DNA of 64,000 nucleotides. Source: Stappia indica (GTDB taxonomy: Bacteria; Pseudomonadota; Alphaproteobacteria; Rhizobiales; Stappiaceae). The notes under the pieces were generated by a model. The model was given only the letters and a program-made list of their open reading frames with translations, made no database searches and was not told the DNA's origin. The stretch is taken from positions 434,001 through 498,000 of the forward strand of contig NZ_CP046908.1 in the NCBI RefSeq assembly GCF_009789575.1, in the 5' to 3' direction. The translations under genes were made by a program, and so were the position numbers. Positions 1-64,000 of this stretch are shown one piece after another (the stretch's first letter is position 1; each line of letters opens with the position of its first letter).

Positions 1-109
1 GCCGGTCGTCGATGGCGATCAGCCGCGCCGCCTGCGGCTCCAGTCCGCGCCGGTCCATGGCGCGGTCGAAAGCCGCGGCATTGTCGCGGATCCACTTGAT
101 GTCGAACAT
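1..109 (-). CDS. serS: Seryl-tRNA synthetase, N-terminal fragment (runs off the window)
   Basis: Only the first 36 codons are present. They read [20 protein letters not shown] and continue with RRGLEP and ARLIAIDD, the usual opening of the SerRS N-terminal coiled-coil domain in alphaproteobacteria. The enzyme charges tRNA-Ser in the cytoplasm. The ATG lies 60 bp downstream of the tatC stop on the same strand. A tatA-tatB-tatC-serS order is common in this class, so serS probably belongs to the tat transcript. The catalytic domain is outside the window, so the call rests on the N-terminus and the context. Confidence 0.85.
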
Positions 110-169
110 GAGAAACCCCGGGATTGCTGCCGGCGCGCCGGAATGGCAGATCGTCGGTCGCGGCCCGGA

Positions 170-952
170 TCAGGTCTCCGCCTCGGCGGCCTCCCGCTCG
201 GCCCGCTTCTTCTCGACCAGCCTGACGCAGATGATCGACACTTCGTAGAGAAGCAGTGTGGGAAGTGCAAGACCGATCTGGCTGATCGGATCCGGCGGCG
301 TCAGCACCGCCGCCGCGATGAAGGCGATGACGATGGCGTATTTGCGCTTGGTCCGCAGCCCCTCGGCCGTGACCAGCCCGACGCGGCCGAGCAGCGTCAG
401 CAGCACCGGCAGCTGGAACACCAGGCCGAAGGCGAAGATCAGCGTCATGATGAGGCCGAGATACTCGCTCACCCGCGCCATCAGCTGGATCTTGGCCGTG
501 CCGCCCGTTCCGTCCTGCTCCATCGACAGGAAGAAGCCCATGGCCAGCGGCATCACCATGAAGAAGACCAGCGAGGCGCCGATGGCGAACAGCACCGGCG
601 TCGCGAAGAGGAACGGCAGGAACGCGCCGCGCTCATGCTTGTAGAGCCCCGGCGCCACGAACATGTAGAGCTGGCCGGCGATCACCGGGAAGGCGATGAA
701 CAGCGCGCCGAAAAAGGCGAGCTTCAGCTGGGTGAAGAACAGCTCCTGCGGCGCGGTGTAGATCATCTCCACCGGGTGTCCGGCGGCATTCTCGTAAGGG
801 ATGACGAGGATGTTGTAGATGTCCTGCGCGAAGTAGAAGCACACGATGAACGCAAGGAGCGTCGCAATCACCGATCTCAGCAATCGGCTGCGCAATTCGA
901 TCAAGTGTTCGATGAGCGGCGCCTTCGAGGCGTCGATGTCTTCCTGGCTCAT
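170..952 (-). CDS. tatC: Sec-independent protein translocase subunit TatC
   Basis: TatC is the polytopic inner-membrane core of the twin-arginine translocase and binds the RR signal peptide of folded precursors. The 260 residues begin with the family hallmark [15 protein letters not shown] (about 13-27). About six hydrophobic segments follow, with the conserved periplasmic TAPQE region near residue 65. The C-terminus is basic and cytoplasmic. The ATG overlaps the tatB stop by 4 bp, a sign of translational coupling. NapA and probably NirK, encoded later in this window, are expected substrates. Length and topology are normal for the family. Confidence 0.97.
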
Positions 953-1464
953 GCCGTCCTGTCACTCGCCGTGTTGGCCGTGCCGCTCTCGCCCGGCGTT
1001 GCGGAACCCGGTGTCGCCGGGGTCTTTGATGCCGGAGCTCCCGCCGCCGCAGCCTGGGCCGCCTGCGCCTGGGGCGCCGGCCCGGTGCCGGTCTCGGATG
1101 CGCCCGCCGGCGTCGTGCTTTTCCCGCCCGCCTCGTCCGCCGGCTTGGCCGCCGCCGTGTCGGCGGGCTTGGCCTCGGCCGGCTTCGGCGGCTTGCGATC
1201 CGTCTCGATGGATTTCTTGATGTCGCCGAGCGGATCGAAATTCGCCGCCTTCTCGACCTGCTTCTTCATGTCGGCGATGTCGGCCTGCTGTTCGGCCTCG
1301 CGCAGCGCCTCGTTGAAGGTCGACTGGAACTCGCCGGCCATCCGCCGCACCTTGCCGATCGTCTGGCCGAAGGTGCGCAGCATCCGCGGCAGGTCCTTCG
1401 GCCCGACGACAAGGATCATGACGACCGCGACAACAAGCAGTTCCGTCCAGCCGATATCGAACAT
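949..1464 (-). CDS. tatB: Sec-independent protein translocase subunit TatB
   Basis: TatB joins TatC to form the signal-peptide receptor of the Tat system. The 171-residue protein has one N-terminal membrane helix ([17 protein letters not shown], residues about 6-22). A conserved hinge and an amphipathic helix ([24 protein letters not shown]) follow, then a charged region. The last 90 residues are low-complexity Ala/Pro/Lys, typical of the variable TatB tail. It lies between tatA (95 bp upstream) and tatC (4-bp overlap) in one operon. Confidence 0.95.
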
Positions 1465-1559
1465 GTCGATCCGTCTTCCGCGTTCGAAGGGTCAGTGTCC
1501 GCATCCGCACGCCGCCCGCGAAGGGGCGGCATGGCGCAGGCGTCCGGCTCGTCCGGCGC

Positions 1560-1799
1560 TCAGCCCGCCTGGGACTTGTCCTCGGACTTGCTGGTGACCA
1601 CGGTCTCGTCGGCCTTGTGATCGATCGTCTTGCGGCTGGCGGCGGTGTCCGTCTCGGCCTCGTCGTCCTCGTTGAGCCCCTTCTTGAAGCTCTTGATGCC
1701 CTTGGCGACGTCGCCCATGAGCTCGGAGATCTTGCCGCGGCCGAACAGCAGAACAACGATCACCGCGATGATCAGGATCTGCCAAATGCTGATACCCAT
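1560..1799 (-). CDS. tatA: Sec-independent protein translocase subunit TatA
   Basis: TatA forms the pore-like oligomer that lets folded proteins cross the inner membrane. The 79 residues start with [20 protein letters not shown], one membrane helix ending in the conserved FG hinge. An amphipathic helix ([14 protein letters not shown]) and an acidic, polar tail follow. It is the first tat gene in the minus-strand set tatA-tatB-tatC-serS. The 90-bp gap before it follows an ABC transporter ATPase gene, so tat may have its own promoter or be read through from upstream. Confidence 0.95.
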
Positions 1800-1889
1800 A
1801 CGCCCAACTCCCTGGTCTTCCGGTGCACGCGCTCCGGCGCGGCACTATTGCAACAAAGCGGTCGCCACCGCAACCGGACCCTTGCGGCC

Positions 1890-3017
1890 CTATTCCCCGC
1901 TTTCGCGCGGGAAGGCGATCACGTCTCTGGCATCGAGGCGCACCCCGACATCCATGCCGACGGCGAAGCGCCCGCCGTCGCGAATCCTTGCGTGGAGCGG
2001 CAGGTCGAGCCCCTCCACCGCCACCTCGACGAGATCGACCTCGCCGATGAACCGCCGGCGCATGATGCGCCCGACTTGCCCCTCGCCCGGCTCGCCGAGC
2101 AGGATGCCTTGCGGGCGCACGCAGACGTCGACTTCCATGCCGCGGACGATGCCCTCGGCCGGAAAGCGGCCGAACAGCGTCTCCACCTCGTTGTCGCGCG
2201 CGCTCGCCTCCAGCTCGTTCAGCTCGGAGAAGAAGCGCGCCGCGAACATGTCGACGGGCCGGTTGTAGAGATCGTCGGCGCTGCCGACCTGCACCAGCCG
2301 GCCCTTGCGCATCAGGGCGATGCGGTCGCCCATGCGCATCGCCTCTTCCGGGTCGTGGGTGACCATCACGCAGGTCGCCCGCGTCTCGCGCAGCACCGCC
2401 AGCGTCTCGTCGCGCACCGTGTCGCGCAGCCGCCGGTCGAGGCCGGAGAACGGCTCGTCCATCAACAGCACGCCCGGCCGCGGCGCAATCGCGCGGGCCA
2501 GCGCCACGCGCTGCTGCTCGCCGCCCGACAGGGCGTGCGGGTGATCGCCCGCATGCGAGGCGAGCCCCACCCGGGTCAGCGCCGTCAGGGCGGTCTGACG
2601 TGCTTCATTGCGGCCCATATGCGTCAGCCCGAAGGCGACGTTTTCGGCAATCGTCAGATGCGGGAACAGCGCATAATCCTGGAACATCAGGCCGACGCCG
2701 CGCCGCTCCGGCGGCAGGAACACCTGCGGTCCGGCCACCTCGCGCTCATTGATTAGCACCCGCCCCGACGACTGGCGCTCCACCCCGGCGGCGATGCGCA
2801 GCAAGGTGGTCTTGCCGCAACCCGAATGGCCGAGCAGGCACAGCACCTCGCCCGGCTCCACGGTCAGCGAGACCGAGCGCACGGCCGCCAGGTGACCGTA
2901 GGAATGGCTCACGGCCTCGAAGCTCAGCCGCGCCGCGATGGTCGCGCCGGCCGTGCCGCGCGTGCCCCAGCGCCGGACCGGCGCCTCGGCCTGCCTTGCG
3001 TCAATCGTCGCGGTCAT
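1890..3017 (-). CDS. Orphan ABC transporter ATP-binding protein with TOBE domain (FbpC/PotA-like)
   Basis: This is a 375-residue importer-type ATPase. It has Walker A GHSGCGKTT (about residue 63), the signature LSGGEQQRVALARAI, Walker B VLLMDEPFSGLD and the switch His in VMVTHDPEEA. A C-terminal TOBE-like segment runs from about residue 300 (FIGEVDLVEVAVEGLDLPLHAR). This layout is typical of Fe3+, sulfate or polyamine importers. No permease or binding-protein gene is adjacent, so the substrate is unknown. The ATG overlaps the scpB stop by 17 bp. The gene sits between scpB and tatA, which are neighbours in many relatives, so it looks like an addition to a conserved block. Confidence 0.85.
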   Translation of the reverse strand: MTATIDARQAEAPVRRWGTRGTAGATIAARLSFEAVSHSYGHLAAVRSVSLTVEPGEVLCLLGHSGCGKTTLLRIAAGVERQSSGRVLINEREVAGPQVFLPPERRGVGLMFQDYALFPHLTIAENVAFGLTHMGRNEARQTALTALTRVGLASHAGDHPHALSGGEQQRVALARAIAPRPGVLLMDEPFSGLDRRLRDTVRDETLAVLRETRATCVMVTHDPEEAMRMGDRIALMRKGRLVQVGSADDLYNRPVDMFAARFFSELNELEASARDNEVETLFGRFPAEGIVRGMEVDVCVRPQGILLGEPGEGQVGRIMRRRFIGEVDLVEVAVEGLDLPLHARIRDGGRFAVGMDVGVRLDARDVIAFPRESGE

Positions 3018-3759
3018 GGTGCGGCTCGTCTTCGTCTTGCATCAAATCGAACAATTCAGCCTCGTCGATCGGGTCTTCCTCGTCCCGAAGGTCCGAGGAA
3101 TCGTCAGGCACCGGCACGGTGAACCCGGCCGGCACGGCGCTGTCGAGCAGGCCGGAGCCCTTCAGTTCCTCGAGCCCCGGCAGGTCGCCGACCGAAGTCA
3201 GCATGAAATGCTCCAGGAATCCTTCCGTCGTGCCGTAGGTCACCGGCCGTCCCGGCGTCCTTCGCCGCCCGCGCATGCGGATCCAGCCGGTTTCCATCAG
3301 CACGTCGAGCGTGCCCTTCGAGGTCGACACGCCGCGGATCTCCTCGATCTCCGCCCGCGTCACCGGCTGGTGATAGGCGATGATCGCCAGCGTCTCCAGC
3401 GCGGCGCGCGAAAGCTTGCGATCCTCCACCTGCTCGCGCGCCAGCAGATAGGCGAGATCCTCGGCCGTGCGAAATCCGAATTTTCCGCCGATTTCCACAA
3501 CATTCACGCCGCGGGTCGCATAGGCGCGGCGAAGCGTGTCTATCAAGGCGCGAACGTTGGTGCCGGCCGGCAACCTTGCCGCGATCTCCTCGACGCTGAG
3601 CAGGTCGCGCGAGGCGAAGAGCAGCGCTTCCGCCATGCGCAGTCCGCTTTCCGGCGAGGGTTCGGGCATTGCCTGCAGGTCGTCGAGCGGCAACTCGCCG
3701 TCCGTTTCGTCCCGCACTACCTCGTCGCCCTGCGCTGCCTGCTCCCGGCCGCTCGTCAC
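3001..3759 (-). CDS. scpB: SMC-Scp complex subunit ScpB
   Basis: ScpB binds ScpA and, with SMC, forms the bacterial condensin that organises and segregates the chromosome. The 252 residues hold two winged-helix domains: about 37-110 (EALLFASRDLLSVEEIAARLP) and about 115-190 (ALETLAIIAYHQPVTRAEIEEIRGVS). The second contains the family motif IAYHQPVTRAEIE. N- and C-terminal extensions are acidic. The gene starts 1 bp after the scpA stop region, so the two are co-translated. Length is usual for alphaproteobacteria. Confidence 0.95.
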   Translation of the reverse strand: MTSGREQAAQGDEVVRDETDGELPLDDLQAMPEPSPESGLRMAEALLFASRDLLSVEEIAARLPAGTNVRALIDTLRRAYATRGVNVVEIGGKFGFRTAEDLAYLLAREQVEDRKLSRAALETLAIIAYHQPVTRAEIEEIRGVSTSKGTLDVLMETGWIRMRGRRRTPGRPVTYGTTEGFLEHFMLTSVGDLPGLEELKGSGLLDSAVPAGFTVPVPDDSSDLRDEEDPIDEAELFDLMQDEDEPHHDRDD

Positions 3760-3760
3760 G

Positions 3761-4615
3761 TCACGCCTCGTTCTCTTCGCCGGTTTCCGGCGCTGGCGCC
3801 CCCTCGGCGGGTCCGCGCTCGCCCGGATCGGGCCTGCGTCTCAGGTAGAGCGGGGCGAACGGCTCTGCCTGGCGCAATTCAAGCTCTCCCTCGCGCACGA
3901 GTTCGAGACTTGCCGAAAAGGTGCTGGCCCGCACGGTGCTCGCCTTGCTGCCATCACCGATATACTTCGACAGATAGGCATCCAGAGGCATCCAGTCCAT
4001 ATGCAATCCGACAATCCGCATCAGCAGGTCGCGCGCTTCCTGCAGCGACCAGACGGTGCGCCGGCGCACCTGGACGGAGGTGACGGAGGTCCGCTGGCGC
4101 TGCGCCGCATAGGCGATGAGCAAGTCGTAGAGCGTCGCCGACCAGGCGCTGCGCCGGGCAATCGACACCGCCTCGGGCCGTCCCCTCGCGAAGATGTCCC
4201 GGCCCAGCCGGTTGCGGTTCATCAGCTTTTCCGCCGCCTTGCGCATCGCCTCCAGCCGCCGCAGGCGAAAGGCCAGCGCTGCCGCCATCTCCTCGCCGGA
4301 GAGCTGGTCCTCTTCCTTCTGCTCGGGGATCAGCAGCCGCGATTTCAGGTAGGCGAGCCAGGCCGCCATCACCAGATAGTCGGCCGCCAGCTCCAGCCGC
4401 AGCCGCCGCGCCTCGGCGACGAATTCCAGATACTGCTCGACCAATGCCAGGATCGAGATGCGGGCGAGATCGACCTTCTGCTTGCGGGCGAGCGTCAGCA
4501 GCAGGTCGAGCGGCCCTTCGAAGCCGTCGACATCCACCACCAGCGCCGGGTCCGTCGTCGCGCGGTCAGACGCAACGCTTGCCGGATCCGGATCCTCGAA
4601 AAAGGTGTCCTGCAC
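3761..4615 (-). CDS. scpA: Segregation and condensation protein ScpA
   Basis: ScpA is the kleisin that bridges the SMC heads. The 284-residue protein carries the diagnostic N-terminal segment VDGFEGPLDLLLTLARKQKVDL (start near residue 29). Next come the helical motif AADYLVMAAWLAYLKSRLLIP and a C-terminal winged-helix region (VRASTFSASLELVREGELELRQ). It directly precedes scpB and follows nagZ by 70 bp, the common order in this class. The acidic ends (EDPDPAS at the start, ETGEENEA at the end) are variable regions. Confidence 0.95.
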   Translation of the reverse strand: MQDTFFEDPDPASVASDRATTDPALVVDVDGFEGPLDLLLTLARKQKVDLARISILALVEQYLEFVAEARRLRLELAADYLVMAAWLAYLKSRLLIPEQKEEDQLSGEEMAAALAFRLRRLEAMRKAAEKLMNRNRLGRDIFARGRPEAVSIARRSAWSATLYDLLIAYAAQRQRTSVTSVQVRRRTVWSLQEARDLLMRIVGLHMDWMPLDAYLSKYIGDGSKASTVRASTFSASLELVREGELELRQAEPFAPLYLRRRPDPGERGPAEGAPAPETGEENEA

Positions 4616-4685
4616 CCCTGCCCCCAGCTGCCTCGCCCGAACCGCCCGGATCGGTCGCCGGGCCGGACTTTGTCAGGGTTCCCTT

Positions 4686-5708
4686 TTAGGACAGAGCGCG
4701 CGCCTCCGCCAGCAAGGCGTCGAATTCGGCGCGCGCTGCCCGCCGATCGAGCGGCGCCGGTTGCGGCACTGCCCGCAGCGCCGCCTGCGCCCGTTCCAGC
4801 GCCTTGCCCGACAGGTCCGGGCTCGCGCCGGCCACCGCGACCATCTCCGCCATCTCGCCGTTGCAGTGGAGCGCCATGTCGCAGCCGGCGGCAAACAACA
4901 GCTCCACCCGCTCGCCCACCTCGCCGCCGAGCGCCTTCATCGACAGGTCGTCGCTCATGAGCAGCCCGTCGAAGCCGATGGCCCCGCGCACGATCTTCTC
5001 GATCACCCGCGCCGACTGGGTGGCCGGGCGCTCGGGGTCGACCGCGGTGAAGATGACATGCGCGGTCATCCCGAGCGGCAGGTCGGCAAGCGCCCGAAAC
5101 GGCGCGAAATCCGTCTCCTCCAGCTCGGCCAGTCCCGCCTCCACCACCGGCAGATGATAGTGGCTGTCCACCGTCGCCCGGCCGTGACCCGGCATGTGCT
5201 TGATCACCGGCAGCACGCCGGCCGCCAGCAGCCCGTCGGCAAAGGCCCGGCCGATGGCCGCGACCTCCTCTGGCCCTGCGGCATAGGCGCGGTCGCCGAT
5301 GGCATCGCTCGTCCCGGCCACCGGCACGTCGAGGATCGGCGCGCAGTCGACGGTGATGCCCATCTCGAGCAGGTCCGTGCCGATCAGCTGGCCGCCGAGA
5401 AACGCGGCCCGCAGGCCCGCCTCGCGGTTGGTGGCAAGCAGCTGCCCGTAGATCGCCCCGGCCGGATAGTCGCCGACCAGCGGCGGGCGCAGGCGGCGCA
5501 CCCGGCCGCCCTCCTGGTCGATCAGCACCGGTGCATCCGCCCGCCCGACGCATTCGCGGAAGTCGGCGCACAGCGCGGCGATCTGCTCGGCGGACTGGCA
5601 GTTGCGGCCGAACAGGATCAGGCCCCAGGGCTGCTCGCGCGCCAGGAACGCCCGCTCCTCCTCGCTCAAGGAGAGGCTGGAACACCCGGTGATGAAGGCC
5701 TTGGTCAT
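4686..5708 (-). CDS. nagZ: Beta-N-acetylhexosaminidase (GH3), peptidoglycan recycling
   Basis: NagZ removes GlcNAc from GlcNAc-anhydro-muropeptides in the cytoplasm during cell-wall recycling. The 340-residue single-domain GH3 enzyme has the substrate-binding motif IKHMPGHGRATVDSHYHLP (about residues 165-183), including the Asp-His pair of NagZ enzymes. The nucleophile region is LLMSDDLSMKAL (about 249-260). No signal peptide is seen, as expected. It sits between the SPOR protein and scpA, a frequent arrangement in alphaproteobacteria. Confidence 0.95.
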   Translation of the reverse strand: MTKAFITGCSSLSLSEEERAFLAREQPWGLILFGRNCQSAEQIAALCADFRECVGRADAPVLIDQEGGRVRRLRPPLVGDYPAGAIYGQLLATNREAGLRAAFLGGQLIGTDLLEMGITVDCAPILDVPVAGTSDAIGDRAYAAGPEEVAAIGRAFADGLLAAGVLPVIKHMPGHGRATVDSHYHLPVVEAGLAELEETDFAPFRALADLPLGMTAHVIFTAVDPERPATQSARVIEKIVRGAIGFDGLLMSDDLSMKALGGEVGERVELLFAAGCDMALHCNGEMAEMVAVAGASPDLSGKALERAQAALRAVPQPAPLDRRAARAEFDALLAEARALS

Positions 5709-5848
5709 CGGCTGGAAATCCCGTGTCGTCCCGGCCGCCTCAAAGCGCCGGTCATTGGGTGGAAGGTTCGCGTGTCGCGAAAACGGGCGGCCCGTCGTCC
5801 GGTCCGCCCGCTTGCAATTCTGTCCTCTCGCCGCAAGGGCGCGGCCCG

Positions 5849-8338
5849 TCAGTTCCGGCGCACGAAGCAGTCGCCGCCGGCCGCCTTCAGCCGCTCGCAG
5901 AGCGAGATCGCATCGTCGCGCGAGGAGGTCGGGATGCGCACCCGGTAGAAGGTGCCGCGGTCGCCGAGATCCGCGCGCTCGATCACCGGCGAGACGCCGC
6001 CGAGCACCGCGCCGTAGCGCCGCTGCAGGTCGCCGAAGGCCGCCTGCGCCTGTTCCTGTGTCCGCTGCGACGACACCTGCACGATATAGGTGCCGGCCGG
6101 GATCGTGCCGGTGGCCGGGGCGGAGGCCTGCGTTGCCGCCGGCTGCTGCGGCTGGGCCGGGGCTGCCGGCGCCGGCGTCGTGCGCGGCGCCTGAGCGGTC
6201 AGGTCGAGCGGCGCCTGCGTATTGCGGGCAGGTTCCGCCTGACGCGGGGCAGCCGCATTGGCCGCCAGCGTGTCGATGTCGCCCGGCTTGGTCCGCGGCA
6301 CATTGGGGCCGGTCGGGTCGGTGCCCGCGGTCTCGGTACCGCCGGTCGCCGGTGCCGGCGTCTGGCCCGGTGTCTGGGTCGAAAGATCGCCCGACAGCTG
6401 GTTCGCCGCCCCGTTGGCCGCCCCATTCGCGGCCTGTCCGGCCGCGTCCAGCGTCGAGGTCAGCTGGTTCTGCGCGCCCTCGCCCGCACCGCTGGTGATC
6501 GGCGTGGTCGAGACCTGGCGCACGCCGTTCGCGTCGGTCGCCGGCTGTCCGTTCGCCGTTGCCGGCTCCTCGGGGCCGCTGCCGGGAATGCGTGCCGTGT
6601 CGGTTGCAGCGCCCGGCGCATCGCCGGAAATGATGGTGCCGTCGGGACGCACGACGACCGTGCGCACCTTGCGCGGCCCGGACGAAATGCCCGGCGAGCC
6701 GTCCGCGTCGTCGTTTCCGGTCAGCGGAGCCGGCGGCAACGAGGCCACCGGGGTCTCGTCCTGCAGCACGAGGCGTTCGTCGCCGTCGCTGCCGACGCGG
6801 TCGTAGATCAGCTTGTTCTGGCCATCGCTCGAGGAGGTCTGGCTGTCGGGATAGACCTTCAGGTCCTCGCCGTCGGCGGTGATCACCGGCGGCGGGCCGG
6901 ACATCTCGTCGCCGCCCAGGTTGGTCAGCGCGAAAACGCCCCCGCCCAGCACCACGACGCCGAGCACGGCGGCTGCAACATAGAGCCCGCGCTTCGACTT
7001 GGCGGCCGGCTCGGCCGCCTCCTGCTCGCGCTCCGAATGCGGCGGCAGCACGCCGTGGCCGCCGAGCTGCGGATCGCCCTCGCGCATGGCCTGCGCCACC
7101 TCGTCGAGGTCGTAGCCGCCCGGCGGCGGTGGGGCTTCCGCCTCGCCGGCAAAGATGTCGTCGACCGCCTCGTCGTACTCGTCGCGATAGCGCGGCGAGG
7201 AAGCGCCTGCCGCCACCGCACCAGCTGCGGCAGCCGTGCCGTAGTGACGTGCACCGGGCGCAGCGCCGAGGCCGAGCAGATCGTCGTCGTCCTCGTCCCG
7301 GCGCGCCTCGTAGCCGTCCTGCCCGTAGCCGTCCTGCCCGTAGCCGTCGTCTGTATAGTCGCCCTCTTCGGCATAGTCGTCGGCCGCAGCCTCGGCCGGA
7401 GCGCCCGCGCCCCAGGCAGGCTCAGCGGCACGCGGGCCGCGCAGCGCACCGAGCAGCTCGTCCTCCAGCGAGGCGAGCGGATCCGGCGCAGCAGCGGCTG
7501 CCGGCGCAGCAGCCTCTTCCGCGGCAAGCTCATCGGCGAAATCGTCTGCGGCGTCCTCGTCGTAATAGCCGGCATCGTCCGCCTGGGTCGCAGACCCTGC
7601 CCACAGCTGCGCCGGGGCATAGGCCGGCGCCGCGCGCACCTCGGCAGCGCGCCGGGCATAGGCATCGAGCGGCTGCGCCTCTGGCGCATCCGGCTCGGCA
7701 TAGTCCTCGTCCGCGTAGCCGTCTTCGGCATAGGCCTCGTTGCCGTAGCCGTCGGCCGGTTCGGCCGCATAGTCGTCCTCGGCGTAGGGCTGGCGGGCAT
7801 AAGGGTCTTGCGGATCGACCAGTCTCTCGTCGACCAGTCCCTCGTCGACCAGCGCGCGGTCGGCATAGACCTCGTCCACATAGGGCTGCGGGGCCAAGGT
7901 CTCCGTCTCGCGGCGATCCTGCGGGAAACTGTCGTCGGCGAGCGCCTCCGCCTCGTCCTGCGGATAGCCCTCATGCGGGTCTTCGTAGGCCTGCCCCTGA
8001 TAGTCCTGGGGCTTCTCGTAGGTCTCGGGCGCATAGGTGCCGAAATCGTCGGACAGCCCGGCCTCGAGCTCGCGCGCCCACGCTTCGTGGTCGATCAGGT
8101 CGCGCGAGGCGTCGTAGCTGGTCTGGCCACTGGTCTGGCCACCGCCCTGAACGGCCGGCGCCTCGCCTTCGGTGCCGAGCGCGACCGGGCGGTAGCGGGC
8201 ATTGCCCTCGCTGACGATGCGCGCCAGCTCGACGAGCGGATCCTCTTCGAACCCGGCATCGTCCCCGGACTGGCCAGCATCCGCCTGGTATCGATCGCCG
8301 CGCTGGTCCTGGACCGGAGTGTTCGAGCGACTGGACAT
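5849..8338 (-). CDS. Large SPOR-domain membrane protein with long acidic N-terminal region
   Basis: The C-terminal 80 residues (from GTYIVQVSSQ to GDCFVRRN) are a SPOR domain, which binds glycan strands lacking stem peptides at the division septum. One membrane helix (YVAAAVLGVVVLGGGVFAL, near residue 448) divides the protein. The N-terminal 440 residues are cytoplasmic, very rich in Asp, Glu, Tyr and Ala, and repeat motifs such as DGYGQDGY. The periplasmic linker is rich in Ala, Pro, Thr and Gln. I chose the ATG at 8338 because GGAGAAG lies 13 bp upstream. An in-frame start at 8392 would add 18 residues. It is the usual neighbour of argS and nagZ in this class. A cell-division or wall role is inferred. 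Confidence 0.85.
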   Translation of the reverse strand: MSSRSNTPVQDQRGDRYQADAGQSGDDAGFEEDPLVELARIVSEGNARYRPVALGTEGEAPAVQGGGQTSGQTSYDASRDLIDHEAWARELEAGLSDDFGTYAPETYEKPQDYQGQAYEDPHEGYPQDEAEALADDSFPQDRRETETLAPQPYVDEVYADRALVDEGLVDERLVDPQDPYARQPYAEDDYAAEPADGYGNEAYAEDGYADEDYAEPDAPEAQPLDAYARRAAEVRAAPAYAPAQLWAGSATQADDAGYYDEDAADDFADELAAEEAAAPAAAAAPDPLASLEDELLGALRGPRAAEPAWGAGAPAEAAADDYAEEGDYTDDGYGQDGYGQDGYEARRDEDDDDLLGLGAAPGARHYGTAAAAGAVAAGASSPRYRDEYDEAVDDIFAGEAEAPPPPGGYDLDEVAQAMREGDPQLGGHGVLPPHSEREQEAAEPAAKSKRGLYVAAAVLGVVVLGGGVFALTNLGGDEMSGPPPVITADGEDLKVYPDSQTSSSDGQNKLIYDRVGSDGDERLVLQDETPVASLPPAPLTGNDDADGSPGISSGPRKVRTVVVRPDGTIISGDAPGAATDTARIPGSGPEEPATANGQPATDANGVRQVSTTPITSGAGEGAQNQLTSTLDAAGQAANGAANGAANQLSGDLSTQTPGQTPAPATGGTETAGTDPTGPNVPRTKPGDIDTLAANAAAPRQAEPARNTQAPLDLTAQAPRTTPAPAAPAQPQQPAATQASAPATGTIPAGTYIVQVSSQRTQEQAQAAFGDLQRRYGAVLGGVSPVIERADLGDRGTFYRVRIPTSSRDDAISLCERLKAAGGDCFVRRN

Positions 8339-8398
8339 GGTGCTAGGGACTTCTCCGCTGACTGCGGCGCGCCTTGCGCACCGGCGATCCATCCCGCC

Positions 8399-10165
8399 CT
8401 ATCGCATCTCTTCCGGGGCCTCCACGCCGAGAATGCCGAGGCCGGAGGCAAGAACCAGAGAGATTGCATGTACGAGACCCAGGCGGGCCAGTGTTGTTTG
8501 TCGATCTTCAGCGTTAATAAAACGTAATTGCGGCGAATCCTTGCCTTTATTCCATTGCGAATGCAGGGCACTGGCCAGTTCGTGCAGGTAGAACGACACC
8601 CTGTGCGGCTCGTGTGCTTCCGCTGCGCTTTCCACCAGCCGCGGCCAGGCGGCGAGCTTCGCGGCAATGTCGCGCTCGCCCGAATCGGTCAGCAGCGAGA
8701 AGTCCGCCTTTCCAAGAGCTTGCGGCGAAACCGCCTCCGCGCCGAACTCCTCGCCGGCCTGGCGCAGCACCGAGCGGCAACGGGCATGGCCGTACTGCAC
8801 GTAGAAGACCGGGTTGTCCTTCGACTGCTCGGTCACCTTCTGGAAGTCGAAGTCGAGCGGCGCGTCGTTCTTCCGGTACAGCATCATGAAGCGCACCGGG
8901 TCGCGGCCCACCTCCTCCACCACGTCGCGCAGCGTCACGAACTCGCCGGAGCGCTTCGACATGGTCACCTGCTCGCCGGCGCGGAACAGCTTCACCAGCT
9001 GGCACAGCCGCACGATCACCTTGGCCTCGCCCCTGGAGATGGCGCGTCCGACCGCCTCCAGCCGCTTGACGTAGCCGCCGTGGTCGGCGCCCAGGATGAA
9101 GATCATTTCCTTGAAGCCGCGCTCGTATTTCGACAGGAAATACGCGACGTCCGCTGCGAAATACGTGTAGGACCCGTCAGACTTCTTCAGCGCCCGGTCG
9201 ATGTCGTCGCCGAAATCGGTGGCGCGGAACAGCGTCTGCTCGCGGTCCTCCCAGTCGTCCGGCAGCTGGCCCTTCGGCGGCGGCAGCGTGCCCTCGTAGA
9301 CGAGGTCGCGCGAGCGCAATTCGTCCAGCATCCGGTCGATCTGCGACCCGTTGGCGCCGTCGCGCGCATGCAGCGTGCGCTCGGAGAAGAACACCTCGTG
9401 CCGCACGTTGAGCAGCGCCAGGTCCGCGCGGATCAGGTCCATCATCGCGTCGATGGTGGCATCCTTGACCAGCACCATCCGCTCGCGCTCGTCCATCGCC
9501 AGCAGGCGGTCGGCATACTTCTCGGCCAGCATCTGCCCGACCGGCACCAGATAGTCGCCCGGATAGAGCCCTTCCGGGATCGCGCCGATCTCCTCGCCGA
9601 GCGCCTCGCGGTAACGCAGGAAGGCGGAGCTCGCCAGCGTGTCGACCTGCGAGCCGGCATCGTTGATGTAATATTCGCGGGTGACGTCGTAGCCGGCGAA
9701 GTCGAGCAGCGAGGCAAGCGCATCGCCCACCACCGCGCCGCGGCAATGGCCGACATGCATCGGCCCGGTCGGGTTGGCCGACACGTATTCGACATTGACC
9801 TTCAGCCCGCCGCCCATGACCGAGCGGCCGTAATCCGTGCCCGCCGCCAGGATCGCGGCCACGATCTTCGCCCACACGCCCTCGGTCAGCCGCAGGTTGA
9901 TGAAGCCCGGCCCCGCCACCTCGGCGCTGACGATGTCGTCGTTTTCCGCCAGCCGCGCGGCCAGCTGCTCGGCGAGCGCGCGCGGGTTGGTCTTCAGCGG
10001 CTTGGCCAGCACCATCGCGGCATTGGTGGCCAGATCGCCATGGGCGCTGTCGCGCGGCGGCTCGACCACGCAGCGCTGCAGCAGTTCGGCGCTGACGTCG
10101 TCGCCCGGATGCAGCTCGCGGATCGCCGTCCGGACCAGGTCGGCATAATGGCTGAAGATGTTCAT
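8399..10165 (-). CDS. argS: Arginyl-tRNA synthetase
   Basis: ArgS charges tRNA-Arg in the cytoplasm. The 588-residue class I synthetase has the HIGH-like motif in [15 protein letters not shown] (about residues 120-134). The KMSKS-like loop is TMSKRSGEF (about 395-403). The N-terminal Add-1 domain includes [19 protein letters not shown], and the C-terminal helical anticodon-binding domain ends in EAPEEMR. It lies between dgt (51 bp upstream) and the SPOR gene (60 bp downstream), all on the minus strand, suggesting one transcript. Confidence 0.97.
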
Positions 10166-10216
10166 GTCGGTCTTTCGGTGTCTTGGCGCAAAACGGGCGA
10201 AACGGTCGGCGGCGAC

Positions 10217-11434
10217 CTATCCCAAATCGGGAGTGTGGTCAAACAGCCGCCCGTGTTCCTCGATGGCGAAACGGTCGGTCATGCCGGCGATGAAGTCGCA
10301 CACGCGCCGTGCGCGCCGGGCCTCGTCGGCCTCATCGAGGCCGCGCCGCCACTCCTCCGGCATCCGCGCCGGCTCCTCCATGTAGGCGGCGAAGAGCTCG
10401 CGCACCACCGCCGCAACCTCCCGGCGCACCGCCAGCACCGACTCGTGCCGGTAGAGATTCGCGAAGAGAAACGCCTTCACCTGTTTCTCCCGCGCAGCCA
10501 TCGCATCGGAGAAGGTCACGACCGGCTCCCCGGCCCGGCGGATGTCCTCGACGCTTTGCGGGGCCAGCCGCTCCAGCCGCCGCACCGCCTCGCCGATCAC
10601 GTCTTCCACCATCCGGGTGATCGAGCGGCGGACGATCTCGTGGATGCGCCGCGCCTCCTCCAGCCCCGGATAGCGGGCATCGACCTCCGCCAGGATATCG
10701 GCGAAGAACGGCACCTCGCCGAGCTGGTCCAGCGACAGCAGCCCGGCGCGCAGGCCGTCGTCGAGATCGTGCGCGTCATAGGCGATGTCGTCGGCAATCG
10801 CCGCGGCCTGCGCCTCCGCACTCGGCCAGGTGTCGAGCCGCAGATCCTGCTTTTGCGCGTGCTGAGCGATGGCGAAGGGCAGTCCTGTCTCGGCGAACTT
10901 GCCGAGCGGCTTGCCGTCGGCACCCGTCAGCGGGCCGTTGTGCTTGACGAGGCCCTCCAGCGTCTCCCACGACAGGTTCAGCCCGTCGAACTCGGCGTAG
11001 CGCCGCTCCAGCAGCGTCACGATCCGCAGGGACTGGGCATTGTGGTCGAAGCCGCCATAGGGCGCCATGCAGGCGTCCATCACGTCCTCGCCCTCGTGGC
11101 CGAAGGGCGTGTGGCCGAGATCGTGCGCCAGCGCCAGACATTCGGCCAGGTCCTCGTCGAGCCTCAGCGCGCGTGCCAGCGAACGGGCGATCTGCGACAC
11201 CTCGATCGTATGCGTCAGCCGGGTCCGGAAGTGGTCGCCCTCGTGATAGACGAAGACCTGCGTCTTGTGCTTCAGCCGCCGGAACGCCGTCGAATGGATG
11301 ATCCGGTCGCGGTCGCGCTGGAACGGCGTGCGCGTCGGGCTCTCCGGCTCGGGCACGAGCCGGCCCACGCTGTGATCGGGATCGGTGGCGTAGGGCGCGC
11401 GCGGCTGGGCTCCATAGCCAAGCGGTGCGGTCAT
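10217..11434 (-). CDS. dgt: Deoxyguanosinetriphosphate triphosphohydrolase-like HD protein
   Basis: Dgt-type enzymes hydrolyse dNTPs to nucleoside and triphosphate. The metal-binding HD residues are visible in [19 protein letters not shown] and [18 protein letters not shown]. The opening [20 protein letters not shown] is the conserved Dgt N-terminus. With the ATG at 11434 the protein is 405 residues, normal for the type-2 subfamily. An upstream in-frame start at 11821 would run antisense through the divergent ErpA-type gene and is unlikely. The 329-bp gap to that gene should hold both promoters. Confidence 0.93.
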
Positions 11435-11763
11435 GAGGGCTCCCCGGGTCGTTGCGACGGCATCCCTCAGGCGGTCCGGCCGGCCTCCGGCGCGGGCTCG
11501 CACTGCGGCGCCATCCATGCGAGACTGTTGACGCATGCTCGCGCTGTTCATACCTATTCGGTAACGCCTTGCACAGGGCGGCATGCGAGCGAGCGGCGGA
11601 ATTTTGCGCGAAGGCCGAAGGGCCGCGCACCTTTCGCCCCAAGATGCCGACTGTGCGGGCCGGAAAGCCGAAGAGCCGCAAGGCCGGCGGCCTTCCGCAC
11701 ACCGCAAGCGCCGCCAGCGCTCCCATCGTGGAGAACGCCGCGGCCCGAAAGAGAGTGACGACC

Positions 11764-12147
11764 ATGGCCGATCACATTGCATCGACGGCGCAGGACGCGA
11801 GCCCCCAGACCGCGACCGCACAAGCCAGCGTGGAGCTGAGCGACGCCGCCGTGCGCCGCATCGCCCGCATCCTGTCTTCCGAGCCGGCGGGCACCAGCCT
11901 GCGTATCTCGGTGGAAGGCGGCGGCTGCTCCGGCTTCCAGTACAAGTACGACCTGGTCACCGAACAGGAAGAGGGCGACATCGTCCTTGCCCGCGACGGT
12001 GCCAGCGTGCTCGTCGATCCCGTATCGCTTCAGTACATGGAAGGTGCGGTCATCGATTTCGTCGACGACCTGATGGGCCAGTCCTTCCAGATCCGCAATC
12101 CGCTCGCCACCGCCGGCTGCGGCTGCGGCACAAGCTTCGCCATCTGA
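11764..12147 (+). CDS. erpA: Iron-sulfur cluster carrier, ErpA/IscA/HesB family
   Basis: A-type carriers receive Fe-S clusters from the assembly scaffold and pass them to apo-enzymes. The 127-residue protein has the three invariant cysteines: Cys55 in [10 protein letters not shown], and Cys119 and Cys121 in the C-terminal [10 protein letters not shown]. It starts at the ATG at 11764. Upstream in-frame codons are not protein-like. It is divergent from dgt and 38 bp upstream of xthA on the same strand. ErpA is favoured over IscA because no isc or suf genes are nearby, but sequence alone does not settle the subtype. Confidence 0.88.
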
Positions 12148-12185
12148 CGGCGACCCTTCTCGCCACGCATCACGGGACAACGCCG

Positions 12186-12989
12186 TTGAAAATCGCCACC
12201 TGGAACATCAACGGCGTCAAGGCGCGCCTCGACGTAACGCTTGCCTGGCTGCGCGAGGCGGCGCCCGATGTCGCCTGCCTGCAGGAGATCAAGTCGGTCG
12301 ACGAGGGCTTCCCGCGCGCCGCCTTCGAGGAACTCGGCTACCATGTCGAGACCCACGGCCAGAAGGGCTTCAACGGCGTCGCCATTCTCTCGCGCACGCC
12401 GGTGAGCGAGGTCCTGCGCGGCCTTCCCGGCGACGACAGCGACGAGCAGGCCCGCTACATCGAGGCGCGGATCGAGACCCCGATCGAGACAAAGGACGGC
12501 GATGCCCGCCCCTTGCGCGTCGGCTGCCTCTACCTGCCGAACGGCAATCCGCTCGGCACGGAGAAGTTTCCCTACAAACTGGCCTGGATGCAGCGGCTCA
12601 TCGTCCATGCCCGTGCGCGCCTCGCCGACGAGGAGCGCTTCCTGCTGCTCGGCGACTACAACGTCATCCCGCAGCCGATCGACGCGCGCAATCCGCAGAA
12701 CTGGGTGGACGACGCGCTGTTCCAGCCGGAAAGCCGCTCGGCCTTCCGCGCGCTTGTCGGCCTCGGCTTCACCGAGGCGGTGCGCGCCGTCAACACGGAC
12801 GCGGACGTCTACACGTTCTGGGATTATCAGGCCGGCGCCTGGCAGAAGAACAACGGCATCCGCATCGACCATGTGCTGATGTCGCCGGAGGCGACCGACG
12901 GCTTCGAGGGCGCCGGCATCGATGCCCATGTCCGCGCCTGGGAAAAGCCCTCCGACCACGTTCCCGTCTGGGTCCGCCTCGCCGCGTAA
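12186..12989 (+). CDS. xthA: Exodeoxyribonuclease III (AP endonuclease)
   Basis: XthA removes 3' blocking groups and cuts at abasic sites in base-excision repair. The 267-residue protein shows the EEP-fold motifs KIATWNINGVKARL (metal-binding Asn at about residue 7), CLQEIK (catalytic Glu), LLGDYNVIP, and the C-terminal RIDHVLMS and PSDHVPVWV (catalytic Asp-His). The reading frame opens with TTG at 12186, immediately before KIATWN. No ATG fits the conserved N-terminus, so a TTG start is inferred. A likely weak ribosome site (GGGAC) lies upstream. Confidence 0.93.
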   Translation: MKIATWNINGVKARLDVTLAWLREAAPDVACLQEIKSVDEGFPRAAFEELGYHVETHGQKGFNGVAILSRTPVSEVLRGLPGDDSDEQARYIEARIETPIETKDGDARPLRVGCLYLPNGNPLGTEKFPYKLAWMQRLIVHARARLADEERFLLLGDYNVIPQPIDARNPQNWVDDALFQPESRSAFRALVGLGFTEAVRAVNTDADVYTFWDYQAGAWQKNNGIRIDHVLMSPEATDGFEGAGIDAHVRAWEKPSDHVPVWVRLAA

Positions 12990-13024
12990 GGGCGAGGGGC
13001 CGCCGTCCGCCTCACATTCGCTGA

Positions 13025-13143
13025 GAGTACCTCTGGGTCCCGGCTCTCCGGCTTCGCCCGCGGCCGGGATGACCTTCCGAGAGGAGGAAACGCCCTCACC
13101 TCCCCTCGGCCGTCACCCCGGCCAAGCGCAAGCGCAGAGCCGG
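13025..13143. repeat. Palindromic intergenic repeat array, left part
   Basis: Two unit types lie downstream of xthA. One begins GGGTCCCGGCTCTCCGGC and ends GGCCGGGATGACCTTCC (13036-13078, called R5 here). The other begins GTCACCCCGGCCAAGCGC and ends GAGCCGG (13112-13143, called R1). Each has self-complementary ends (CCCGGC/GCCGGG or CCCCGGC/GCCGGGG). The same units recur at 14255-15862 and 29847-30821. R1 is cut here by an IS110-type element, and its other half resumes at 14253. The units resemble REP-like extragenic palindromes. Confidence 0.8.
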
Positions 13144-13152
13144 CAACTGTGT

Positions 13153-14088
13153 TTACGTTGGGCGATATGGGACGTTGTCGCGCAGCATGGCGTTGAGGCG
13201 GATGAGGAGTTTTCGTGCGGTTGCGATGAGGGCGATCTTGCGGGCTTTTGCGGTTTTGGTGATGCGGTCGGCGAAGGCCTTGAGATCGGGGCAGACGCGC
13301 GCGGCGATCAGTGCGGCCATGTAGAGCGCCTTTCTGACACGGGCGCGACCGCCGGCGATGCAGCGCTGTCCTTTGAGTTTGCCGGAATCGTGATTGAGCG
13401 GGGCGAGCCCGGCCAGCGCCGAAAGCCGCTTGGGTCCGGTCCTCCCAAGCTCGGGCATGAGTGCCAGCAGGACCTGGGCAGAGACCGGGCCGATACCCGG
13501 CGCGCTGGCCAGAAGGCGGGCCTGATCGCGCAACTCCCGCTGCGCCTTCACGTGGCGCTGGATCTCCGCCTCCACGCGGGCGATGGCCTCGCCCAGACGG
13601 GTGATCGCAGCTTCGAGGTCCTCGCGCACGAACGGGTCCTGGACCTGGGAGAGGCGGTTCTTCTCCATGACGCGCATGGCGACGATCTGGTCGCGGCGCG
13701 CGCTCAGCTCCGCCAGGCGAAGGCGGTGGGGACAGGGCGGCGCGTCGGGTTCCGGCCGCAGCCGCTCGCCGAGATCGGCCAGCACCACCGCGTCCAGCGC
13801 ATCGGTCTTGGCCTTGCGCCCGCGCGCCTGGGCATAGCGGCGCACAAGCGTCGGGTTGAGCCGGGCGCTGGCGACGCCGGCCCGGTGCAGGCGCTCGCGC
13901 AGGATCCGGTCGTAACTCCCGGTCGCCTCGAAGACGACGAGGCAGTGCGTCCGCGCCAGATGTCCGGCCCACCTCTCCACCGCCGCAGCCGTGTTGTCGA
14001 TCCGCCGCACACGGCCCTCGGCCGGGTCGAAGAGGTCCAGCCAATCCTTGGAAACATCGCATCCCACGTAGCGATCGAATATAGTCAT
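13153..14088 (-). CDS. IS110-family transposase (DEDD/serine recombinase), element A
   Basis: This 311-residue transposase has an N-terminal RuvC-like DEDD domain. Acidic motifs are YVGCDVSKDWLDLF (Asp about residue 10), VVFEATGSYDR (Glu) and KTDALDAVVLAD (Asp pair). The C-terminal Tnp_20 domain follows: LLASAPGIGPVSAQVLLALM, then LSALAGLAPLNHDSGKLKG with the conserved serine of the AxxxSxAGxxP type. I chose the ATG at 14088 because it opens the conserved MTIFDRYVGCDVSK; the codons upstream are leader. It is intact and differs in sequence from the second transposase at 14773, so the two are independent insertions. Confidence 0.92.
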   Translation of the reverse strand: MTIFDRYVGCDVSKDWLDLFDPAEGRVRRIDNTAAAVERWAGHLARTHCLVVFEATGSYDRILRERLHRAGVASARLNPTLVRRYAQARGRKAKTDALDAVVLADLGERLRPEPDAPPCPHRLRLAELSARRDQIVAMRVMEKNRLSQVQDPFVREDLEAAITRLGEAIARVEAEIQRHVKAQRELRDQARLLASAPGIGPVSAQVLLALMPELGRTGPKRLSALAGLAPLNHDSGKLKGQRCIAGGRARVRKALYMAALIAARVCPDLKAFADRITKTAKARKIALIATARKLLIRLNAMLRDNVPYRPT

Positions 14089-14090
14089 GA

Positions 14091-14230
14091 GGCCTGTCCC
14101 TGTGATGCGAGGTCTGTTGCAAGCAGCCTCGTGCAACTGTTCAGGTTGATCATGCGAAGCGGGACGGGGCCAATGCCGGCTCACGGTCTCACAACGACCA
14201 GGGGCCCAACGGCCTCCGTCCCGCAAGCAT
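14091..14230 (-). ncRNA. Candidate bridge RNA of element A (target and donor loops)
   Basis: Read on the minus strand, the leader folds into a 9-bp stem, GCGGGACGG (14224-14216) with CCGTCCCGC (14167-14159). Inside it, GGCCCC (14206-14201) equals the left target half plus core at 14258-14253. GAGCCGG (14182-14176) complements the right target half plus core (13137-13143 region). A second hairpin follows. Its 5' arm ACAGTTGC (14140-14133) equals the transposase-distal end of the element (13150-13143). Its 3' arm is weaker: ACAGG, complementary to the other end (CCTGT), occurs twice at 14103-14093. Three of four guide arms therefore match. The RNA ends are estimated and no promoter is assigned. 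Confidence 0.7.
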
Positions 14231-14254
14231 CATGACACAACACAGACATACAGG

Positions 14255-14564
14255 GGCCTATTGGCTTCCAGAGCGGCGGCGAGAGCACGCACGCGTGAAC
14301 CTCACGCACAGAGTGTCGTCCCGGTTTCGGCACAGCCGAAGACCGGGACCCAGTACCCCCGAACGGTCGCGAATGAAGCCTCGGCGCCGCCACAAGCGAG
14401 TTTCGCCGGCGGAAAACGCCCTCGCGCCACCATCCACTCGGGCGAATACTGGATACCTGCCTTCGCAGGTATGACAGCGGTGAAGGTGGCGGTGGGCTTC
14501 CGCCTCACACCCGCTGAAGTTGCCAATGGGTCCCGGATCTTCGCCCTTACGGCCTCGTCCGGGA
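14255..14564. repeat. Palindromic repeat array between the two IS elements
   Basis: This stretch continues the array split by element A. It holds the rest of R1 (GGCCTATTGGCTTCCAGAGC), an R3 unit near 14321-14356 (GTCCCGGTTTCGGCACAGCC then GAAGACCGGGA), and an R4 unit near 14450-14475 (TGCCTTCGCAGGTATGAC). The left half of an R5 unit lies at 14526-14564 and is interrupted by element B. No credible gene is present. R3 and R4 recur at 30065-30220 and 30607-30762, so the array order R1-R3-R4-R5 is a composite module. Confidence 0.75.
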
Positions 14565-14589
14565 TTGTTCGTCTGAAGAGATGGTAGAG

Positions 14590-14760
14590 TTTGGGTGGTC
14601 TCCCGGCCTGAACCGCCGGGAGACCAGTGGCAGGCGACCGGACCGGGATTGGGCTTTCGCCCGTCGTCATCATGGTCCCTGCCGCTTCCTTTTCCCGCTT
14701 GGAGAGTTGATTGGGCCTCTGGCTGACACCACGCCCGCGAACAATCCGAAGCACGATCAG
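14590..14760 (+). ncRNA. Candidate bridge RNA of element B (5' hairpin, target loop, donor loop)
   Basis: A perfect 11-bp hairpin (14597-14607 with 14615-14625) is followed by two loops. Target loop: stems GGCAG/CTGCC (14629, 14679) and GGGC/GCCC (14651, 14659) flank two arms. CCGGGAT (14643-14649) is identical to the left flank plus core (14559-14565). GTCATC (14666-14671) is complementary to core plus right flank (15743-15748). Donor loop: stems GCTTGG/CCGAAGC and GGGC/GCCC flank GAGTTGAT (14704-14711) and CGAACAATC (14738-14746). The first is identical to the right end (15738-15745); the second is complementary to the left end (14563-14571). All four arms include the core GAT or its complement, the published IS621 bridge-RNA logic. 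Exact RNA ends are estimated. Confidence 0.85.
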
Positions 14761-14772
14761 GATACCACCGCC

Positions 14773-15744
14773 ATGGCCTTTCTGGAACATGCCCCGTCCC
14801 ACGTCGTCGGCATCGACGTGTCGAAGCTGACCCTTGCCGTCTGTCCGGCGCCGGGCAACACCGCCTGCACCGCCGCCTGCACCGTGGCCAGCACCGTGGC
14901 CAACACGGCCCGGGCGATCCGCAAGCTGGTCGCCGGCCTGCCCTCCGGGACGCTCATCGTCTGCGAGCCGACCGGCGGCCACGAAGCCCTGCTGCTGGCA
15001 GAGCTCGCGGCCGCAGGCATCGCCTGCCACCGCGCCGACACCCTCAAGGCCAGGGCCTTCGCCCGTTCCTTCGGGCGACTGGCCAAGACCGATGCCATCG
15101 ATGCCGCACTGCTGGCCGCCTATGGCCAGGAGCGATGGCGCCACCTTCCGCTCCACCGCCCGGCCGATCGCACCCAGGCGCAACTCGCCGCGCTCGTCGC
15201 CCGCAGGCACGACCTCATGGCCATTCGCGGCGCCGAACTCAACCGCGCCAAGTCGCCCGGATGCACCCTGGTCTCGGCCTCCTGCAGGAGCCTCGTCAGA
15301 ACGCTCGACCGCCAGATCGAGACCATCGACACGGCCATCGCAGGCCTTTGCGCGCAATGCACCCTGCTCGCAAGGCGTATCGCCCTCTACCGCTCGCTGC
15401 CGGGCGTGGGGCCAAGGACCGCCATCTCCCTGGCCGCCGCCATGCCCGAGCTCGGCACCATGACCGGAAAGCAGGCCGCATCCCTGGCGGGCCTTGCCCC
15501 ACACCCCAACGACAGCGGAACCTTGAAGGGCTACCGCAAGACCCGCGGCGGACGCCCGCAGATCCGTTCCATCCTCTTCATGGCCGCCCTCAGCGCCGCA
15601 CGCTGCAAAGGGCCGCTGCGACCCGTCTTCCAGAGGCTCATCGCAAACGGAAAGAAGCCCATCGTCGCCCTAACCGCGCTCATGAGAAAGATCGTCGTCA
15701 TCCTCAACGCAAGAATGAGAGACCACCTCAACGATATGAGTTGA
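14773..15744 (+). CDS. IS110-family transposase (DEDD/serine recombinase), element B
   Basis: This 323-residue protein has the RuvC-like motifs VVGIDVSKLTLAV, IVCEPTGGHE and KTDAIDAALLA. The Tnp_20 domain is YRSLPGVGPRTAISLAAAMPE, then AASLAGLAPHPNDSGTLKGY with the conserved serine. The ATG at 14773 opens MAFLEHAPSHVVGIDVSK; upstream in-frame codons lie in the guide-RNA leader. The stop codon (15742-15744) coincides with the right end of the element, so end sequence and coding sequence overlap. It is intact and looks active. It is a different IS110 subgroup member from the transposase of element A. Confidence 0.92.
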   Translation: MAFLEHAPSHVVGIDVSKLTLAVCPAPGNTACTAACTVASTVANTARAIRKLVAGLPSGTLIVCEPTGGHEALLLAELAAAGIACHRADTLKARAFARSFGRLAKTDAIDAALLAAYGQERWRHLPLHRPADRTQAQLAALVARRHDLMAIRGAELNRAKSPGCTLVSASCRSLVRTLDRQIETIDTAIAGLCAQCTLLARRIALYRSLPGVGPRTAISLAAAMPELGTMTGKQAASLAGLAPHPNDSGTLKGYRKTRGGRPQIRSILFMAALSAARCKGPLRPVFQRLIANGKKPIVALTALMRKIVVILNARMRDHLNDMS

Positions 15745-15862
15745 TGACCTTTCGAGAATGACGCTCCGCCTCACATCCCCTCTGCCGTCACCCCGGCCAA
15801 GCGCAAGCGCAGAGCCGGGGCCTATTGGCTTCCAGAGCGGTGGCGACAACGCGCTCCCCGAA
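15745..15862. repeat. Palindromic repeat array, right part (intact R1 unit)
   Basis: The right half of the R5 unit cut by element B resumes with TGACCTTTCGAGAATGACGC. A complete R1 unit follows at 15787-15835, beginning GTCACCCCGGCCAAGCGC, passing through GAGCCGGGGCCTATTGG and ending GGCTTCCAGAGC. This uninterrupted R1 copy is the reference that fixes the insertion point of element A. Confidence 0.8.
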
Positions 15863-15870
15863 AACCGCCC

Positions 15871-16353
15871 CTACCCACCCGGCAGGCACAGGGGCGCTGC
15901 GGCGAGCGTCATCGGCGCGCGGGCGGAGGTCGGGCACGAGCGGTCGAGCGTTTCCCAGGTGGTGTTGTTGAGCACCATCGAGCAGCGGGCAAGGCGCGGC
16001 CCCTCGGGGCTGCGCAGGCAGACCGTCTCGCCGAGCCGGTAGTTCACCCCGAAATAACGGCAGGTGCAGTCCGGCCCGCCAAGGGCGGCGCTGCCGTCGG
16101 CGATGGAGACCACGCCCGGCCCCCTCGCCCCGCCGGAAACGATCTCGACGGCAGCGGACGGGCCGGCGAACGCCAACGCCAGAAGCATGGCGCAGGCCAG
16201 GCCCGGCAGGGCGAACCCCGGCAGGAACTCAGGACCGAGCGAAGAAGAAAAACGCGCAAACGGCCTGGTGACGGCGGCTCCCGGAAGAGCCGGCGCCGCC
16301 CGCCCGTCACGGGCCCGTCTGATACGGATGCGGGGCAGCCAGGTCCTGCGCAT
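15871..16353 (-). CDS. Hypothetical exported protein, cysteine-containing
   Basis: No family is recognised. The ATG at 16353 gives 160 residues, opening with a very basic stretch (MRRTWLPRIRIRRARDGR). A hydrophobic segment (LACAMLLALAFAGPSAA, about residues 53-69) that looks like a signal peptide follows. An internal ATG at about 16191 (MLLALAFAGPSAA) would give a shorter export signal. The mature part has six cysteines, with CTCRYFGVNYRLGETVC and LARCSMVLNNTTWE the most conserved-looking parts. It stands alone between the repeat array and exoR. Presence of a real protein is likely; the start is uncertain. Confidence 0.6.
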   Translation of the reverse strand: MRRTWLPRIRIRRARDGRAAPALPGAAVTRPFARFSSSLGPEFLPGFALPGLACAMLLALAFAGPSAAVEIVSGGARGPGVVSIADGSAALGGPDCTCRYFGVNYRLGETVCLRSPEGPRLARCSMVLNNTTWETLDRSCPTSARAPMTLAAAPLCLPGG

Positions 16354-16530
16354 GCAAAAGCCTAGCACAGGCGCCGGGCTTTCGCGAGCATTCCTGACGC
16401 TGCGGCAGGCCGCAGTCGCGCGAAGTCCCGCCCCCCGCCTTGCCGCCCGCGGGATGAGAGCGAGCGAACGAAAACGGGCAGGGAAATCCCCTGCCCGCCT
16501 TCAAATCTGCCGCAGGAAACCCGTCCCGCC

Positions 16531-17385
16531 TTACTGCGTCTTCTCGGCGACCACCGCGCCGTTCTTCGACAGCCAGTTGTCGGCCATCGCCGCGGCCCGC
16601 CGGCGCACCTTCTCGGAGGCAAGGCCGAAGCTGCGCTCCTGCGCCTCGCCGATCCACACGGCATCATTGCCGTGCGCCCGGCGCTGGGCGACCGTCAGCC
16701 ACATCAGGCCCGCGGTGCGGTTCTCGTTGCCGCCGAACTCGCCGTTCGACAGCAGCTCGCCGAGCCGCGCCTGCGCCATCAGGTGGCCCTTCTGCGCGGC
16801 CAGCTTCAGCCAGCGCGCGGCCATGTGCGGGTCGCGCTCGGGCTCGTCGAGATACAGCATGCCGAGATGGAACTGGGCATCCGCGTCGCCGAAATAGGAG
16901 GCGGCATAGGTGAAGATCTCGCGCGCCCGCGCCACGTTCGGCTCGATCGCGCTGTTGTTGATGCCGGTGAGATAGTAGGAGCCGAGCTCGACGAAGGCGC
17001 TGGCGATGAACGGAGCGCGCGGCGAACTCGGGCTGTCGTCGGCATATTTCGAGGCGACCTGGCGAAAATACTCGAACGCCTTGATGTCGTCTTCCTGCAC
17101 GCCGTCGCCGCGCGAATACATCCGCCCGAGCTTCCATGCGGCGAGCGGATGGCCCTGCTCGGCCGCAAAGCGCAGGGAATCGAGCGCCCGCTCCTTCTCG
17201 CCGGCATAGTAGAACTGCGCGCCGACGCGCAGCGCCTCGCCCGGCGAGAGATCCTGCGAGGCAGGTGCCGCACCCGAAAGCTTGGCGGCGGCTTCCGCAG
17301 CCGTCTCCTGTGCCTGTACCGCGACCGGCGCTGCCAGCGCCAGGAAAACGGCAAACGCCAGGCCTGAACCGATGATCCGTATCAT
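16531..17385 (-). CDS. exoR: ExoR-like periplasmic Sel1-repeat regulator
   Basis: ExoR of rhizobia is a periplasmic inhibitor of the ChvG/ChvI (ExoS/ChvI) two-component system that controls succinoglycan and motility. The 284 residues begin with a signal peptide (MIRIIGSGLAFAVFLALAAP, cleavage near AQA). Sel1/TPR-like repeats follow: ALDSLRFAAEQGHPLAAWKL, GDGVQEDDIKAFEYFRQVAS, AREIFTYAASYFGDADAQFH and MAARWLKLAAQKGHLMAQ. The stretch RAPFIASAFVELGSYYLTGI is characteristic of ExoR rather than generic Sel1 proteins. The start at 17385 is set by the signal peptide. The role here is by homology; no chvG/chvI is in the window. Confidence 0.82.
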   Translation of the reverse strand: MIRIIGSGLAFAVFLALAAPVAVQAQETAAEAAAKLSGAAPASQDLSPGEALRVGAQFYYAGEKERALDSLRFAAEQGHPLAAWKLGRMYSRGDGVQEDDIKAFEYFRQVASKYADDSPSSPRAPFIASAFVELGSYYLTGINNSAIEPNVARAREIFTYAASYFGDADAQFHLGMLYLDEPERDPHMAARWLKLAAQKGHLMAQARLGELLSNGEFGGNENRTAGLMWLTVAQRRAHGNDAVWIGEAQERSFGLASEKVRRRAAAMADNWLSKNGAVVAEKTQ

Positions 17386-17927
17386 TGACCACCTCGCGCC
17401 CGCGCCGGGTCGCACGCCTTCGTATGCCGGTCGCAGTCGCGGCCCTGTCGCATCTTGAAAGCCCGCCTTTCGCGCAAGCGTCCTGTCCCTTATTCGCGGA
17501 TCCGTCGACCGGTCGGCCAAGGCTCGATCGCCTGTGCGCCGGGCGGGTCCGTCAGGTTGCGCGGCGCATCTCGGCGCCACGTCCCCCCCTGTTGTTTTGC
17601 CCCTTGATCCTCATCCGGAAAGTGACCTTCCCGGAGTGCCCGCTTCCAGCCTGCGGCGAACCTGCCAGTCGCCGTCTGCCGCCTTGCGAGCCGTCTCTTC
17701 CCTGATGTTCCGGAGCCTAGACCGGCAACTGGGCAAGAGTAGGACCGTGTCCGTCACCCCGTCGCCGCAATCGCGACCTCTGGCATCGGGCACGGCTCAC
17801 GGTGGCCGTCAAAAGATGGCCGAAACGCGGCACACCCGCCCCGATTGCGCGCCCGTTGCACGAGTCCGGCAACACTGTTGCAGACTCGTCACAAACGACA
17901 AGGCCGGCGCCCGGCGCCACTTGCCCC
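17386..17927. other. Intergenic region without a supported gene
   Basis: The 542 bp between exoR and a small minus-strand ORF hold no reading frame with protein-like composition, and no tRNA or repeat unit from the arrays elsewhere. The part next to exoR should hold its promoter. A GC-rich inverted repeat (GGCGCCGGGCGCC, near 17904-17918) just beyond the small ORF could end its transcript but lacks a T-run. Confidence 0.5.
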
Positions 17928-18026
17928 TCAGGCCATGAGAATGTTGAGCAGCGCCGAGACGAGCAGCGCACCCGCTGCCACCAGGTCGGCCCGACGCGCT
18001 ACATGACTGGACGAAATGATGTTCAT
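17928..18026 (-). CDS. Candidate 32-residue single-helix membrane peptide
   Basis: The ORF reads MNIISSSHVARRADLVAAGA, then LLVSALLNILMA and a TGA stop. A short polar and basic N-terminus is followed by one hydrophobic helix of about 18 residues, so an inner-membrane peptide with N-in orientation is likely. A GAGGG ribosome-binding site lies 8-9 bp upstream of the ATG. It is divergent from parE, with 181 bp between the start codons. Such short ORFs are usually missed. No function is known; a chance ORF cannot be excluded. Confidence 0.5.
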   Translation of the reverse strand: MNIISSSHVARRADLVAAGALLVSALLNILMA

Positions 18027-18158
18027 GACGCTTACCCTCGTGCATGGGCCAAGGCCCCGTGACGACCACGGTGCCCATCATGCCGGCGATCCGTTGAAAA
18101 ACGGTTGTCTGCGAGGGGCTGAAGGCTTGATCCTTGGCCGAATCCATCGCACTTGGCA

Positions 18159-18174
18159 GAATCACAGTTGATTC
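18159..18174. promoter_or_regulatory. Inverted repeat with two GANTC sites upstream of parE
   Basis: GAATCACAGTTGATTC is a perfect 6-4-6 palindrome 33 bp before the parE ATG. Both arms contain GANTC, the site methylated by CcrM in alphaproteobacteria. It may be an operator or a methylation-sensitive promoter part. No binding protein is known from the sequence. Confidence 0.35.
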
Positions 18175-18207
18175 GGGCGCAGCCTGGCGCCCCCGACCGG
18201 ACAGAGC

Positions 18208-20286
18208 ATGACCACCGAACACGACCTCTTCGAAGCCGGCGGTACGCCCGCCCCTGCCAGCAAGGGTCCGCAGGCCGACCCGGCTGCCCGCCCGGCCGCG
18301 AGCCCGAGCGCCCCGGCCGCCCGCCGCAGCGCGTCCCCGCGCGCCGAGCGCGGCGACGGCTCCGACTACACGGCCGAGCATATCGAGGTGCTGGAGGGGC
18401 TGGAGCCGGTGCGCCGGCGTCCCGGCATGTATATCGGCGGCACCGACGAGCGCGCCCTGCACCATCTCTTTGCCGAGGTCATCGACAACTCGATGGACGA
18501 GGCGGTCGCCGGCCATGCCAGCTGGATCGAGGTGACGCTGGGCGCCGACGGCAGCCTGACCGTCGTCGACAACGGCCGCGGCATCCCGGTCGATCCCCAT
18601 CCCAAGCATCGCGACAAGTCCGCGCTCGAGGTCATCATGACCACGCTGCATGCGGGCGGAAAGTTCGACAGCAAGGTCTACGAGACCTCCGGCGGCCTGC
18701 ACGGCGTCGGCGTCTCCGTGGTCAACGCCCTGTCGCAGGAGCTGACCGTCGAGGTCGCCCGCGCCCGCAAGCTCTATCGCCAGGTGTTCCGCCGCGGCGT
18801 GCCGGCCGGCCCGCTGGAATGCGTCGGCGACGTGCAGAACCGGCGCGGCACCCTGGTGCGCTTCGTTCCCGACGAGCAGATCTTCGGCAAGGGCGCGGCC
18901 TTCAAGGCGGCGCGCCTGTTCAAGATGGCCCGCTCCAAGGCCTATCTCTTCTCCGGCGTCGAGATCCGCTGGCGCTGCGACCCGGAGGTCGCGACGCGCG
19001 AGGGCGTCGAGCCGGAGGCGACCTTCCACTTCCCCGGCGGTCTTCGCGACTATCTCCAGGACGCGCTCGGCAAGGAGCGGCGGGTCATCGACGACACCTT
19101 CGCCGGCCGCACCAAAGACACCGGCCGCCACGGCGCCGTCGAATGGGCGATCACCTGGTTCGCCGGCGACGGCTTCATCAATTCCTACTGCAACACCGTG
19201 CCGACCCCTGAGGGCGGCACCCACGAGGCGGGCCTTCGCTATGCCCTGCTGCGCGGGCTCAAGGCCTATGCGGAGCTGACCGGCAACAAGAAGGCCTCCG
19301 TCATCACCGGCGACGACATCGTCACCTCGGCCGGCGCCATGCTCTCCGTGTTCATCCGCGAGCCGGAATTCGTCGGCCAGACCAAGGACAAGCTGGCGAC
19401 CTCCGAGGCGACCCGCATCGTCGAGACGGCCGTGCGCGATGCCTTCGACCACTGGCTCACAGCCTCGCCGAACCAGGCCAACAAGCTGTTGGAATGGGTG
19501 ATCGACCGCGCCGACGAGCGGCTGCGCCGGCGCCAGGAAAAGGACGTCGCACGCAAGACCGCGGTGCGCAAGCTGCGGCTGCCGGGCAAGCTCGCCGACT
19601 GCGCCTCCAACCAGGCGGCCGGCTCGGAGCTGTTCATCGTCGAGGGCGATTCGGCCGGCGGCTCCGCCAAGCAGGCTCGCAACCGGCTCAACCAGGCTGT
19701 CCTGCCCCTGCGCGGCAAGATCCTCAACGTCGCCAGTGCCGGGCGCGACAAGTTCGTCGCCAACCAGCAGCTCGCCGACCTGATCCAGGCGCTCGGCTGC
19801 GGCACCGGCAAGACCTATCGCGATGCCGACCTGCGCTACGAGAAGGTGGTCATCATGACGGACGCCGACGTCGACGGCGCCCATATCGCCTCGCTGCTGA
19901 TCACCTTCTTCTACCGCGAGATGCCCGAGCTCATTCGCAACGGCCACCTCTATCTCGCCAATCCGCCGCTCTACCGGCTGACCCAGGGCGGGCGCACCCT
20001 TTATGCCCGCGACGATGCCCATAAGGACGCACTGCTGGCCCGCGAGTTCAAGGGCAATGCCAAGGTCGACATCGGCCGCTTCAAGGGCCTCGGCGAGATG
20101 CTTCCCGCCCAGCTCAAGGAAACGACAATGGATCCCAAGAAGCGCAGCCTGCTGCGCATCGAGATCAGCGCCGCCGATCCGGAAGGAACCGGCTCGGCAG
20201 TGGAGCGGCTGATGGGCAACAAGCCCGAGGCGCGCTTCCAGTTCATCCAGGAGAATGCCCGCTTCGCCGAGGAACTCGACATCTAG
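18208..20286 (+). CDS. parE: DNA topoisomerase IV subunit B
   Basis: ParE is the ATPase subunit of topoisomerase IV, which decatenates replicated chromosomes. The 692-residue protein has a variable Ala/Pro-rich N-terminus (1-50). The GHKL ATPase motifs follow: EVIDNSMDEA, VVDNGRGIPVD, TLHAGGKFD and SGGLHGVGVSVVNAL. The TOPRIM motifs are IVEGDSAGGSAKQARNR (about residue 475) and MTDADVDGAHIASLL (about 550). It ends with FIQENARFAEELDI. ParE is favoured over GyrB by length and by the absence of the GyrB-specific insert. No parC lies nearby, which is usual. Confidence 0.95.
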   Translation: MTTEHDLFEAGGTPAPASKGPQADPAARPAASPSAPAARRSASPRAERGDGSDYTAEHIEVLEGLEPVRRRPGMYIGGTDERALHHLFAEVIDNSMDEAVAGHASWIEVTLGADGSLTVVDNGRGIPVDPHPKHRDKSALEVIMTTLHAGGKFDSKVYETSGGLHGVGVSVVNALSQELTVEVARARKLYRQVFRRGVPAGPLECVGDVQNRRGTLVRFVPDEQIFGKGAAFKAARLFKMARSKAYLFSGVEIRWRCDPEVATREGVEPEATFHFPGGLRDYLQDALGKERRVIDDTFAGRTKDTGRHGAVEWAITWFAGDGFINSYCNTVPTPEGGTHEAGLRYALLRGLKAYAELTGNKKASVITGDDIVTSAGAMLSVFIREPEFVGQTKDKLATSEATRIVETAVRDAFDHWLTASPNQANKLLEWVIDRADERLRRRQEKDVARKTAVRKLRLPGKLADCASNQAAGSELFIVEGDSAGGSAKQARNRLNQAVLPLRGKILNVASAGRDKFVANQQLADLIQALGCGTGKTYRDADLRYEKVVIMTDADVDGAHIASLLITFFYREMPELIRNGHLYLANPPLYRLTQGGRTLYARDDAHKDALLAREFKGNAKVDIGRFKGLGEMLPAQLKETTMDPKKRSLLRIEISAADPEGTGSAVERLMGNKPEARFQFIQENARFAEELDI

Positions 20287-20397
20287 CGCGACAGGCGGGC
20301 GCCCCGCCGTTCGGCAGGGTCGAAAACCGTCTTTCGGCCATACAGTTGCTGCAGTATTGCTGGAGAAGACCCCGAGATCCGGCCCCGACACCCGGGC

Positions 20398-21282
20398 ATG
20401 GCCGGAAGGTGCCCCGCAACAAGGCCCGTGACCGCATCTGCGGCCCACGGGACCCAGTCACAGGACGTCGCAGCCGTGCTGAAGGCGATACTTCACGCCT
20501 ATCTCCGCCGCCGCCGGCCGCTGCGGGACCATAATTTCCTCGTGCTGCCGCATCTTGGCCTGGCCTATGGCCGCTGCCCCAACGCGGCGAGCGAGGACAT
20601 CCGCCAGGCCCTGCTGCGCCTGACCGCCGGCAGTGGCGGCGAGCCGTTCGACACCGACGATTTCTGCGAGGACGAGGCGGCAGACGAGATGGGCGCCGAT
20701 GCGGGCGAAGACGCCTGCGCGTCCTATGCCACCGGCACCCTCGCCTCCTGGGCCGACGGGCTCAACCTCCTGTCCGGGCGCCAGCTCGTGCGCCGCCATC
20801 CCCGCGCCCTCGTCTTTTCCGTGGTGCGCGATCCTCTGACCCGCCTTGCCGCCTGCTTCCACCGCATGCGCACGGAAGCCGCGCCGCCTCCCGGTGCCGA
20901 CCGCGCCTTTCGTCCGGGCAACGACTTTCCCGGCTTCGTTGCCCGCGTCTGCGCCATGCCGGACTGGAAGAGCCCCAACGCCTATCGCTCCCAGACCGCG
21001 ATCCTGACGCACAAGGCCCGCCTGCTGCCCTCCCGCGTGCTGCGCCACGAGACCGGCGAGGCCGACTGGCAGGCCCTGCGCGCCGAGCTGTCGCATGCCT
21101 GCGGCGTCGACATCGGTCCGCTGCCGGGCATTCGCGATCCCCATGGCGAGACGATTGCCGCGCTGGTGGCCGAGATCGAACCGGCGCTGCGCCTGTCCGT
21201 GCGCCGCCGCTATGCCGCCGACTACCGGAACTTCTACGAGGGCACGGCCCTGGCCCTGCCGGTGATCGGCGCTCCCGGTTGA
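20398..21282 (+). CDS. Sulfotransferase-family protein
   Basis: The protein (up to 294 residues) carries FSVVRDPLTRLAACFHRM (about residue 140), the RDP-L-R-L segment that binds the 3'-phosphate of PAPS in Golgi-type and bacterial sulfotransferases. The N-terminal PAPS loop is weak (LVLPHLGLAYGRCPNAAS), so catalytic competence is not certain. There is no signal peptide. The acceptor is unknown and no polysaccharide or sulfate-activation genes are adjacent. The start is uncertain: the ATG at 20398 lacks a clear ribosome site, and a GTG at 20476 (VLKAILHAYLRRRR) is an alternative. Confidence 0.65.
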   Translation: MAGRCPATRPVTASAAHGTQSQDVAAVLKAILHAYLRRRRPLRDHNFLVLPHLGLAYGRCPNAASEDIRQALLRLTAGSGGEPFDTDDFCEDEAADEMGADAGEDACASYATGTLASWADGLNLLSGRQLVRRHPRALVFSVVRDPLTRLAACFHRMRTEAAPPPGADRAFRPGNDFPGFVARVCAMPDWKSPNAYRSQTAILTHKARLLPSRVLRHETGEADWQALRAELSHACGVDIGPLPGIRDPHGETIAALVAEIEPALRLSVRRRYAADYRNFYEGTALALPVIGAPG

Positions 21283-21338
21283 CCCGCCCTCGCCCCGTGG
21301 CGCAGGATTCCCAGACCCGCATGCAGGAGGACCCGACC

Positions 21339-21758
21339 ATGACCGCCCCTCTCGCTCCCCGTCTTGCTCCCCGTCTCGCCTTCGCTATTGCCGGCCTTGC
21401 CGCCTTGCTCCTCGTCCTGCCCGCCCTTCCCGTTCGCGCCGATCCGGTGTCCGACATCGTCGCCGCCCTGCCGGCCGAGCTGCAGGGCCTGACCCGGCTG
21501 CCCGGACCGGACGGCTCCGGCACCGCCTTCGTCGTGGCCCGCGAGGCCGCCCGCGACCGGCTGTTCGTGCTGCGCGAGGGCAAGGCCCCGGTCGAGGTTT
21601 CCGAGGCCGGCGAGCAGGCCGCGCGCGTCACCGGGCTGCGCAGCGAGGCGGACCCGCACGGCGTCGTCGCCTTCGTCGACATGGGCGAGACCACTTACGA
21701 GCTGTTTCTGGAAAACGGCGATGCTGCTGGTTACCTGTTTCAACCGGCAAGTAACTGA
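21339..21758 (+). CDS. Hypothetical exported protein
   Basis: The 139-residue product has a signal peptide (LAFAIAGLAALLLVLPALPVRA, about residues 12-33). The mature domain of about 105 residues (DPVSDIVAALPAELQGLTRL onward) is mixed alpha/beta and ends YLFQPASN. No family is recognised and there are no cysteines. The ATG at 21339 was chosen because AGGAGG lies 8 bp upstream. It follows the sulfotransferase gene by 56 bp on the same strand, so they may be co-transcribed. Confidence 0.7.
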   Translation: MTAPLAPRLAPRLAFAIAGLAALLLVLPALPVRADPVSDIVAALPAELQGLTRLPGPDGSGTAFVVAREAARDRLFVLREGKAPVEVSEAGEQAARVTGLRSEADPHGVVAFVDMGETTYELFLENGDAAGYLFQPASN

Positions 21759-21823
21759 CCCGCGCCGCGCCGGGCGATCCTGAGCGAAATTCTTGTCGAG
21801 AACCGTCCCGCGACTGTGTGTCA

Positions 21824-21851
21824 TTGACATTTTATTTTGAAACTGTAGTGT
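21824..21851 (+). promoter_or_regulatory. Likely sigma-70 promoter for the DEAD-box helicase
   Basis: A consensus -35 TTGACA (21824-21829) is followed after 16 bp by TAGTGT (21846-21851) as a weak -10. The spacer is AT-rich (TTTTATTTTGAAACTG) and stands out from the surrounding GC-rich DNA. A start here would give a leader of about 70 nt before the helicase ATG. Confidence 0.45.
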
Positions 21852-21925
21852 GCGCGCCAAAGTGCCAGGCCCCACAGGACGCTGTCGGGGCATGGTTTTC
21901 GTCCCTATCATACCATCAAGGTCAT

Positions 21926-23584
<1,659 letters not shown>

Positions 23585-23613
23585 GCCGCCGGCAACGTCT
23601 TACCCGAACGGAC

Positions 23614-23646
23614 AAAGGGCAGGCCTCGCGCCTGCCCTTTTCTTTT
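23614..23646 (+). terminator. Rho-independent terminator after the DEAD-box helicase
   Basis: A perfect 10-bp stem AAAGGGCAGG / CCTGCCCTTT (23614-23623 and 23631-23640) with a 7-nt loop is followed by TCTTTT. A partial second copy of the T-rich part follows at 23650-23667. Confidence 0.85.
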
Positions 23647-23997
23647 GGCCCTGCCCTTTTCTTTTGGCCTCGCCGTCGTCGCCCCATCCCGGACCTGCCG
23701 TCCGGCAGAAGATGCCGGGCCATTCTTTCCCAGCAGAGCAGAATGCAACCCATCGTCGCCGGAGCCGCCCGGCACGTCACGGCGCGCGCCCTCGCGAGAA
23801 TGGCGGAACTCTGCGCGTAAAGGTTGCGCGCGCCGTTTTCACTGTATTAACCGCTTTTGGGGGCCGGATTCCGTTGACGGAGCATTAAGGTATGCTTAAC
23901 CGTGCCTTAAGGCTTGAATGAGTATTTTAAGAACTACATTGATATCGAGGTCGCGTGCATCCTCCTGGCACAAAACCGAGACGTGTGGAACCATCGC

Positions 23998-25059
23998 ATG
24001 GCCCAGGAAGACGATCACAAGCGCACCATCGTGTACGGTGACGCCGCCCTCAAATATATCCGCAAGAATGTCTTGCCGGCGTATCCGCGTTTCTACGAGC
24101 TCTGGTACACCTATGCGGCCGGTTTCAACCATTCGCTGAACCGCGCGGTGAACGAGATCGTCGGCGCGAAGGGCACGGTCACGACCGAGCAGCTACAGCA
24201 GATCTACAACAGCTTCCTGTCGCCGACGAAGCTCGGCGACCGCATCGACGAGGTCGGCGAGAAGATCTCCGACGAGATCCGCGACATGGTCGACATGCTC
24301 GGCCAGAGCGTCGAATCCGTCACCGAATACGGCCAGTCGCTGGAGGGCGCGCAGGCCCAGCTGGAAACGCTGGAGGACCCGCAGCAGCTCAAGCAGCTCG
24401 TCGCCCATCTGCTTCTCGCCACTCGCAACACTGCCGGGTCGAACCGCCAGCTCGAGGGCCAGCTCATCGAGTCGCGGCGCCAGATCGAGGAGTTGCAGGA
24501 GAGCCTGGAGGCGATCCGCTACGAGTCGCTCACCGACGAGCTCACCACGCTCAGCAACCGCCGGCATTTCGATCACACGATCGAGCGCATGGTGAAGGAC
24601 GCCGCGCAGAGCCAGGAGCCGCTGTCGCTGCTGCTCACCGACATCGACCATTTCAAGAAGTTCAACGACACCTACGGCCACCAGACCGGCGACCAGGTGC
24701 TGCGTCTCGTGGCGCTCGCGGTCAAGCAGAACGTCAAGGGCCACGACGTCGCCTGCCGCTATGGCGGCGAGGAGTTCGCGATCCTGCTGCCGCACACCTC
24801 GCTGCGCCAGGCGGTCACCGTCGCCGAGCACATTCGCCGCGCCGTCCTGTCGAAGGAGCTGGTCAAGCGCTCCACCGGCGAAAATCTCGGCCGCATCACC
24901 ATCTCCATCGGCGTGTCGACCTTCCGCAGCAACGACACCCCGCAATCGATGATCGCGCGCGCCGACACCGCGCTCTACGCGGCCAAGGGCGCCGGGCGCA
25001 ATCTCGTGCGCTGCGAGACCGATCCCGATGTCGAGGCCGACGACACCCGCGTCGCCTGA
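23998..25059 (+). CDS. Diguanylate cyclase (GGDEF protein), soluble
   Basis: The enzyme should make cyclic di-GMP from two GTP. The C-terminal GGDEF domain (about residues 180-340) has LTDELTTLSNRRHF, the metal-binding DIDHFKKFND and the active-site motif CRYGGEEFAIL. No RxxD inhibitory site precedes GGEEF. The N-terminal half is helical, with ALKYIRKNVLPAYPRFYELW at the start and a coiled coil at about 110-175. There is no membrane segment. The ATG at 23998 matches the usual beginning of this rhizobial family. A TTG at 23914 would add 28 residues and cannot be excluded. Confidence 0.88.
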   Translation: MAQEDDHKRTIVYGDAALKYIRKNVLPAYPRFYELWYTYAAGFNHSLNRAVNEIVGAKGTVTTEQLQQIYNSFLSPTKLGDRIDEVGEKISDEIRDMVDMLGQSVESVTEYGQSLEGAQAQLETLEDPQQLKQLVAHLLLATRNTAGSNRQLEGQLIESRRQIEELQESLEAIRYESLTDELTTLSNRRHFDHTIERMVKDAAQSQEPLSLLLTDIDHFKKFNDTYGHQTGDQVLRLVALAVKQNVKGHDVACRYGGEEFAILLPHTSLRQAVTVAEHIRRAVLSKELVKRSTGENLGRITISIGVSTFRSNDTPQSMIARADTALYAAKGAGRNLVRCETDPDVEADDTRVA

Positions 25060-25142
25060 CCACCCGCGCCGACGTTTCCCCCTGACCCTCCGACGTATTG
25101 CCGCTATAATCGGCGGAACGACGGAGGGACGGACGGATCGTC

Positions 25143-25619
25143 ATGACCACAGGCCGGGACGCGCTTGACCGCAAGCTGATCGCCTTGCTGCAGATGAATG
25201 CCCGCATGCCGACGGCGGATATCGCCCGCCGGCTCGGCGTCGCACGGTCCACCGTGCACGAGCGCATCGCCCGGCTGGAGCGCACCGGGGCAATCGCCGG
25301 CTATACCGCCGTCCTTGCCCGCCCCGACACCGGCAGCACGGTGCGCGCCCTGGTCATGCTCGCCGTCGAGCAGCAGCAGATGCGCGAGACGATCCGCCGG
25401 CTGGCGACCTTTCCCGAGATCCGCACCTGCCTGACCATCGCCGGCGAGTTCGACCTCTTCCTGGTGGTCGAGGCGCCGCAGTTGGAGGATCTCGACGAAG
25501 CGCTCGACGAGATCGCCGTTGTCCCCGGCGTGCGCCGCTCGCAATCCTCCATCGTGCTCGCCTCCAAGTTCGACCGCAGCCCGGCGAGCATGCCGACGGG
25601 TGGGCCCGCCGCCGGGTAG
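25143..25619 (+). CDS. Lrp/AsnC-family transcriptional regulator
   Basis: The 158-residue protein opens with the AsnC helix-turn-helix: LDRKLIALLQMNARMPTADI, then ARRLGVARSTVHERIARLER (residues 8-48). It continues with the RAM ligand-binding domain (TVRALVMLAVEQQQMRETIR to SSIVLASKFD). Lrp-family proteins bind amino acids and control amino-acid metabolism or transport. It is monocistronic and convergent with the RpiR gene (9-bp gap). No target gene is obvious next to it, so the ligand is unknown. Confidence 0.88.
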   Translation: MTTGRDALDRKLIALLQMNARMPTADIARRLGVARSTVHERIARLERTGAIAGYTAVLARPDTGSTVRALVMLAVEQQQMRETIRRLATFPEIRTCLTIAGEFDLFLVVEAPQLEDLDEALDEIAVVPGVRRSQSSIVLASKFDRSPASMPTGGPAAG

Positions 25620-25628
25620 ATCGCCGGC

Positions 25629-26498
25629 TCAGCTCGCCTCGCCCACCCCGTCGCGGCGCATCTCGGCGGCCGCCACGCAGAGCGCCATGGCAAGGCACAG
25701 CGTGCCGGACAGCGAGCGGAAGGCGCCAAGATCCGCCTCGGCCACTTCCACCACCACCCGTGCCGACTGGATCAGCGGCGAGAACGGCGAATCCGTCAGC
25801 GCCAGCACCGGCACGCCGCGCGCCGCCGCCGCATTGGCCACATCCACCGTCAGCGAGGCGTAAGGGGTGAAGCTCACCGCCACCAGCAGGTCCTGCGGCC
25901 CGGCGGCCGAGGCCTGCTCGGGGCCGAGCGAGGCGAGATTGTCGACCAGCACCGCCGCCATGCCGAGCTTCGACAGGGCGTAGGCCATGTAGGCGGAGAC
26001 CGGGAAGGCCCGGCGCTGCGCCACGAGATAGATCACCCGCGCGCGCGCCATGGCGCGGGCCGCCTCCTCCATCACCTCGGGGGCGAGCGAGTTGCGCATG
26101 CGCAGCAGGGAGGCGACCGCCGTGTCGACGAAATCGCCGAACAGCGCATGGGCGCCGTTGCTGTCGCCGCTGCGCCGTCTCAGCACTTCCAGCCGCTCGT
26201 CATAGTCCGGCCAGCGCTCGCGCAGCCGGGCGCGGAACACGTCCTGCAGCTCCGAAAAGCCCTGGTAGCCGAGCGACTGGGCAAAGCGCACCAGCGTCGA
26301 GGGCTGCACGCCGGCCTGCTCGGCGATCACCGCCACCGTGCCGAAGGTCACATCGTCCGGCCGGTCGACCGCAAAGGCGGCGACCTGCGCCAGCCGCTTG
26401 GGCATTGCCGGCTTCTTCTCGATCAGCAGCGCCCGCAACCCGTCATAGTCGCGCGGCGGCACCGCCCCCTCGGCCGTGCCGACATCCTTGTCGCTCAT
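25629..26498 (-). CDS. RpiR/MurR-family transcriptional regulator (IolR-like)
   Basis: The 289-residue protein has an N-terminal HTH_6 domain (MPKRLAQVAAFAVDRPDDVT to TLVRFAQSLGYQGFSELQDV, about 33-90). The C-terminal SIS sugar-phosphate-binding domain (about 130-270) includes RARVIYLVAQRRAFPVSAYM and DLLVAVSFTPY. It is divergent from a sugar ABC transporter operon, and the gap contains GGAA-N6-TTCC, the motif reported for rhizobial IolR. It probably represses the transporter until its sugar phosphate appears. Inositol as the signal is a guess from the operator type. Confidence 0.85.
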   Translation of the reverse strand: MSDKDVGTAEGAVPPRDYDGLRALLIEKKPAMPKRLAQVAAFAVDRPDDVTFGTVAVIAEQAGVQPSTLVRFAQSLGYQGFSELQDVFRARLRERWPDYDERLEVLRRRSGDSNGAHALFGDFVDTAVASLLRMRNSLAPEVMEEAARAMARARVIYLVAQRRAFPVSAYMAYALSKLGMAAVLVDNLASLGPEQASAAGPQDLLVAVSFTPYASLTVDVANAAAARGVPVLALTDSPFSPLIQSARVVVEVAEADLGAFRSLSGTLCLAMALCVAAAEMRRDGVGEAS

Positions 26499-26588
26499 CG
26501 GCGTCCTCCCCTGCTCGTCCCGATCCCGGTTTTCCTTGCGCGCGTTCCGGCCCGCGCCATCCGACGCAGCGGCAAGGCCGATTTCAGC

Positions 26589-26652
26589 TTGACACCGTCA
26601 AACCAAAAATGGAATAAAAATTCCATATGATGCGTTTTGGAATGCGTCATTC
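26589..26652 (+). promoter_or_regulatory. Promoter and RpiR-type operator of the sugar ABC transporter
   Basis: A consensus -35 TTGACA (26589-26594) precedes the palindrome TGGAATAAAAATTCCA (26610-26625). Its core is GGAA-N6-TTCC, and it overlaps the expected -10 (AATAAA, 26613-26618). A second, looser palindrome GAATGCGTCATTC lies at 26640-26652. The layout fits repression by the divergent RpiR protein, with the operator covering the -10. Confidence 0.6.
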
Positions 26653-26782
26653 TGATTTTTCCGGAGGGTGCGCGGGAGGCGCGGGCAGCCGGAATGCGCG
26701 TTCTGCCAGGACGGCAAAGGATCGACCGGCGGAGGCGGAAGACGAAAAAGTCCCCGCAAGCGGGGCAATGGGAGGAAGACAC

Positions 26783-27733
26783 ATGAAACGTTTCGTCGCT
26801 CGTCTGCTGGCGGCTGCCGCCGTCGTCGGCCTGGCAGCCTCTGCCGGCACTGCACCGGCAATGGCGCAGGATATCAACATTATCGTGGTTAGCCACGGCC
26901 AGGCGTCCGATCCGTTCTGGTCTGTGGTGAAGAACGGCGTCGCCAAGGCCGGCGAGGACATGGGCGTCACCGTCGACTACCGCGCGCCGGAGACCTTCGA
27001 CATGGTGGCGATGGCCCAGCTCATCGACGCCGCCGTCAACCAGGAGCCGGCCGGCCTGATCGTCTCCATTCCGGATGCCGACGCGCTCGGCGATTCGATC
27101 CGCAAGGCGGTCTCCGCCGGCATTCCGGTCATCTCGATGAACTCCGGTTCCGACGTCTCGGCCTCGCTGGGTGCTGCGCTCCATGTCGGCCAGGAAGAAT
27201 ACGACGCGGGCAAGAAGGCCGGCGAGGCGCTGGCCGAGATGGGCGGCAAGAAGGGCCTTTGCGTCAACCACGAGGTCGGCAACGTCTCGCTCGACCAGCG
27301 CTGCAAGGGCTTTGCCGACGGCTTCGGCGGCTCGGTCACCGAACTGCCCACCACCAACGACCCGGCCGAGATCCTGGCCAAGGTGAAGGCCGCGCTCGCC
27401 TCCGACGGCGACATCGACACGGTCATGGCGCTCGGCGCGGCGCTGGCCGGCGAGCCCAGCCTGCAGGCGGTCAAGGACAGCGGCATGCTGCAGCAGGTCA
27501 AGGTCGCGACCTTCGACATGTCGGCGAACTTCCTCCAGGCGGTCGCCGACGGCGAGGCCGCCTTCGCCATCGACCAGCAGCAGTTCCTGCAGGGCTACCT
27601 GCCGGTGGTGTTCCTGGCCAACCATGCCCGCTTCGGCCTGATGCCGGGCGGCAATGTCGCCTCGGGTCCGAACCTGATCACCAAGGACAAGGCCGGCCAG
27701 GTGGTGGAACTGTCCGCCCAGGGCATTCGCTGA
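26783..27733 (+). CDS. Sugar ABC transporter substrate-binding protein (type I periplasmic-binding fold)
   Basis: The 316-residue protein has a signal peptide (MKRFVARLLAAAAVVGLAAS, cleavage near AMAQ). The Peripla_BP_4 fold follows: INIIVVSHGQASDPFWSVVK, PAGLIVSIPDADALGDSIRK, GIPVISMNSGSD and YDAGKKAGEALAEMGGKKG. It captures a sugar or polyol in the periplasm for the permease and ATPase encoded next. The ATG at 26783 has GGGAGGAAG just upstream. The RpiR regulator and GGAA-N6-TTCC operator suggest a substrate of the inositol class, but no catabolic iol gene is adjacent. The 141-bp gap downstream contains short tandem repeats. Confidence 0.9.
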   Translation: MKRFVARLLAAAAVVGLAASAGTAPAMAQDINIIVVSHGQASDPFWSVVKNGVAKAGEDMGVTVDYRAPETFDMVAMAQLIDAAVNQEPAGLIVSIPDADALGDSIRKAVSAGIPVISMNSGSDVSASLGAALHVGQEEYDAGKKAGEALAEMGGKKGLCVNHEVGNVSLDQRCKGFADGFGGSVTELPTTNDPAEILAKVKAALASDGDIDTVMALGAALAGEPSLQAVKDSGMLQQVKVATFDMSANFLQAVADGEAAFAIDQQQFLQGYLPVVFLANHARFGLMPGGNVASGPNLITKDKAGQVVELSAQGIR

Positions 27734-27742
27734 TCTGGCGCT

Positions 27743-27780
27743 GATCTCGCGTTGATCTCGCGTTGATCTCGCGTTGATCC
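27743..27780. repeat. 11-bp tandem repeat GATCTCGCGTT
   Basis: Three perfect copies of GATCTCGCGTT (27743-27775) plus partial copies on both sides (GATCTGGCGCT at about 27732 and GATCC) start right after the binding-protein stop codon. Copy number is likely to vary between strains. The array lies in the transcribed gap before the permease and could affect mRNA folding. No function is established. Confidence 0.8.
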
Positions 27781-27874
27781 GGAATCCCCGCGCTTGGACG
27801 CCCTGCCGGAGCACTCTGGCAGGGCGGCAAGGCCCGGCCCCGGCTTGATATCCGGCATCTGAAGGACAGGTTCG

Positions 27875-28990
27875 ATGAGTGAAGCACAGGCGAGCGCCTC
27901 TCCCGGCGCCGACGAGCGGCTGCGCAAGACGGGGCTGGCGACGAAGCTTTTGCGCCGGCCGGAGCTCGGCGCCCTGGCCGGACTGGTTCTGGTCACGCTC
28001 TTCTTCGTCACGGTGGCCAACCCGGCGATGTTCTCGCTTGCCGGCATCATGAATTTCATGGCACCCGCCGCCCAGCTCGGCATTCTCGCCATCGGCGCCG
28101 CGCTGTTGATGGTCGGCGGCGAGTTCGACCTGTCGGTCGGCTCCATGGTCGCCTTCGCCGGGCTCGCCTTCGGCACGGTGCTGGTGGTGTGGGACATGCC
28201 GCTCATCGTCGCCATTGCCGCAACGCTCGCCTTTGCCGCCGGCATCGGCGCGGTCAACGGCCAGATCGTGCTGCGCACCGGCCTGCCCTCGTTCATCGTC
28301 ACGCTGGCCTTCCTGTTCATCCTGCGCGGCCTCACCCTGGTCGGGCTGAAATGGGCGACCGACGGCTCCACCCAGCTGCGCGGCGTCAAGGAGGCGGCCG
28401 GCGACGGGCTGGTGCTGCAGCTGTTCTCGGGCGATGCCTTCGAGGGCCTGTTCGCCTGGCTTGCCGCCAACGACCACATCGACACCTTCCGCAACGGCAC
28501 GCCCAAGGTCACCGGCGTTCCGGTCGAGATCCTGTGGTTCGCGGCCATCGCGCTTCTCGCCACCTGGGTGCTGCTGCGCACCCGCTTCGGCAACTGGATC
28601 TTCGCCGCCGGCGGTGATGCCGCCTCCGCTCGCAATTCCGGCGTGCCGGTCACCCGGGTCAAGACCATCCTGTTCATGGTCACCGCCATGTGCGCGGCGC
28701 TGGTCGCCATTCTCACCGTGCTCGATGCCGGCTCCACCGATGCCCGCCGCGGCTTCCAGAAGGAGTTCGAGGCAATCATCGCGGCGGTGATCGGCGGCTG
28801 CCTGCTGACCGGCGGCTACGGCTCGGCCATCGGCGCCTTCTTCGGCGCCATCATCTTCGGCATGGTGCTGATCGGCCTCACCTACACCACCATCGACCAG
28901 GACTGGTACCTGGTCTTCCTCGGCGGCATGCTGCTGATCGCCGTGCTGTTCAACAATTTCATCCGCAAGCGGGCGACGGGGGAGCGCTGA
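27875..28990 (+). CDS. Sugar ABC transporter permease (BPD_transp_2 family)
   Basis: The 371-residue inner-membrane permease resembles RbsC. It has about ten hydrophobic segments, starting at [20 protein letters not shown] (about residue 31). The signature [20 protein letters not shown] (about 68-87) and the coupling-region motif [20 protein letters not shown] are visible. A loop of about 60 residues ([15 protein letters not shown] to [14 protein letters not shown]) is longer than in RbsC. It lies between the binding-protein gene and the ATPase gene, whose ATG follows 2 bp after the stop. Confidence 0.92.
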
Positions 28991-28992
28991 CC

Positions 28993-29808
28993 ATGGCCGC
29001 GACAGCTCACGCACATTCCGACCCCGCGCCTGCCGTCCCGCTGATCGAGGTGCGCGACCTCGTCAAGCATTTCGGCTCGGTCATCGCACTCGGCGGCATC
29101 TCGATGAAGGTGCATGCCGGCGAGGTCCTGTGCCTGCTCGGCGACAACGGCGCCGGCAAGTCGACCCTGATCAAGACGCTCTCGGGCGTGCACCGGCCGA
29201 CGGCGGGCACCTTCCTCGTCGGCGGCGAGGAGGTCGCCTTCGACAGCCCGCGCGACGCGCTCGATGCCGGCATCGCCACCGTCTACCAGGACCTGGCGAT
29301 GATCCCGCTGATGTCGATCACCCGCAATTTCTTCATGGGCCGCGAGCCGCTCAAGGGCACCTGGCCGTTCCGCCACATGGACATGGTCCATGCGGACACG
29401 GTGACGCGCGAGGAGATGCGGCGCATCGGCATCGATGTGCGCGACCCGCAACAGGCGGTCGGCACCCTGTCGGGCGGCGAGCGGCAATGCGTGGCGATCG
29501 CCCGCGCGGTCTATTTCGGCGCCAAGGTGCTGATCCTCGACGAGCCGACCTCGGCGCTCGGCGTCGCCCAGACCTCGATGGTGTTGAAATACATCGGCCA
29601 GGTGCGGGCCAAGGGGCTCGGCGTCATCTTCATCACCCACAATGTCCGCCACGCCCATGCGGTCGGCGACCGTTTCACCGTGCTCAACCGCGGCCGCACC
29701 CTCGGCACCCATGCGCGCGGCGAGATCACCATCGACGAACTGCAAAACCTGATGGCCGGCGGCAAGGAGCTGCAGGACCTCGGCGCCGATCTCGGCGGCA
29801 CGGTCTGA
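28993..29808 (+). CDS. Sugar ABC transporter ATP-binding protein (single ATPase domain)
   Basis: This 271-residue ATPase powers the adjacent permease. It has Walker [15 protein letters not shown] (about residue 47), the signature [15 protein letters not shown], Walker [13 protein letters not shown] and the switch His [10 protein letters not shown]. It carries one nucleotide-binding domain, unlike the duplicated RbsA type. Single-domain forms are common in alphaproteobacterial sugar importers of this class. The Asp usually following Walker B (SALD) is Gly here (SALG), a typical variant of this subfamily. It is the last gene of the operon, followed by a repeat array. Confidence 0.92.
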
Positions 29809-29846
29809 CAGAAAGGAGAGAGAGGCACGGCCTCGCATCCCATCTG

Positions 29847-30821
29847 CCGTCACCCCGGCCAAGCGCAGCGCAGAGCCGGGGCCTATTGGCTTCCAGAGCA
29901 GCGGCGAAACACACCGGCCATGCCCCACGCACTCTTCTCCCCCCTTGAGGGGGAGATGTCGGCGCAGCCGACGAAAGGGGGTGAGCAGCGCCCGCGACGG
30001 GGCGCCCCACCCCGCGTCATCCCGCACCGCAGGGAATGCACGTCGTTCGCCACAGCCGCAGGATGTCATCCCGGTTTCGGCGCAGCCGAAGACCGGGATC
30101 CAGTAACCCCGAACGGTACGAGAGAGACCTCGGCACTGCCGCTGGAACTTCAGTGGCGGCGGCGCTCGCGCCACCACCCGCCCCAGCGGATACTGGATGC
30201 CTGCCTTCGCAGGCATGACAGCCGAGAGGGGGCGCGCTTTTCCGGCTCGGCGCTTCGCTTGCCCGGAATGACGCCATGAGAAGCATTCCGCCTCACGCCG
30301 ACCGAGGGCGCCATTGGGTCCCGGCTCTCCGGCTGCGCCTGCGGCCGGGATGACCTCCGAGAAAGTGGCGCCTCCCTCGCATCCTCTCGGCCGTCACCCC
30401 GGCCAAGCGCAGCGCGCGCCGGGGCCTATTGGTTGCCAGAGCGGCGGCGAAACACACCGGCCATGCCCCACGCACTCTTCTCCCCCCTTGAGGGGGAGAT
30501 GTCGGCGCAGCCGACGAAAGGGGGGGAGCAGCGCCCGCGACGGGGCGCCTCTCCCCGCGTCATCCCGCACCGCAGGGAATGCACGTCGTTCGCCACAGCC
30601 GCAGGATGTCATCCCGGTTTCGGCGCAGCCGAAGACCGGGATCCAGTAACCCCGAACGGTACGAGAGAGACCTCGGCACTGCCGCTGGAACTTCAGTGGC
30701 GGCGGCGCTCGCGCCACCACCCGCCCCAGCGGATACTGGATGCCTGCCTTCGCAGGCATGACAGCCGAGAGGGGGCGCGTTTTTCCGGCTCGCGCTTCGC
30801 TTGCCCGGAATGACGCCAATC
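29847..30821. repeat. Palindromic repeat array with a 432-bp module duplicated at 543-bp spacing
   Basis: Two nearly identical modules, 29847-30279 and 30390-30821, each hold R1 (GTCACCCCGGCCAAGCGCAG), R2 (CCCCTTGAGGGGGAGATG), R3 (CATCCCGGTTTCGGCGCAGC), R4 (TGCCTGCCTTCGCAGGCATG) and R6 (GCTTCGCTTGCCCGGAATGA). A spacer of 110 bp between them carries an R5 unit (GGGTCCCGGCTCTCCGGC at about 30317). The modules differ at only a few positions, so the duplication is recent. No real gene is present. Reading frames across it are by-products of the repeats. The units match those around the IS elements at 13025-15862. Confidence 0.85.
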
Positions 30822-30896
30822 GAGACTGAAGCGACAGAGCTTCTACCGAGAGCACCAGCGGCGGCGGCGGCGCCCTCGCATCGCTTGCCTCCCCCA

Positions 30897-30933
30897 AAAC
30901 AAAAACGCCGACCACTAAGGCCGGCGTTCTTTC
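30897..30933 (-). terminator. Rho-independent terminator after the NDUFA12 gene
   Basis: On the minus strand, AACGCCGGCC and GGTCGGCGTT form a stem of about 9-10 bp with one mismatch, followed by TTTGTTTT. It lies 43 bp past the stop of the NDUFA12 gene. Confidence 0.8.
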
Positions 30934-30975
30934 AATCCGTTACGGCAGGATATTCACCCGCCGCATGAAGCAGCT

Positions 30976-31359
30976 TCAGCCTTCCGGCGTCCAGGCCTGG
31001 TAGTCGCCCGAGACCTTGGGCCGGCTTTCCGCCGTCAGGATCGAGCCCTTCGGACGGTAGGCCTCATGCGTGCCGGTGCGGTTGCTGCGATGCGGCGCCT
31101 CCCAGGCGCGAGCCTTGTAGTCCGCCTCCGTCGGCGGCGTGTCGGTGCGGTGGTGCATCCAGCCGTGCCAGCCGGGAGGAATCATCGAGGCCTCGGCCAG
31201 GCCGTTGTAGATCACCCAGCGGCGGCGGCCGCCGCGCTCGCGATAGTAGGCATTGCCGAACTCGTCATGTCCGACGAACTCGCCCTTGCGCCAGGTAAAG
31301 AAGCGCGTGCCCCAGGTCGCGCTGTTCCACCAGGTGAAGAATTGCAGCAGCGTTTTCAT
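30976..31359 (-). CDS. NADH:ubiquinone oxidoreductase accessory subunit NDUFA12
   Basis: The 127-residue protein is the bacterial homologue of the mitochondrial complex I subunit B17.2. Family motifs are MKTLLQFFTWWNSATWGTRF, FVGHDEFGNAYYRER, RRWVIYNGLAEASMIPPGWH and GWMHHRTDTPPTE. Among bacteria it is found in alphaproteobacteria, which supports the taxonomic reading. The ATG at 31359 starts the conserved N-terminus. It stands apart from the nuo operon, as usual, and has its own terminator. Confidence 0.95.
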   Translation of the reverse strand: MKTLLQFFTWWNSATWGTRFFTWRKGEFVGHDEFGNAYYRERGGRRRWVIYNGLAEASMIPPGWHGWMHHRTDTPPTEADYKARAWEAPHRSNRTGTHEAYRPKGSILTAESRPKVSGDYQAWTPEG

Positions 31360-31466
31360 CGAAGGCGGCGTCCCAGTTTGTCTGTCTGGCTTTCGCATAG
31401 CGCACCCTTGGCCGTTTCGCAATGCGGCGGCGCGTCCGGCGACGCGGTTTCCTGCGCTCGATCTGC

Positions 31467-32117
31467 TCAGGCGGCCGGCTGGGGCCGCTTCGGGCGCACG
31501 GTGGCGAAGCCGTTGCGCGGCGTCGGGCCGGTCTCGCCCGCACTCGCCTTCTGCGCGGTTGCCGCCAGATCGCGGCGGGTGCCGGACTTCGGCGCTACGA
31601 TCTCGCGCTCGATGCCGATCTGCTGCCACTTGCGCGCCTTCTCGTCGAGCGTGCCGGCAACACCCTCGATGACATAGCGCCCGTCGTCGCCCATCACCAG
31701 CTGCCGGCCGTCGCGCAGCGTCCACATCAGCCGGTCGTAGAGGCCCGACGGCGACAGCGGCTTGGCCACCACATGCTGGGCCCCGTCGCGCAGCACCCGG
31801 TCGATCAGGGTCCGCGTACCATGCGCGGTGCACACCACCACCGGCAGGAAGCAGAGCGGCGCCATCTTGCGCTGGCGCAGCGTGCGCAGCAGCGCCAGCC
31901 CGCTCGTCGGCTTCATCCGCCAGTCCGTGATGACGAAGTTGGGCGGGTCGAGCCGCATCATCTCCAGCGCCGCCTCGGCCGTGTCGAAGGTTCGCACCCG
32001 GCGCACCCGGAACGAGAGCAAGGTCGAGCGCAGGATCGCCTGCATCGGCTTCGAATCGTCGACGACCACGACATCCAGGTCGCCGATATCCAGTCCGTAT
32101 GCGTAGTGCCGCGTCAT
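31467..32117 (-). CDS. Stand-alone response regulator receiver protein
   Basis: The 216-residue protein has one receiver domain: acidic pair Asp20-Asp21 (VVVVDDSKPMQ), phospho-acceptor Asp65 (FVITDWRM), Thr97 (VVCTAHG) and Lys119 (VVAKPLSP). The C-terminal 60 residues are basic, with no recognised output domain. It may act by protein contact, like CheY-type or PAS-linked regulators. The start could be 32117 (MTRHYAYG) or 32135 (MTRLARM), where AGAAGG abuts the ATG. No kinase is nearby. Confidence 0.82.
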   Translation of the reverse strand: MTRHYAYGLDIGDLDVVVVDDSKPMQAILRSTLLSFRVRRVRTFDTAEAALEMMRLDPPNFVITDWRMKPTSGLALLRTLRQRKMAPLCFLPVVVCTAHGTRTLIDRVLRDGAQHVVAKPLSPSGLYDRLMWTLRDGRQLVMGDDGRYVIEGVAGTLDEKARKWQQIGIEREIVAPKSGTRRDLAATAQKASAGETGPTPRNGFATVRPKRPQPAA

Positions 32118-32512
32118 CCGGGCCAAGCGCGTCATCCTTCTGTCGGAGGATGCCAGTGAACCACGTGCGGATTTCCCCGCGATTGAGCGGGACAAGACGA
32201 TTTTCGGACAAACTTTCTAAAATTGCGGCGCGTTCGATGCTAGTTTCTCAAGAATTGAGACGATTCTGCGCAATCTCGCAAAATCGCGCTCAATGGAAAT
32301 GGCAGTTTTCCGCCATTTCGGAACGGCCGGGGATAGAGGATCGCAATCCCCTCCCCCCGTTTCGCAAGGGTTCGGCGGGGATAAGTGCCCTGCGCGCCGC
32401 CTTGCCCCGCGGGGATAAGGCCGGGGACAAGCCGCAAGCGACGCTCAGCCCGGCACGGGCCGGACGGGAGCTGCATTTGCCGGCAAAAAGGCCGATTCGC
32501 CCCTCATCCTCG

Positions 32513-32542
32513 TTATCCACACGGACACACTATATTTGGGGC
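32513..32542 (+). promoter_or_regulatory. DnaA box adjoining an NrdR-like box
   Basis: TTATCCACA (32513-32521) is a perfect DnaA consensus. ACACTATATTTGGGGC (32527-32542) matches the NrdR consensus ACACTATATATAGTGT at 12 of 16 positions. Both lie about 520 bp before the nrdJ ATG. Confidence 0.45.
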
Positions 32543-32760
32543 CTGGGACACAAGCAGCCACAACAGGTTGCTCGCAGCGCTTGACGCCTGCCGACGATTC
32601 ACCCTAGTTTCAAGGCGTCAGGTAATCGCAGCAAGGTTGGGGCCGGCGACAAGCCGTGCGTGCCCCGCGTCCTCATCAACTGCAGCAGCGTATCCGGGTG
32701 ATCCCGGTCTCGGCGTCACGACCGCGGCGGTTCGCGACGTCGGAAAATTGCGCCTCGCGT

Positions 32761-32807
32761 TGGCGATATATGGTGACACAAGACAGATGGCCTACTATAT
32801 CTAGGCA
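32761..32807 (+). promoter_or_regulatory. Pair of NrdR-like boxes 31 bp apart upstream of nrdJ
   Basis: TGGCGATATATGGTGA (32761-32776) and CTACTATATCTAGGCA (32792-32807) each match the NrdR consensus at 10 of 16 positions, concentrated in the ATATAT core. Their starts are 31 bp apart, three helical turns, which is the spacing seen for NrdR sites on other ribonucleotide reductase promoters. NrdR would repress nrdJ when ATP or dATP is high. Confidence 0.5.
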
Positions 32808-33058
32808 TCATCCAAGGATAACGACCGCGTCCACAGGGTGCGGCATTCAAACAGGCAGGCAGACGGCGACCCGCGCATCGAACGATGCGCAGGCGCGGCG
32901 GCGTGGCCGCCCTGCCCGCTCGCGGCCGATCCGCGACCGGAACAAGCGCGGCCTGGCCGCAATTGCAATTCATGCGGCCTTGCCCGCGACAGACATCATG
33001 CGGCTTGCCGCGACAGACAATGCCGGCCGGCGGCCGGAGACACGAAAGGGGCTTTGGG

Positions 33059-36000
33059 ATGAAGATCGAGCGGCGCTACACGAAGGAGGGGCAGTCCCCC
33101 TACGCCGACATCGCGTTTCGCGTTGCCACCAGCGAGATCCGCAACCCGGACGGCTCGATCGTCTTCCGGCTTGAAAACATTGACGTTCCGGCCCAGTTCT
33201 CGCAGGTCGCGGCCGACATTCTGGCGCAGAAATACTTCCGCAAGGCCGGCGTCCCGGCCCGCCTGAAGCCGGTTGAGGAGAACACCGTTCCCTCCTGGCT
33301 GTGGCGCCAGGAAGCCGACCAGAAGGCCCTGAAGAAGCTGCCCGAGGAGGAGCGCTACGGCTCCGAGATCGACGCCCGCCAGGTCTTCGACCGTCTCGCC
33401 GGCACCTGGACCTATTGGGGCTGGAAGGGCGGCTACTTCGACAGCGAGGCCGACGCACAGGCCTTCTACGACGAGCTGCGCTACATGCTGGCGACCCAGA
33501 AGGTCGCCCCCAACAGCCCGCAGTGGTTCAACACCGGCCTGCACTGGGCCTATGGCATCGACGGCCCGAGCCAGGGCCACTTCTATGTCGATTTCCAGAC
33601 CGGCGAGCTGACCCGCTCGGCGACGGCCTACGAGCATCCGCAGCCGCATGCCTGCTTCATCCAGTCGGTCGAGGACGATCTCGTCAACGAGAACGGCATC
33701 ATGGACCTGTGGGTGCGCGAGGCGCGCCTGTTCAAGTACGGCTCCGGCACCGGCTCCAACTTCTCCCGCGTCCGCGGCGAAGGCGAGAAGCTGTCGGGCG
33801 GCGGCAAGTCCTCCGGCCTTATGAGTTTCCTGAAGATCGGCGACCGCGCCGCCGGCGCCATCAAGTCGGGCGGCACCACCCGCCGCGCCGCCAAGATGGT
33901 GGTGGTCGACATCGACCATCCGGACATCGAGGACTACATCAACTGGAAGGTCCGCGAGGAGCAGAAGGTCGCCGCCCTCGTCACCGGCTCGAAGATCTGC
34001 CAGAAGCACCTGACCGCCATCATGAAGGCCTGCGTCAACTGCGAGGCGGACAACGGCGATTGCTTCGATCCGGCGAAGAACCCGGCCTTGAAGCGCGAGA
34101 TCCGCGCCGCCAAGAAGATGATGGTGCCGGAAAACTACATCCAGCGCGTCATGCAGTTCGCGCGCCAGGGCTTCACCAAGATCGAGTTCCCGACCTACAA
34201 CACCGACTGGGATTCGGAGGCCTACCTCACGGTTTCCGGCCAGAATTCCAACAATTCGGTGCGCGTGACGGACGGTTTCCTCACCGCCGTGATGGACGAC
34301 GGCGACTGGAGCCTGACCGCCCGCAAGGACGGCCGCGTCACCAAGACGCTGAAGGCCCGCGAGCTGTGGGAGCAGATCGGCTATGCCGCCTGGGCCTCGG
34401 CCGATCCCGGCATCCAGTACCACACCACCATCAACGACTGGCACACCTGCCCGGCCTCCGGCGAAATCCGCGCGTCGAACCCGTGCTCCGAGTACATGTT
34501 CCTCGACGACACGGCCTGCAACCTCGCATCGCTGAACCTGCTGCAGTTCCGTGAGGCCGACGGCAATTTCGACGTGGAATCCTACGAGCACTGCGTCCGC
34601 CTGTGGACCGTCGTGCTCGAGGTGTCGGTGCTGATGGCGCAGTTCCCGTCCAAGGAGATCGCGGAACTGTCCTACCGCTACCGCACGCTGGGCCTCGGCT
34701 ACGCCAATATCGGCGGCCTGCTGATGACCTCAGGGATTCCCTATGACAGCGACGAGGGCCGCGCGATCTGCGGCGCCCTGACCGCGATCATGACCGGCGT
34801 CGCCTATGCCACCTCGGCCGAGATGGCCGGCGAGCTCGGCCCCTTCCCGGGCTATGCGGACAATGCCCCGCACATGCTGCGCGTCATGCGCAACCATCGC
34901 CGCGCCGCCTATGGCGAGGCCACCGGCTATGAGGGCCTGAACACCCTGCCCGTGCCGCTCGACCATGCCTCCTGCTCGCAGCCGATCCTCATCGAGCGGG
35001 CAAAGCTCGCCTGGGACCGCGCGCTGGAGCTCGGCGAGAAGCACGGCTACCGCAACGCCCAGTCGACGGTGATCGCGCCCACCGGCACGATCGGCCTTGT
35101 CATGGACTGCGACACGACCGGCATCGAGCCCGACTTCGCGCTGGTGAAGTTCAAGAAGCTGGCCGGCGGCGGCTACTTCAAGATCATCAACCGCGCGGTG
35201 CCGGAGGCCCTGCGCACGCTCGGCTACTCCGAGAGCCAGATCGCCGAGATCGAGGCCTATGCGGTCGGTCACGGCTCGCTCGACCAGGCACCGGCGATCA
35301 ACCCGTCGAGCCTGCGGGCCCGCGGCTTCGACGACGCGTCGCTGGCCAAGCTTGCCGGTGCGATGAAGTCGGCCTTCGACATCAAGTTCGTGTTCAACCG
35401 CTGGACGCTGGGCGACGATGTCCTGACGGGCGCCCTGAAGGTGCCGGCCGAGAAGCTGGACGATCCGGAGTTCGAGCTGCTGGCGCATCTCGGCTTCTCC
35501 CGCCAGGAGATCGAGGCCGCCAACACCCATGTCTGCGGTGCCATGACGCTGGAGGGCGCGCCCTTCCTGAAAACCGAGCACTATCCGGTCTTCGATTGCG
35601 CCAACCCGTGCGGTCGCCTCGGCAAGCGCTTCCTTTCGGTGGAGAGCCATATCCGCATGATGGCGGCGGCCCAGCCGTTCATCTCCGGCGCGATCTCCAA
35701 GACGATCAACATGCCGAACGACGCCACCGTCGCCGACTGCACGGAGGCCTACCTGCTCTCCTGGCGCCTGGCGCTGAAGGCCAACGCCCTTTATCGCGAC
35801 GGCTCCAAGCTGTCGCAGCCGCTGAACTCCCAGCTCCTGTCCGACGTGGACGAGGACGAGGAGGACGCGGTCGAGGCGCTGGTCGCCCAGCCGCAGACCA
35901 CGCGTGCCGAGATCGTCGCCGAGAAGATCGTCGAGCGGATCGTCGAGCGCGTCGTGAGCCAGCAGGAGAAGCTGCCGACCCGCCGCAAGGGCTACACCCA

Positions 36001-36748
36001 GAAGGCCAAGATCGGCGGGCACACGATCTTCCTGCGCACCGGCGAATACGATGACGGCCGCCTCGGCGAGATCTTCATCGACATGAACAAGGAAGGCTCG
36101 GCCCTGCGCGCCTTCATCAACAACTTCGCCATCTCGGTGTCGCTCGGCCTGCAATACGGCGTGCCGCTGGAGGAGTATGTCGACGCCTTCATCTTCACCA
36201 AGTTCGAGCCGGCGGGCATGGTGCAGGGCAACGACGCGATCAAGAACGCCACCTCGGTGCTCGACTACGTGTTCCGCGAGCTGGCCGTGTCCTATCTCGA
36301 CCGTCACGAGCTCGCCCACGTCCCGCCGGAGGTCTTCGGCCAGTCGGCCAAGGCCTCGATCGAGGCCGAGGAGCGCGGCGGCAAGGGGCACAAGGGCGTC
36401 GTCTCGCATGGCCTGATCCGCGGCCAGACCGAGCGCTTCCGCCTCGTCGGCGGCGGCGAGCCGGCCGGCAACCTGACCAAGGCGATCGCCGCCGAGCTCG
36501 GCAACTCGCCGATTGCGCAGACGACGGCGGTTGCGACCGCCTTCGCCCGCGGCTCGGAAGCAGCCGCCCGGGTCGAGATCAGCACCGCCCCCGCCCAGCA
36601 GGCGCCGAGCGCGGCCGAGCGGATCGCCCAGGCCCGCATGAAGGGCTACGAAGGCGAGAGCTGCCCGGAATGCGCCAACTTCACGATGGTGCGCAACGGC
36701 ACCTGCCTGAAGTGCGACACCTGCGGCAGCACCAGCGGCTGCAGCTGA
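33059..36748 (+). CDS. nrdJ: Adenosylcobalamin-dependent (class II) ribonucleotide reductase
   Basis: NrdJ makes deoxyribonucleotides with a B12-derived radical and works with or without oxygen. The 1229-residue protein has the class II/NrdJ landmarks: [49 protein letters not shown] and the active-site region [40 protein letters not shown] is also present. The C-terminus carries [20 protein letters not shown] and a final CGSTSGCS, the redox and zinc-type cysteines. The ATG at 33059 follows AAAGGGG. It is monocistronic, with NrdR-like boxes upstream and a strong terminator downstream. It suits an organism that also respires nitrate. Confidence 0.97.
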
Positions 36749-36785
36749 GGCAAGGGCCGGATCGCCCGGACTGAAAACAGCCAAA

Positions 36786-36821
36786 CGAGGCCCCGGACAT
36801 CACCCGATGTCCGGGGCCTCG
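36786..36821. terminator. Strong bidirectional terminator between nrdJ and the nnrS operon
   Basis: CGAGGCCCCGGACATC (36786-36801) and GATGTCCGGGGCCTCG (36806-36821) form a perfect 16-bp stem with a 4-nt loop. The T-run on the plus side is short (TCGTTT). On the minus strand the stem is followed by TTTGGC. It lies between convergent genes and could serve both. Confidence 0.85.
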
Positions 36822-36847
36822 TCGTTTCGGGTAACATTCTGGCGCCC

Positions 36848-37294
36848 TCACTGCCTTCGCAAAGATACCGCCAGCGGCAGCAACAGCGCGGCGAGGAAGG
36901 CGGCCGCCTGGATCGCGCCATGGACCTGCGCGAAGCGGGCGAAATGGCGCGGCACGGGGATCGCGCACAGGAAGATCGCCACCAGCGCATCGCCGAGGGC
37001 AAGGCCCAGCCCCGTCAGCACGGCGAGCGCGACGGCCCGGCGCGGCGTCAGTAGCCCCCAGGGCAGCATGGCGGTGGCGAGCAGCCCGGCCGAGACCAGC
37101 CACACCGCCTCCAGCGCCGCGCCGGCAAGCGGGCCGGCAGCCGGGTCGACCAGCACCGCGCGGGCCGAACCGGACAGAAGATAGGCGGCGAGCAGGATCG
37201 CGAAGAAGCGGCAGGCGGCAAGGCGCAGCGCGGCACAGGGCGTGATGGCCGGCAGCACGCGGATCGCATCGGAGTCAGCGGTAGTGGCGGTCAT
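36848..37294 (-). CDS. Hypothetical four-helix membrane protein of the denitrification cluster
   Basis: The 148-residue product has about four membrane helices, including FFAILLAAYLLSGSARAVLV, AVWLVSAGLLATAMLPWGLL and AVALAVLTGLGLALGDALVA. A His-containing loop (PRHFARFAQVHG) precedes the last helix. No family is recognised. Its ATG overlaps the nnrS stop by 4 bp, so it is translationally coupled to nnrS and belongs to the pseudoazurin-nnrS transcript. A role in NO or copper-protein handling is only an inference from context. Confidence 0.7.
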   Translation of the reverse strand: MTATTADSDAIRVLPAITPCAALRLAACRFFAILLAAYLLSGSARAVLVDPAAGPLAGAALEAVWLVSAGLLATAMLPWGLLTPRRAVALAVLTGLGLALGDALVAIFLCAIPVPRHFARFAQVHGAIQAAAFLAALLLPLAVSLRRQ

Positions 37295-38499
37295 GGCCGG
37301 CGCACCGGCAGGCCCGGCCGCCACAGCAGCATGCGCGCATAGCCGGCGGCGAAGAGCAGATAGGCCAGCGCCCACAAAAGCGCGGCGCAGGCGAAGAGAT
37401 GCACCACCCAGTTGCCGCCGCCATTGCCAGCCAGGTTTCCGGCATAGGGCGCCAGCACCCGCGCCGCCGCGCCGAGCGCGACGAGCGCGTAGATCGCCAC
37501 TTCCAGCCGGCCGGCGGCCAGCGGATGGCCGGAATGGCCCCGGCTCGCCCGCGTCATCACGGCCAGCGTCATCATGCCGAAGGTGCCGGCCGTCCACACA
37601 TGGGCGGCGGCGGACGGCTCCAGCACGCCGGGCAGCAAGATCGACAGGCCTTCCAGCACGAAGCCGAGCGGCACGGTGGCAAAGCCCAGATGCAGGACGA
37701 GAAGCAGCGGATCGCTGCGCGTCGCCAGCCCGCACCAGCGCGACAGGCGCAAGCCATTGGCAAGGCCTGCCGCCAGCATCAACAGGGCCGTCGCAAGATG
37801 GCCCGGAACGGCGATCCACATGGCAAGGGCGGCTGCAGAGATCAGGATGGCGCCGCCATCGAGACGCGAGAACCCGGCAGGCAGCGAGAGGGCGCGCCGC
37901 TGCATCAGCCAGTTGCGGGTGAAGGCGGGAATGATCCGCCCGCCGATCAGCATGACGAGGAGGAGCACCACGGCGATACCGGCGCGCGCGGCATGGTCGG
38001 CAAAGCCGGTCAGCGCCGCTTCCGCATGGAAGGCAGCATTGGCAAACCCGTAGAGCGCCACGATGACGACGACGCGCAGGTTGCGCAAGTTTCCGCCGGC
38101 GATCACCTCGCGGGCGAAGACGGCGACCAGCGCGAGCGGAAAGGCGAGATCGACGGCCATCGCCGCCCAGGCGCCCGTCAGCGCCGAGAGCGTGACGGCG
38201 ATACGCCCGGCCAGCCACAGCAGCACCAGGGCGAAGAGCTCGCCGCCGGCGACCGGCGGGCGGCCGGTCCAGTTGGCGACCGCCGTCAGCGCAAAGCCGG
38301 CGATGATCGCCGAAACGCCGCCGAACAGCATGGTGTGGATGTGCCAGTCGCGCGGGATGAAGGCGGTCGGCAGCTCCAGATGGCCGGAAAGGATCGGGAT
38401 CCAGGCCAGCACCGACAGGGCCATCGACAGCGCGCCGAGGAAGAAGAAGGGGCGAAAGCCCCCGGTCAGCCAGTAGGTGTCGCGAAGGGATCTGCTCAT
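37291..38499 (-). CDS. nnrS: NnrS family membrane protein (copy 1)
   Basis: NnrS proteins are heme- and copper-containing membrane proteins linked to NO stress in denitrifiers. About 402 residues form roughly twelve hydrophobic segments. Family motifs are WLTGGFRPFFFLGALSMALS at the start, HIHTMLFGGVSAIIAGFALT (histidines near residue 55), GGRIIPAFTRNW, and VWTAGTFGMMTLAVMTRASR near the end. I chose the ATG at 38499 (GAGGAG upstream). An ATG at 38514 with AGGAGGGGC is equally possible and would add five residues. It lies 77-92 bp downstream of pseudoazurin on the same strand. Confidence 0.92.
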   Translation of the reverse strand: MSRSLRDTYWLTGGFRPFFFLGALSMALSVLAWIPILSGHLELPTAFIPRDWHIHTMLFGGVSAIIAGFALTAVANWTGRPPVAGGELFALVLLWLAGRIAVTLSALTGAWAAMAVDLAFPLALVAVFAREVIAGGNLRNLRVVVIVALYGFANAAFHAEAALTGFADHAARAGIAVVLLLVMLIGGRIIPAFTRNWLMQRRALSLPAGFSRLDGGAILISAAALAMWIAVPGHLATALLMLAAGLANGLRLSRWCGLATRSDPLLLVLHLGFATVPLGFVLEGLSILLPGVLEPSAAAHVWTAGTFGMMTLAVMTRASRGHSGHPLAAGRLEVAIYALVALGAAARVLAPYAGNLAGNGGGNWVVHLFACAALLWALAYLLFAAGYARMLLWRPGLPVRRP

Positions 38500-38590
38500 G
38501 CCCCGTCTCCTCATGCCCCTCCTGCTGAAAGGACGGCGCGAGGGGGGAGGTCGCGCGCCGTCCGGCCCGTCCGTTCTTGCAGCCGGCGGG

Positions 38591-39028
38591 TTACAGGCCG
38601 CCGAGCAGCTCCGCGAAGACCTTCTTGGCCTTGCCCGGCGTCTTCACCGTCTTGGCATCGTCGAGGTTCACCGGATCGCCGACGACGACGGCCGCGACCA
38701 TGCCCATGGCGAAATGCGGCTTGCACTTGATCCCGTAGACGCCTTCCTGGGTGAAGGTGAAGGAGACGTCCTTGTTCATCTTGCCGGCGAAGGCTTCGGC
38801 GCCCTCGGGCAGCATGCCCGGCACGGTCTCGGCATTGTGGCTGGGGTTGGTGGCGCGGAAATGCACCGTATCGCCGGGGGCGATCCTGATGAGGTCCGGC
38901 TCGAACACCATGACGCCCTTGGCGCCCTTGTTGAGCATCTTGACCTCGTGCTCTGCCGCCATGGCGGCGGTCCCCGACAGGGCGGCGACGGTGGCAAGGG
39001 CAAGGGCGAACATCCGTGCGTGTTTCAT
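38591..39028 (-). CDS. paz: Pseudoazurin (type I blue copper protein)
   Basis: Pseudoazurin carries electrons in the periplasm to copper nitrite reductase. The 145-residue precursor has a signal peptide (MFALALATVAALSGTAAMAA, about residues 6-25). The complete type I copper set follows: His64 (NPSHNAETVPG), Cys102, His105 and Met110 in KCKPHFAMGM. The spacing matches known pseudoazurins. A probable NnrR box lies 78 bp upstream of the ATG. It should be co-expressed with nirK and donate electrons to it; nnrS follows in the same transcript. Confidence 0.95.
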   Translation of the reverse strand: MKHARMFALALATVAALSGTAAMAAEHEVKMLNKGAKGVMVFEPDLIRIAPGDTVHFRATNPSHNAETVPGMLPEGAEAFAGKMNKDVSFTFTQEGVYGIKCKPHFAMGMVAAVVVGDPVNLDDAKTVKTPGKAKKVFAELLGGL

Positions 39029-39098
39029 CTCGGTCTCCATTGGGCGGACCACCGCGGTCCGTTGTCTGAAGGAATATTCGCCTTGCTGCGTTGCAACG

Positions 39099-39112
39099 TT
39101 GTGCCAGCGCAA
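39099..39112. promoter_or_regulatory. NnrR-type box upstream of pseudoazurin
   Basis: TTGTG-CCAG-CGCAA fits the TTGYG-N4-CRCAA pattern of NnrR/Nnr-type Crp-Fnr regulators. Its centre is about 78 bp before the pseudoazurin ATG, so it could activate transcription of pseudoazurin and nnrS. Confidence 0.65.
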
Positions 39113-39124
39113 AGTCCGCGAAAC

Positions 39125-40582
39125 TTATGGAATCTTGAAGAAATCCGAGGCCGTGACGCTCTCCCCGCTCACCGGGTCGGTGAGGCGGAACGCGATCGGC
39201 CCGGCAGCGGACGGCTCGGCGACGACGGTCGCCCGCAGCCGCCGGCTGCCCCGGTCGTCGAGCAGGACGGCAACGCCCCCGTCCCCCTCTCCGACATCGC
39301 TGACCGAGCGCAGCTCGGCATGGCCAGCGGCCTCGCCCTCGATGCTGAGCATCAAGGTGCCCCCTGCCCCGGCCACATGCGACACGCGGATCTCGTAGGC
39401 ATTGCGCACCCGCCCGTCGGACAGCTCCACCGCCACCGGATTGCGCTCATGGGCGACGCTGAGCGACAGGGTCGCGCGGGTCGCAACCACGGCAACGAGG
39501 GCAACGGCGGTCGCAAGGCCGGCCAGCGCCAGCGCCGCGGTCTTCGCCCGCACCAGCCGCACCGGCACGCGGGCCTCGCCCTTGCGGCCGCGCTCGATAT
39601 TGGTCCAGCTCTCGTAGTCGATCAGCCCGCGCGGCCGGTCGAGCTTCTGCATGGTCGTGTCGCAGGCATCGACGCACAGGCCGCAATTGATGCAGGCAAG
39701 GTTCGGCCCCTCGCGGATGTCGATGCCCATCGGGCAGACATTGACGCAGGCCATGCAGTCGACGCAGTCGCCGGCCGGCAGGCCGTTCGCGCGGGCCGCC
39801 GCCGCCTTCTTGGCGGACATGCGCGCCTCGCCGCGATAGTCGCGATAGGCGACGCTATAGGCCTCCGCATCCCAGACGGCGCCCTGCAGGCGCGGCCAGG
39901 GGCACATGTAGGTGCACATCTTCTCGCGGGCGAAGCCCGCGAGCGTATAGGTCGTGAGCGTCAGGGTCAGCACCGCGCCATAGGCGACGCTGGAGGCCTC
40001 GCCCGTGAAGATCTCGCGCAGAAGCGTCGGCGCATCGGCGAAATAGAGCGCGAAGGCACCGCCCGTCCCGGCGGCGATCACCAGCCAGATCGCATGCTTG
40101 ATGCCCTTCCGCAGGGCCCGCGCCGGCGTCATCGGCAGGTAGAGCTGGCGCAGCCGCTCGCGGCGGTCGCCCTCCAGCTGCCGTTCGACCCACAGGAAGA
40201 GATCGGTCCACACGGTCTGCGGGCAGAAGAAGCCGCACCAGATCCGGCCCGCCACCACGTTGGACAGGACCAGGACGATGGTCGCCAGCACCAGCAGGCC
40301 GGTCAGCAGGTAGAGCTCCTGCGGTCGCAGCTCCAGGCCCGCGAGATGGAAGCGCAGCTGCGAAAGATCGAACAGGATTGCCTGGGTGGGCTGGCCGGGA
40401 CCGCGGTCGTAGCGCAGGAACGGCAGCACATAGTAGAGCGCAAGGCACAAGCCGACGGCCGCCCATTTCAGCCGGCGGAAGCGGCCGCTGACCGATTGCG
40501 GCACGACCGGCTGGCCGGGACCGATGGCCGGCGCAGCGCCGATGCCGGGCTTGCGGTGCAAGGTGGTGGGGTGAAACGTCAT
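39125..40582 (-). CDS. ccoG: CcoG/FixG-type 4Fe-4S membrane protein
   Basis: CcoG reduces copper for assembly of cbb3 oxidases. The 485-residue protein has five or so membrane helices, the periplasm-facing motif WCGFFCPQTVWTDLF (about residues 108-122) and CTYMCPWPRLQ. Two ferredoxin-type clusters are CVDCMACVNVCPMGIDI and CINCGLCVDACDTTM. The C-terminal domain of about 120 residues is Ig-like (FixG_C), ending SDFFKIP. The ATG at 40582 was chosen to start the conserved MTFHPTTLHRKPG region. No ccoNOPQ lies in the window. A perfect NnrR-type box upstream suggests expression with denitrification genes, perhaps for NirK copper supply. Confidence 0.9.
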   Translation of the reverse strand: MTFHPTTLHRKPGIGAAPAIGPGQPVVPQSVSGRFRRLKWAAVGLCLALYYVLPFLRYDRGPGQPTQAILFDLSQLRFHLAGLELRPQELYLLTGLLVLATIVLVLSNVVAGRIWCGFFCPQTVWTDLFLWVERQLEGDRRERLRQLYLPMTPARALRKGIKHAIWLVIAAGTGGAFALYFADAPTLLREIFTGEASSVAYGAVLTLTLTTYTLAGFAREKMCTYMCPWPRLQGAVWDAEAYSVAYRDYRGEARMSAKKAAAARANGLPAGDCVDCMACVNVCPMGIDIREGPNLACINCGLCVDACDTTMQKLDRPRGLIDYESWTNIERGRKGEARVPVRLVRAKTAALALAGLATAVALVAVVATRATLSLSVAHERNPVAVELSDGRVRNAYEIRVSHVAGAGGTLMLSIEGEAAGHAELRSVSDVGEGDGGVAVLLDDRGSRRLRATVVAEPSAAGPIAFRLTDPVSGESVTASDFFKIP

Positions 40583-40691
40583 CGCCGGTCTCCGTCCGCC
40601 AGCAGGGGCAAGGGCGTCGCCGGAGCAACCGGTGAGCCCTCCCCTGGCTGCTGGCGACACCCAGCCTTAAGCGACAGGCGGCGAGCGCTCT

Positions 40692-40705
40692 TTGTGCCGG
40701 CACAA
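40692..40705. promoter_or_regulatory. NnrR-type box upstream of ccoG
   Basis: TTGTG-CCGG-CACAA is a perfect palindrome, extended to CTTTGTGCCGGCACAAAG. Its centre lies about 117 bp before the ccoG ATG, between ccoG and the upstream minus-strand gene. Confidence 0.65.
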
Positions 40706-40740
40706 AGAACGGGGCGAATTGGCGGGCACGGCGCGGGAGG

Positions 40741-41121
40741 TCAGCTCTGTCCGCTGCCGTCTTCCCTGCCGGACGGTTCCAGCCGCCCGGCCAGCATCTC
40801 CAGGCAGGCGGCACCTTCTAAGGCCGTGCGGCCGATGGTGCGGAACGTGTCGGCGATCAGCAGGCAATCGTCCGGCCCCAGTTGCTCGGCCGCCCCCTCG
40901 CGCAGGTCGTCGAGATAACCGATGAAGCCGGCAAGGCGCACCGCGCGGGTGCGGGCCGCCTCCATCAGCCGCCGACGCACGCGCCGCGCTTCCAGCTCGG
41001 CAAAGAGCGAGACCGCCCGCTCCACCTGGTCCTGACAGTCGCAGGGCAGTCCCATCTCGTGCAGCACATGGGCCAGCCGCGACAGCACGTCGTCGTCGCT
41101 GTCGGCAAGGGCCGGCCCCAT
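40741..41121 (-). CDS. Hypothetical 126-residue protein in the nirK-nirV operon
   Basis: No family is recognised. The product is soluble and mostly helical, with two cysteines close together (MGLPCDCQDQVERAV, about residues 24-38), an Arg-rich helix (EARRVRRRLMEAARTRAVRL) and a C-terminal helix with ACLEMLAGRLEP. Its ATG at 41121 is 5 bp after the nirV stop. An ATG at 41142 would overlap nirV by 16 bp and add seven residues. Third place in nirK-nirV-orf suggests a role in NirK maturation or nitrite metabolism, which is inference only. Confidence 0.65.
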   Translation of the reverse strand: MGPALADSDDDVLSRLAHVLHEMGLPCDCQDQVERAVSLFAELEARRVRRRLMEAARTRAVRLAGFIGYLDDLREGAAEQLGPDDCLLIADTFRTIGRTALEGAACLEMLAGRLEPSGREDGSGQS

Positions 41122-41126
41122 GCCGC

Positions 41127-41981
41127 TCACAGGCCGATCCATGTCTTCAAGCGCTGCAGGGCACCAGGCTCGTCGCGCACGAGGCGAATGCCGAGATTGG
41201 CGGGCGGAATGCCGACCGAGCAGGCGCCGGCCTTGGGATCGCGGAAGAAGGTGGTCATGTAGGCCCGGTGGCTGCCTTGCGCGATGCGGATGCCGCAGTT
41301 CTCGACGATGCTTTCGGCATCCGTGACCGGGTCGAAGCGATGGCGCAGGTAGCAGCTGTCGGTCCATTCCCAGACATTGCCGCCCATATCGAGCAGGCCC
41401 TGCTCGTTGCTGCCGAAATGGCCGACCGCCCGCGGCGCCGGATCGACCTCGGCACCGCGCGCGGTCTCCGCCTCGTAAAGCGCGATCCAGCGCCGCGAGG
41501 GATCCTGCGCATCGGCAACATCTGTCAGCGCGTCGTCGCGATAGCGGCTGCCGGCGGCGAGCGCCCATTCCCGGTCGGTCGGCAGGCGCCACCGCTCGCC
41601 GGTGTCCCGGCTGAACCAGGCGGCATAGGCGGCCGCATCGTACCAGTTGACGCCGACGACCGGCATCTCCGGATCCTGCGGCGCATCGAGGGCAAGACAG
41701 CCCCCGGCCTCGACGCAGCGCCCATATTCGCCCGCTGTTACCTGGCGGCGCATGATCTCGAAGGGACGGGTGAGCGAGATCTTCTCCAGCGGCGCGTTGG
41801 TCGCCGTCCGGCCGACGAGATATTCGCCCGGCAGGCGGTAGGTGATGCTGCTTTCCTCGATGCGCACCACCTCCGGCGCGCCCGCCGGTTCGGATGCTCC
41901 CGGCAGCGCCGCGCCGGCAACAAATGGCAGCGACAGGACCGCAACAAGCGGCAGGAGCGTCGTTTTCCCTTTTGCGAACAT
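41127..41981 (-). CDS. nirV: NirV-like formylglycine-generating-enzyme-domain (SUMF1) protein
   Basis: NirV is the SUMF1-domain protein often encoded next to nirK; its exact role is unsettled. The 284-residue precursor has a signal peptide (LLPLVAVLSLPFVAGAALPG). The domain motifs are EIMRRQVTAGEYGRCVEAGG, MPVVGVNWYDAAAYAAWFSR, RWRLPTDREWALAA, LLDMGGNVWEWTDSCY and a final GIRLVRDE. The cysteine pair of true formylglycine-generating enzymes is not evident, as in other NirV. The ATG at 41981 follows GGAGAGG. It starts 65 bp after the nirK stop, in one operon. Confidence 0.88.
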   Translation of the reverse strand: MFAKGKTTLLPLVAVLSLPFVAGAALPGASEPAGAPEVVRIEESSITYRLPGEYLVGRTATNAPLEKISLTRPFEIMRRQVTAGEYGRCVEAGGCLALDAPQDPEMPVVGVNWYDAAAYAAWFSRDTGERWRLPTDREWALAAGSRYRDDALTDVADAQDPSRRWIALYEAETARGAEVDPAPRAVGHFGSNEQGLLDMGGNVWEWTDSCYLRHRFDPVTDAESIVENCGIRIAQGSHRAYMTTFFRDPKAGACSVGIPPANLGIRLVRDEPGALQRLKTWIGL

Positions 41982-42046
41982 GGCAGCCTCTCCCCGGTTG
42001 GCAAGGCGACAGCCCGCGATGGCGGGCTGTCGTTTCGGCTTGGCGG

Positions 42047-43174
42047 TTACTGGACCGCGATGGGGGCCGGTGCGCTGACCTGCATCATCAGGTCGTTGTT
42101 CCACTGGCCCTCGACCTTGACGTGGCCGGTGGCGCCGAGTTCGGCCGCCTCGATGAGGTTGTGGTTCACATAGGCGTAGATGCCCGGCTGCAGGAACTCG
42201 TAGATCGCCACCGCCGCGCTGCCGCCGCGCACGAACCAGGTCTCCAGGTCGCGCTCGGGCGGGTTGACGAACTTGCCGGTCTCCCAGACCAGGTCGCCAT
42301 GGCCGCCGATCAGGTGCGGACGGGTGTCGCGGTTGGCGGTGCTGTGGATGAACATCACCTTCTCGCCGACCTTCGCGGTCATGGCGTTATCGCCGGTCAG
42401 GGCGTTCTTCGAACCGTTGAAGACCACATGGGTCGGGATCAGCCCGCGCATCACGTCCAGCGTGTCGGCATACGATTCGCCGACGCTCTCGTAGGTCCTG
42501 TAGTTGCCGTTCTCGTCCTTCGGGATGTAGAGGTCGAACTCGCCGATCGTGTAGACGGTGTCGTAGGCAACGGGATTGCCCCGCTCGTCCTTCAGTCCGT
42601 CGCGCGGCAGCACCATCAGCGTGCCGCTCATGCCCGACACCACATGCCAGGGCACCATGCCCGGAGGCGCGCAGTGATAGACGAAGGTGCCCGTGCGGGT
42701 CGCCTTGAAGCGCAGCGTCGCCTGCTCGCCCGGATTGATCAGGGTCAGGGCAGCGCCGCCGAGCGCGCCGGTGGCGGCGTGGAAGTCGATATTGTGGGGC
42801 ATCTCGTTGGTCTCGGGATTGACCAAGGTCAGCTCCACGTAATCGCCCTCATGGACAACCATGGTCGGTCCGGGCATCGTGCCGTTGAAGGTCATCGCCT
42901 GGAACGTCGTTCCCTGGTCATCGACGACGACCGTCTTCTCCTCGATGGTCATGGTGAATTCGACGATCTTCGGGGCGCCCTGGGCAACCCGGTCGTGGTC
43001 CATCACGGCGGGCGGCGCCACCAGGGTCGCCTGCACTCGCTCCAGGGTCGCGGTCTGATCCGGCAGGTCCAGCGCATTCAGCGTCGGGTTTGCCGTTTCG
43101 TCGGCCAGGACCGGGACGACCGCCATCAGAGTGGCCATTGCGGTCCCGATCAGTGCGGTACGTCTCGTGATCAT
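42047..43174 (-). CDS. nirK: Copper-containing nitrite reductase
   Basis: NirK reduces nitrite to NO in the periplasm, the committing step of denitrification. The 375-residue precursor has all copper ligands. Type 1 uses His127, Cys168, His177 and Met182 ([12 protein letters not shown] and [16 protein letters not shown]). Type 2 uses His132, His167 and His338 (YVNHNLIEA). The catalytic pair is Asp130 and His287 ([10 protein letters not shown]). The N-terminus [20 protein letters not shown] has a twin-arginine motif, so Tat export is likely. GGAAAGGAAT precedes the ATG. An NnrR-type box lies about 76 bp upstream, shared with divergent nnrR. nirV and a small unknown gene follow. Confidence 0.97.
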
Positions 43175-43243
43175 GATGTATTCCTTTCCTGTCGTGCGTC
43201 GTTTTCGACAAGTTCAGGAAACACCTGCTCGGAGATTTTCTTT

Positions 43244-43257
43244 TTGCGAAAAGGCAA
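43244..43257. promoter_or_regulatory. NnrR-type box between nirK and nnrR
   Basis: TTGCG-AAAA-GGCAA differs from the TTGCG-N4-CGCAA palindrome at one position. It lies 76 bp before the nirK ATG and 71 bp before the nnrR ATG, so one site could control both divergent genes. Confidence 0.6.
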
Positions 43258-43321
43258 ACAAGGCCGGCATCCAAGACCGGACCCCCTGCGACAAAATGGC
43301 ATCTGAGGAGGGAACCACGGA

Positions 43322-44026
43322 ATGCCGCCTGCACAACTTGACCGATCCCTGATCCGGGACCTGACGATCTTCCAGTCGATGTCGGACGAGGACCTCGACG
43401 CGGTGCTGGCCATCGCGGTCAGCCGCAGATACGCCATCGGCGCGACCGTCTTCGCGCAAGGCGAACCGGCGAGCGAGTTCTTCGCTCTCCTGCACGGCCG
43501 ACTGAAGGTGGTGCAGACGACGCCGGACGGGCAGCAGGTGGTGGTGCGCCATGTCAGCCCCGGCGACATCTTCGGCATTGCCAAGGCGATGCGGCGCACG
43601 GACTATCCGGCGACCGCCTCCGCCGTGGTCGACAGCCTCGCCCTCGTCTGGCCGTCCAGCCAGTGGGACGCCTTCATCGCCCGCAGCCCCGTGTTGGCGA
43701 TGAATGCGCTGCAGACGGTGGGGCAACGCCTGCAGGACGCGCATACGCGCATCCGCGAGCTGTCGACGGAGGAAGTGGAGCGGCGCGTGGCGCATGCGCT
43801 GCTGCGCCTAGTCAACCAGGCGGGCCGCAAGACCGAGGACGGCATCCTCATCGACTTCCCCGTCACGCGGCAGGACATCGCCGAGATGACCGGCACGACC
43901 CTTCACACGGTGAGCCGGGTGATGACCTCATGGGAAGCCCAGGGGCTGGTCTCCAGCGCCCGCAAGAAGGTGATCGTGTGCAACGCGCACAAGCTGTTCA
44001 TGCTTGCCGAGCGTTCGGACGACTGA
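43322..44026 (+). CDS. nnrR: Crp/Fnr-family NO-responsive regulator NnrR
   Basis: The 234-residue protein has a cyclic-nucleotide-like sensor domain (IFQSMSDEDLDAVLAIAVSR to ASAVVDSLALVW, about 18-112), a long dimerisation helix and a Crp-type helix-turn-helix (DFPVTRQDIAEMTGTTLHTVSRVM, about 178-201). It lacks the N-terminal cysteines of Fnr, which fits NnrR/Nnr proteins that sense NO through heme. It is divergent from nirK, as in other denitrifying alphaproteobacteria. The DNA-recognition helix (TTLHTVSRVM) fits TTG-N8-CAA boxes found around this cluster. The 3' end overlaps the convergent DUF6522-like gene by 29 bp. Confidence 0.88.
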   Translation: MPPAQLDRSLIRDLTIFQSMSDEDLDAVLAIAVSRRYAIGATVFAQGEPASEFFALLHGRLKVVQTTPDGQQVVVRHVSPGDIFGIAKAMRRTDYPATASAVVDSLALVWPSSQWDAFIARSPVLAMNALQTVGQRLQDAHTRIRELSTEEVERRVAHALLRLVNQAGRKTEDGILIDFPVTRQDIAEMTGTTLHTVSRVMTSWEAQGLVSSARKKVIVCNAHKLFMLAERSDD

Positions 44027-44330
44027 TCCCTCCGCCCGGCGGCATGCGCATCTCGCGCGGCAGCGGCCGGTCGCCGAAGTCGACCAGCGAACGGCGGAGA
44101 GGACGGCCCTGCTCGTCGGTTATGACCGTCAGCCGGGCATTGGCATGGAACGCTTCCAGCCGCCATGTCCCGGCATCCTCGTCGATGCCGCGATAGAGCC
44201 GCCCTGTCACCGCACCGGCGCGAAGCCGTTCGCGGAAGTCTTCCGCAGACAGGCCGAACCCTTCGGCCAGCACGTCGGCATCGATGGCGAAGTCGCCTGG
44301 GACGGCTGCGTCCGTGGTGGTGTCGGCCAT
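43998..44330 (-). CDS. Small DUF6522-like protein of the denitrification cluster
   Basis: The 110-residue cytoplasmic protein (MADTTTDAAVPGDFAIDADV to GGGISRPNARQA) resembles small proteins I associate with DUF6522 in denitrifying alphaproteobacteria; that label is from memory and tentative. Visible segments are GFGLSAEDFRERLRAGAVTG and GTWRLEAFHANARLTVITDE. It starts 4 bp after the DUF1858 gene stop, so the two form an operon. The 3' end overlaps nnrR by 29 bp in the opposite direction. Function is unknown. Confidence 0.65.
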   Translation of the reverse strand: MADTTTDAAVPGDFAIDADVLAEGFGLSAEDFRERLRAGAVTGRLYRGIDEDAGTWRLEAFHANARLTVITDEQGRPLRRSLVDFGDRPLPREMRMPPGGGISRPNARQA

Positions 44331-44334
44331 GACG

Positions 44335-44574
44335 TCACGCAGCGCCGGCAATGGCGGCATCGAGCTCGCCGAGGAACCGCTCGAGGGGGATGCCATGTTC
44401 GCGGCAGGCCTCCTCGACGTCGTGGATGCGCGCGACCGGACAGCCGATGCACATCATCTTGTGACGGATGAACACGGCGATGGTGGCGCGGTAGTCGCTC
44501 ATCAAGTCCCCGACAAGCGTCTCCGGCCCGACCCTTCTGGCCGCTCCGGCGGTGGAACCCTGATAGCTGGACAT
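44335..44574 (-). CDS. DUF1858-domain protein (CxxC)
   Basis: The 79-residue protein matches the DUF1858 pattern: LVGDLMSDYRATIAVFIRHKMMCIGCPVARIHDVEEACRE, where MMCIGCP holds the redox CxxC and HDVEEACREHG follows. Such domains sit beside NO- and hybrid-cluster-related proteins and may bind a metal or form a disulfide. It is divergent from nnrS copy 2, with an NnrR-type box midway between the two start codons. Its role is unknown. Confidence 0.82.
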   Translation of the reverse strand: MSSYQGSTAGAARRVGPETLVGDLMSDYRATIAVFIRHKMMCIGCPVARIHDVEEACREHGIPLERFLGELDAAIAGAA

Positions 44575-44633
44575 GGGAGAACTCCCTTTGCAACGTCAGG
44601 CATCATTCTAAGGCGTGTCCGCTGTCCTCGTCT

Positions 44634-44647
44634 TTGCGCGGGAGCAA
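44634..44647. promoter_or_regulatory. NnrR-type box between DUF1858 gene and nnrS copy 2
   Basis: TTGCG-CGGG-AGCAA differs from the TTGCG-N4-CGCAA consensus at one position. Its centre is 66 bp before the DUF1858 ATG and 68 bp before the nnrS ATG at 44709, an almost symmetrical placement for divergent control. Confidence 0.55.
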
Positions 44648-44708
44648 CGAAGCCGGCGGAATCCCCGGCTAGGTCTGCAAGCATCCCCCACGTGCAAGGA
44701 TGCCGGCC

Positions 44709-45926
44709 ATGGCCCCGCAGACCCGCCCTCTCTCCGCCGCAACGTTCCCCGCCTCGCCCTCTCCCGCACGAGCGCGGCGCCCGGCGGATGGCTGGTGGCT
44801 CGCCGTCGCCTTTCGCCCGCTGTTCTTCGCCGCCGCGCTTCAGGGGGCGGCCGCGGTGCCGCTGTGGATCTGGATCTACACCGCAGGCGTGGCCGAGGTC
44901 GCCGGGCTGCCGGCGATGACCTGGCACGCGCATGAAATGATCTTCGGCTTCCTGCCGCCGATCATGGCAGGTTATCTGCTGTCGGCAACGCCGAACTGGT
45001 CCGGCCGGTTGCCGACCGCCGGCAGGCCGCTCGCCCTGCTTGTCGGCCTGTGGCTGGCCGGTCGCCTCGTGCCTCTCGTCGCCCCCCTGCCCCTGGCGCT
45101 TGCCGCCGACGCGGCCTTTCCTCTGGCGGTCTCGGCGCTGCTGATCCGCGAAATGCGGCTCGGCCGCAGCGGCCAGTCGCGGCACGGGCTGATGCTGTTT
45201 CCCGTCCTGGCTGTCGCTGCCCTCGCCCACCGGCTTCTGGGCGACGATCCGGCAATGGCCGCGACCATGGCGCGCACCGGCATTGCCGTGGCCGCCCTTC
45301 TGATCGCCGCCGTTGGCGGGCGCCTGGTGCCCAGCCTGACGCGCAATGCGCTGGCCGGGCGTGGTGCCGAGCGCGTTCCCGCTCCCTACGGTCGCTTCGA
45401 CATCTTCGTGCTGCTGGCGACCAGCCTTGCCCTGCCGGCCTGGGTCCTGGCGCCGGATGCCCTGTTCAGCGCCGCCCTGTTGGCTGCAGCCGGGCTGTTG
45501 CAGCTCGCCCGTCTGCTGCGCTGGCGCGGCTGGCTGCTGCGGCGCGGCGACATCCTCGCTCTTCATGCCGGCTATGCCTGGCTGGTGGCCGGGCTGCTAC
45601 TCGCGGCCTTCTCGGCATTGCCGCATTTCAGTGTGCCGGCCGACAGCGCCCTGCACGCGCTCACCGCCGGCGCCATCGGCAGCATGACGCTTGCGGTGAT
45701 GAGCCGCCTGGCATCCACGCGCGGGCCCGGCGGCCATGCCGGCCAGCGGCTGTGCACGCTCGCCGTGCTGGCCGTCAATGCCGGCGCGCTCCTTCGCGTG
45801 GCGGCCCCGGTCGCGCCCGAGCACTACCTGTCTCTGCTCGGCACCGGCGCCGGCCTCTGGAGCCTTGCCTATCTGCTCTTCGCCGCCGCGCAGATTTCTC
45901 CTCTTCGCGTCGGCAAAACCAATTGA
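44709..45926 (+). CDS. nnrS: NnrS family membrane protein (copy 2)
   Basis: About 405 residues with roughly twelve hydrophobic segments. NnrS motifs are WWLAVAFRPLFFAAALQGAA, MTWHAHEMIFGFLPPIMAGY with the conserved HAHEM histidines (near residue 70), LSATPNWSGRLPT, AVGGRLVPSLTRNALAGRG and HALTAGAIGSMTLAVMSRLA. It differs clearly from copy 1 at 37291, which lacks the HAHEM form, so they are old paralogs. The ATG at 44709 has AAGGA 7 bp upstream; an ATG at 44700 is an alternative. It lies upstream of the nap operon on the same strand. Confidence 0.93.
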   Translation: MAPQTRPLSAATFPASPSPARARRPADGWWLAVAFRPLFFAAALQGAAAVPLWIWIYTAGVAEVAGLPAMTWHAHEMIFGFLPPIMAGYLLSATPNWSGRLPTAGRPLALLVGLWLAGRLVPLVAPLPLALAADAAFPLAVSALLIREMRLGRSGQSRHGLMLFPVLAVAALAHRLLGDDPAMAATMARTGIAVAALLIAAVGGRLVPSLTRNALAGRGAERVPAPYGRFDIFVLLATSLALPAWVLAPDALFSAALLAAAGLLQLARLLRWRGWLLRRGDILALHAGYAWLVAGLLLAAFSALPHFSVPADSALHALTAGAIGSMTLAVMSRLASTRGPGGHAGQRLCTLAVLAVNAGALLRVAAPVAPEHYLSLLGTGAGLWSLAYLLFAAAQISPLRVGKTN

Positions 45927-46142
45927 GCAGGCGCAACATTCAAATATTAGAGATTACAAATCGCGGATCGAAAATTCTTACCCCGATCACGTCAGTCACA
46001 CTGACATAACTGCGCATGAAACTATTGTTGTTACAATGAAAATTCGGAAAAATAAGCAATTCTGCGCATTGATGATATCAAGATAGACAGACAGACTACT
46101 TTTCAGGTCACACGAAAACCATACGAAGGGATACGTGTCGAC
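45923..46142. promoter_or_regulatory. AT-rich leader of the nap operon with several near-palindromes
   Basis: This gap is far more AT-rich than its surroundings. Candidate sites are TTGAG-CAGG-CGCAA (45923-45936, overlapping the nnrS stop), ATTGTTGTTACAAT (about 46023-46036) and TTGATGATATCAA (about 46069-46081). Only the first has exact Crp/Fnr spacing. The other two are one or two bases too short for standard Fnr or NnrR sites. The nap promoter must lie here, but its regulator cannot be named from sequence. Confidence 0.4.
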
Positions 46143-46337
46143 ATGACTGGATCGGGGAAACCGGATACCAGCACCGCGGATCGGCGGCGCTGGCGCACGG
46201 AATTGTTGGCGTTTCTCGTCCTCGCCTTCGGCGTCTGGCCCTTCGTGGCCGTCGCAGTCGTCGGCGCCTTCGGCTTTGCCGTGTGGATGCTGCAGCTTGT
46301 GTTCGGCCCACCCGGGCCACCATCGGCGCTGCATTGA
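46143..46337 (+). CDS. napE: Periplasmic nitrate reductase NapE
   Basis: NapE is a small inner-membrane protein of unknown detail, typical of alphaproteobacterial nap operons. The 64 residues have a polar N-terminus and one helix (ELLAFLVLAFGVWPFVAVAV, about residues 20-39) with the family motif LAFGVWPFVAVAVVGAFGF. The ATG directly follows a purine-poor leader, so the ribosome site is weak. It is the first gene of napEFDABC, 10 bp before the napF start. Confidence 0.92.
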   Translation: MTGSGKPDTSTADRRRWRTELLAFLVLAFGVWPFVAVAVVGAFGFAVWMLQLVFGPPGPPSALH

Positions 46338-46347
46338 GGGGGTAACG

Positions 46348-46851
46348 ATGACCATGCCCTTCGATGCCCAAAGACGGCGTTTTCTCACCGGGCGCCCGTC
46401 ACGCGCCGACTTTTCCGACACGCTGCTGCCACCCTGGCTACCTGCCGACGCGCTCGACCGCTGCACCGGATGCGGCGCCTGTGTCGATGCCTGCCCGACC
46501 GGCATCGTGGAGCTGGCCCGTGAGCGCCCGGCGCTGTCCTTCGCCGCAGGTGAATGCACCTTTTGCGGCGCCTGCGCCGAGGCCTGCCCGGAGAACCTGT
46601 TCGACCGCGAGCGGGAAGCCCTGCCCTACAGGCCGCAGATCGGCGCCCACTGTCTGCCGCGCGCCGGCATCGACTGTCAGGCCTGCCGGGATGCCTGTCC
46701 GCAGGAGGCGATCCGCTTTCCGCCTCGGCGCGGCGGTCCATTCCTGCCGCAGGTCACAGCCTCGCTGTGTACCGGCTGCGGCGCCTGCGTCGCGCCCTGT
46801 CCCGTCTCGGCAATTGCGCTCGCTCCCGTTGTGGAGGCCTGCGATGCCTGA
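46348..46851 (+). CDS. napF: Ferredoxin-type protein NapF
   Basis: NapF is a cytoplasmic iron-sulfur protein that helps mature NapA. The 167 residues carry ferredoxin-type cysteine groups: CTGCGACVDACP (about residue 38), CTFCGACAEACP, a shortened CQACRDACP and CTGCGACVAPCP. The N-terminus RRRFLTGRP resembles a twin-arginine motif but NapF is normally cytoplasmic. GAGGGGG precedes the ATG at 46348. The stop overlaps the napD start by 8 bp. Confidence 0.94.
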   Translation: MTMPFDAQRRRFLTGRPSRADFSDTLLPPWLPADALDRCTGCGACVDACPTGIVELARERPALSFAAGECTFCGACAEACPENLFDREREALPYRPQIGAHCLPRAGIDCQACRDACPQEAIRFPPRRGGPFLPQVTASLCTGCGACVAPCPVSAIALAPVVEACDA

Positions 46852-47095
46852 CGCCCCCGCCGTCCCCCTTGCCATTTCCAGCGCCGTCGTCTCGGTCCTG
46901 CCGGGTAGGCTGGACAGCGTCGCCGCGATCCTCTCCGCCCTTCCCGGAGTAGAGGTCCGCGCCGCCGAGGGCAGCAAGATCGTCATCGTCCTGGAGGCGC
47001 CGCGCGGCGAGACCGGCAGGCAACTGGTCGAGATCGCCCTGCTCGACGGCGTGGTGTCGGCCAACATGGTTTTCGAACATATCGAGGAGGTCTGA
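46844..47095 (+). CDS. napD: NapA chaperone NapD
   Basis: NapD binds the twin-arginine signal of NapA and holds back export until the molybdenum cofactor is inserted. The 83 residues have the NapD pattern [40 protein letters not shown] and a final [13 protein letters not shown]. The ATG lies inside the napF end (8-bp overlap), and napA starts 2 bp after the stop. Confidence 0.95.
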
Positions 47096-47097
47096 CG

Positions 47098-49599
47098 ATG
47101 GAGCTTGAGCTCTCCAGACGCGACATGATCAAGGCGCAGGCCGCGGCGGTTGCGGCGGCTGCCGCCGGCATCGCCCTGCCCGCTGCCGCCCAGCCGGTCC
47201 CCGGCGGCATCGGCACGCTCGACATCAAGTGGTCGAAAGCCCCCTGCCGCTTCTGCGGCACCGGCTGCGGCGTGATGGTCGGCGTGAAGGAAGGCCAGGT
47301 GGTCGCCACCCATGGCGACATGCAGGCGGAGGTCAATCGCGGCCTCAACTGCATCAAGGGCTACTTCCTGTCGAAGATCATGTATGGCGAGGACCGCCTG
47401 ACCACACCCCTGATGCGCAAGCGCGGCGGCAGCTACCACAAGGACGGCGAGTTCGAGCCGGTGTCCTGGGACGAGGCCTTCGACCTGATGGCACGGAAGG
47501 CCAAGGAAACGCTGGCGGCCAAGGGGCCGACCGCGCTCGGCATGTTCGGCTCCGGCCAGTGGACGATCTTCGAGGGCTACGCCGCCACCAAGCTGATGCG
47601 GGCGGGCTTCCGCTCCAACAATCTCGACCCCAACGCCCGCCACTGCATGGCCTCCGCCGCAACCGCCTTCATGCGCACCTTCGGCATGGACGAGCCGATG
47701 GGCTGCTACGACGATTTCGAGCATGCCGACGCCTTCGTGCTGTGGGGCTCGAACATGGCGGAGATGCACCCGATCCTGTGGACGCGGCTCGCCGACCGGC
47801 GGCTCGGCCACGAGCATGTGCGCGTCGCGGTGCTGTCGACCTTCACCCATCGCAGCATGGACCTCGCCGACGTTCCGATCGTGTTCAAGCCGGGCACGGA
47901 TCTGGCGATCCTCAACTACATCGCCAACCACATCATCGAGACCGGGCGCGTGAACGAGGACTTCGTGCGCGACCATGCGGTGTTCATGACCGGCCAGACC
48001 GACATCGGCTACGGCCTGCGCCCGGACAACGAGCTGGAGCTCAAGGCCGCCGGCGCCGGCGATCCGGGAAAGATGGAGCCGGCCGACTTCGAGACCTTCC
48101 GCAAGCTGGTGTCGGAATACACGCTGGAGCGGGTGTCGGAGCTGTCCGGCGTCGAGCCCGACTTCCTGCGCGAACTCGCCGAGCTCTATGCCGACCCGGA
48201 CCGCAAGGTCATGTCGCTGTGGACCATGGGCTTCAACCAGCATGTGCGCGGCGTGTGGGCCAACCAGATGGCCTACAACCTGCATCTCCTGACCGGGAAG
48301 ATCTCCGAGCCGGGCAACAGCCCGTTCTCGCTGACCGGCCAGCCCTCGGCCTGCGGCACGGCGCGCGAGGTCGGGACCTTCGCCCATCGCCTGCCCGCCG
48401 ACATGGTGGTGACCAACCCCGAGCACCGCAAGCATGCGGAGGAGATCTGGAAGCTCCCCGAGGGGCTGCTGCCGGACAAGCCGGGCTACCACGCCGTCCA
48501 GCAAGACCGGATGCTGCGCGACGGCAAGCTCAACTGGTACTGGGTCCAGGTCAACAACAACGTCCAGGCAGCCCCCAACAACAGCCAGGAGACCTATCCC
48601 GGCTATCGCAACCCGGACAATTTCATCGTCGTCTCCGATGCCTATCCGACGGTGACGGCGCTCGCCGCCGACGTCATCCTGCCGGCTGCCATGTGGGTGG
48701 AAAAGGAAGGCGCCTACGGCAATGCCGAGCGGCGCACCCATGTGTGGCACCAGCTGGTCACCGCCAAGGGCGAGGCCCGCTCCGACCTGTGGCAGCTGAT
48801 GGAGTTCTCCAAGCGCTTCACCACGGACGAGGTGTGGCCCAAGGAGATGCTCGACGCCAATCCGGACTATCGCGGCAAGACGTTGTTCGATGTGCTGTAT
48901 CGCAACGGCAATGTCGACCGCTTCCCCTTGTCGGAGATCAATCCCGACTACGAGAACCAGGAGGCGAAGGACTTCGGCTTCTACGTCCACAAGGGGCTGT
49001 TCGAGGAATATGCCGAGTTCGGCCGCGGCCACGGCCACGACCTTGCGCCCTACGACCGCTACCACGAGGTGCGGGGCTTGCGCTGGCCGGTGGTCGACGG
49101 CGAGGAAACCCGCTGGCGCTACCGCGAGGGCTACGATCCGTACGTGAAGGCGGGCGAAGGCGTGCGCTTCTACGGCCGCAAGGATGGGCGCGCGGTGATC
49201 CTCGCCGTGCCTTACGAGCCGCCGGCGGAAGTGCCGGACGAGGAGTACGACCTGTGGCTGGTGACCGGTCGGGTGCTGGAGCACTGGCATTCCGGATCGA
49301 TGACCATGCGCGTGCCCGAGCTCTACAAGGCCTTCCCCGGCGCCCGCGTCTTCATGCATCCCGACGATGCCCGCGCCCGCGGCCTCAACCAGGGCACGGA
49401 GGTGATGGTCACCTCCCGGCGCGGCGAGATCCGCTCGCGCATCGAGACGCGCGGGCGCAACCGCATGCCGCGCGGTGTGATCTTCGTGCCGTGGTTCGAC
49501 GCCAGCCAGTTGATCAACAAGGTCACGCTCGACGCCACCGATCCCATCTCCAAGCAGACGGATTTCAAGAAATGCGCAGTCAAGGTCTCCACCGCGTAG
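47098..49599 (+). CDS. napA: Periplasmic nitrate reductase catalytic subunit NapA
   Basis: NapA reduces nitrate to nitrite in the periplasm with a bis-MGD molybdenum cofactor. The 833-residue precursor begins with a Tat signal ([20 protein letters not shown], cut near AAAQ). Its [4Fe-4S] cysteines are Cys50, Cys53, Cys57 and Cys85 ([17 protein letters not shown]). The Mo ligand is the Cys at about 183 in [28 protein letters not shown] and the C-terminal cofactor loops ([20 protein letters not shown]) are also present. NapD is encoded just before it, NapB overlaps its 3' end by 28 bp, and tatABC at 949-1799 supplies the export route. Confidence 0.98.
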
Positions 49600-50057
49600 C
49601 CGCGCCCGCGCTGCTGGCCGGCCTGCTCGTGTTCGCCGTCGGCCTCGCGCTGCCGGCCTTCTCCCAGGATGCCCCGCGTCTGCGCGGTGCGCCCCAGCCG
49701 ATGGAGAACGCCGCAGCGCCCCCGGTCGCCAAATGGGTGACGGACGACGTTCGCAAGATGCGGGCCTATCCCGAGCAGCCGCCGGTCATTCCGCACTCGA
49801 TCGAGGGTTACCAGCTCTCGGTCAACACCAATCGCTGCCTGTCCTGTCACAAGCGGGAATACACGCAAGGGTCCGGCGCACCGATGATCAGCGTCACCCA
49901 TTACATGGACCGCGAGGGCCAGATGCTCGCCGATGTGTCGCCCCGCCGCTACTTCTGCACCATGTGCCATGTGCCGCAGTCGGATGCCGCGCCGCTGGTC
50001 TCCAACACGTTCCGCGACATGAGCGAGCTCGGCGCCAGGCCGGCCGGGAGCCAATAG
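49572..50057 (+). CDS. napB: Periplasmic diheme cytochrome c subunit NapB
   Basis: NapB passes electrons to NapA. The 161-residue precursor has a signal peptide ([20 protein letters not shown], about 11-30). Two heme-c motifs are CLSCH ([13 protein letters not shown]) and CTMCH ([12 protein letters not shown]). Distal heme ligands are likely in [10 protein letters not shown] and [10 protein letters not shown]. The ATG at 49572 overlaps the end of napA by 28 bp. It ends 3 bp before napC. Confidence 0.95.
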
Positions 50058-50060
50058 GCC

Positions 50061-50756
50061 ATGTGGAGCCGCGTGAAATCGCTTGCCCGCCAGGCCTGGG
50101 CCGTCTTCGCCAAGCCGAGCGTGCATTTCGGCCTGGGGTTCCTGACGCTCGGCGGCTTCGTCGGCGGCGTCATCTTCTGGGGCGCGTTCAACACGGCGCT
50201 GGAGGTGACCAACACCGAGGCGTTCTGCATCAGTTGCCACGAGATGAAGGACAACGTCTACGAGGAGCTGACGCAGACGGTGCACTTCTCCAACCGCTCG
50301 GGCGTGCGCGCCTCCTGCCCCGACTGCCATGTGCCGCACAACTGGACGGACAAGATCGCCCGCAAGATGCAGGCCTCCAAGGAAGTCTGGGGCCACCTCT
50401 TCGGCACCATCAGCACGCGGCGCAAGTTCCTCGACCATCGGCTGGAACTTGCCAAGCATGAATGGGCGCGGCTGAAGGCCAACGACAGCCTGGAATGCCG
50501 CAACTGCCACTCCTCCGTCGCCATGGACTTCACCCGGCAGACCGACCGGGCGGCGGCGATCCACGAGCGCTATCTCGTCAGCGGCGAGGCGACCTGCATC
50601 GACTGCCACAAGGGAATCGCCCACCAGCTCCCGAACATGGAGAACGTCGAGCCGGGCTGGCGCACGCCTCCCGAACTCACCGGGTCCGACGGCGGCGACA
50701 GCGCGGACCTGCAACATCTGTCAGTATACCTGTCCCAAGTTACTGATCGCCGGTAA
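50061..50756 (+). CDS. napC: Membrane tetraheme cytochrome c NapC
   Basis: NapC is the quinol dehydrogenase that feeds NapAB. The 231-residue protein has one N-terminal anchor helix ([20 protein letters not shown], about 24-43). Four heme-c sites are CISCH, CPDCH (with VPHNW after it), CRNCH and CIDCH. It ends the nap operon. There is no napGH, so NapC should be the only quinol route. No clear terminator is seen immediately after it. Confidence 0.96.
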
Positions 50757-50824
50757 CATTCTTGAAAGGCCGTATGAACGGGACGTCACAATCGGGCGTT
50801 TCCATGCTAGGCTCTCCGCCGATT

Positions 50825-50852
50825 GGTCCGGACTGGAGGAGTGGTCCGGACC
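50825..50852. promoter_or_regulatory. Direct repeat of the palindrome GGTCCGGAC
   Basis: GGTCCGGAC occurs at 50825-50833 and again at 50843-50851, 18 bp apart. Each contains the self-complementary GTCCGGAC. They lie 20-46 bp before the start of the next gene, a good position for an operator. The binding protein is unknown. Confidence 0.4.
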
Positions 50853-50870
50853 ATTCCGGGGAGCGAGACC

Positions 50871-51317
50871 ATGGACGGAACGGATGAGTCCACAGCCGGG
50901 ATTCCGGCGCGCCTGAGGAAGGCAGCGAGCCATCTTGCCTTTCTGGCGATGCTGGCTGCCGCGTCACCTGCCGCAGCCGACCACGTTTCGCCCGGAGATC
51001 GTCTGGGCGCAAACCTCAACGACATCGCCAATGCTCTGTCGGCCCACGGCTACAGCACCCTTCGCTACATTAACAAGGACGGCCGGATCGAGATCGTCGC
51101 CCGCAAGGGGGGAGACGAAGTCTTCCTGCTGATCGATGCCGAGACGGGGATCCTCGAAACCGTCGTCCACAAGGACGACGAGCCGCTGCTCGAGCGCCCG
51201 CCGGCCGCTGCCCCGTCGCCGAATGACGAGGAAAGCCGGCGCCCAGCCACCCGGGACAAGGGCGAGGACAGGTTGTCTGCCCTGCCGGCCTCGATGGCAC
51301 GCCCGCCGACCTGCTGA
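50871..51317 (+). CDS. Hypothetical exported PepSY-like protein
   Basis: The 148-residue product has an N-terminal hydrophobic signal (LAFLAMLAAASPAAADHVSP, about 23-42). A small domain follows (LNDIANALSAHGYSTLRYIN, then KDGRIEIVARKGGDEVFLLI), ending ETVVHKDDEP. The pattern of a short helix followed by two strands resembles PepSY-type periplasmic domains. A low-complexity tail (RPPAAAPSPNDEESRRPATR) follows. GGGGAGCGAG precedes the ATG at 50871. It is monocistronic after napC. Function is unknown. Confidence 0.7.
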   Translation: MDGTDESTAGIPARLRKAASHLAFLAMLAAASPAAADHVSPGDRLGANLNDIANALSAHGYSTLRYINKDGRIEIVARKGGDEVFLLIDAETGILETVVHKDDEPLLERPPAAAPSPNDEESRRPATRDKGEDRLSALPASMARPPTC

Positions 51318-51333
51318 CGTCGGCAGCCCAGCC

Positions 51334-52287
51334 TTACAGATATTGTTCGATGAGGGCCGTCACCTGCCGGTCGCGCGCGCCTTCGCTTTCGCCGCCAAAG
51401 ACGACGGCGATGACGCTGCGCCCGCCGCGATGCGCCGAAGCCGCGAGATTGTAGCCGGAATCGCGGATATAGCCGGTCTTGATGCCGTCGACCCCGGCCA
51501 CACGGCCGAGCAGGTTGTTGGTCGCCTGATAGGTGCGCCCCTCATAGGAGAAGCTGCGTGCGGTGAAGGCGCTGGCGCGCGAGGCGTGCCGGCTCTTCAG
51601 CGCCCGCGACAGGATCGCCATGTCGCGCGCGGTCGTGACTTGCCGCGGATCGGGCAAGCCCGAGGCATTGACGAAGCGGGTGTGGCGCATGCCGAGACTG
51701 CGCGCCTTGGCCGTCATCTGTGCCGCGAAGGCCGCCTCCGAGACGGCAAGGTTTTCGGCAACCGCAATGGCAACGTCATTGGCAGACTTCACTGCAAGTG
51801 CCTGGATCGCTTGCGAGACAGTCAGGCGGCCACCCGCCTTGAGGCCGATGCGCGCCGGCGGCTGGCTTGCGGCCTTGGCCGAGATGACGAGAGGCGTGTC
51901 GAGTGTGACACGTCGCTCCGACAAGGCGTCGAACAGCAGATAGAGCGTCATCATCTTGGTGAGAGACGCCGGATAGCGCAGAGAGTCCGCGTCCTCCTCG
52001 TGCAGCACGGCGCCAGTTGCCGCATCGACGACGATGGCCGCATGCGCCCGCCGCTCGGCGCTCCCCTGCGGAGCAAGAGCCAGTTCCGAGCCCGGTGCTC
52101 CGGCAACGGGCGCAGGCAGCGCGGGAAGTGCGACAGCCTGAACGGGAGTGGCCCGCGGCCGCGATGCATCCCGTGAGACGCTGGCAGTGGTCTGACAACC
52201 ACCAAGCGCAAGTGAAACGGCAAGAGCGAGGACCGCACGACGCCAGGTGCGCGCGCCAAGGTCCCTCGCCGTGGTCAGAGCGTTCAA
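51334..52287 (-). CDS. D-alanyl-D-alanine carboxypeptidase, S11 (PBP5/6-like)
   Basis: These penicillin-binding proteins trim the terminal D-Ala of peptidoglycan stem peptides. The 317-residue protein has SxxK at 108-111 (SLTK), SxN at 168-170 (SAN) and KTG at 270-272 (GIKTGY). The N-terminus has a lipoprotein-type signal (LALAVSLALGGC, Cys31). The C-terminal beta domain of classic PBP5 is absent, so it is a short S11 form. It is convergent with the PepSY-like gene (16-bp gap) and follows the EAL gene on the same strand. Confidence 0.9.
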   Translation of the reverse strand: MNALTTARDLGARTWRRAVLALAVSLALGGCQTTASVSRDASRPRATPVQAVALPALPAPVAGAPGSELALAPQGSAERRAHAAIVVDAATGAVLHEEDADSLRYPASLTKMMTLYLLFDALSERRVTLDTPLVISAKAASQPPARIGLKAGGRLTVSQAIQALAVKSANDVAIAVAENLAVSEAAFAAQMTAKARSLGMRHTRFVNASGLPDPRQVTTARDMAILSRALKSRHASRASAFTARSFSYEGRTYQATNNLLGRVAGVDGIKTGYIRDSGYNLAASAHRGGRSVIAVVFGGESEGARDRQVTALIEQYL

Positions 52288-52387
52288 AGCTGCGGCTCCC
52301 GATGAGAAGGCTGATCGGCGCGCACCTTATCGGATCCCGGTCTTGCGCAAAAGGTCCCGGCGCATGCAGGGCGCGCGGATCCGCCCT

Positions 52388-54010
52388 TCAGGCGACGAGG
52401 GCCTTGCCCATGCCTTCCGGCATGGCCGAGGTGCGGCCGCCGGACAGGGCCTGCGCCAGCTCGATGAACAGTTTGGCCGGCAGGGGCGGCGCGAAGATAT
52501 AGCCTTGCGCCGCGGAGACGCCTAGCTCGCGCAGCCGCTCGATCTGTTCCATCGTCTCCACGCCCTCGGCGATGATGCCCATGCCCAGATTGTCGGCGAG
52601 CTCGACCATCGTATCGACGATGGTCGTCGAATTGTCGTCGGTTCCCAGGCTGTCGATGAACATCTTGTCGATCTTGATGATGTCGATGCCCAGTTTCTGG
52701 AGATAGGCAAAGCCGCCATGGCCGGTGCCCACGTCGTCCAGCGCCACGCGCACGCCGGTCGCCTGCATTTCGGCAATGATCTTGCGGGCGGTGTCCATGT
52801 CGGAGAGAGGCTGGCGTTCGGTCACCTCCATGACGATCTGCTGGAAGGCGATCTTGGAGCCACCATAGATCTCGGTGATATCCTCGATGATCTGCCGGTC
52901 CTCGAAATGGCCGGCGAACAGGTTGATCGACAGCTTGAATTCCGGGTTCTGGAAATAGAGCTCTTCGACTTCGTCGCAAGTCTTGCGCATGACCTGCCGC
53001 GTCATCTCGAAGATATGGCCGGAGGTCTCTGCAAAGGTCATGAAGGCGCCCGGCGAGATCACCGTCCCATCCGGCCGCTGCCAGCGCATCAGCACTTCGC
53101 AGCCGCGCAGGCGGCCGGTCTCGATGTCCATCACGGGCTGATAGTAGGGAATGAACTCTCCGCGCCGGATCGCCTGGACGAACTCGTCCTCCGCCTCGCT
53201 TTCGGGCCGCCAGGAGAACCAGACGCTGACGGCGACGAAGAGGATCGCAAAGCCGACGCAGGCGATGGCCGCCACGACCTTGAGGTCGCGGACCAGATTG
53301 GCTGCAGCGGACGCGGGCGCCGAAACGGTCGCAAGCATCGGATACTTCTCGGAAGGCACCTCGACGACCAGTTCGCTTTCGCCTTCGCGGGAACTGATGT
53401 TGCTGTATTCGCCCGACCGCAGCCAGGTGACGCCGTCCCCTAGGCGCAACTCCACATGGCGGTGGGCACGCAGGTATTCCGGCCCCGGATCGATGGCGAT
53501 CGCCACCGGAGAAATCTCCGCCAGCAGACGGTTGCCGGTACCGATGCGCCAACTGACAAGGGCGACCCGCGCGCCTTCGTAGACACGATCGCGCATGCCG
53601 ATTCCCACCAGGGGCGAATCCGCCTGCAGCACGGGCAGCACCTGCTGCCCCTGCCCCGGCTGGTCGGGAACGTTGCAGATGATCACGCCGCCGGAATTGA
53701 CCACGCCGATCATCTGCACGAACGGCGCCTCGATGAGGCCCGAGTGGAACGCCCGGCGGTCGTCCGCGGAACAGGTGACATGCCCGTTCTGATGCAGGGT
53801 CTGGAGCACCGAGACCGCATCGCCGATCGCCTTCTCCGCCCGCAGGACGTAGCGCTCGGCAATCGCCTTCATCTCGGTCCGAGCCTGTGTTACGGCGTAG
53901 TTGGCAAGGATGTAATTGGCCGCAATGAGGGGCGCAATCGCCAGGCCGAGGGCAATCGCCAGTGTCTTCAGGAAACGGGTGTAACGATGAGGCACGCGAC
54001 GATCCGGCAT
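52388..54010 (-). CDS. Membrane CSS-motif/EAL cyclic-di-GMP phosphodiesterase
   Basis: About 540 residues: an N-terminal helix (TLAIALGLAIAPLIAANYIL, about 14-33), a periplasmic domain of about 200 residues and a second helix (VVAAIACVGFAILFVAVSVW, about 245-264). A cytoplasmic EAL domain follows. The periplasmic part has two cysteines (GHVTCSADDR and GVIICNVPDQ), as in CSS-motif sensors where DsbA/DsbB control activity. The EAL active-site set looks complete: GCEVLMRW (EVL in place of EAL), LSINL, VMEVTERQ, ALDDVGTGHGG, IIKIDKMF and IIAEGVET. The start at 54010 has a weak ribosome site and is tentative. It should degrade cyclic di-GMP in response to a periplasmic redox or ligand cue. Confidence 0.87.
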   Translation of the reverse strand: MPDRRVPHRYTRFLKTLAIALGLAIAPLIAANYILANYAVTQARTEMKAIAERYVLRAEKAIGDAVSVLQTLHQNGHVTCSADDRRAFHSGLIEAPFVQMIGVVNSGGVIICNVPDQPGQGQQVLPVLQADSPLVGIGMRDRVYEGARVALVSWRIGTGNRLLAEISPVAIAIDPGPEYLRAHRHVELRLGDGVTWLRSGEYSNISSREGESELVVEVPSEKYPMLATVSAPASAAANLVRDLKVVAAIACVGFAILFVAVSVWFSWRPESEAEDEFVQAIRRGEFIPYYQPVMDIETGRLRGCEVLMRWQRPDGTVISPGAFMTFAETSGHIFEMTRQVMRKTCDEVEELYFQNPEFKLSINLFAGHFEDRQIIEDITEIYGGSKIAFQQIVMEVTERQPLSDMDTARKIIAEMQATGVRVALDDVGTGHGGFAYLQKLGIDIIKIDKMFIDSLGTDDNSTTIVDTMVELADNLGMGIIAEGVETMEQIERLRELGVSAAQGYIFAPPLPAKLFIELAQALSGGRTSAMPEGMGKALVA

Positions 54011-54142
54011 TGAACAGCCGGACCAGTATCGGTTCCTTTGGTAAATGAGCCCTGAAGGCGGTCTCTGCAAAGGCAAAAAATTCCGCAGGGACCGCGACTT
54101 GAGAACGAGAGATAAACCCGCCAGCAAGGAGCACGCCGAAGC

Positions 54143-55048
54143 ATGCAGGCCCTATTCATCGGTCAGGCCTATATCGACGTCACCTTCCTCACCGACACGC
54201 TGCCGACAGGCGACGAAAAGACCATCGCCCGCGACTATGCGGTAAGTTTCGGCGGCAACGCCGTGACGGCGGGCTTCGCCTGCGCACGGCTCGGCATCGC
54301 CCCGGACATCCTGTGCTCGCAGGCCGACGACTGGCTCGCACGTATGTTTCTGGACATGGCTGCCAAGTACGGCATTTCGATCCACGGCCGGAAGGTGCGG
54401 GAATCGTCCCTCTCCTTCATCATGCCGAAGGACGGCAAGCGCGCCATCGTCCGTTGCCGCGACAACGACTTCCTGCACCCCTTCCCCCAGCTGAACCTTG
54501 CCGGCTGCCGGGCGCTGCATCTCGACGGCCATATGCCGGACGCCGCCCTCCACTATGCCAAGGCCGCCCGGTCGGCAGGCATCCTGACCTCGCTCGACGG
54601 CGGCGCGGTGCGCGAAAACACCGACGAGCTGCTGCGCTACATCGACGTCGCCGTCGTCTCCGCCCGGTTCTGCGAACAGCTCGGCCTCGGCGTCGAGGAG
54701 ACGCTCGACTATCTGCGCGAGCGCGGCTGCCCGGTTGCCGGCGTCACCGTCGGCGAGGACGGCATGTTCTGGTACGAGGATCGCGGCCCGACGCGCCGGC
54801 TGGCTGCCCTGGACGTGCCGAAGGCCCGCATCGTCGACACCAACGGCGCCGGCGACGTTTTCCACGGCGCATATGTCTATTCCTGGCTTCGGGACACCAG
54901 CGCAGCATGGGAGCAGCATTTCCGCTTCGCCCGCGCCGCCTCGGCCCATGCGATCCAGCATCTGGGCAACGAGGAGAGCCTGCCTGCGCTCGCCGATGTC
55001 GAGACGGCAATGGCAGAATGGACGGAGAAGCAGCCGACCCGCGACTGA
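54143..55048 (+). CDS. PfkB-family carbohydrate kinase
   Basis: The 301-residue kinase has the PfkB N-terminal glycine motif (YAVSFGGNAVTAGFACARLG, about 31-50). The C-terminal ATP/anion-hole signature is DTNGAGDVFHGAYVY (catalytic Asp at about 238). Family members phosphorylate sugars or nucleosides such as ribose, fructose or adenosine; the substrate here cannot be assigned. It is divergent from the EAL gene (132-bp gap) and has no sugar-catabolic partner next to it. Confidence 0.88.
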   Translation: MQALFIGQAYIDVTFLTDTLPTGDEKTIARDYAVSFGGNAVTAGFACARLGIAPDILCSQADDWLARMFLDMAAKYGISIHGRKVRESSLSFIMPKDGKRAIVRCRDNDFLHPFPQLNLAGCRALHLDGHMPDAALHYAKAARSAGILTSLDGGAVRENTDELLRYIDVAVVSARFCEQLGLGVEETLDYLRERGCPVAGVTVGEDGMFWYEDRGPTRRLAALDVPKARIVDTNGAGDVFHGAYVYSWLRDTSAAWEQHFRFARAASAHAIQHLGNEESLPALADVETAMAEWTEKQPTRD

Positions 55049-55172
55049 CGGTCCGGGCGAGGAATCGCGCTGAACAATCTAAGCGCGCAGCTTGTTCTCG
55101 CGCCGCATTTGGCGCATCGTAGCGGTCCGCAGGCAGGGAGCGGACCCCCAAACACCAGTCGGAGACGTCTGA

Positions 55173-56363
55173 ATGACTTATCTTGCCCTTCGCCGCGCAC
55201 GCGCCATCGCGCTCGCCTGCCCGCTTCTCCTTGCCACGCCCGCACTCGCCTTCGATGCGTCCGGCAACGAGATTGCGGACACGTTCTTCGAGATTTTCGA
55301 GGCCGGAAAAGCGACCGTGACCGGCTATGACAGCGTCGAGGAGAACGGCGACACGGTGACGATCACCGGCATGCGCGCCGCCATCGACGACAGTGGCCAG
55401 AAAACCGAGATGACCATTGCCACGATGTCGTTCGAGGAAGGCGAAGTCGCCTCCGGCGGCGGCCTGACCGCCAGTGCCATGTCGATGAACGGCGTCGCCA
55501 TCAAAAGCCAGGAAGACGGCAAGGACGTCAACATCACGGTCGCCGCCATCGATATCGACGATCCGGTGCTGCCGTCCGCAGCCACGGTGAAGGCGAAGGC
55601 CAGCACAGATGCGATCGCCCCGTCCTATTCGCGCGCCGAGATAAACGGCATCCTCATCGACAGCGGCCAGGAGGGCAAGATTCCGGTCGCCAGCGTGGTC
55701 GCCGTGATCGACGAGATGGATGGCGAGCTGCCGACCGCCGGCTCCCTCACCGTCGAGGGCGTGGAGATCTCGGCCGATAGCCTCGATGCGGAAGAGCGCA
55801 AGACCCTGACCGATCTTGGCTATGACAAGGTCGTCCTCGGCCTGTCGCTGGAGGCGGACTGGGATCCGGACACCGGCGCTCTGGAGATTTCCGACCTGAC
55901 GATCTCCGGCACCGAAGCCGCGACGCTGAACGCATCGCTGAAGCTGAACGGCCTGACCCGCGAGGTCTTCGCCAAGCTGGAGGCAGCGCAAGGCAAGCCG
56001 GAAGAGGCCATGGGCATCATGCAGGGCCTGCAGGTGGTGAGCCTGAGCCTGCGGCTGGACAACGAATCGCTGGTCGACCGTCTGCTCGACGCGCAGGCGA
56101 AGGAGTCCGGCGCGACCCGCGAACAGTTCGTCGGCCAGTTGAGCGCCGCTCTGCCCATGCTGCTCGCCGCCATCGGCAATCCCGAGTTCCAGAAGAGCGT
56201 CTCCGGCGCCGCCACCACCTTCCTGAACGATCCGCAGTCGATCTCCGCGACCGCGGCTCCGTCTGCGCCGGTTCCCTTCGCCCAGTTGCTGGGAACCGCG
56301 ATGATGGCACCGCAGACCCTGCCGACAATTCTCGGCGTGACGGTCGCGGCAAATCAGGACTGA
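55173..56363 (+). CDS. Hypothetical exported protein, first of a tandem paralog pair
   Basis: The 396-residue protein has a signal peptide (RAIALACPLLLATPALAFDA, about 10-29). Beta-rich repeats follow (GYDSVEENGDTVTITGMRAA; PTAGSLTVEGVEISADSLDA; GALEISDLTISGTEAATLNA). The C-terminal domain ends with VPFAQLLGTAMMAPQTLPTI and LGVTVAANQD. That tail is clearly related to the end of the next gene (VPAMQIMGVLATAPDTLPQL, LNATVMANSGR). No known family is recognised and no cysteines or enzyme motifs are seen. A periplasmic or envelope location is likely. The ATG follows GGAGACGT. Confidence 0.75.
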   Translation: MTYLALRRARAIALACPLLLATPALAFDASGNEIADTFFEIFEAGKATVTGYDSVEENGDTVTITGMRAAIDDSGQKTEMTIATMSFEEGEVASGGGLTASAMSMNGVAIKSQEDGKDVNITVAAIDIDDPVLPSAATVKAKASTDAIAPSYSRAEINGILIDSGQEGKIPVASVVAVIDEMDGELPTAGSLTVEGVEISADSLDAEERKTLTDLGYDKVVLGLSLEADWDPDTGALEISDLTISGTEAATLNASLKLNGLTREVFAKLEAAQGKPEEAMGIMQGLQVVSLSLRLDNESLVDRLLDAQAKESGATREQFVGQLSAALPMLLAAIGNPEFQKSVSGAATTFLNDPQSISATAAPSAPVPFAQLLGTAMMAPQTLPTILGVTVAANQD

Positions 56364-56503
56364 CCTCGACGTCGGGCGGCCAAGGGGGGCTCCGCCCACG
56401 ACATCGACGAACGGCCGAGGCCGGCGCAGCACGTCTGCGCCGGTTTCGGCATGAACGCCCGCTTTGAAAGGCGGGTTTGCCACCAGATCACGGACAACGG
56501 ACG

Positions 56504-58549
56504 ATGCCCAGAAGCTTGCGATACACCACGACGGCCGGCGCCCTCCTCGTCACCCTGGCCCTTGCCTCCCCCGCCACCGCGAACCCGGCCCTGGACGCCG
56601 CCGATGCCTTCCTCCAGTGGGCGAAGGACCACGGCGCCACCATTGCCGAGTACGGCAGCGTCACCGAAACCGGCACCGGCGATGCCATCGTGCGCGACGC
56701 GAAATTCGGATGGGATCTCGCCTTTTCGATTGCCGGCGCGAACGTCGATCTCGACATCCGCATCAACAGTCCGGAAACCCGGCTGATCGGCGTCACCAAG
56801 ACCGACAAGGGCTACCATCTCGACCGCTATGAGCAGCCTGGAGCGCATGAGTTCGCGTTTTCCGGCGGGGTGACCGAGGACGGGGTGCGCAACGCCTTCG
56901 ATATCTCGGTCATCCAGTACGATCTCGTCGCCGAGGACTACCTGCAGGTGCCGTTCGCAGCGCAGGAAGATGCCGAGCGCCCGGTTTCGCGCTTCCTTCC
57001 GGCCATCGTTGCCGGCCTCGACACGACGATCGGCAAGATGTTCGTCCGCCGGATGGAATCGACCTCGAAGATGCCCGACGGTGCGTCAGGCATGCAGTCC
57101 TACGAGGGCATGACCATCACCGGCTTCGCCAACGGCCGGATCGAGGAACAGCGCATCGAGAAGACCGTCTCGGAGACGACGATCAAGACGGAGCCGGGCG
57201 TAACCGCCGACACCGTCGCGATGCGCGAGGAAACCGGCCTGCAGGTCGTCACCGGCACCGACATGAAGCCGCTTCTGAGGCTGTTCGGCGCTCTTCCCGC
57301 CGACCGCCTGACCGGCGACGAGATCATCGCCAGCGCTTCCGTCGAGGGCATGAACTTCTCGTTCGCGGAAGGGTCCGCCGCCATCGGCAGCCTGTCGATG
57401 ACGGGCCTGCGCATCGATCCGGAAGCCCCCGCTTTCGATGTCGCCTCCATCGGTGACCAGGCCGCTCTCGGCAAGCTGCCGCAGGACGAGGCGTCCCTGA
57501 CCGCCCTGGGCGGCCAGGCGGCCGATGCGTTGGCTGCGGCCTCGCTCGACAGCTTCGACCTGTCCGCCCTCGCCATCTCCTCGCCCATTCTCAACGGCGC
57601 CATCGGCAGCATCCAGGCGAAGGACGCGTCCTATCGCGGCTTCGGCGATTTCTCCATGACCGACCTGTCGATCAAGGCGGAAGAGAACAACGCCGCTGTC
57701 GATGCCAAGCTGTTCCGCATGAGCGAGCTGCGGCTGGCGCCGCTGTCGCGCTACATCGACTTCTTCGTCGCCTCGAGCAACCGCGAGCCGACGCTGCCGG
57801 AGATCCTCTCGGTGGTCCCCACGCTCGGCCTGCTGGAGATGGAAGACATCAAGGTCGCGTCCGACGAGCTGCCCGCACCGGTCTCCATCGACAGCTACCG
57901 CCTCGCCATGAGCGACTTCATCAGCCCGATCCCGACCCGGATCGAGGCCATGACGAAGAATGCATCCTTCCCGGTGTCGCTGATCGAGGAAGACGAGGCG
58001 CGCGCGCTCGTCGAAGCGCTCGACCTGAAGGTCGTCAGCTATTCCGACGAGACGCGGATCAGCTGGAACCCCGACACCCAGACGCTCAGCATCGATCCGC
58101 TCTCCTTCACCATCGAGGGCGGCGGCTCCATGGACCTGAAGATGGAGATCGGCGGCGTGCCGCGCGTGGTGTTCGAGAGCCCTGAGCAGGCGCAGATGGT
58201 CATCGCCACCGCGATGGTGAACAAGGCGAGCCTCACGGTGCGCGATGCCCGTCTGGTCTCCGCCTTCATCGAGCAGCAGGCCAAGCCGGCCGGCCTGTCG
58301 CCGGAAACCCTGGCACTCGGCCTGGCCGATCAGGCCGCCAACGAAATGGGCCCGCTCAAGGACACCCCGTTCGGCCAGAGCCTGCACGGCGCGCTGAAGA
58401 GCTTCCTCGTGTCGCCGGACGAACTGGTGATCACCATCGAGCCGGAAACGCCGGTCCCCGCGATGCAGATCATGGGCGTGCTGGCCACCGCACCGGACAC
58501 CCTGCCGCAGCTTCTCAACGCGACCGTCATGGCCAATTCCGGCCGCTGA
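56504..58549 (+). CDS. Hypothetical exported protein, second of a tandem paralog pair
   Basis: The 681-residue product has a signal peptide (LRYTTTAGALLVTLALASPA, about 4-23). The mature protein is almost cysteine-free and beta-rich with a helical C-terminus. Repeated blocks resemble the 396-residue neighbour: ADRLTGDEIIASASVEGMNF, GSLSMTGLRIDPEAPAF, SFTIEGGGSMDLKMEIGGVP, and the shared tail PDTLPQLLNATVMANSGR. It is nearly twice as long, so it may be an internal duplication of the same unit. The gene starts 140 bp after the first paralog and is followed by a strong terminator. Function is unknown. Confidence 0.75.
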   Translation: MPRSLRYTTTAGALLVTLALASPATANPALDAADAFLQWAKDHGATIAEYGSVTETGTGDAIVRDAKFGWDLAFSIAGANVDLDIRINSPETRLIGVTKTDKGYHLDRYEQPGAHEFAFSGGVTEDGVRNAFDISVIQYDLVAEDYLQVPFAAQEDAERPVSRFLPAIVAGLDTTIGKMFVRRMESTSKMPDGASGMQSYEGMTITGFANGRIEEQRIEKTVSETTIKTEPGVTADTVAMREETGLQVVTGTDMKPLLRLFGALPADRLTGDEIIASASVEGMNFSFAEGSAAIGSLSMTGLRIDPEAPAFDVASIGDQAALGKLPQDEASLTALGGQAADALAAASLDSFDLSALAISSPILNGAIGSIQAKDASYRGFGDFSMTDLSIKAEENNAAVDAKLFRMSELRLAPLSRYIDFFVASSNREPTLPEILSVVPTLGLLEMEDIKVASDELPAPVSIDSYRLAMSDFISPIPTRIEAMTKNASFPVSLIEEDEARALVEALDLKVVSYSDETRISWNPDTQTLSIDPLSFTIEGGGSMDLKMEIGGVPRVVFESPEQAQMVIATAMVNKASLTVRDARLVSAFIEQQAKPAGLSPETLALGLADQAANEMGPLKDTPFGQSLHGALKSFLVSPDELVITIEPETPVPAMQIMGVLATAPDTLPQLLNATVMANSGR

Positions 58550-58580
58550 TCTGATCATCGATCATCGCAGCCCCAGAACG

Positions 58581-58617
58581 AAAAACCCCGCCGCAGAGCC
58601 CCTGCGGCGGGGTTTTT
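58581..58617. terminator. Bidirectional terminator between the paralog pair and the ABC exporter
   Basis: AAAAACCCCGCCGCAG (58581-58596) and CTGCGGCGGGGTTTTT (58602-58617) form a perfect 16-bp stem with a 5-nt loop. The A- and T-runs at its ends make it active in both directions, fitting the convergent genes at 58549 and 58654. Confidence 0.9.
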
Positions 58618-58653
58618 CATGTCCAGCGAACGGCGCCGGCCAGCGCCAGGGCG

Positions 58654-60441
<1,788 letters not shown>

Positions 60442-60522
60442 TGCGTCGGCCTTGTCCTTGCAGCCCGCCGGCGACCCGTGCCGCCGGCATCCGCCCCTGC
60501 CCCGGGCGACTGACGGTTACCG

Positions 60523-62307
60523 TCAGCCCTTCTCGGGCAGATTGAGCCGGATATGAAGCTCGCGCAACTGCTTGGGGTAAACGTCGGACGGTGCGCCCAT
60601 CAGCAGGTCCTGCGCCTGCTGGTTCATCGGGAACAGGCTGACATCGCGCACGTTCTTCGCCCCGACCAGCAACATGACGATGCGGTCGACACCGGCCGCC
60701 ATGCCGCCATGCGGCGGCGCGCCGTACTGGAAGGCACGGTAGAGGCCGCCGAAGCGCTCTTCCACGTCGCTCTTCGACAGGCCGACCTTCTCGAACGCCT
60801 TGACCATCAGCTCCGGCGACTGGTTACGGATCGAACCGGAGGCGATCTCGTAGCCGTTGCACACGAGGTCGTACTGGAACGCCTTGATGTCCAGCGGGTC
60901 CATGGTCTCCAGAGCGTCCAGGCCGCCCTGCGGCATGGAGAACGGATTGTGGGCGAACTCGACCTTCTTCTCTTCCTCGTCCCACTCGAAGAACGGGAAG
61001 TCGACGATCCAGGCGAGCGCGAAACGGTCACGGTCGATGAGATCCAGCTCCTCGCCGACGCGGGTCCGCGCCTTGCCGGCAAAGTCGGAGAACTTCTTCG
61101 GGTCACCCGCGACGAAGAAGGCCGCATCGCCGGCCTTCAGGCCGAGCTGGGTGCGGATCGCCTCGGTGCGCTCCTCGCCGATGTTCTTGGCCAGCGGGCC
61201 GGCGCCCTCGAGGGCACCGCCCTCCTCGCGCCAGAAGATGTAGCCAAGGCCCGGCTGGCCTTCGCCCTGCGCCCAGGAGTTCATCCGGTCGCAGAAGGCG
61301 CGGCTGCCGCCGGTCGGAGCCGGGATGGCCCACACGGCGTTCTTCTCGTCCTCAAGCATGCGCGCAAAGATCTTGAAGCCGGAGCCGGCGAAATGGGCGC
61401 CGACATCCTGCATCTCGATCGGGTTGCGCAGGTCCGGCTTGTCGCTGCCATACTTGGCGATCGCATCCGCATACGGAATGCGCGGGAAGGTCCCGGTGAC
61501 CGGCTTGCCCTTCGCGAACTCCTCGAAGATGCCGCGCATGATCGGCTCCATCGTGGAGAACACGTCCTCCTGCTCGACGAAGCTCATTTCCAGGTCGAGC
61601 TGGTAGAACTCGCCCGGCAGACGGTCGGCGCGCGGGTCCTCGTCGCGGAAGCACGGCGCGATCTGGAAATAGCGGTCGAAACCGGAGACCATCAGCAGCT
61701 GCTTGAACTGCTGCGGCGCCTGCGGCAGCGCGTAGAACTTGCCCGGATGCAGCCGCGAGGGCACCAGGAAGTCGCGCGCGCCTTCCGGAGAGGACGCCGT
61801 CAGGATCGGCGTCTGGAACTCGGTGAAGCCCGCCGTCCCCATGCGCTGGCGCATCGAGCCGATGATGCGCGTGCGCGTCATGATGTTCTCGTGCAGCGTC
61901 TCGCGGCGCAGGTCGAGGAAACGGTAGGTCAGACGGATGTCTTCGGGATAGTCCGGCTCGTTGAAGACCGGCAGCGGCAGCTCGCGCGCCGCGCCCAGCA
62001 CTTCGATCTCGCGGATGAAGATCTCGATCGCGCCGGTCGGCAGCGTCTCGTTGACCGTCTCCGGCGTGCGCATCTTCACGTCGCCGTCGATGCGCAGGCA
62101 CCACTCGGCGCGAACCGTCTCGGCGAGCTTGAAGGCCGGCGAATCGGGATCGATCACACACTGCGTCATGCCGTAGTGGTCGCGCAGGTCGATGAAGAGC
62201 AGGCCGCCGTGATCACGCACGCGGTGCACCCAGCCCGACAGGCGCGCCGTGGCGCCGACATGGGTTTCGCGCAGTTCCCCGCACGTGTGACTGCGATAGC
62301 GATGCAT
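60523..62307 (-). CDS. aspS: Aspartyl-tRNA synthetase
   Basis: AspS charges tRNA-Asp (and in many alphaproteobacteria may also act on tRNA-Asn). The 594-residue bacterial-type enzyme opens [20 protein letters not shown]. It has the OB-fold anticodon-binding domain ([20 protein letters not shown]), the class II motifs [20 protein letters not shown] and [20 protein letters not shown], the bacterial GAD insertion, and motif 3 in [17 protein letters not shown]. The ATG at 62307 matches the conserved start. It is divergent from rnd with 221 bp between start codons. Confidence 0.96.
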
Positions 62308-62528
62308 GTGGTCCTCGATGGCCCGAAGTTTGAAAAAAGTGGCGGCTGACAAGGCGAAGCAGCTGCCGGCCGGCGCGATGGCGCGCCCGTGCAAAAGCCA
62401 TGGGATGACGACAAAGTCAAGGCGGCGAGCCGGTTGGCGGCCCCTGGAAGCCCGTCGAACGAACAGGCCATAACAAGGCGGTTTCGTGGCGACAAGCGGG
62501 CAAGCATCCGCTATATCTCGCGATTACT

Positions 62529-63767
62529 ATGCATATCATTTCAAGCACCAAAGAACTGGCCGACGTGTGTCGGCGTCTCGCGCAACACGATTTCGTCGCT
62601 GTCGACACGGAGTTCCTGCGCGAAACGACCTTCTGGCCGAAGCTCTGCGTCATCCAGATGGCGAGCGTCGAGGATGCCGTGATCGTCGACGCGCTCGCGG
62701 ACGGTCTGGATCTCGCGCCGTTTTTCGAGCTGATGCGCGACGAGAGCGTCGTGAAGGTGTTCCATGCCGCAAGGCAGGACATCGAGATCGTCTATCACCT
62801 CGGCGGGTTCATCCCGCACCCGGTGTTCGACACCCAGGTCGCGGCAATGGTCTGCGGCTTCGGCGATTCGATTTCCTACGACCAGCTGGTCCACCGCATC
62901 ACGGCGGTCAGGATCGACAAGTCGTCGCGCTTCACCGACTGGTCCCGCCGGCCCTTGAGCGAAAAGCAGCTCGACTATGCGCTGGCCGACGTGACGCACC
63001 TGCGTGAGGTCTACCATTTCCTGAAGGCGAACCTCGCCGAACAGGGTCGCAGCCATTGGGTGGGCGACGAGATGGAGATCCTCACCTCAGAGAACACCTA
63101 TCGCACCGATCCCGAAAATGCGTGGAAGCGGCTGAAGCTGCGGGTGCGCAAGCCGATCGAGTTCGCGGTGCTGCAGGAGGTCGCCGCCTGGCGCGAGCGC
63201 GAGGCGCATGAGCGCGACGTGCCGCGCAACCGCATCCTCAAGGACGACGCGATCTACGAGATCGCCGCCCAGCAGCCGACCAACACCCAGGCGCTCGCTG
63301 CCCTGCGGACCATTCCCCGCGGCTTCGAGCGCTCGCGCACGGCCGAGGAAATCCTCGGCGCGGTCAAGCGGGCGATGGCGATCCCCAAGGACAACCTCCC
63401 GGCCGTGCCCAAGGGGCGCGCCGCGCCCGACGGGTCGGCGGCGGCCGTCGACCTTCTCAAGGTCCTGCTCAAGCTGATCAGCGAGGCCCACGGCGTTGCC
63501 GCCAAGGTCATCGCAACCATGGAAGACCTGGAGAAGATCGCCGCCAGCGACGATGCCGATGTCGACGCATTGAAGGGCTGGCGGATGGAGCTGTTCGGCG
63601 AAGCCGCCTTGAAGCTGAAGCGCGGCGAGATCGCCCTCGCCTTCAACGGCAAGCGGATCGTCGCCGTGGAGCAGAGCGAGCCTGTTCTGGCTCCGAAGCC
63701 CGAGCCGTCCAAGCGTCGCCGCAACCGGCAGAAGGCGGACGCGGATGCGGACGCAGCAGCCGATTAG
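62529..63767 (+). CDS. rnd: Ribonuclease D
   Basis: RNase D trims the 3' ends of tRNA precursors and other small RNAs. The 412-residue protein has the DEDDy exonuclease residues ([29 protein letters not shown] and the C-terminal YALADVTHL). A helical HRDC region (about 205-300) follows: [40 protein letters not shown]. The C-terminal tail is basic and Ala-rich. The usual neighbours aspS and a probable ppx flank it. A strong terminator follows at 63799. Confidence 0.95.
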
Positions 63768-63798
63768 GCCGGCAGCCGCACGCACCAACGACAATTGA

Positions 63799-63835
63799 CA
63801 AGCAAACGGGCAGGTCTTCCCTGCCCGTTTGCTTG
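63799..63835. terminator. Terminator between rnd and the probable ppx
   Basis: CAAGCAAACGGGCAGG (63799-63814) and CCTGCCCGTTTGCTTG (63820-63835) form a perfect 16-bp stem with a 5-nt loop. It lies between convergent genes and may serve both; the T-content downstream on the plus strand is high (TTTGTTTTGTCTGT at about 63847). Confidence 0.85.
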
Positions 63836-63890
63836 TATGCTGTCGTTTGTTTTGTCTGTCGGTCGGTTCCGACCATCGGCGAGAGGCCCG

Positions 63891-64000
63891 TCAGGCCTCG
63901 ACCACGACCCGCGCCTTCAGACCCAGCAGCCGGGCGAACTGGGTGAGTCGCTTGTTCAGCCGCTCCCCTTCCAGGGCGACCAGCTCGCCGCGCAAGGTCA
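63891..64000 (-). CDS. Probable exopolyphosphatase/Ppx-GppA C-terminus (runs off the window)
   Basis: Only the last 36 codons are present, ending LVALEGERLNKRLTQFARLL, then GLKARVVVEA. The pattern resembles the C-terminal end of bacterial Ppx (L-GERV-RL-QLAKLIG). Ppx often lies next to rnd and ppk in alphaproteobacteria, which supports the guess. It is convergent with rnd across a strong terminator. The fragment is too short for certainty. Confidence 0.5.
   Translation of the reverse strand, partial: TLRGELVALEGERLNKRLTQFARLLGLKARVVVEA

Follow-up and report, generated by a model that had tools for sequence, protein, structure and literature searches.

An IS110-group insertion sequence in Stappia indica

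The window analyzed here is a 64,000-nucleotide stretch of the Stappia indica genome (contig NZ_CP046908.1, positions 434,001 to 498,000 of the forward strand). It contains an insertion sequence, element B, whose features are collected in Table 1. The recombinase matches PF01548 and PF02371, both over the cut-off, corresponding to a DEDD RuvC-like domain and a Transposase_20 domain with the conserved serine, and its five motif residues align with the motifs of IS621, the residue roles of which are described in PMC11208158. The stop codon overlaps the right end, which is short, and the non-coding left end is long, with 207 bp from position 14566 to the start codon. By its domains, the layout of its ends and its clean insertion, element B belongs to the IS110 group of the IS110 family.

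Five full copies, 98.9-100% identical and with intact frames, were found in the S. indica genome (5.12 Mb, one contig). Many of the differences between them are concentrated in the recombinase gene at window positions 14845-14885. The genome also contains two relatives, L006 and L007, which are 72-73% identical to element B. These two have their leader and left target in common; the recombinase frame is broken in L006 and open in L007. Elsewhere in the genome are four right-end-only remnants of B-like elements (L008, L009, L010 and L011; 48-64 nt), and a larger segment, repeated over about 450 bp, is common to L009 and L010. A search of a plasmid collection for relatives of element B gave no match at E 1e-60.

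Table 1. Element B and its features in the window
Feature	Position	Strand	Evidence or remark
IS110-group insertion sequence (element B), 1180 bp	14566..15745	+	five full copies with differing outer flanks; uninterrupted orthologous site in G680
AT core	14564-14565 and 15744-15745	+	both junctions
DEDD recombinase, 323 aa; D15, E65, D107, D110, S248	14773..15744	+	PF01548, PF02371; IS621 chain 8wt6, E 2.2e-19
Predicted 5' hairpin of bridge RNA, 11 bp: GGTCTCCCGGC 14597-14607 with GCCGGGAGACC 14615-14625, loop 14608-14614	14597..14625	+	sequence; single-sequence folds, relatives included; outside model R1
Target-binding stem-loop, 13 bp; distal hairpin 14651-14654/14659-14662	14626..14686	+	both-side changes in 12/13 stem pairs
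Left target guide CCGGGAT	14643..14649	+	matches the left flank of the respective element among relatives
Right target guide GTCATC	14666..14671	+	reverse complement of GATGAC 15743-15748; one compensatory change, L026
Donor-binding stem-loop: GCTT 14697-14700/AAGC 14749-14752; inner GGGC 14713-14716/GCCC 14733-14736	14697..14752	+	model alignment, pair changes
Left donor guide GAGTTGAT	14704..14711	+	identical to right end 15738-15745
Right donor guide CGAACAATC	14738..14746	+	reverse complement of GATTGTTCG 14563-14571 (core + left end); compensatory change in L006/L007
Left target + core, CCGGGAT	14559..14565	+	identical in 6/7 B-type elements of the genome; seventh CCGGGGT
Core + right target, GATGAC	15743..15748	+	identical in 7/7 B-type elements of the genome
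Putative -10 TAGAGT of circle-only promoter	14585..14590	+	-35 TTGATT would span 15741-15745 plus 14566; inferred, score no better than shuffles

Layout of the leader

The original prediction described a 208-bp leader before the recombinase gene, with an 11-bp hairpin and two internal loops whose four arms match the ends and flanks of the element. On direct reading, the leader (14565-14772, 208 bases), the hairpin, the coordinates and all four arm matches proved correct. As judged from sequence and predicted folds, the leader has the layout of the IS621 leader, with a 5' hairpin, a target loop and a donor loop. Each of the four arms is present once within 14577-14772, and none of 20000 dinucleotide shuffles of this segment contained more than two of the exact arms. 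This result serves as a guide and not as a corrected probability, since the selection of the arms and of their lengths followed inspection of the sequence. The predicted fold of 14594-14746 has an energy 4.0 standard deviations below the shuffle mean.

Conservation of the two loops

A covariance search of the leader, which had been proposed along with the original prediction, was run with a model of the two loops (R1) built from 15 leaders; the 5' hairpin, for which the evidence is single-sequence folds, was left out of it. Within the S. indica genome, R1 matched seven places, which are exactly the five copies together with L006 and L007 (L001 and L007 among these were in the training set). 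At E 1e-4, and with the S. indica genome counted, R1 had a match in 11/397 genomes from the order and in 5/385 from the class; for one genus, 6 of 14 genomes had a match. Rfam 15 families gave 0 matches within the window at the gathering score.

In the R1 alignment (61 matches, 38 distinct), 95.5% of the cells are paired, compared with 84.5% in shuffles, and pairing falls to about 50% when the partners are slid by one column. Both sides have changed in 20 of the 28 stem pairs, a count that leans towards the modeled structure, as the alignment was fitted to it. Five measures were compared with 500 shuffles, and on none of them did any shuffle reach the value of the alignment. Pairing is weaker in the distal hairpin, where it extends to only 83% of the cells. 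The two-loop, opposite-strand IS621 design claimed for this leader thus holds, and it is conserved with compensatory changes. For some loci the same contig was fetched twice (e.g., L013/L064 and L014/L065), and distinct pairs were counted in the covariation tests, in which related sequences are not independent. For two relatives, a left end was looked for upstream and not found: in L022 part of the target loop is absent, and L027 has both loops with unrelated sequence further upstream.

Target site and core

All five intact copies are inserted at CCGGGRT|GAC. In all seven B-type elements of the genome, the left flank is an extragenic repeat with CCGGGRT at its end and the right flank starts with GAC; past GAC, the right flank of L007 differs from those of the others. 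That the target is a genomic repeat, as originally proposed, was borne out by the frequency of CCGGGRTGAC in the genome, with 144 occurrences compared with 8 of the backwards-read control pattern. The looser SNRGGATGAC exceeded its backwards control in all 12 genomes of an analyst-chosen set (from 180 vs 47 to 719 vs 34), three of which (G680, G146 and G173) have no R1 match. A further observation in the window is a 300-nt direct repeat at 29875-30717 (543 bp apart, 98% identical), parts of which resemble the repeat beside element B.

The genome G680, from the same genus, has the orthologous locus without element B, and 117 of 120 bases of this empty site are identical to the joined flanks with a single core. 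Insertion of element B is thus sequence-specific and clean, with only the short core in common. The original prediction took GAT as the sequence shared by both junctions. This did not stand: the core reads better as AT, given that the junctions are CAAT (left) and GAT (right) in L025, and GGT and GAT in L005, which is a copy of element B. Retention of the target core at the left junction and placement of the donor core at the right one would give such a pattern. Excerpts of PMC11208158 describe for IS621 top-strand cleavage immediately 3' of the core, and recombination with AT and GT cores as well.

Agreement of the guides with flanks and ends

It had been stated beforehand that target-loop arms of relatives not fitting their own flanks would speak against the bridge RNA. 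For the left target guide, 30 of 31 distinct guide/flank pairs match at 5/7 positions or more, and the remaining one, the distant relative L060, matches at 2/7. The mean agreement with the own left flank is 5.77/7 compared with 3.44 for permuted pairs (0/20000 permutations as high). This test scored 50 of 61 rows; ten lacked a left end or flank that could be used, and L095 was omitted on account of its guide register. Agreement climbs towards the core, from 19/31 at position -7 to 30/31 at -1. In 6/50 of the rows the guide has AC and the flank AT. L004 and L005 have a guide mismatch, CCGTGAT (G14646T), and other variants in common, yet are located at different sites, which suggests either tolerance of a single mismatch or spread of the mutation by gene conversion.

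When guides were permuted only within clades, using sets grouped by the analyst by name and kinship, the own pairs remained higher (5.77 vs 4.94, 0/20000). The signal is carried by the Pleomorphomonas-like set (0.0007, 8 pairs) and the distant set (0.0012, 8 pairs); it is marginal in the Mesorhizobium-like set (0.06, 9 pairs), and the Stappia-like set, the clade of the window itself, gave none on its own (5.5 vs 5.5 permuted, 6 pairs).

The two target guides vary to different degrees: among 35 distinct RNAs the left guide region occurs as 27 distinct strings, and 30 carry GTCATC as the right guide. The right-flank test covered rows that have a right end and a best score of at least 7/9; right ends were sought for L035, L059 and L095 and were not located. 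Of 25 distinct pairs, 24 agree at position +1 and all 25 at +2 and at +3; at +4 the agreement is 16/24 and at +5 it is 4/24. Covariation of the right guide is weak because the guide hardly varies: 701/20000 permutations were as high for +1 to +5 together, and covariation beyond +3 (+4/+5) was not significant (2391/20000). One relative, L026, provides a compensatory case, with the guide CTCATC and the flank GATGAG.

For the donor loop, the comparisons are partly circular for both guides, since the right donor guide had served in the search for left ends, as had the left donor guide in that for right ends. The right donor guide agrees with the left end at 3.38 of 5 variable positions compared with 2.01 after permutation (n=13, 0/20000). 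Element B and its 73% relatives L006/L007 differ by one compensatory change in this guide (CAAACAATC with GATTGTTTG). The left donor guide tracks the right end in L060 and L061, which have GGGTTG and GACTTG, respectively, in place of GAGTTG. Its last two letters, the core part, are not AT in L025, L060, L061 and L062.

Proposed mechanism and alternative explanations

We explain these observations by a bridge RNA that is encoded in the leader and guides the recombinase, element B being an active or recently active and otherwise ordinary IS110-group insertion sequence; for this explanation as a whole we estimate a probability of about 0.94. For transcription, RNA binding, circle and catalysis we infer the following course by homology with the known systems. 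Excision would join the ends of element B into a circle and thereby create a promoter, from which transcription of the leader would yield a bridge RNA, about 160 nt long, that is bound by the DEDD/serine recombinase. The first loop would pair with the repeat site CCGGGATGAC on both of its strands, and the second would do so with the joined ends, GAGTTGAT/TGTTCG. Strand exchange would then take place at the AT core, with no target duplication beyond the core. A candidate promoter spanning the junction (TTGATT-18-TAGAGT in element B) was the best one in 19 of 23 distinct junctions. It was dropped as independent evidence for the circle, as its scores were equal to those of shuffles.

The agreement between guides and flanks could also reflect nothing but shared ancestry, with related elements residing in related repeats. 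This is compatible with the bridge RNA and fits the equal own and permuted scores in the clade of the window; we regard it as very unlikely to be the whole account, as 0/20000 within-clade permutations were as high as the own pairs overall, with low values in the Pleomorphomonas-like and distant sets as well, and as single compensatory changes occur in the right target guide (L026) and the right donor guide (L006/L007). A role of the leader matches as DNA, in which the recombinase would bind internal copies of the ends and target as protein sites without any RNA, draws on the fact that the arms also simply copy or complement the sequences of the ends and flanks. Against this, the stems flanking the arms covary as RNA pairs, the arms lie in internal loops with opposite-strand polarity, and the layout matches that of IS621, for which excerpts of PMC11208160 report measurement of the RNA, so that this explanation appears extremely improbable to us.

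Least probable of all is that the leader is coding. The transposase frame is indeed open upstream to an ATG at 14581 in this copy, giving a frame of 387 aa (14581-15744). However, the R1 spans of distinct relatives vary by 1-2 nt (128, 129, 130, 131 and others), which would break such a frame, conservation follows the stems, and the alignment with IS621 and ISCro4 begins at residue 9-10 of the short form.

Relation to known systems

Published systems are compared here from excerpts of the papers cited. Bridge RNAs have already been predicted in 85.7% of IS110s (PMC11208160), and the novelty of element B is therefore low. Like the design predicted for element B, that of IS621 (PMC11208160, PMC11208158) has a leader RNA upstream of a DEDD and serine recombinase gene, with a 5' hairpin, a target loop and a donor loop; in each loop the 5' arm pairs with the bottom strand and the 3' arm with the top strand, the core lies within the arms, and insertion occurs in extragenic palindromes. 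The two differ in their core, which is CT in IS621 and AT in element B, and in the right donor guide, which pairs with 9 contiguous bases in element B and for which discontiguous pairing is described in IS621 (PMC11208160). The proteins are distant (chain 8wt6 in Table 1), and R1 barely recognizes the IS621 RNA: it ranked the IS621 leader first in L111, at an E value of only 0.12, and did not pick out the leader of an IS621-like element in L112. Element B would thus work like IS621 and belong to the IS110 group, on a distant branch.

By description, the seekRNA of ISEc21 (PMC11187229) is also similar, being encoded in an upstream non-coding region of an IS110-type element and having the bottom-strand match 5' of the top-strand match. 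Its target, unlike that of element B, is a conserved site in IS3-family transposase genes. ISPa11, ISPpu9, ISPpu10 and ISRm19 (PMC1525189) are likewise described as IS110 copies associated with extragenic palindromic repeats. Compared by protein, the closest relative of the recombinase with a solved structure is ISCro4 (PDB 9t56, E 1.4e-21). None of the titles and abstracts listed by searches of open-licence PMC papers mentions a Stappia IS110 element that carries a bridge RNA.

We tentatively raise the possibility that element B belongs to an IS110 clade specialized on the feet of putative extragenic repeats, in which the right guide is nearly frozen on GATGAC and the left guide evolves with the host repeat. 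If so, its members would form a natural series in which half of the guide is retargeted in step with the repeat families of different genera. Element B contributes a compact pair of recombinase and predicted bridge RNA, for which an empty site is documented, five intact copies are available and a covariance model works. The retargeted left guides of its relatives, a natural series in themselves, could show how guide specificity evolves.

Neighboring element A

Another IS110 element, element A, adjoins element B on the minus strand (about 13143-14252). It was used in none of the tests, and R1 gave no match to it. Candidate arms can also be read here: GGCCCC at 14206-14201 is identical to the end of the left flank (14258-14253), with a third GGCCCC at 14171-14166; GAGCCGGC at 14182-14175 complements the right junction (13144-13137); ACAGTTGC at 14140-14133 is identical to the right end (13150-13143); and ACAGAC at 14117-14112 complements the left end (14247-14242). 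The target of these candidate arms would be another point in the same repeat family. At the orthologous locus of G680 (L110 2337-2478), element A is apparently absent as well, with about 140 bp in place of window positions 12994-14303.
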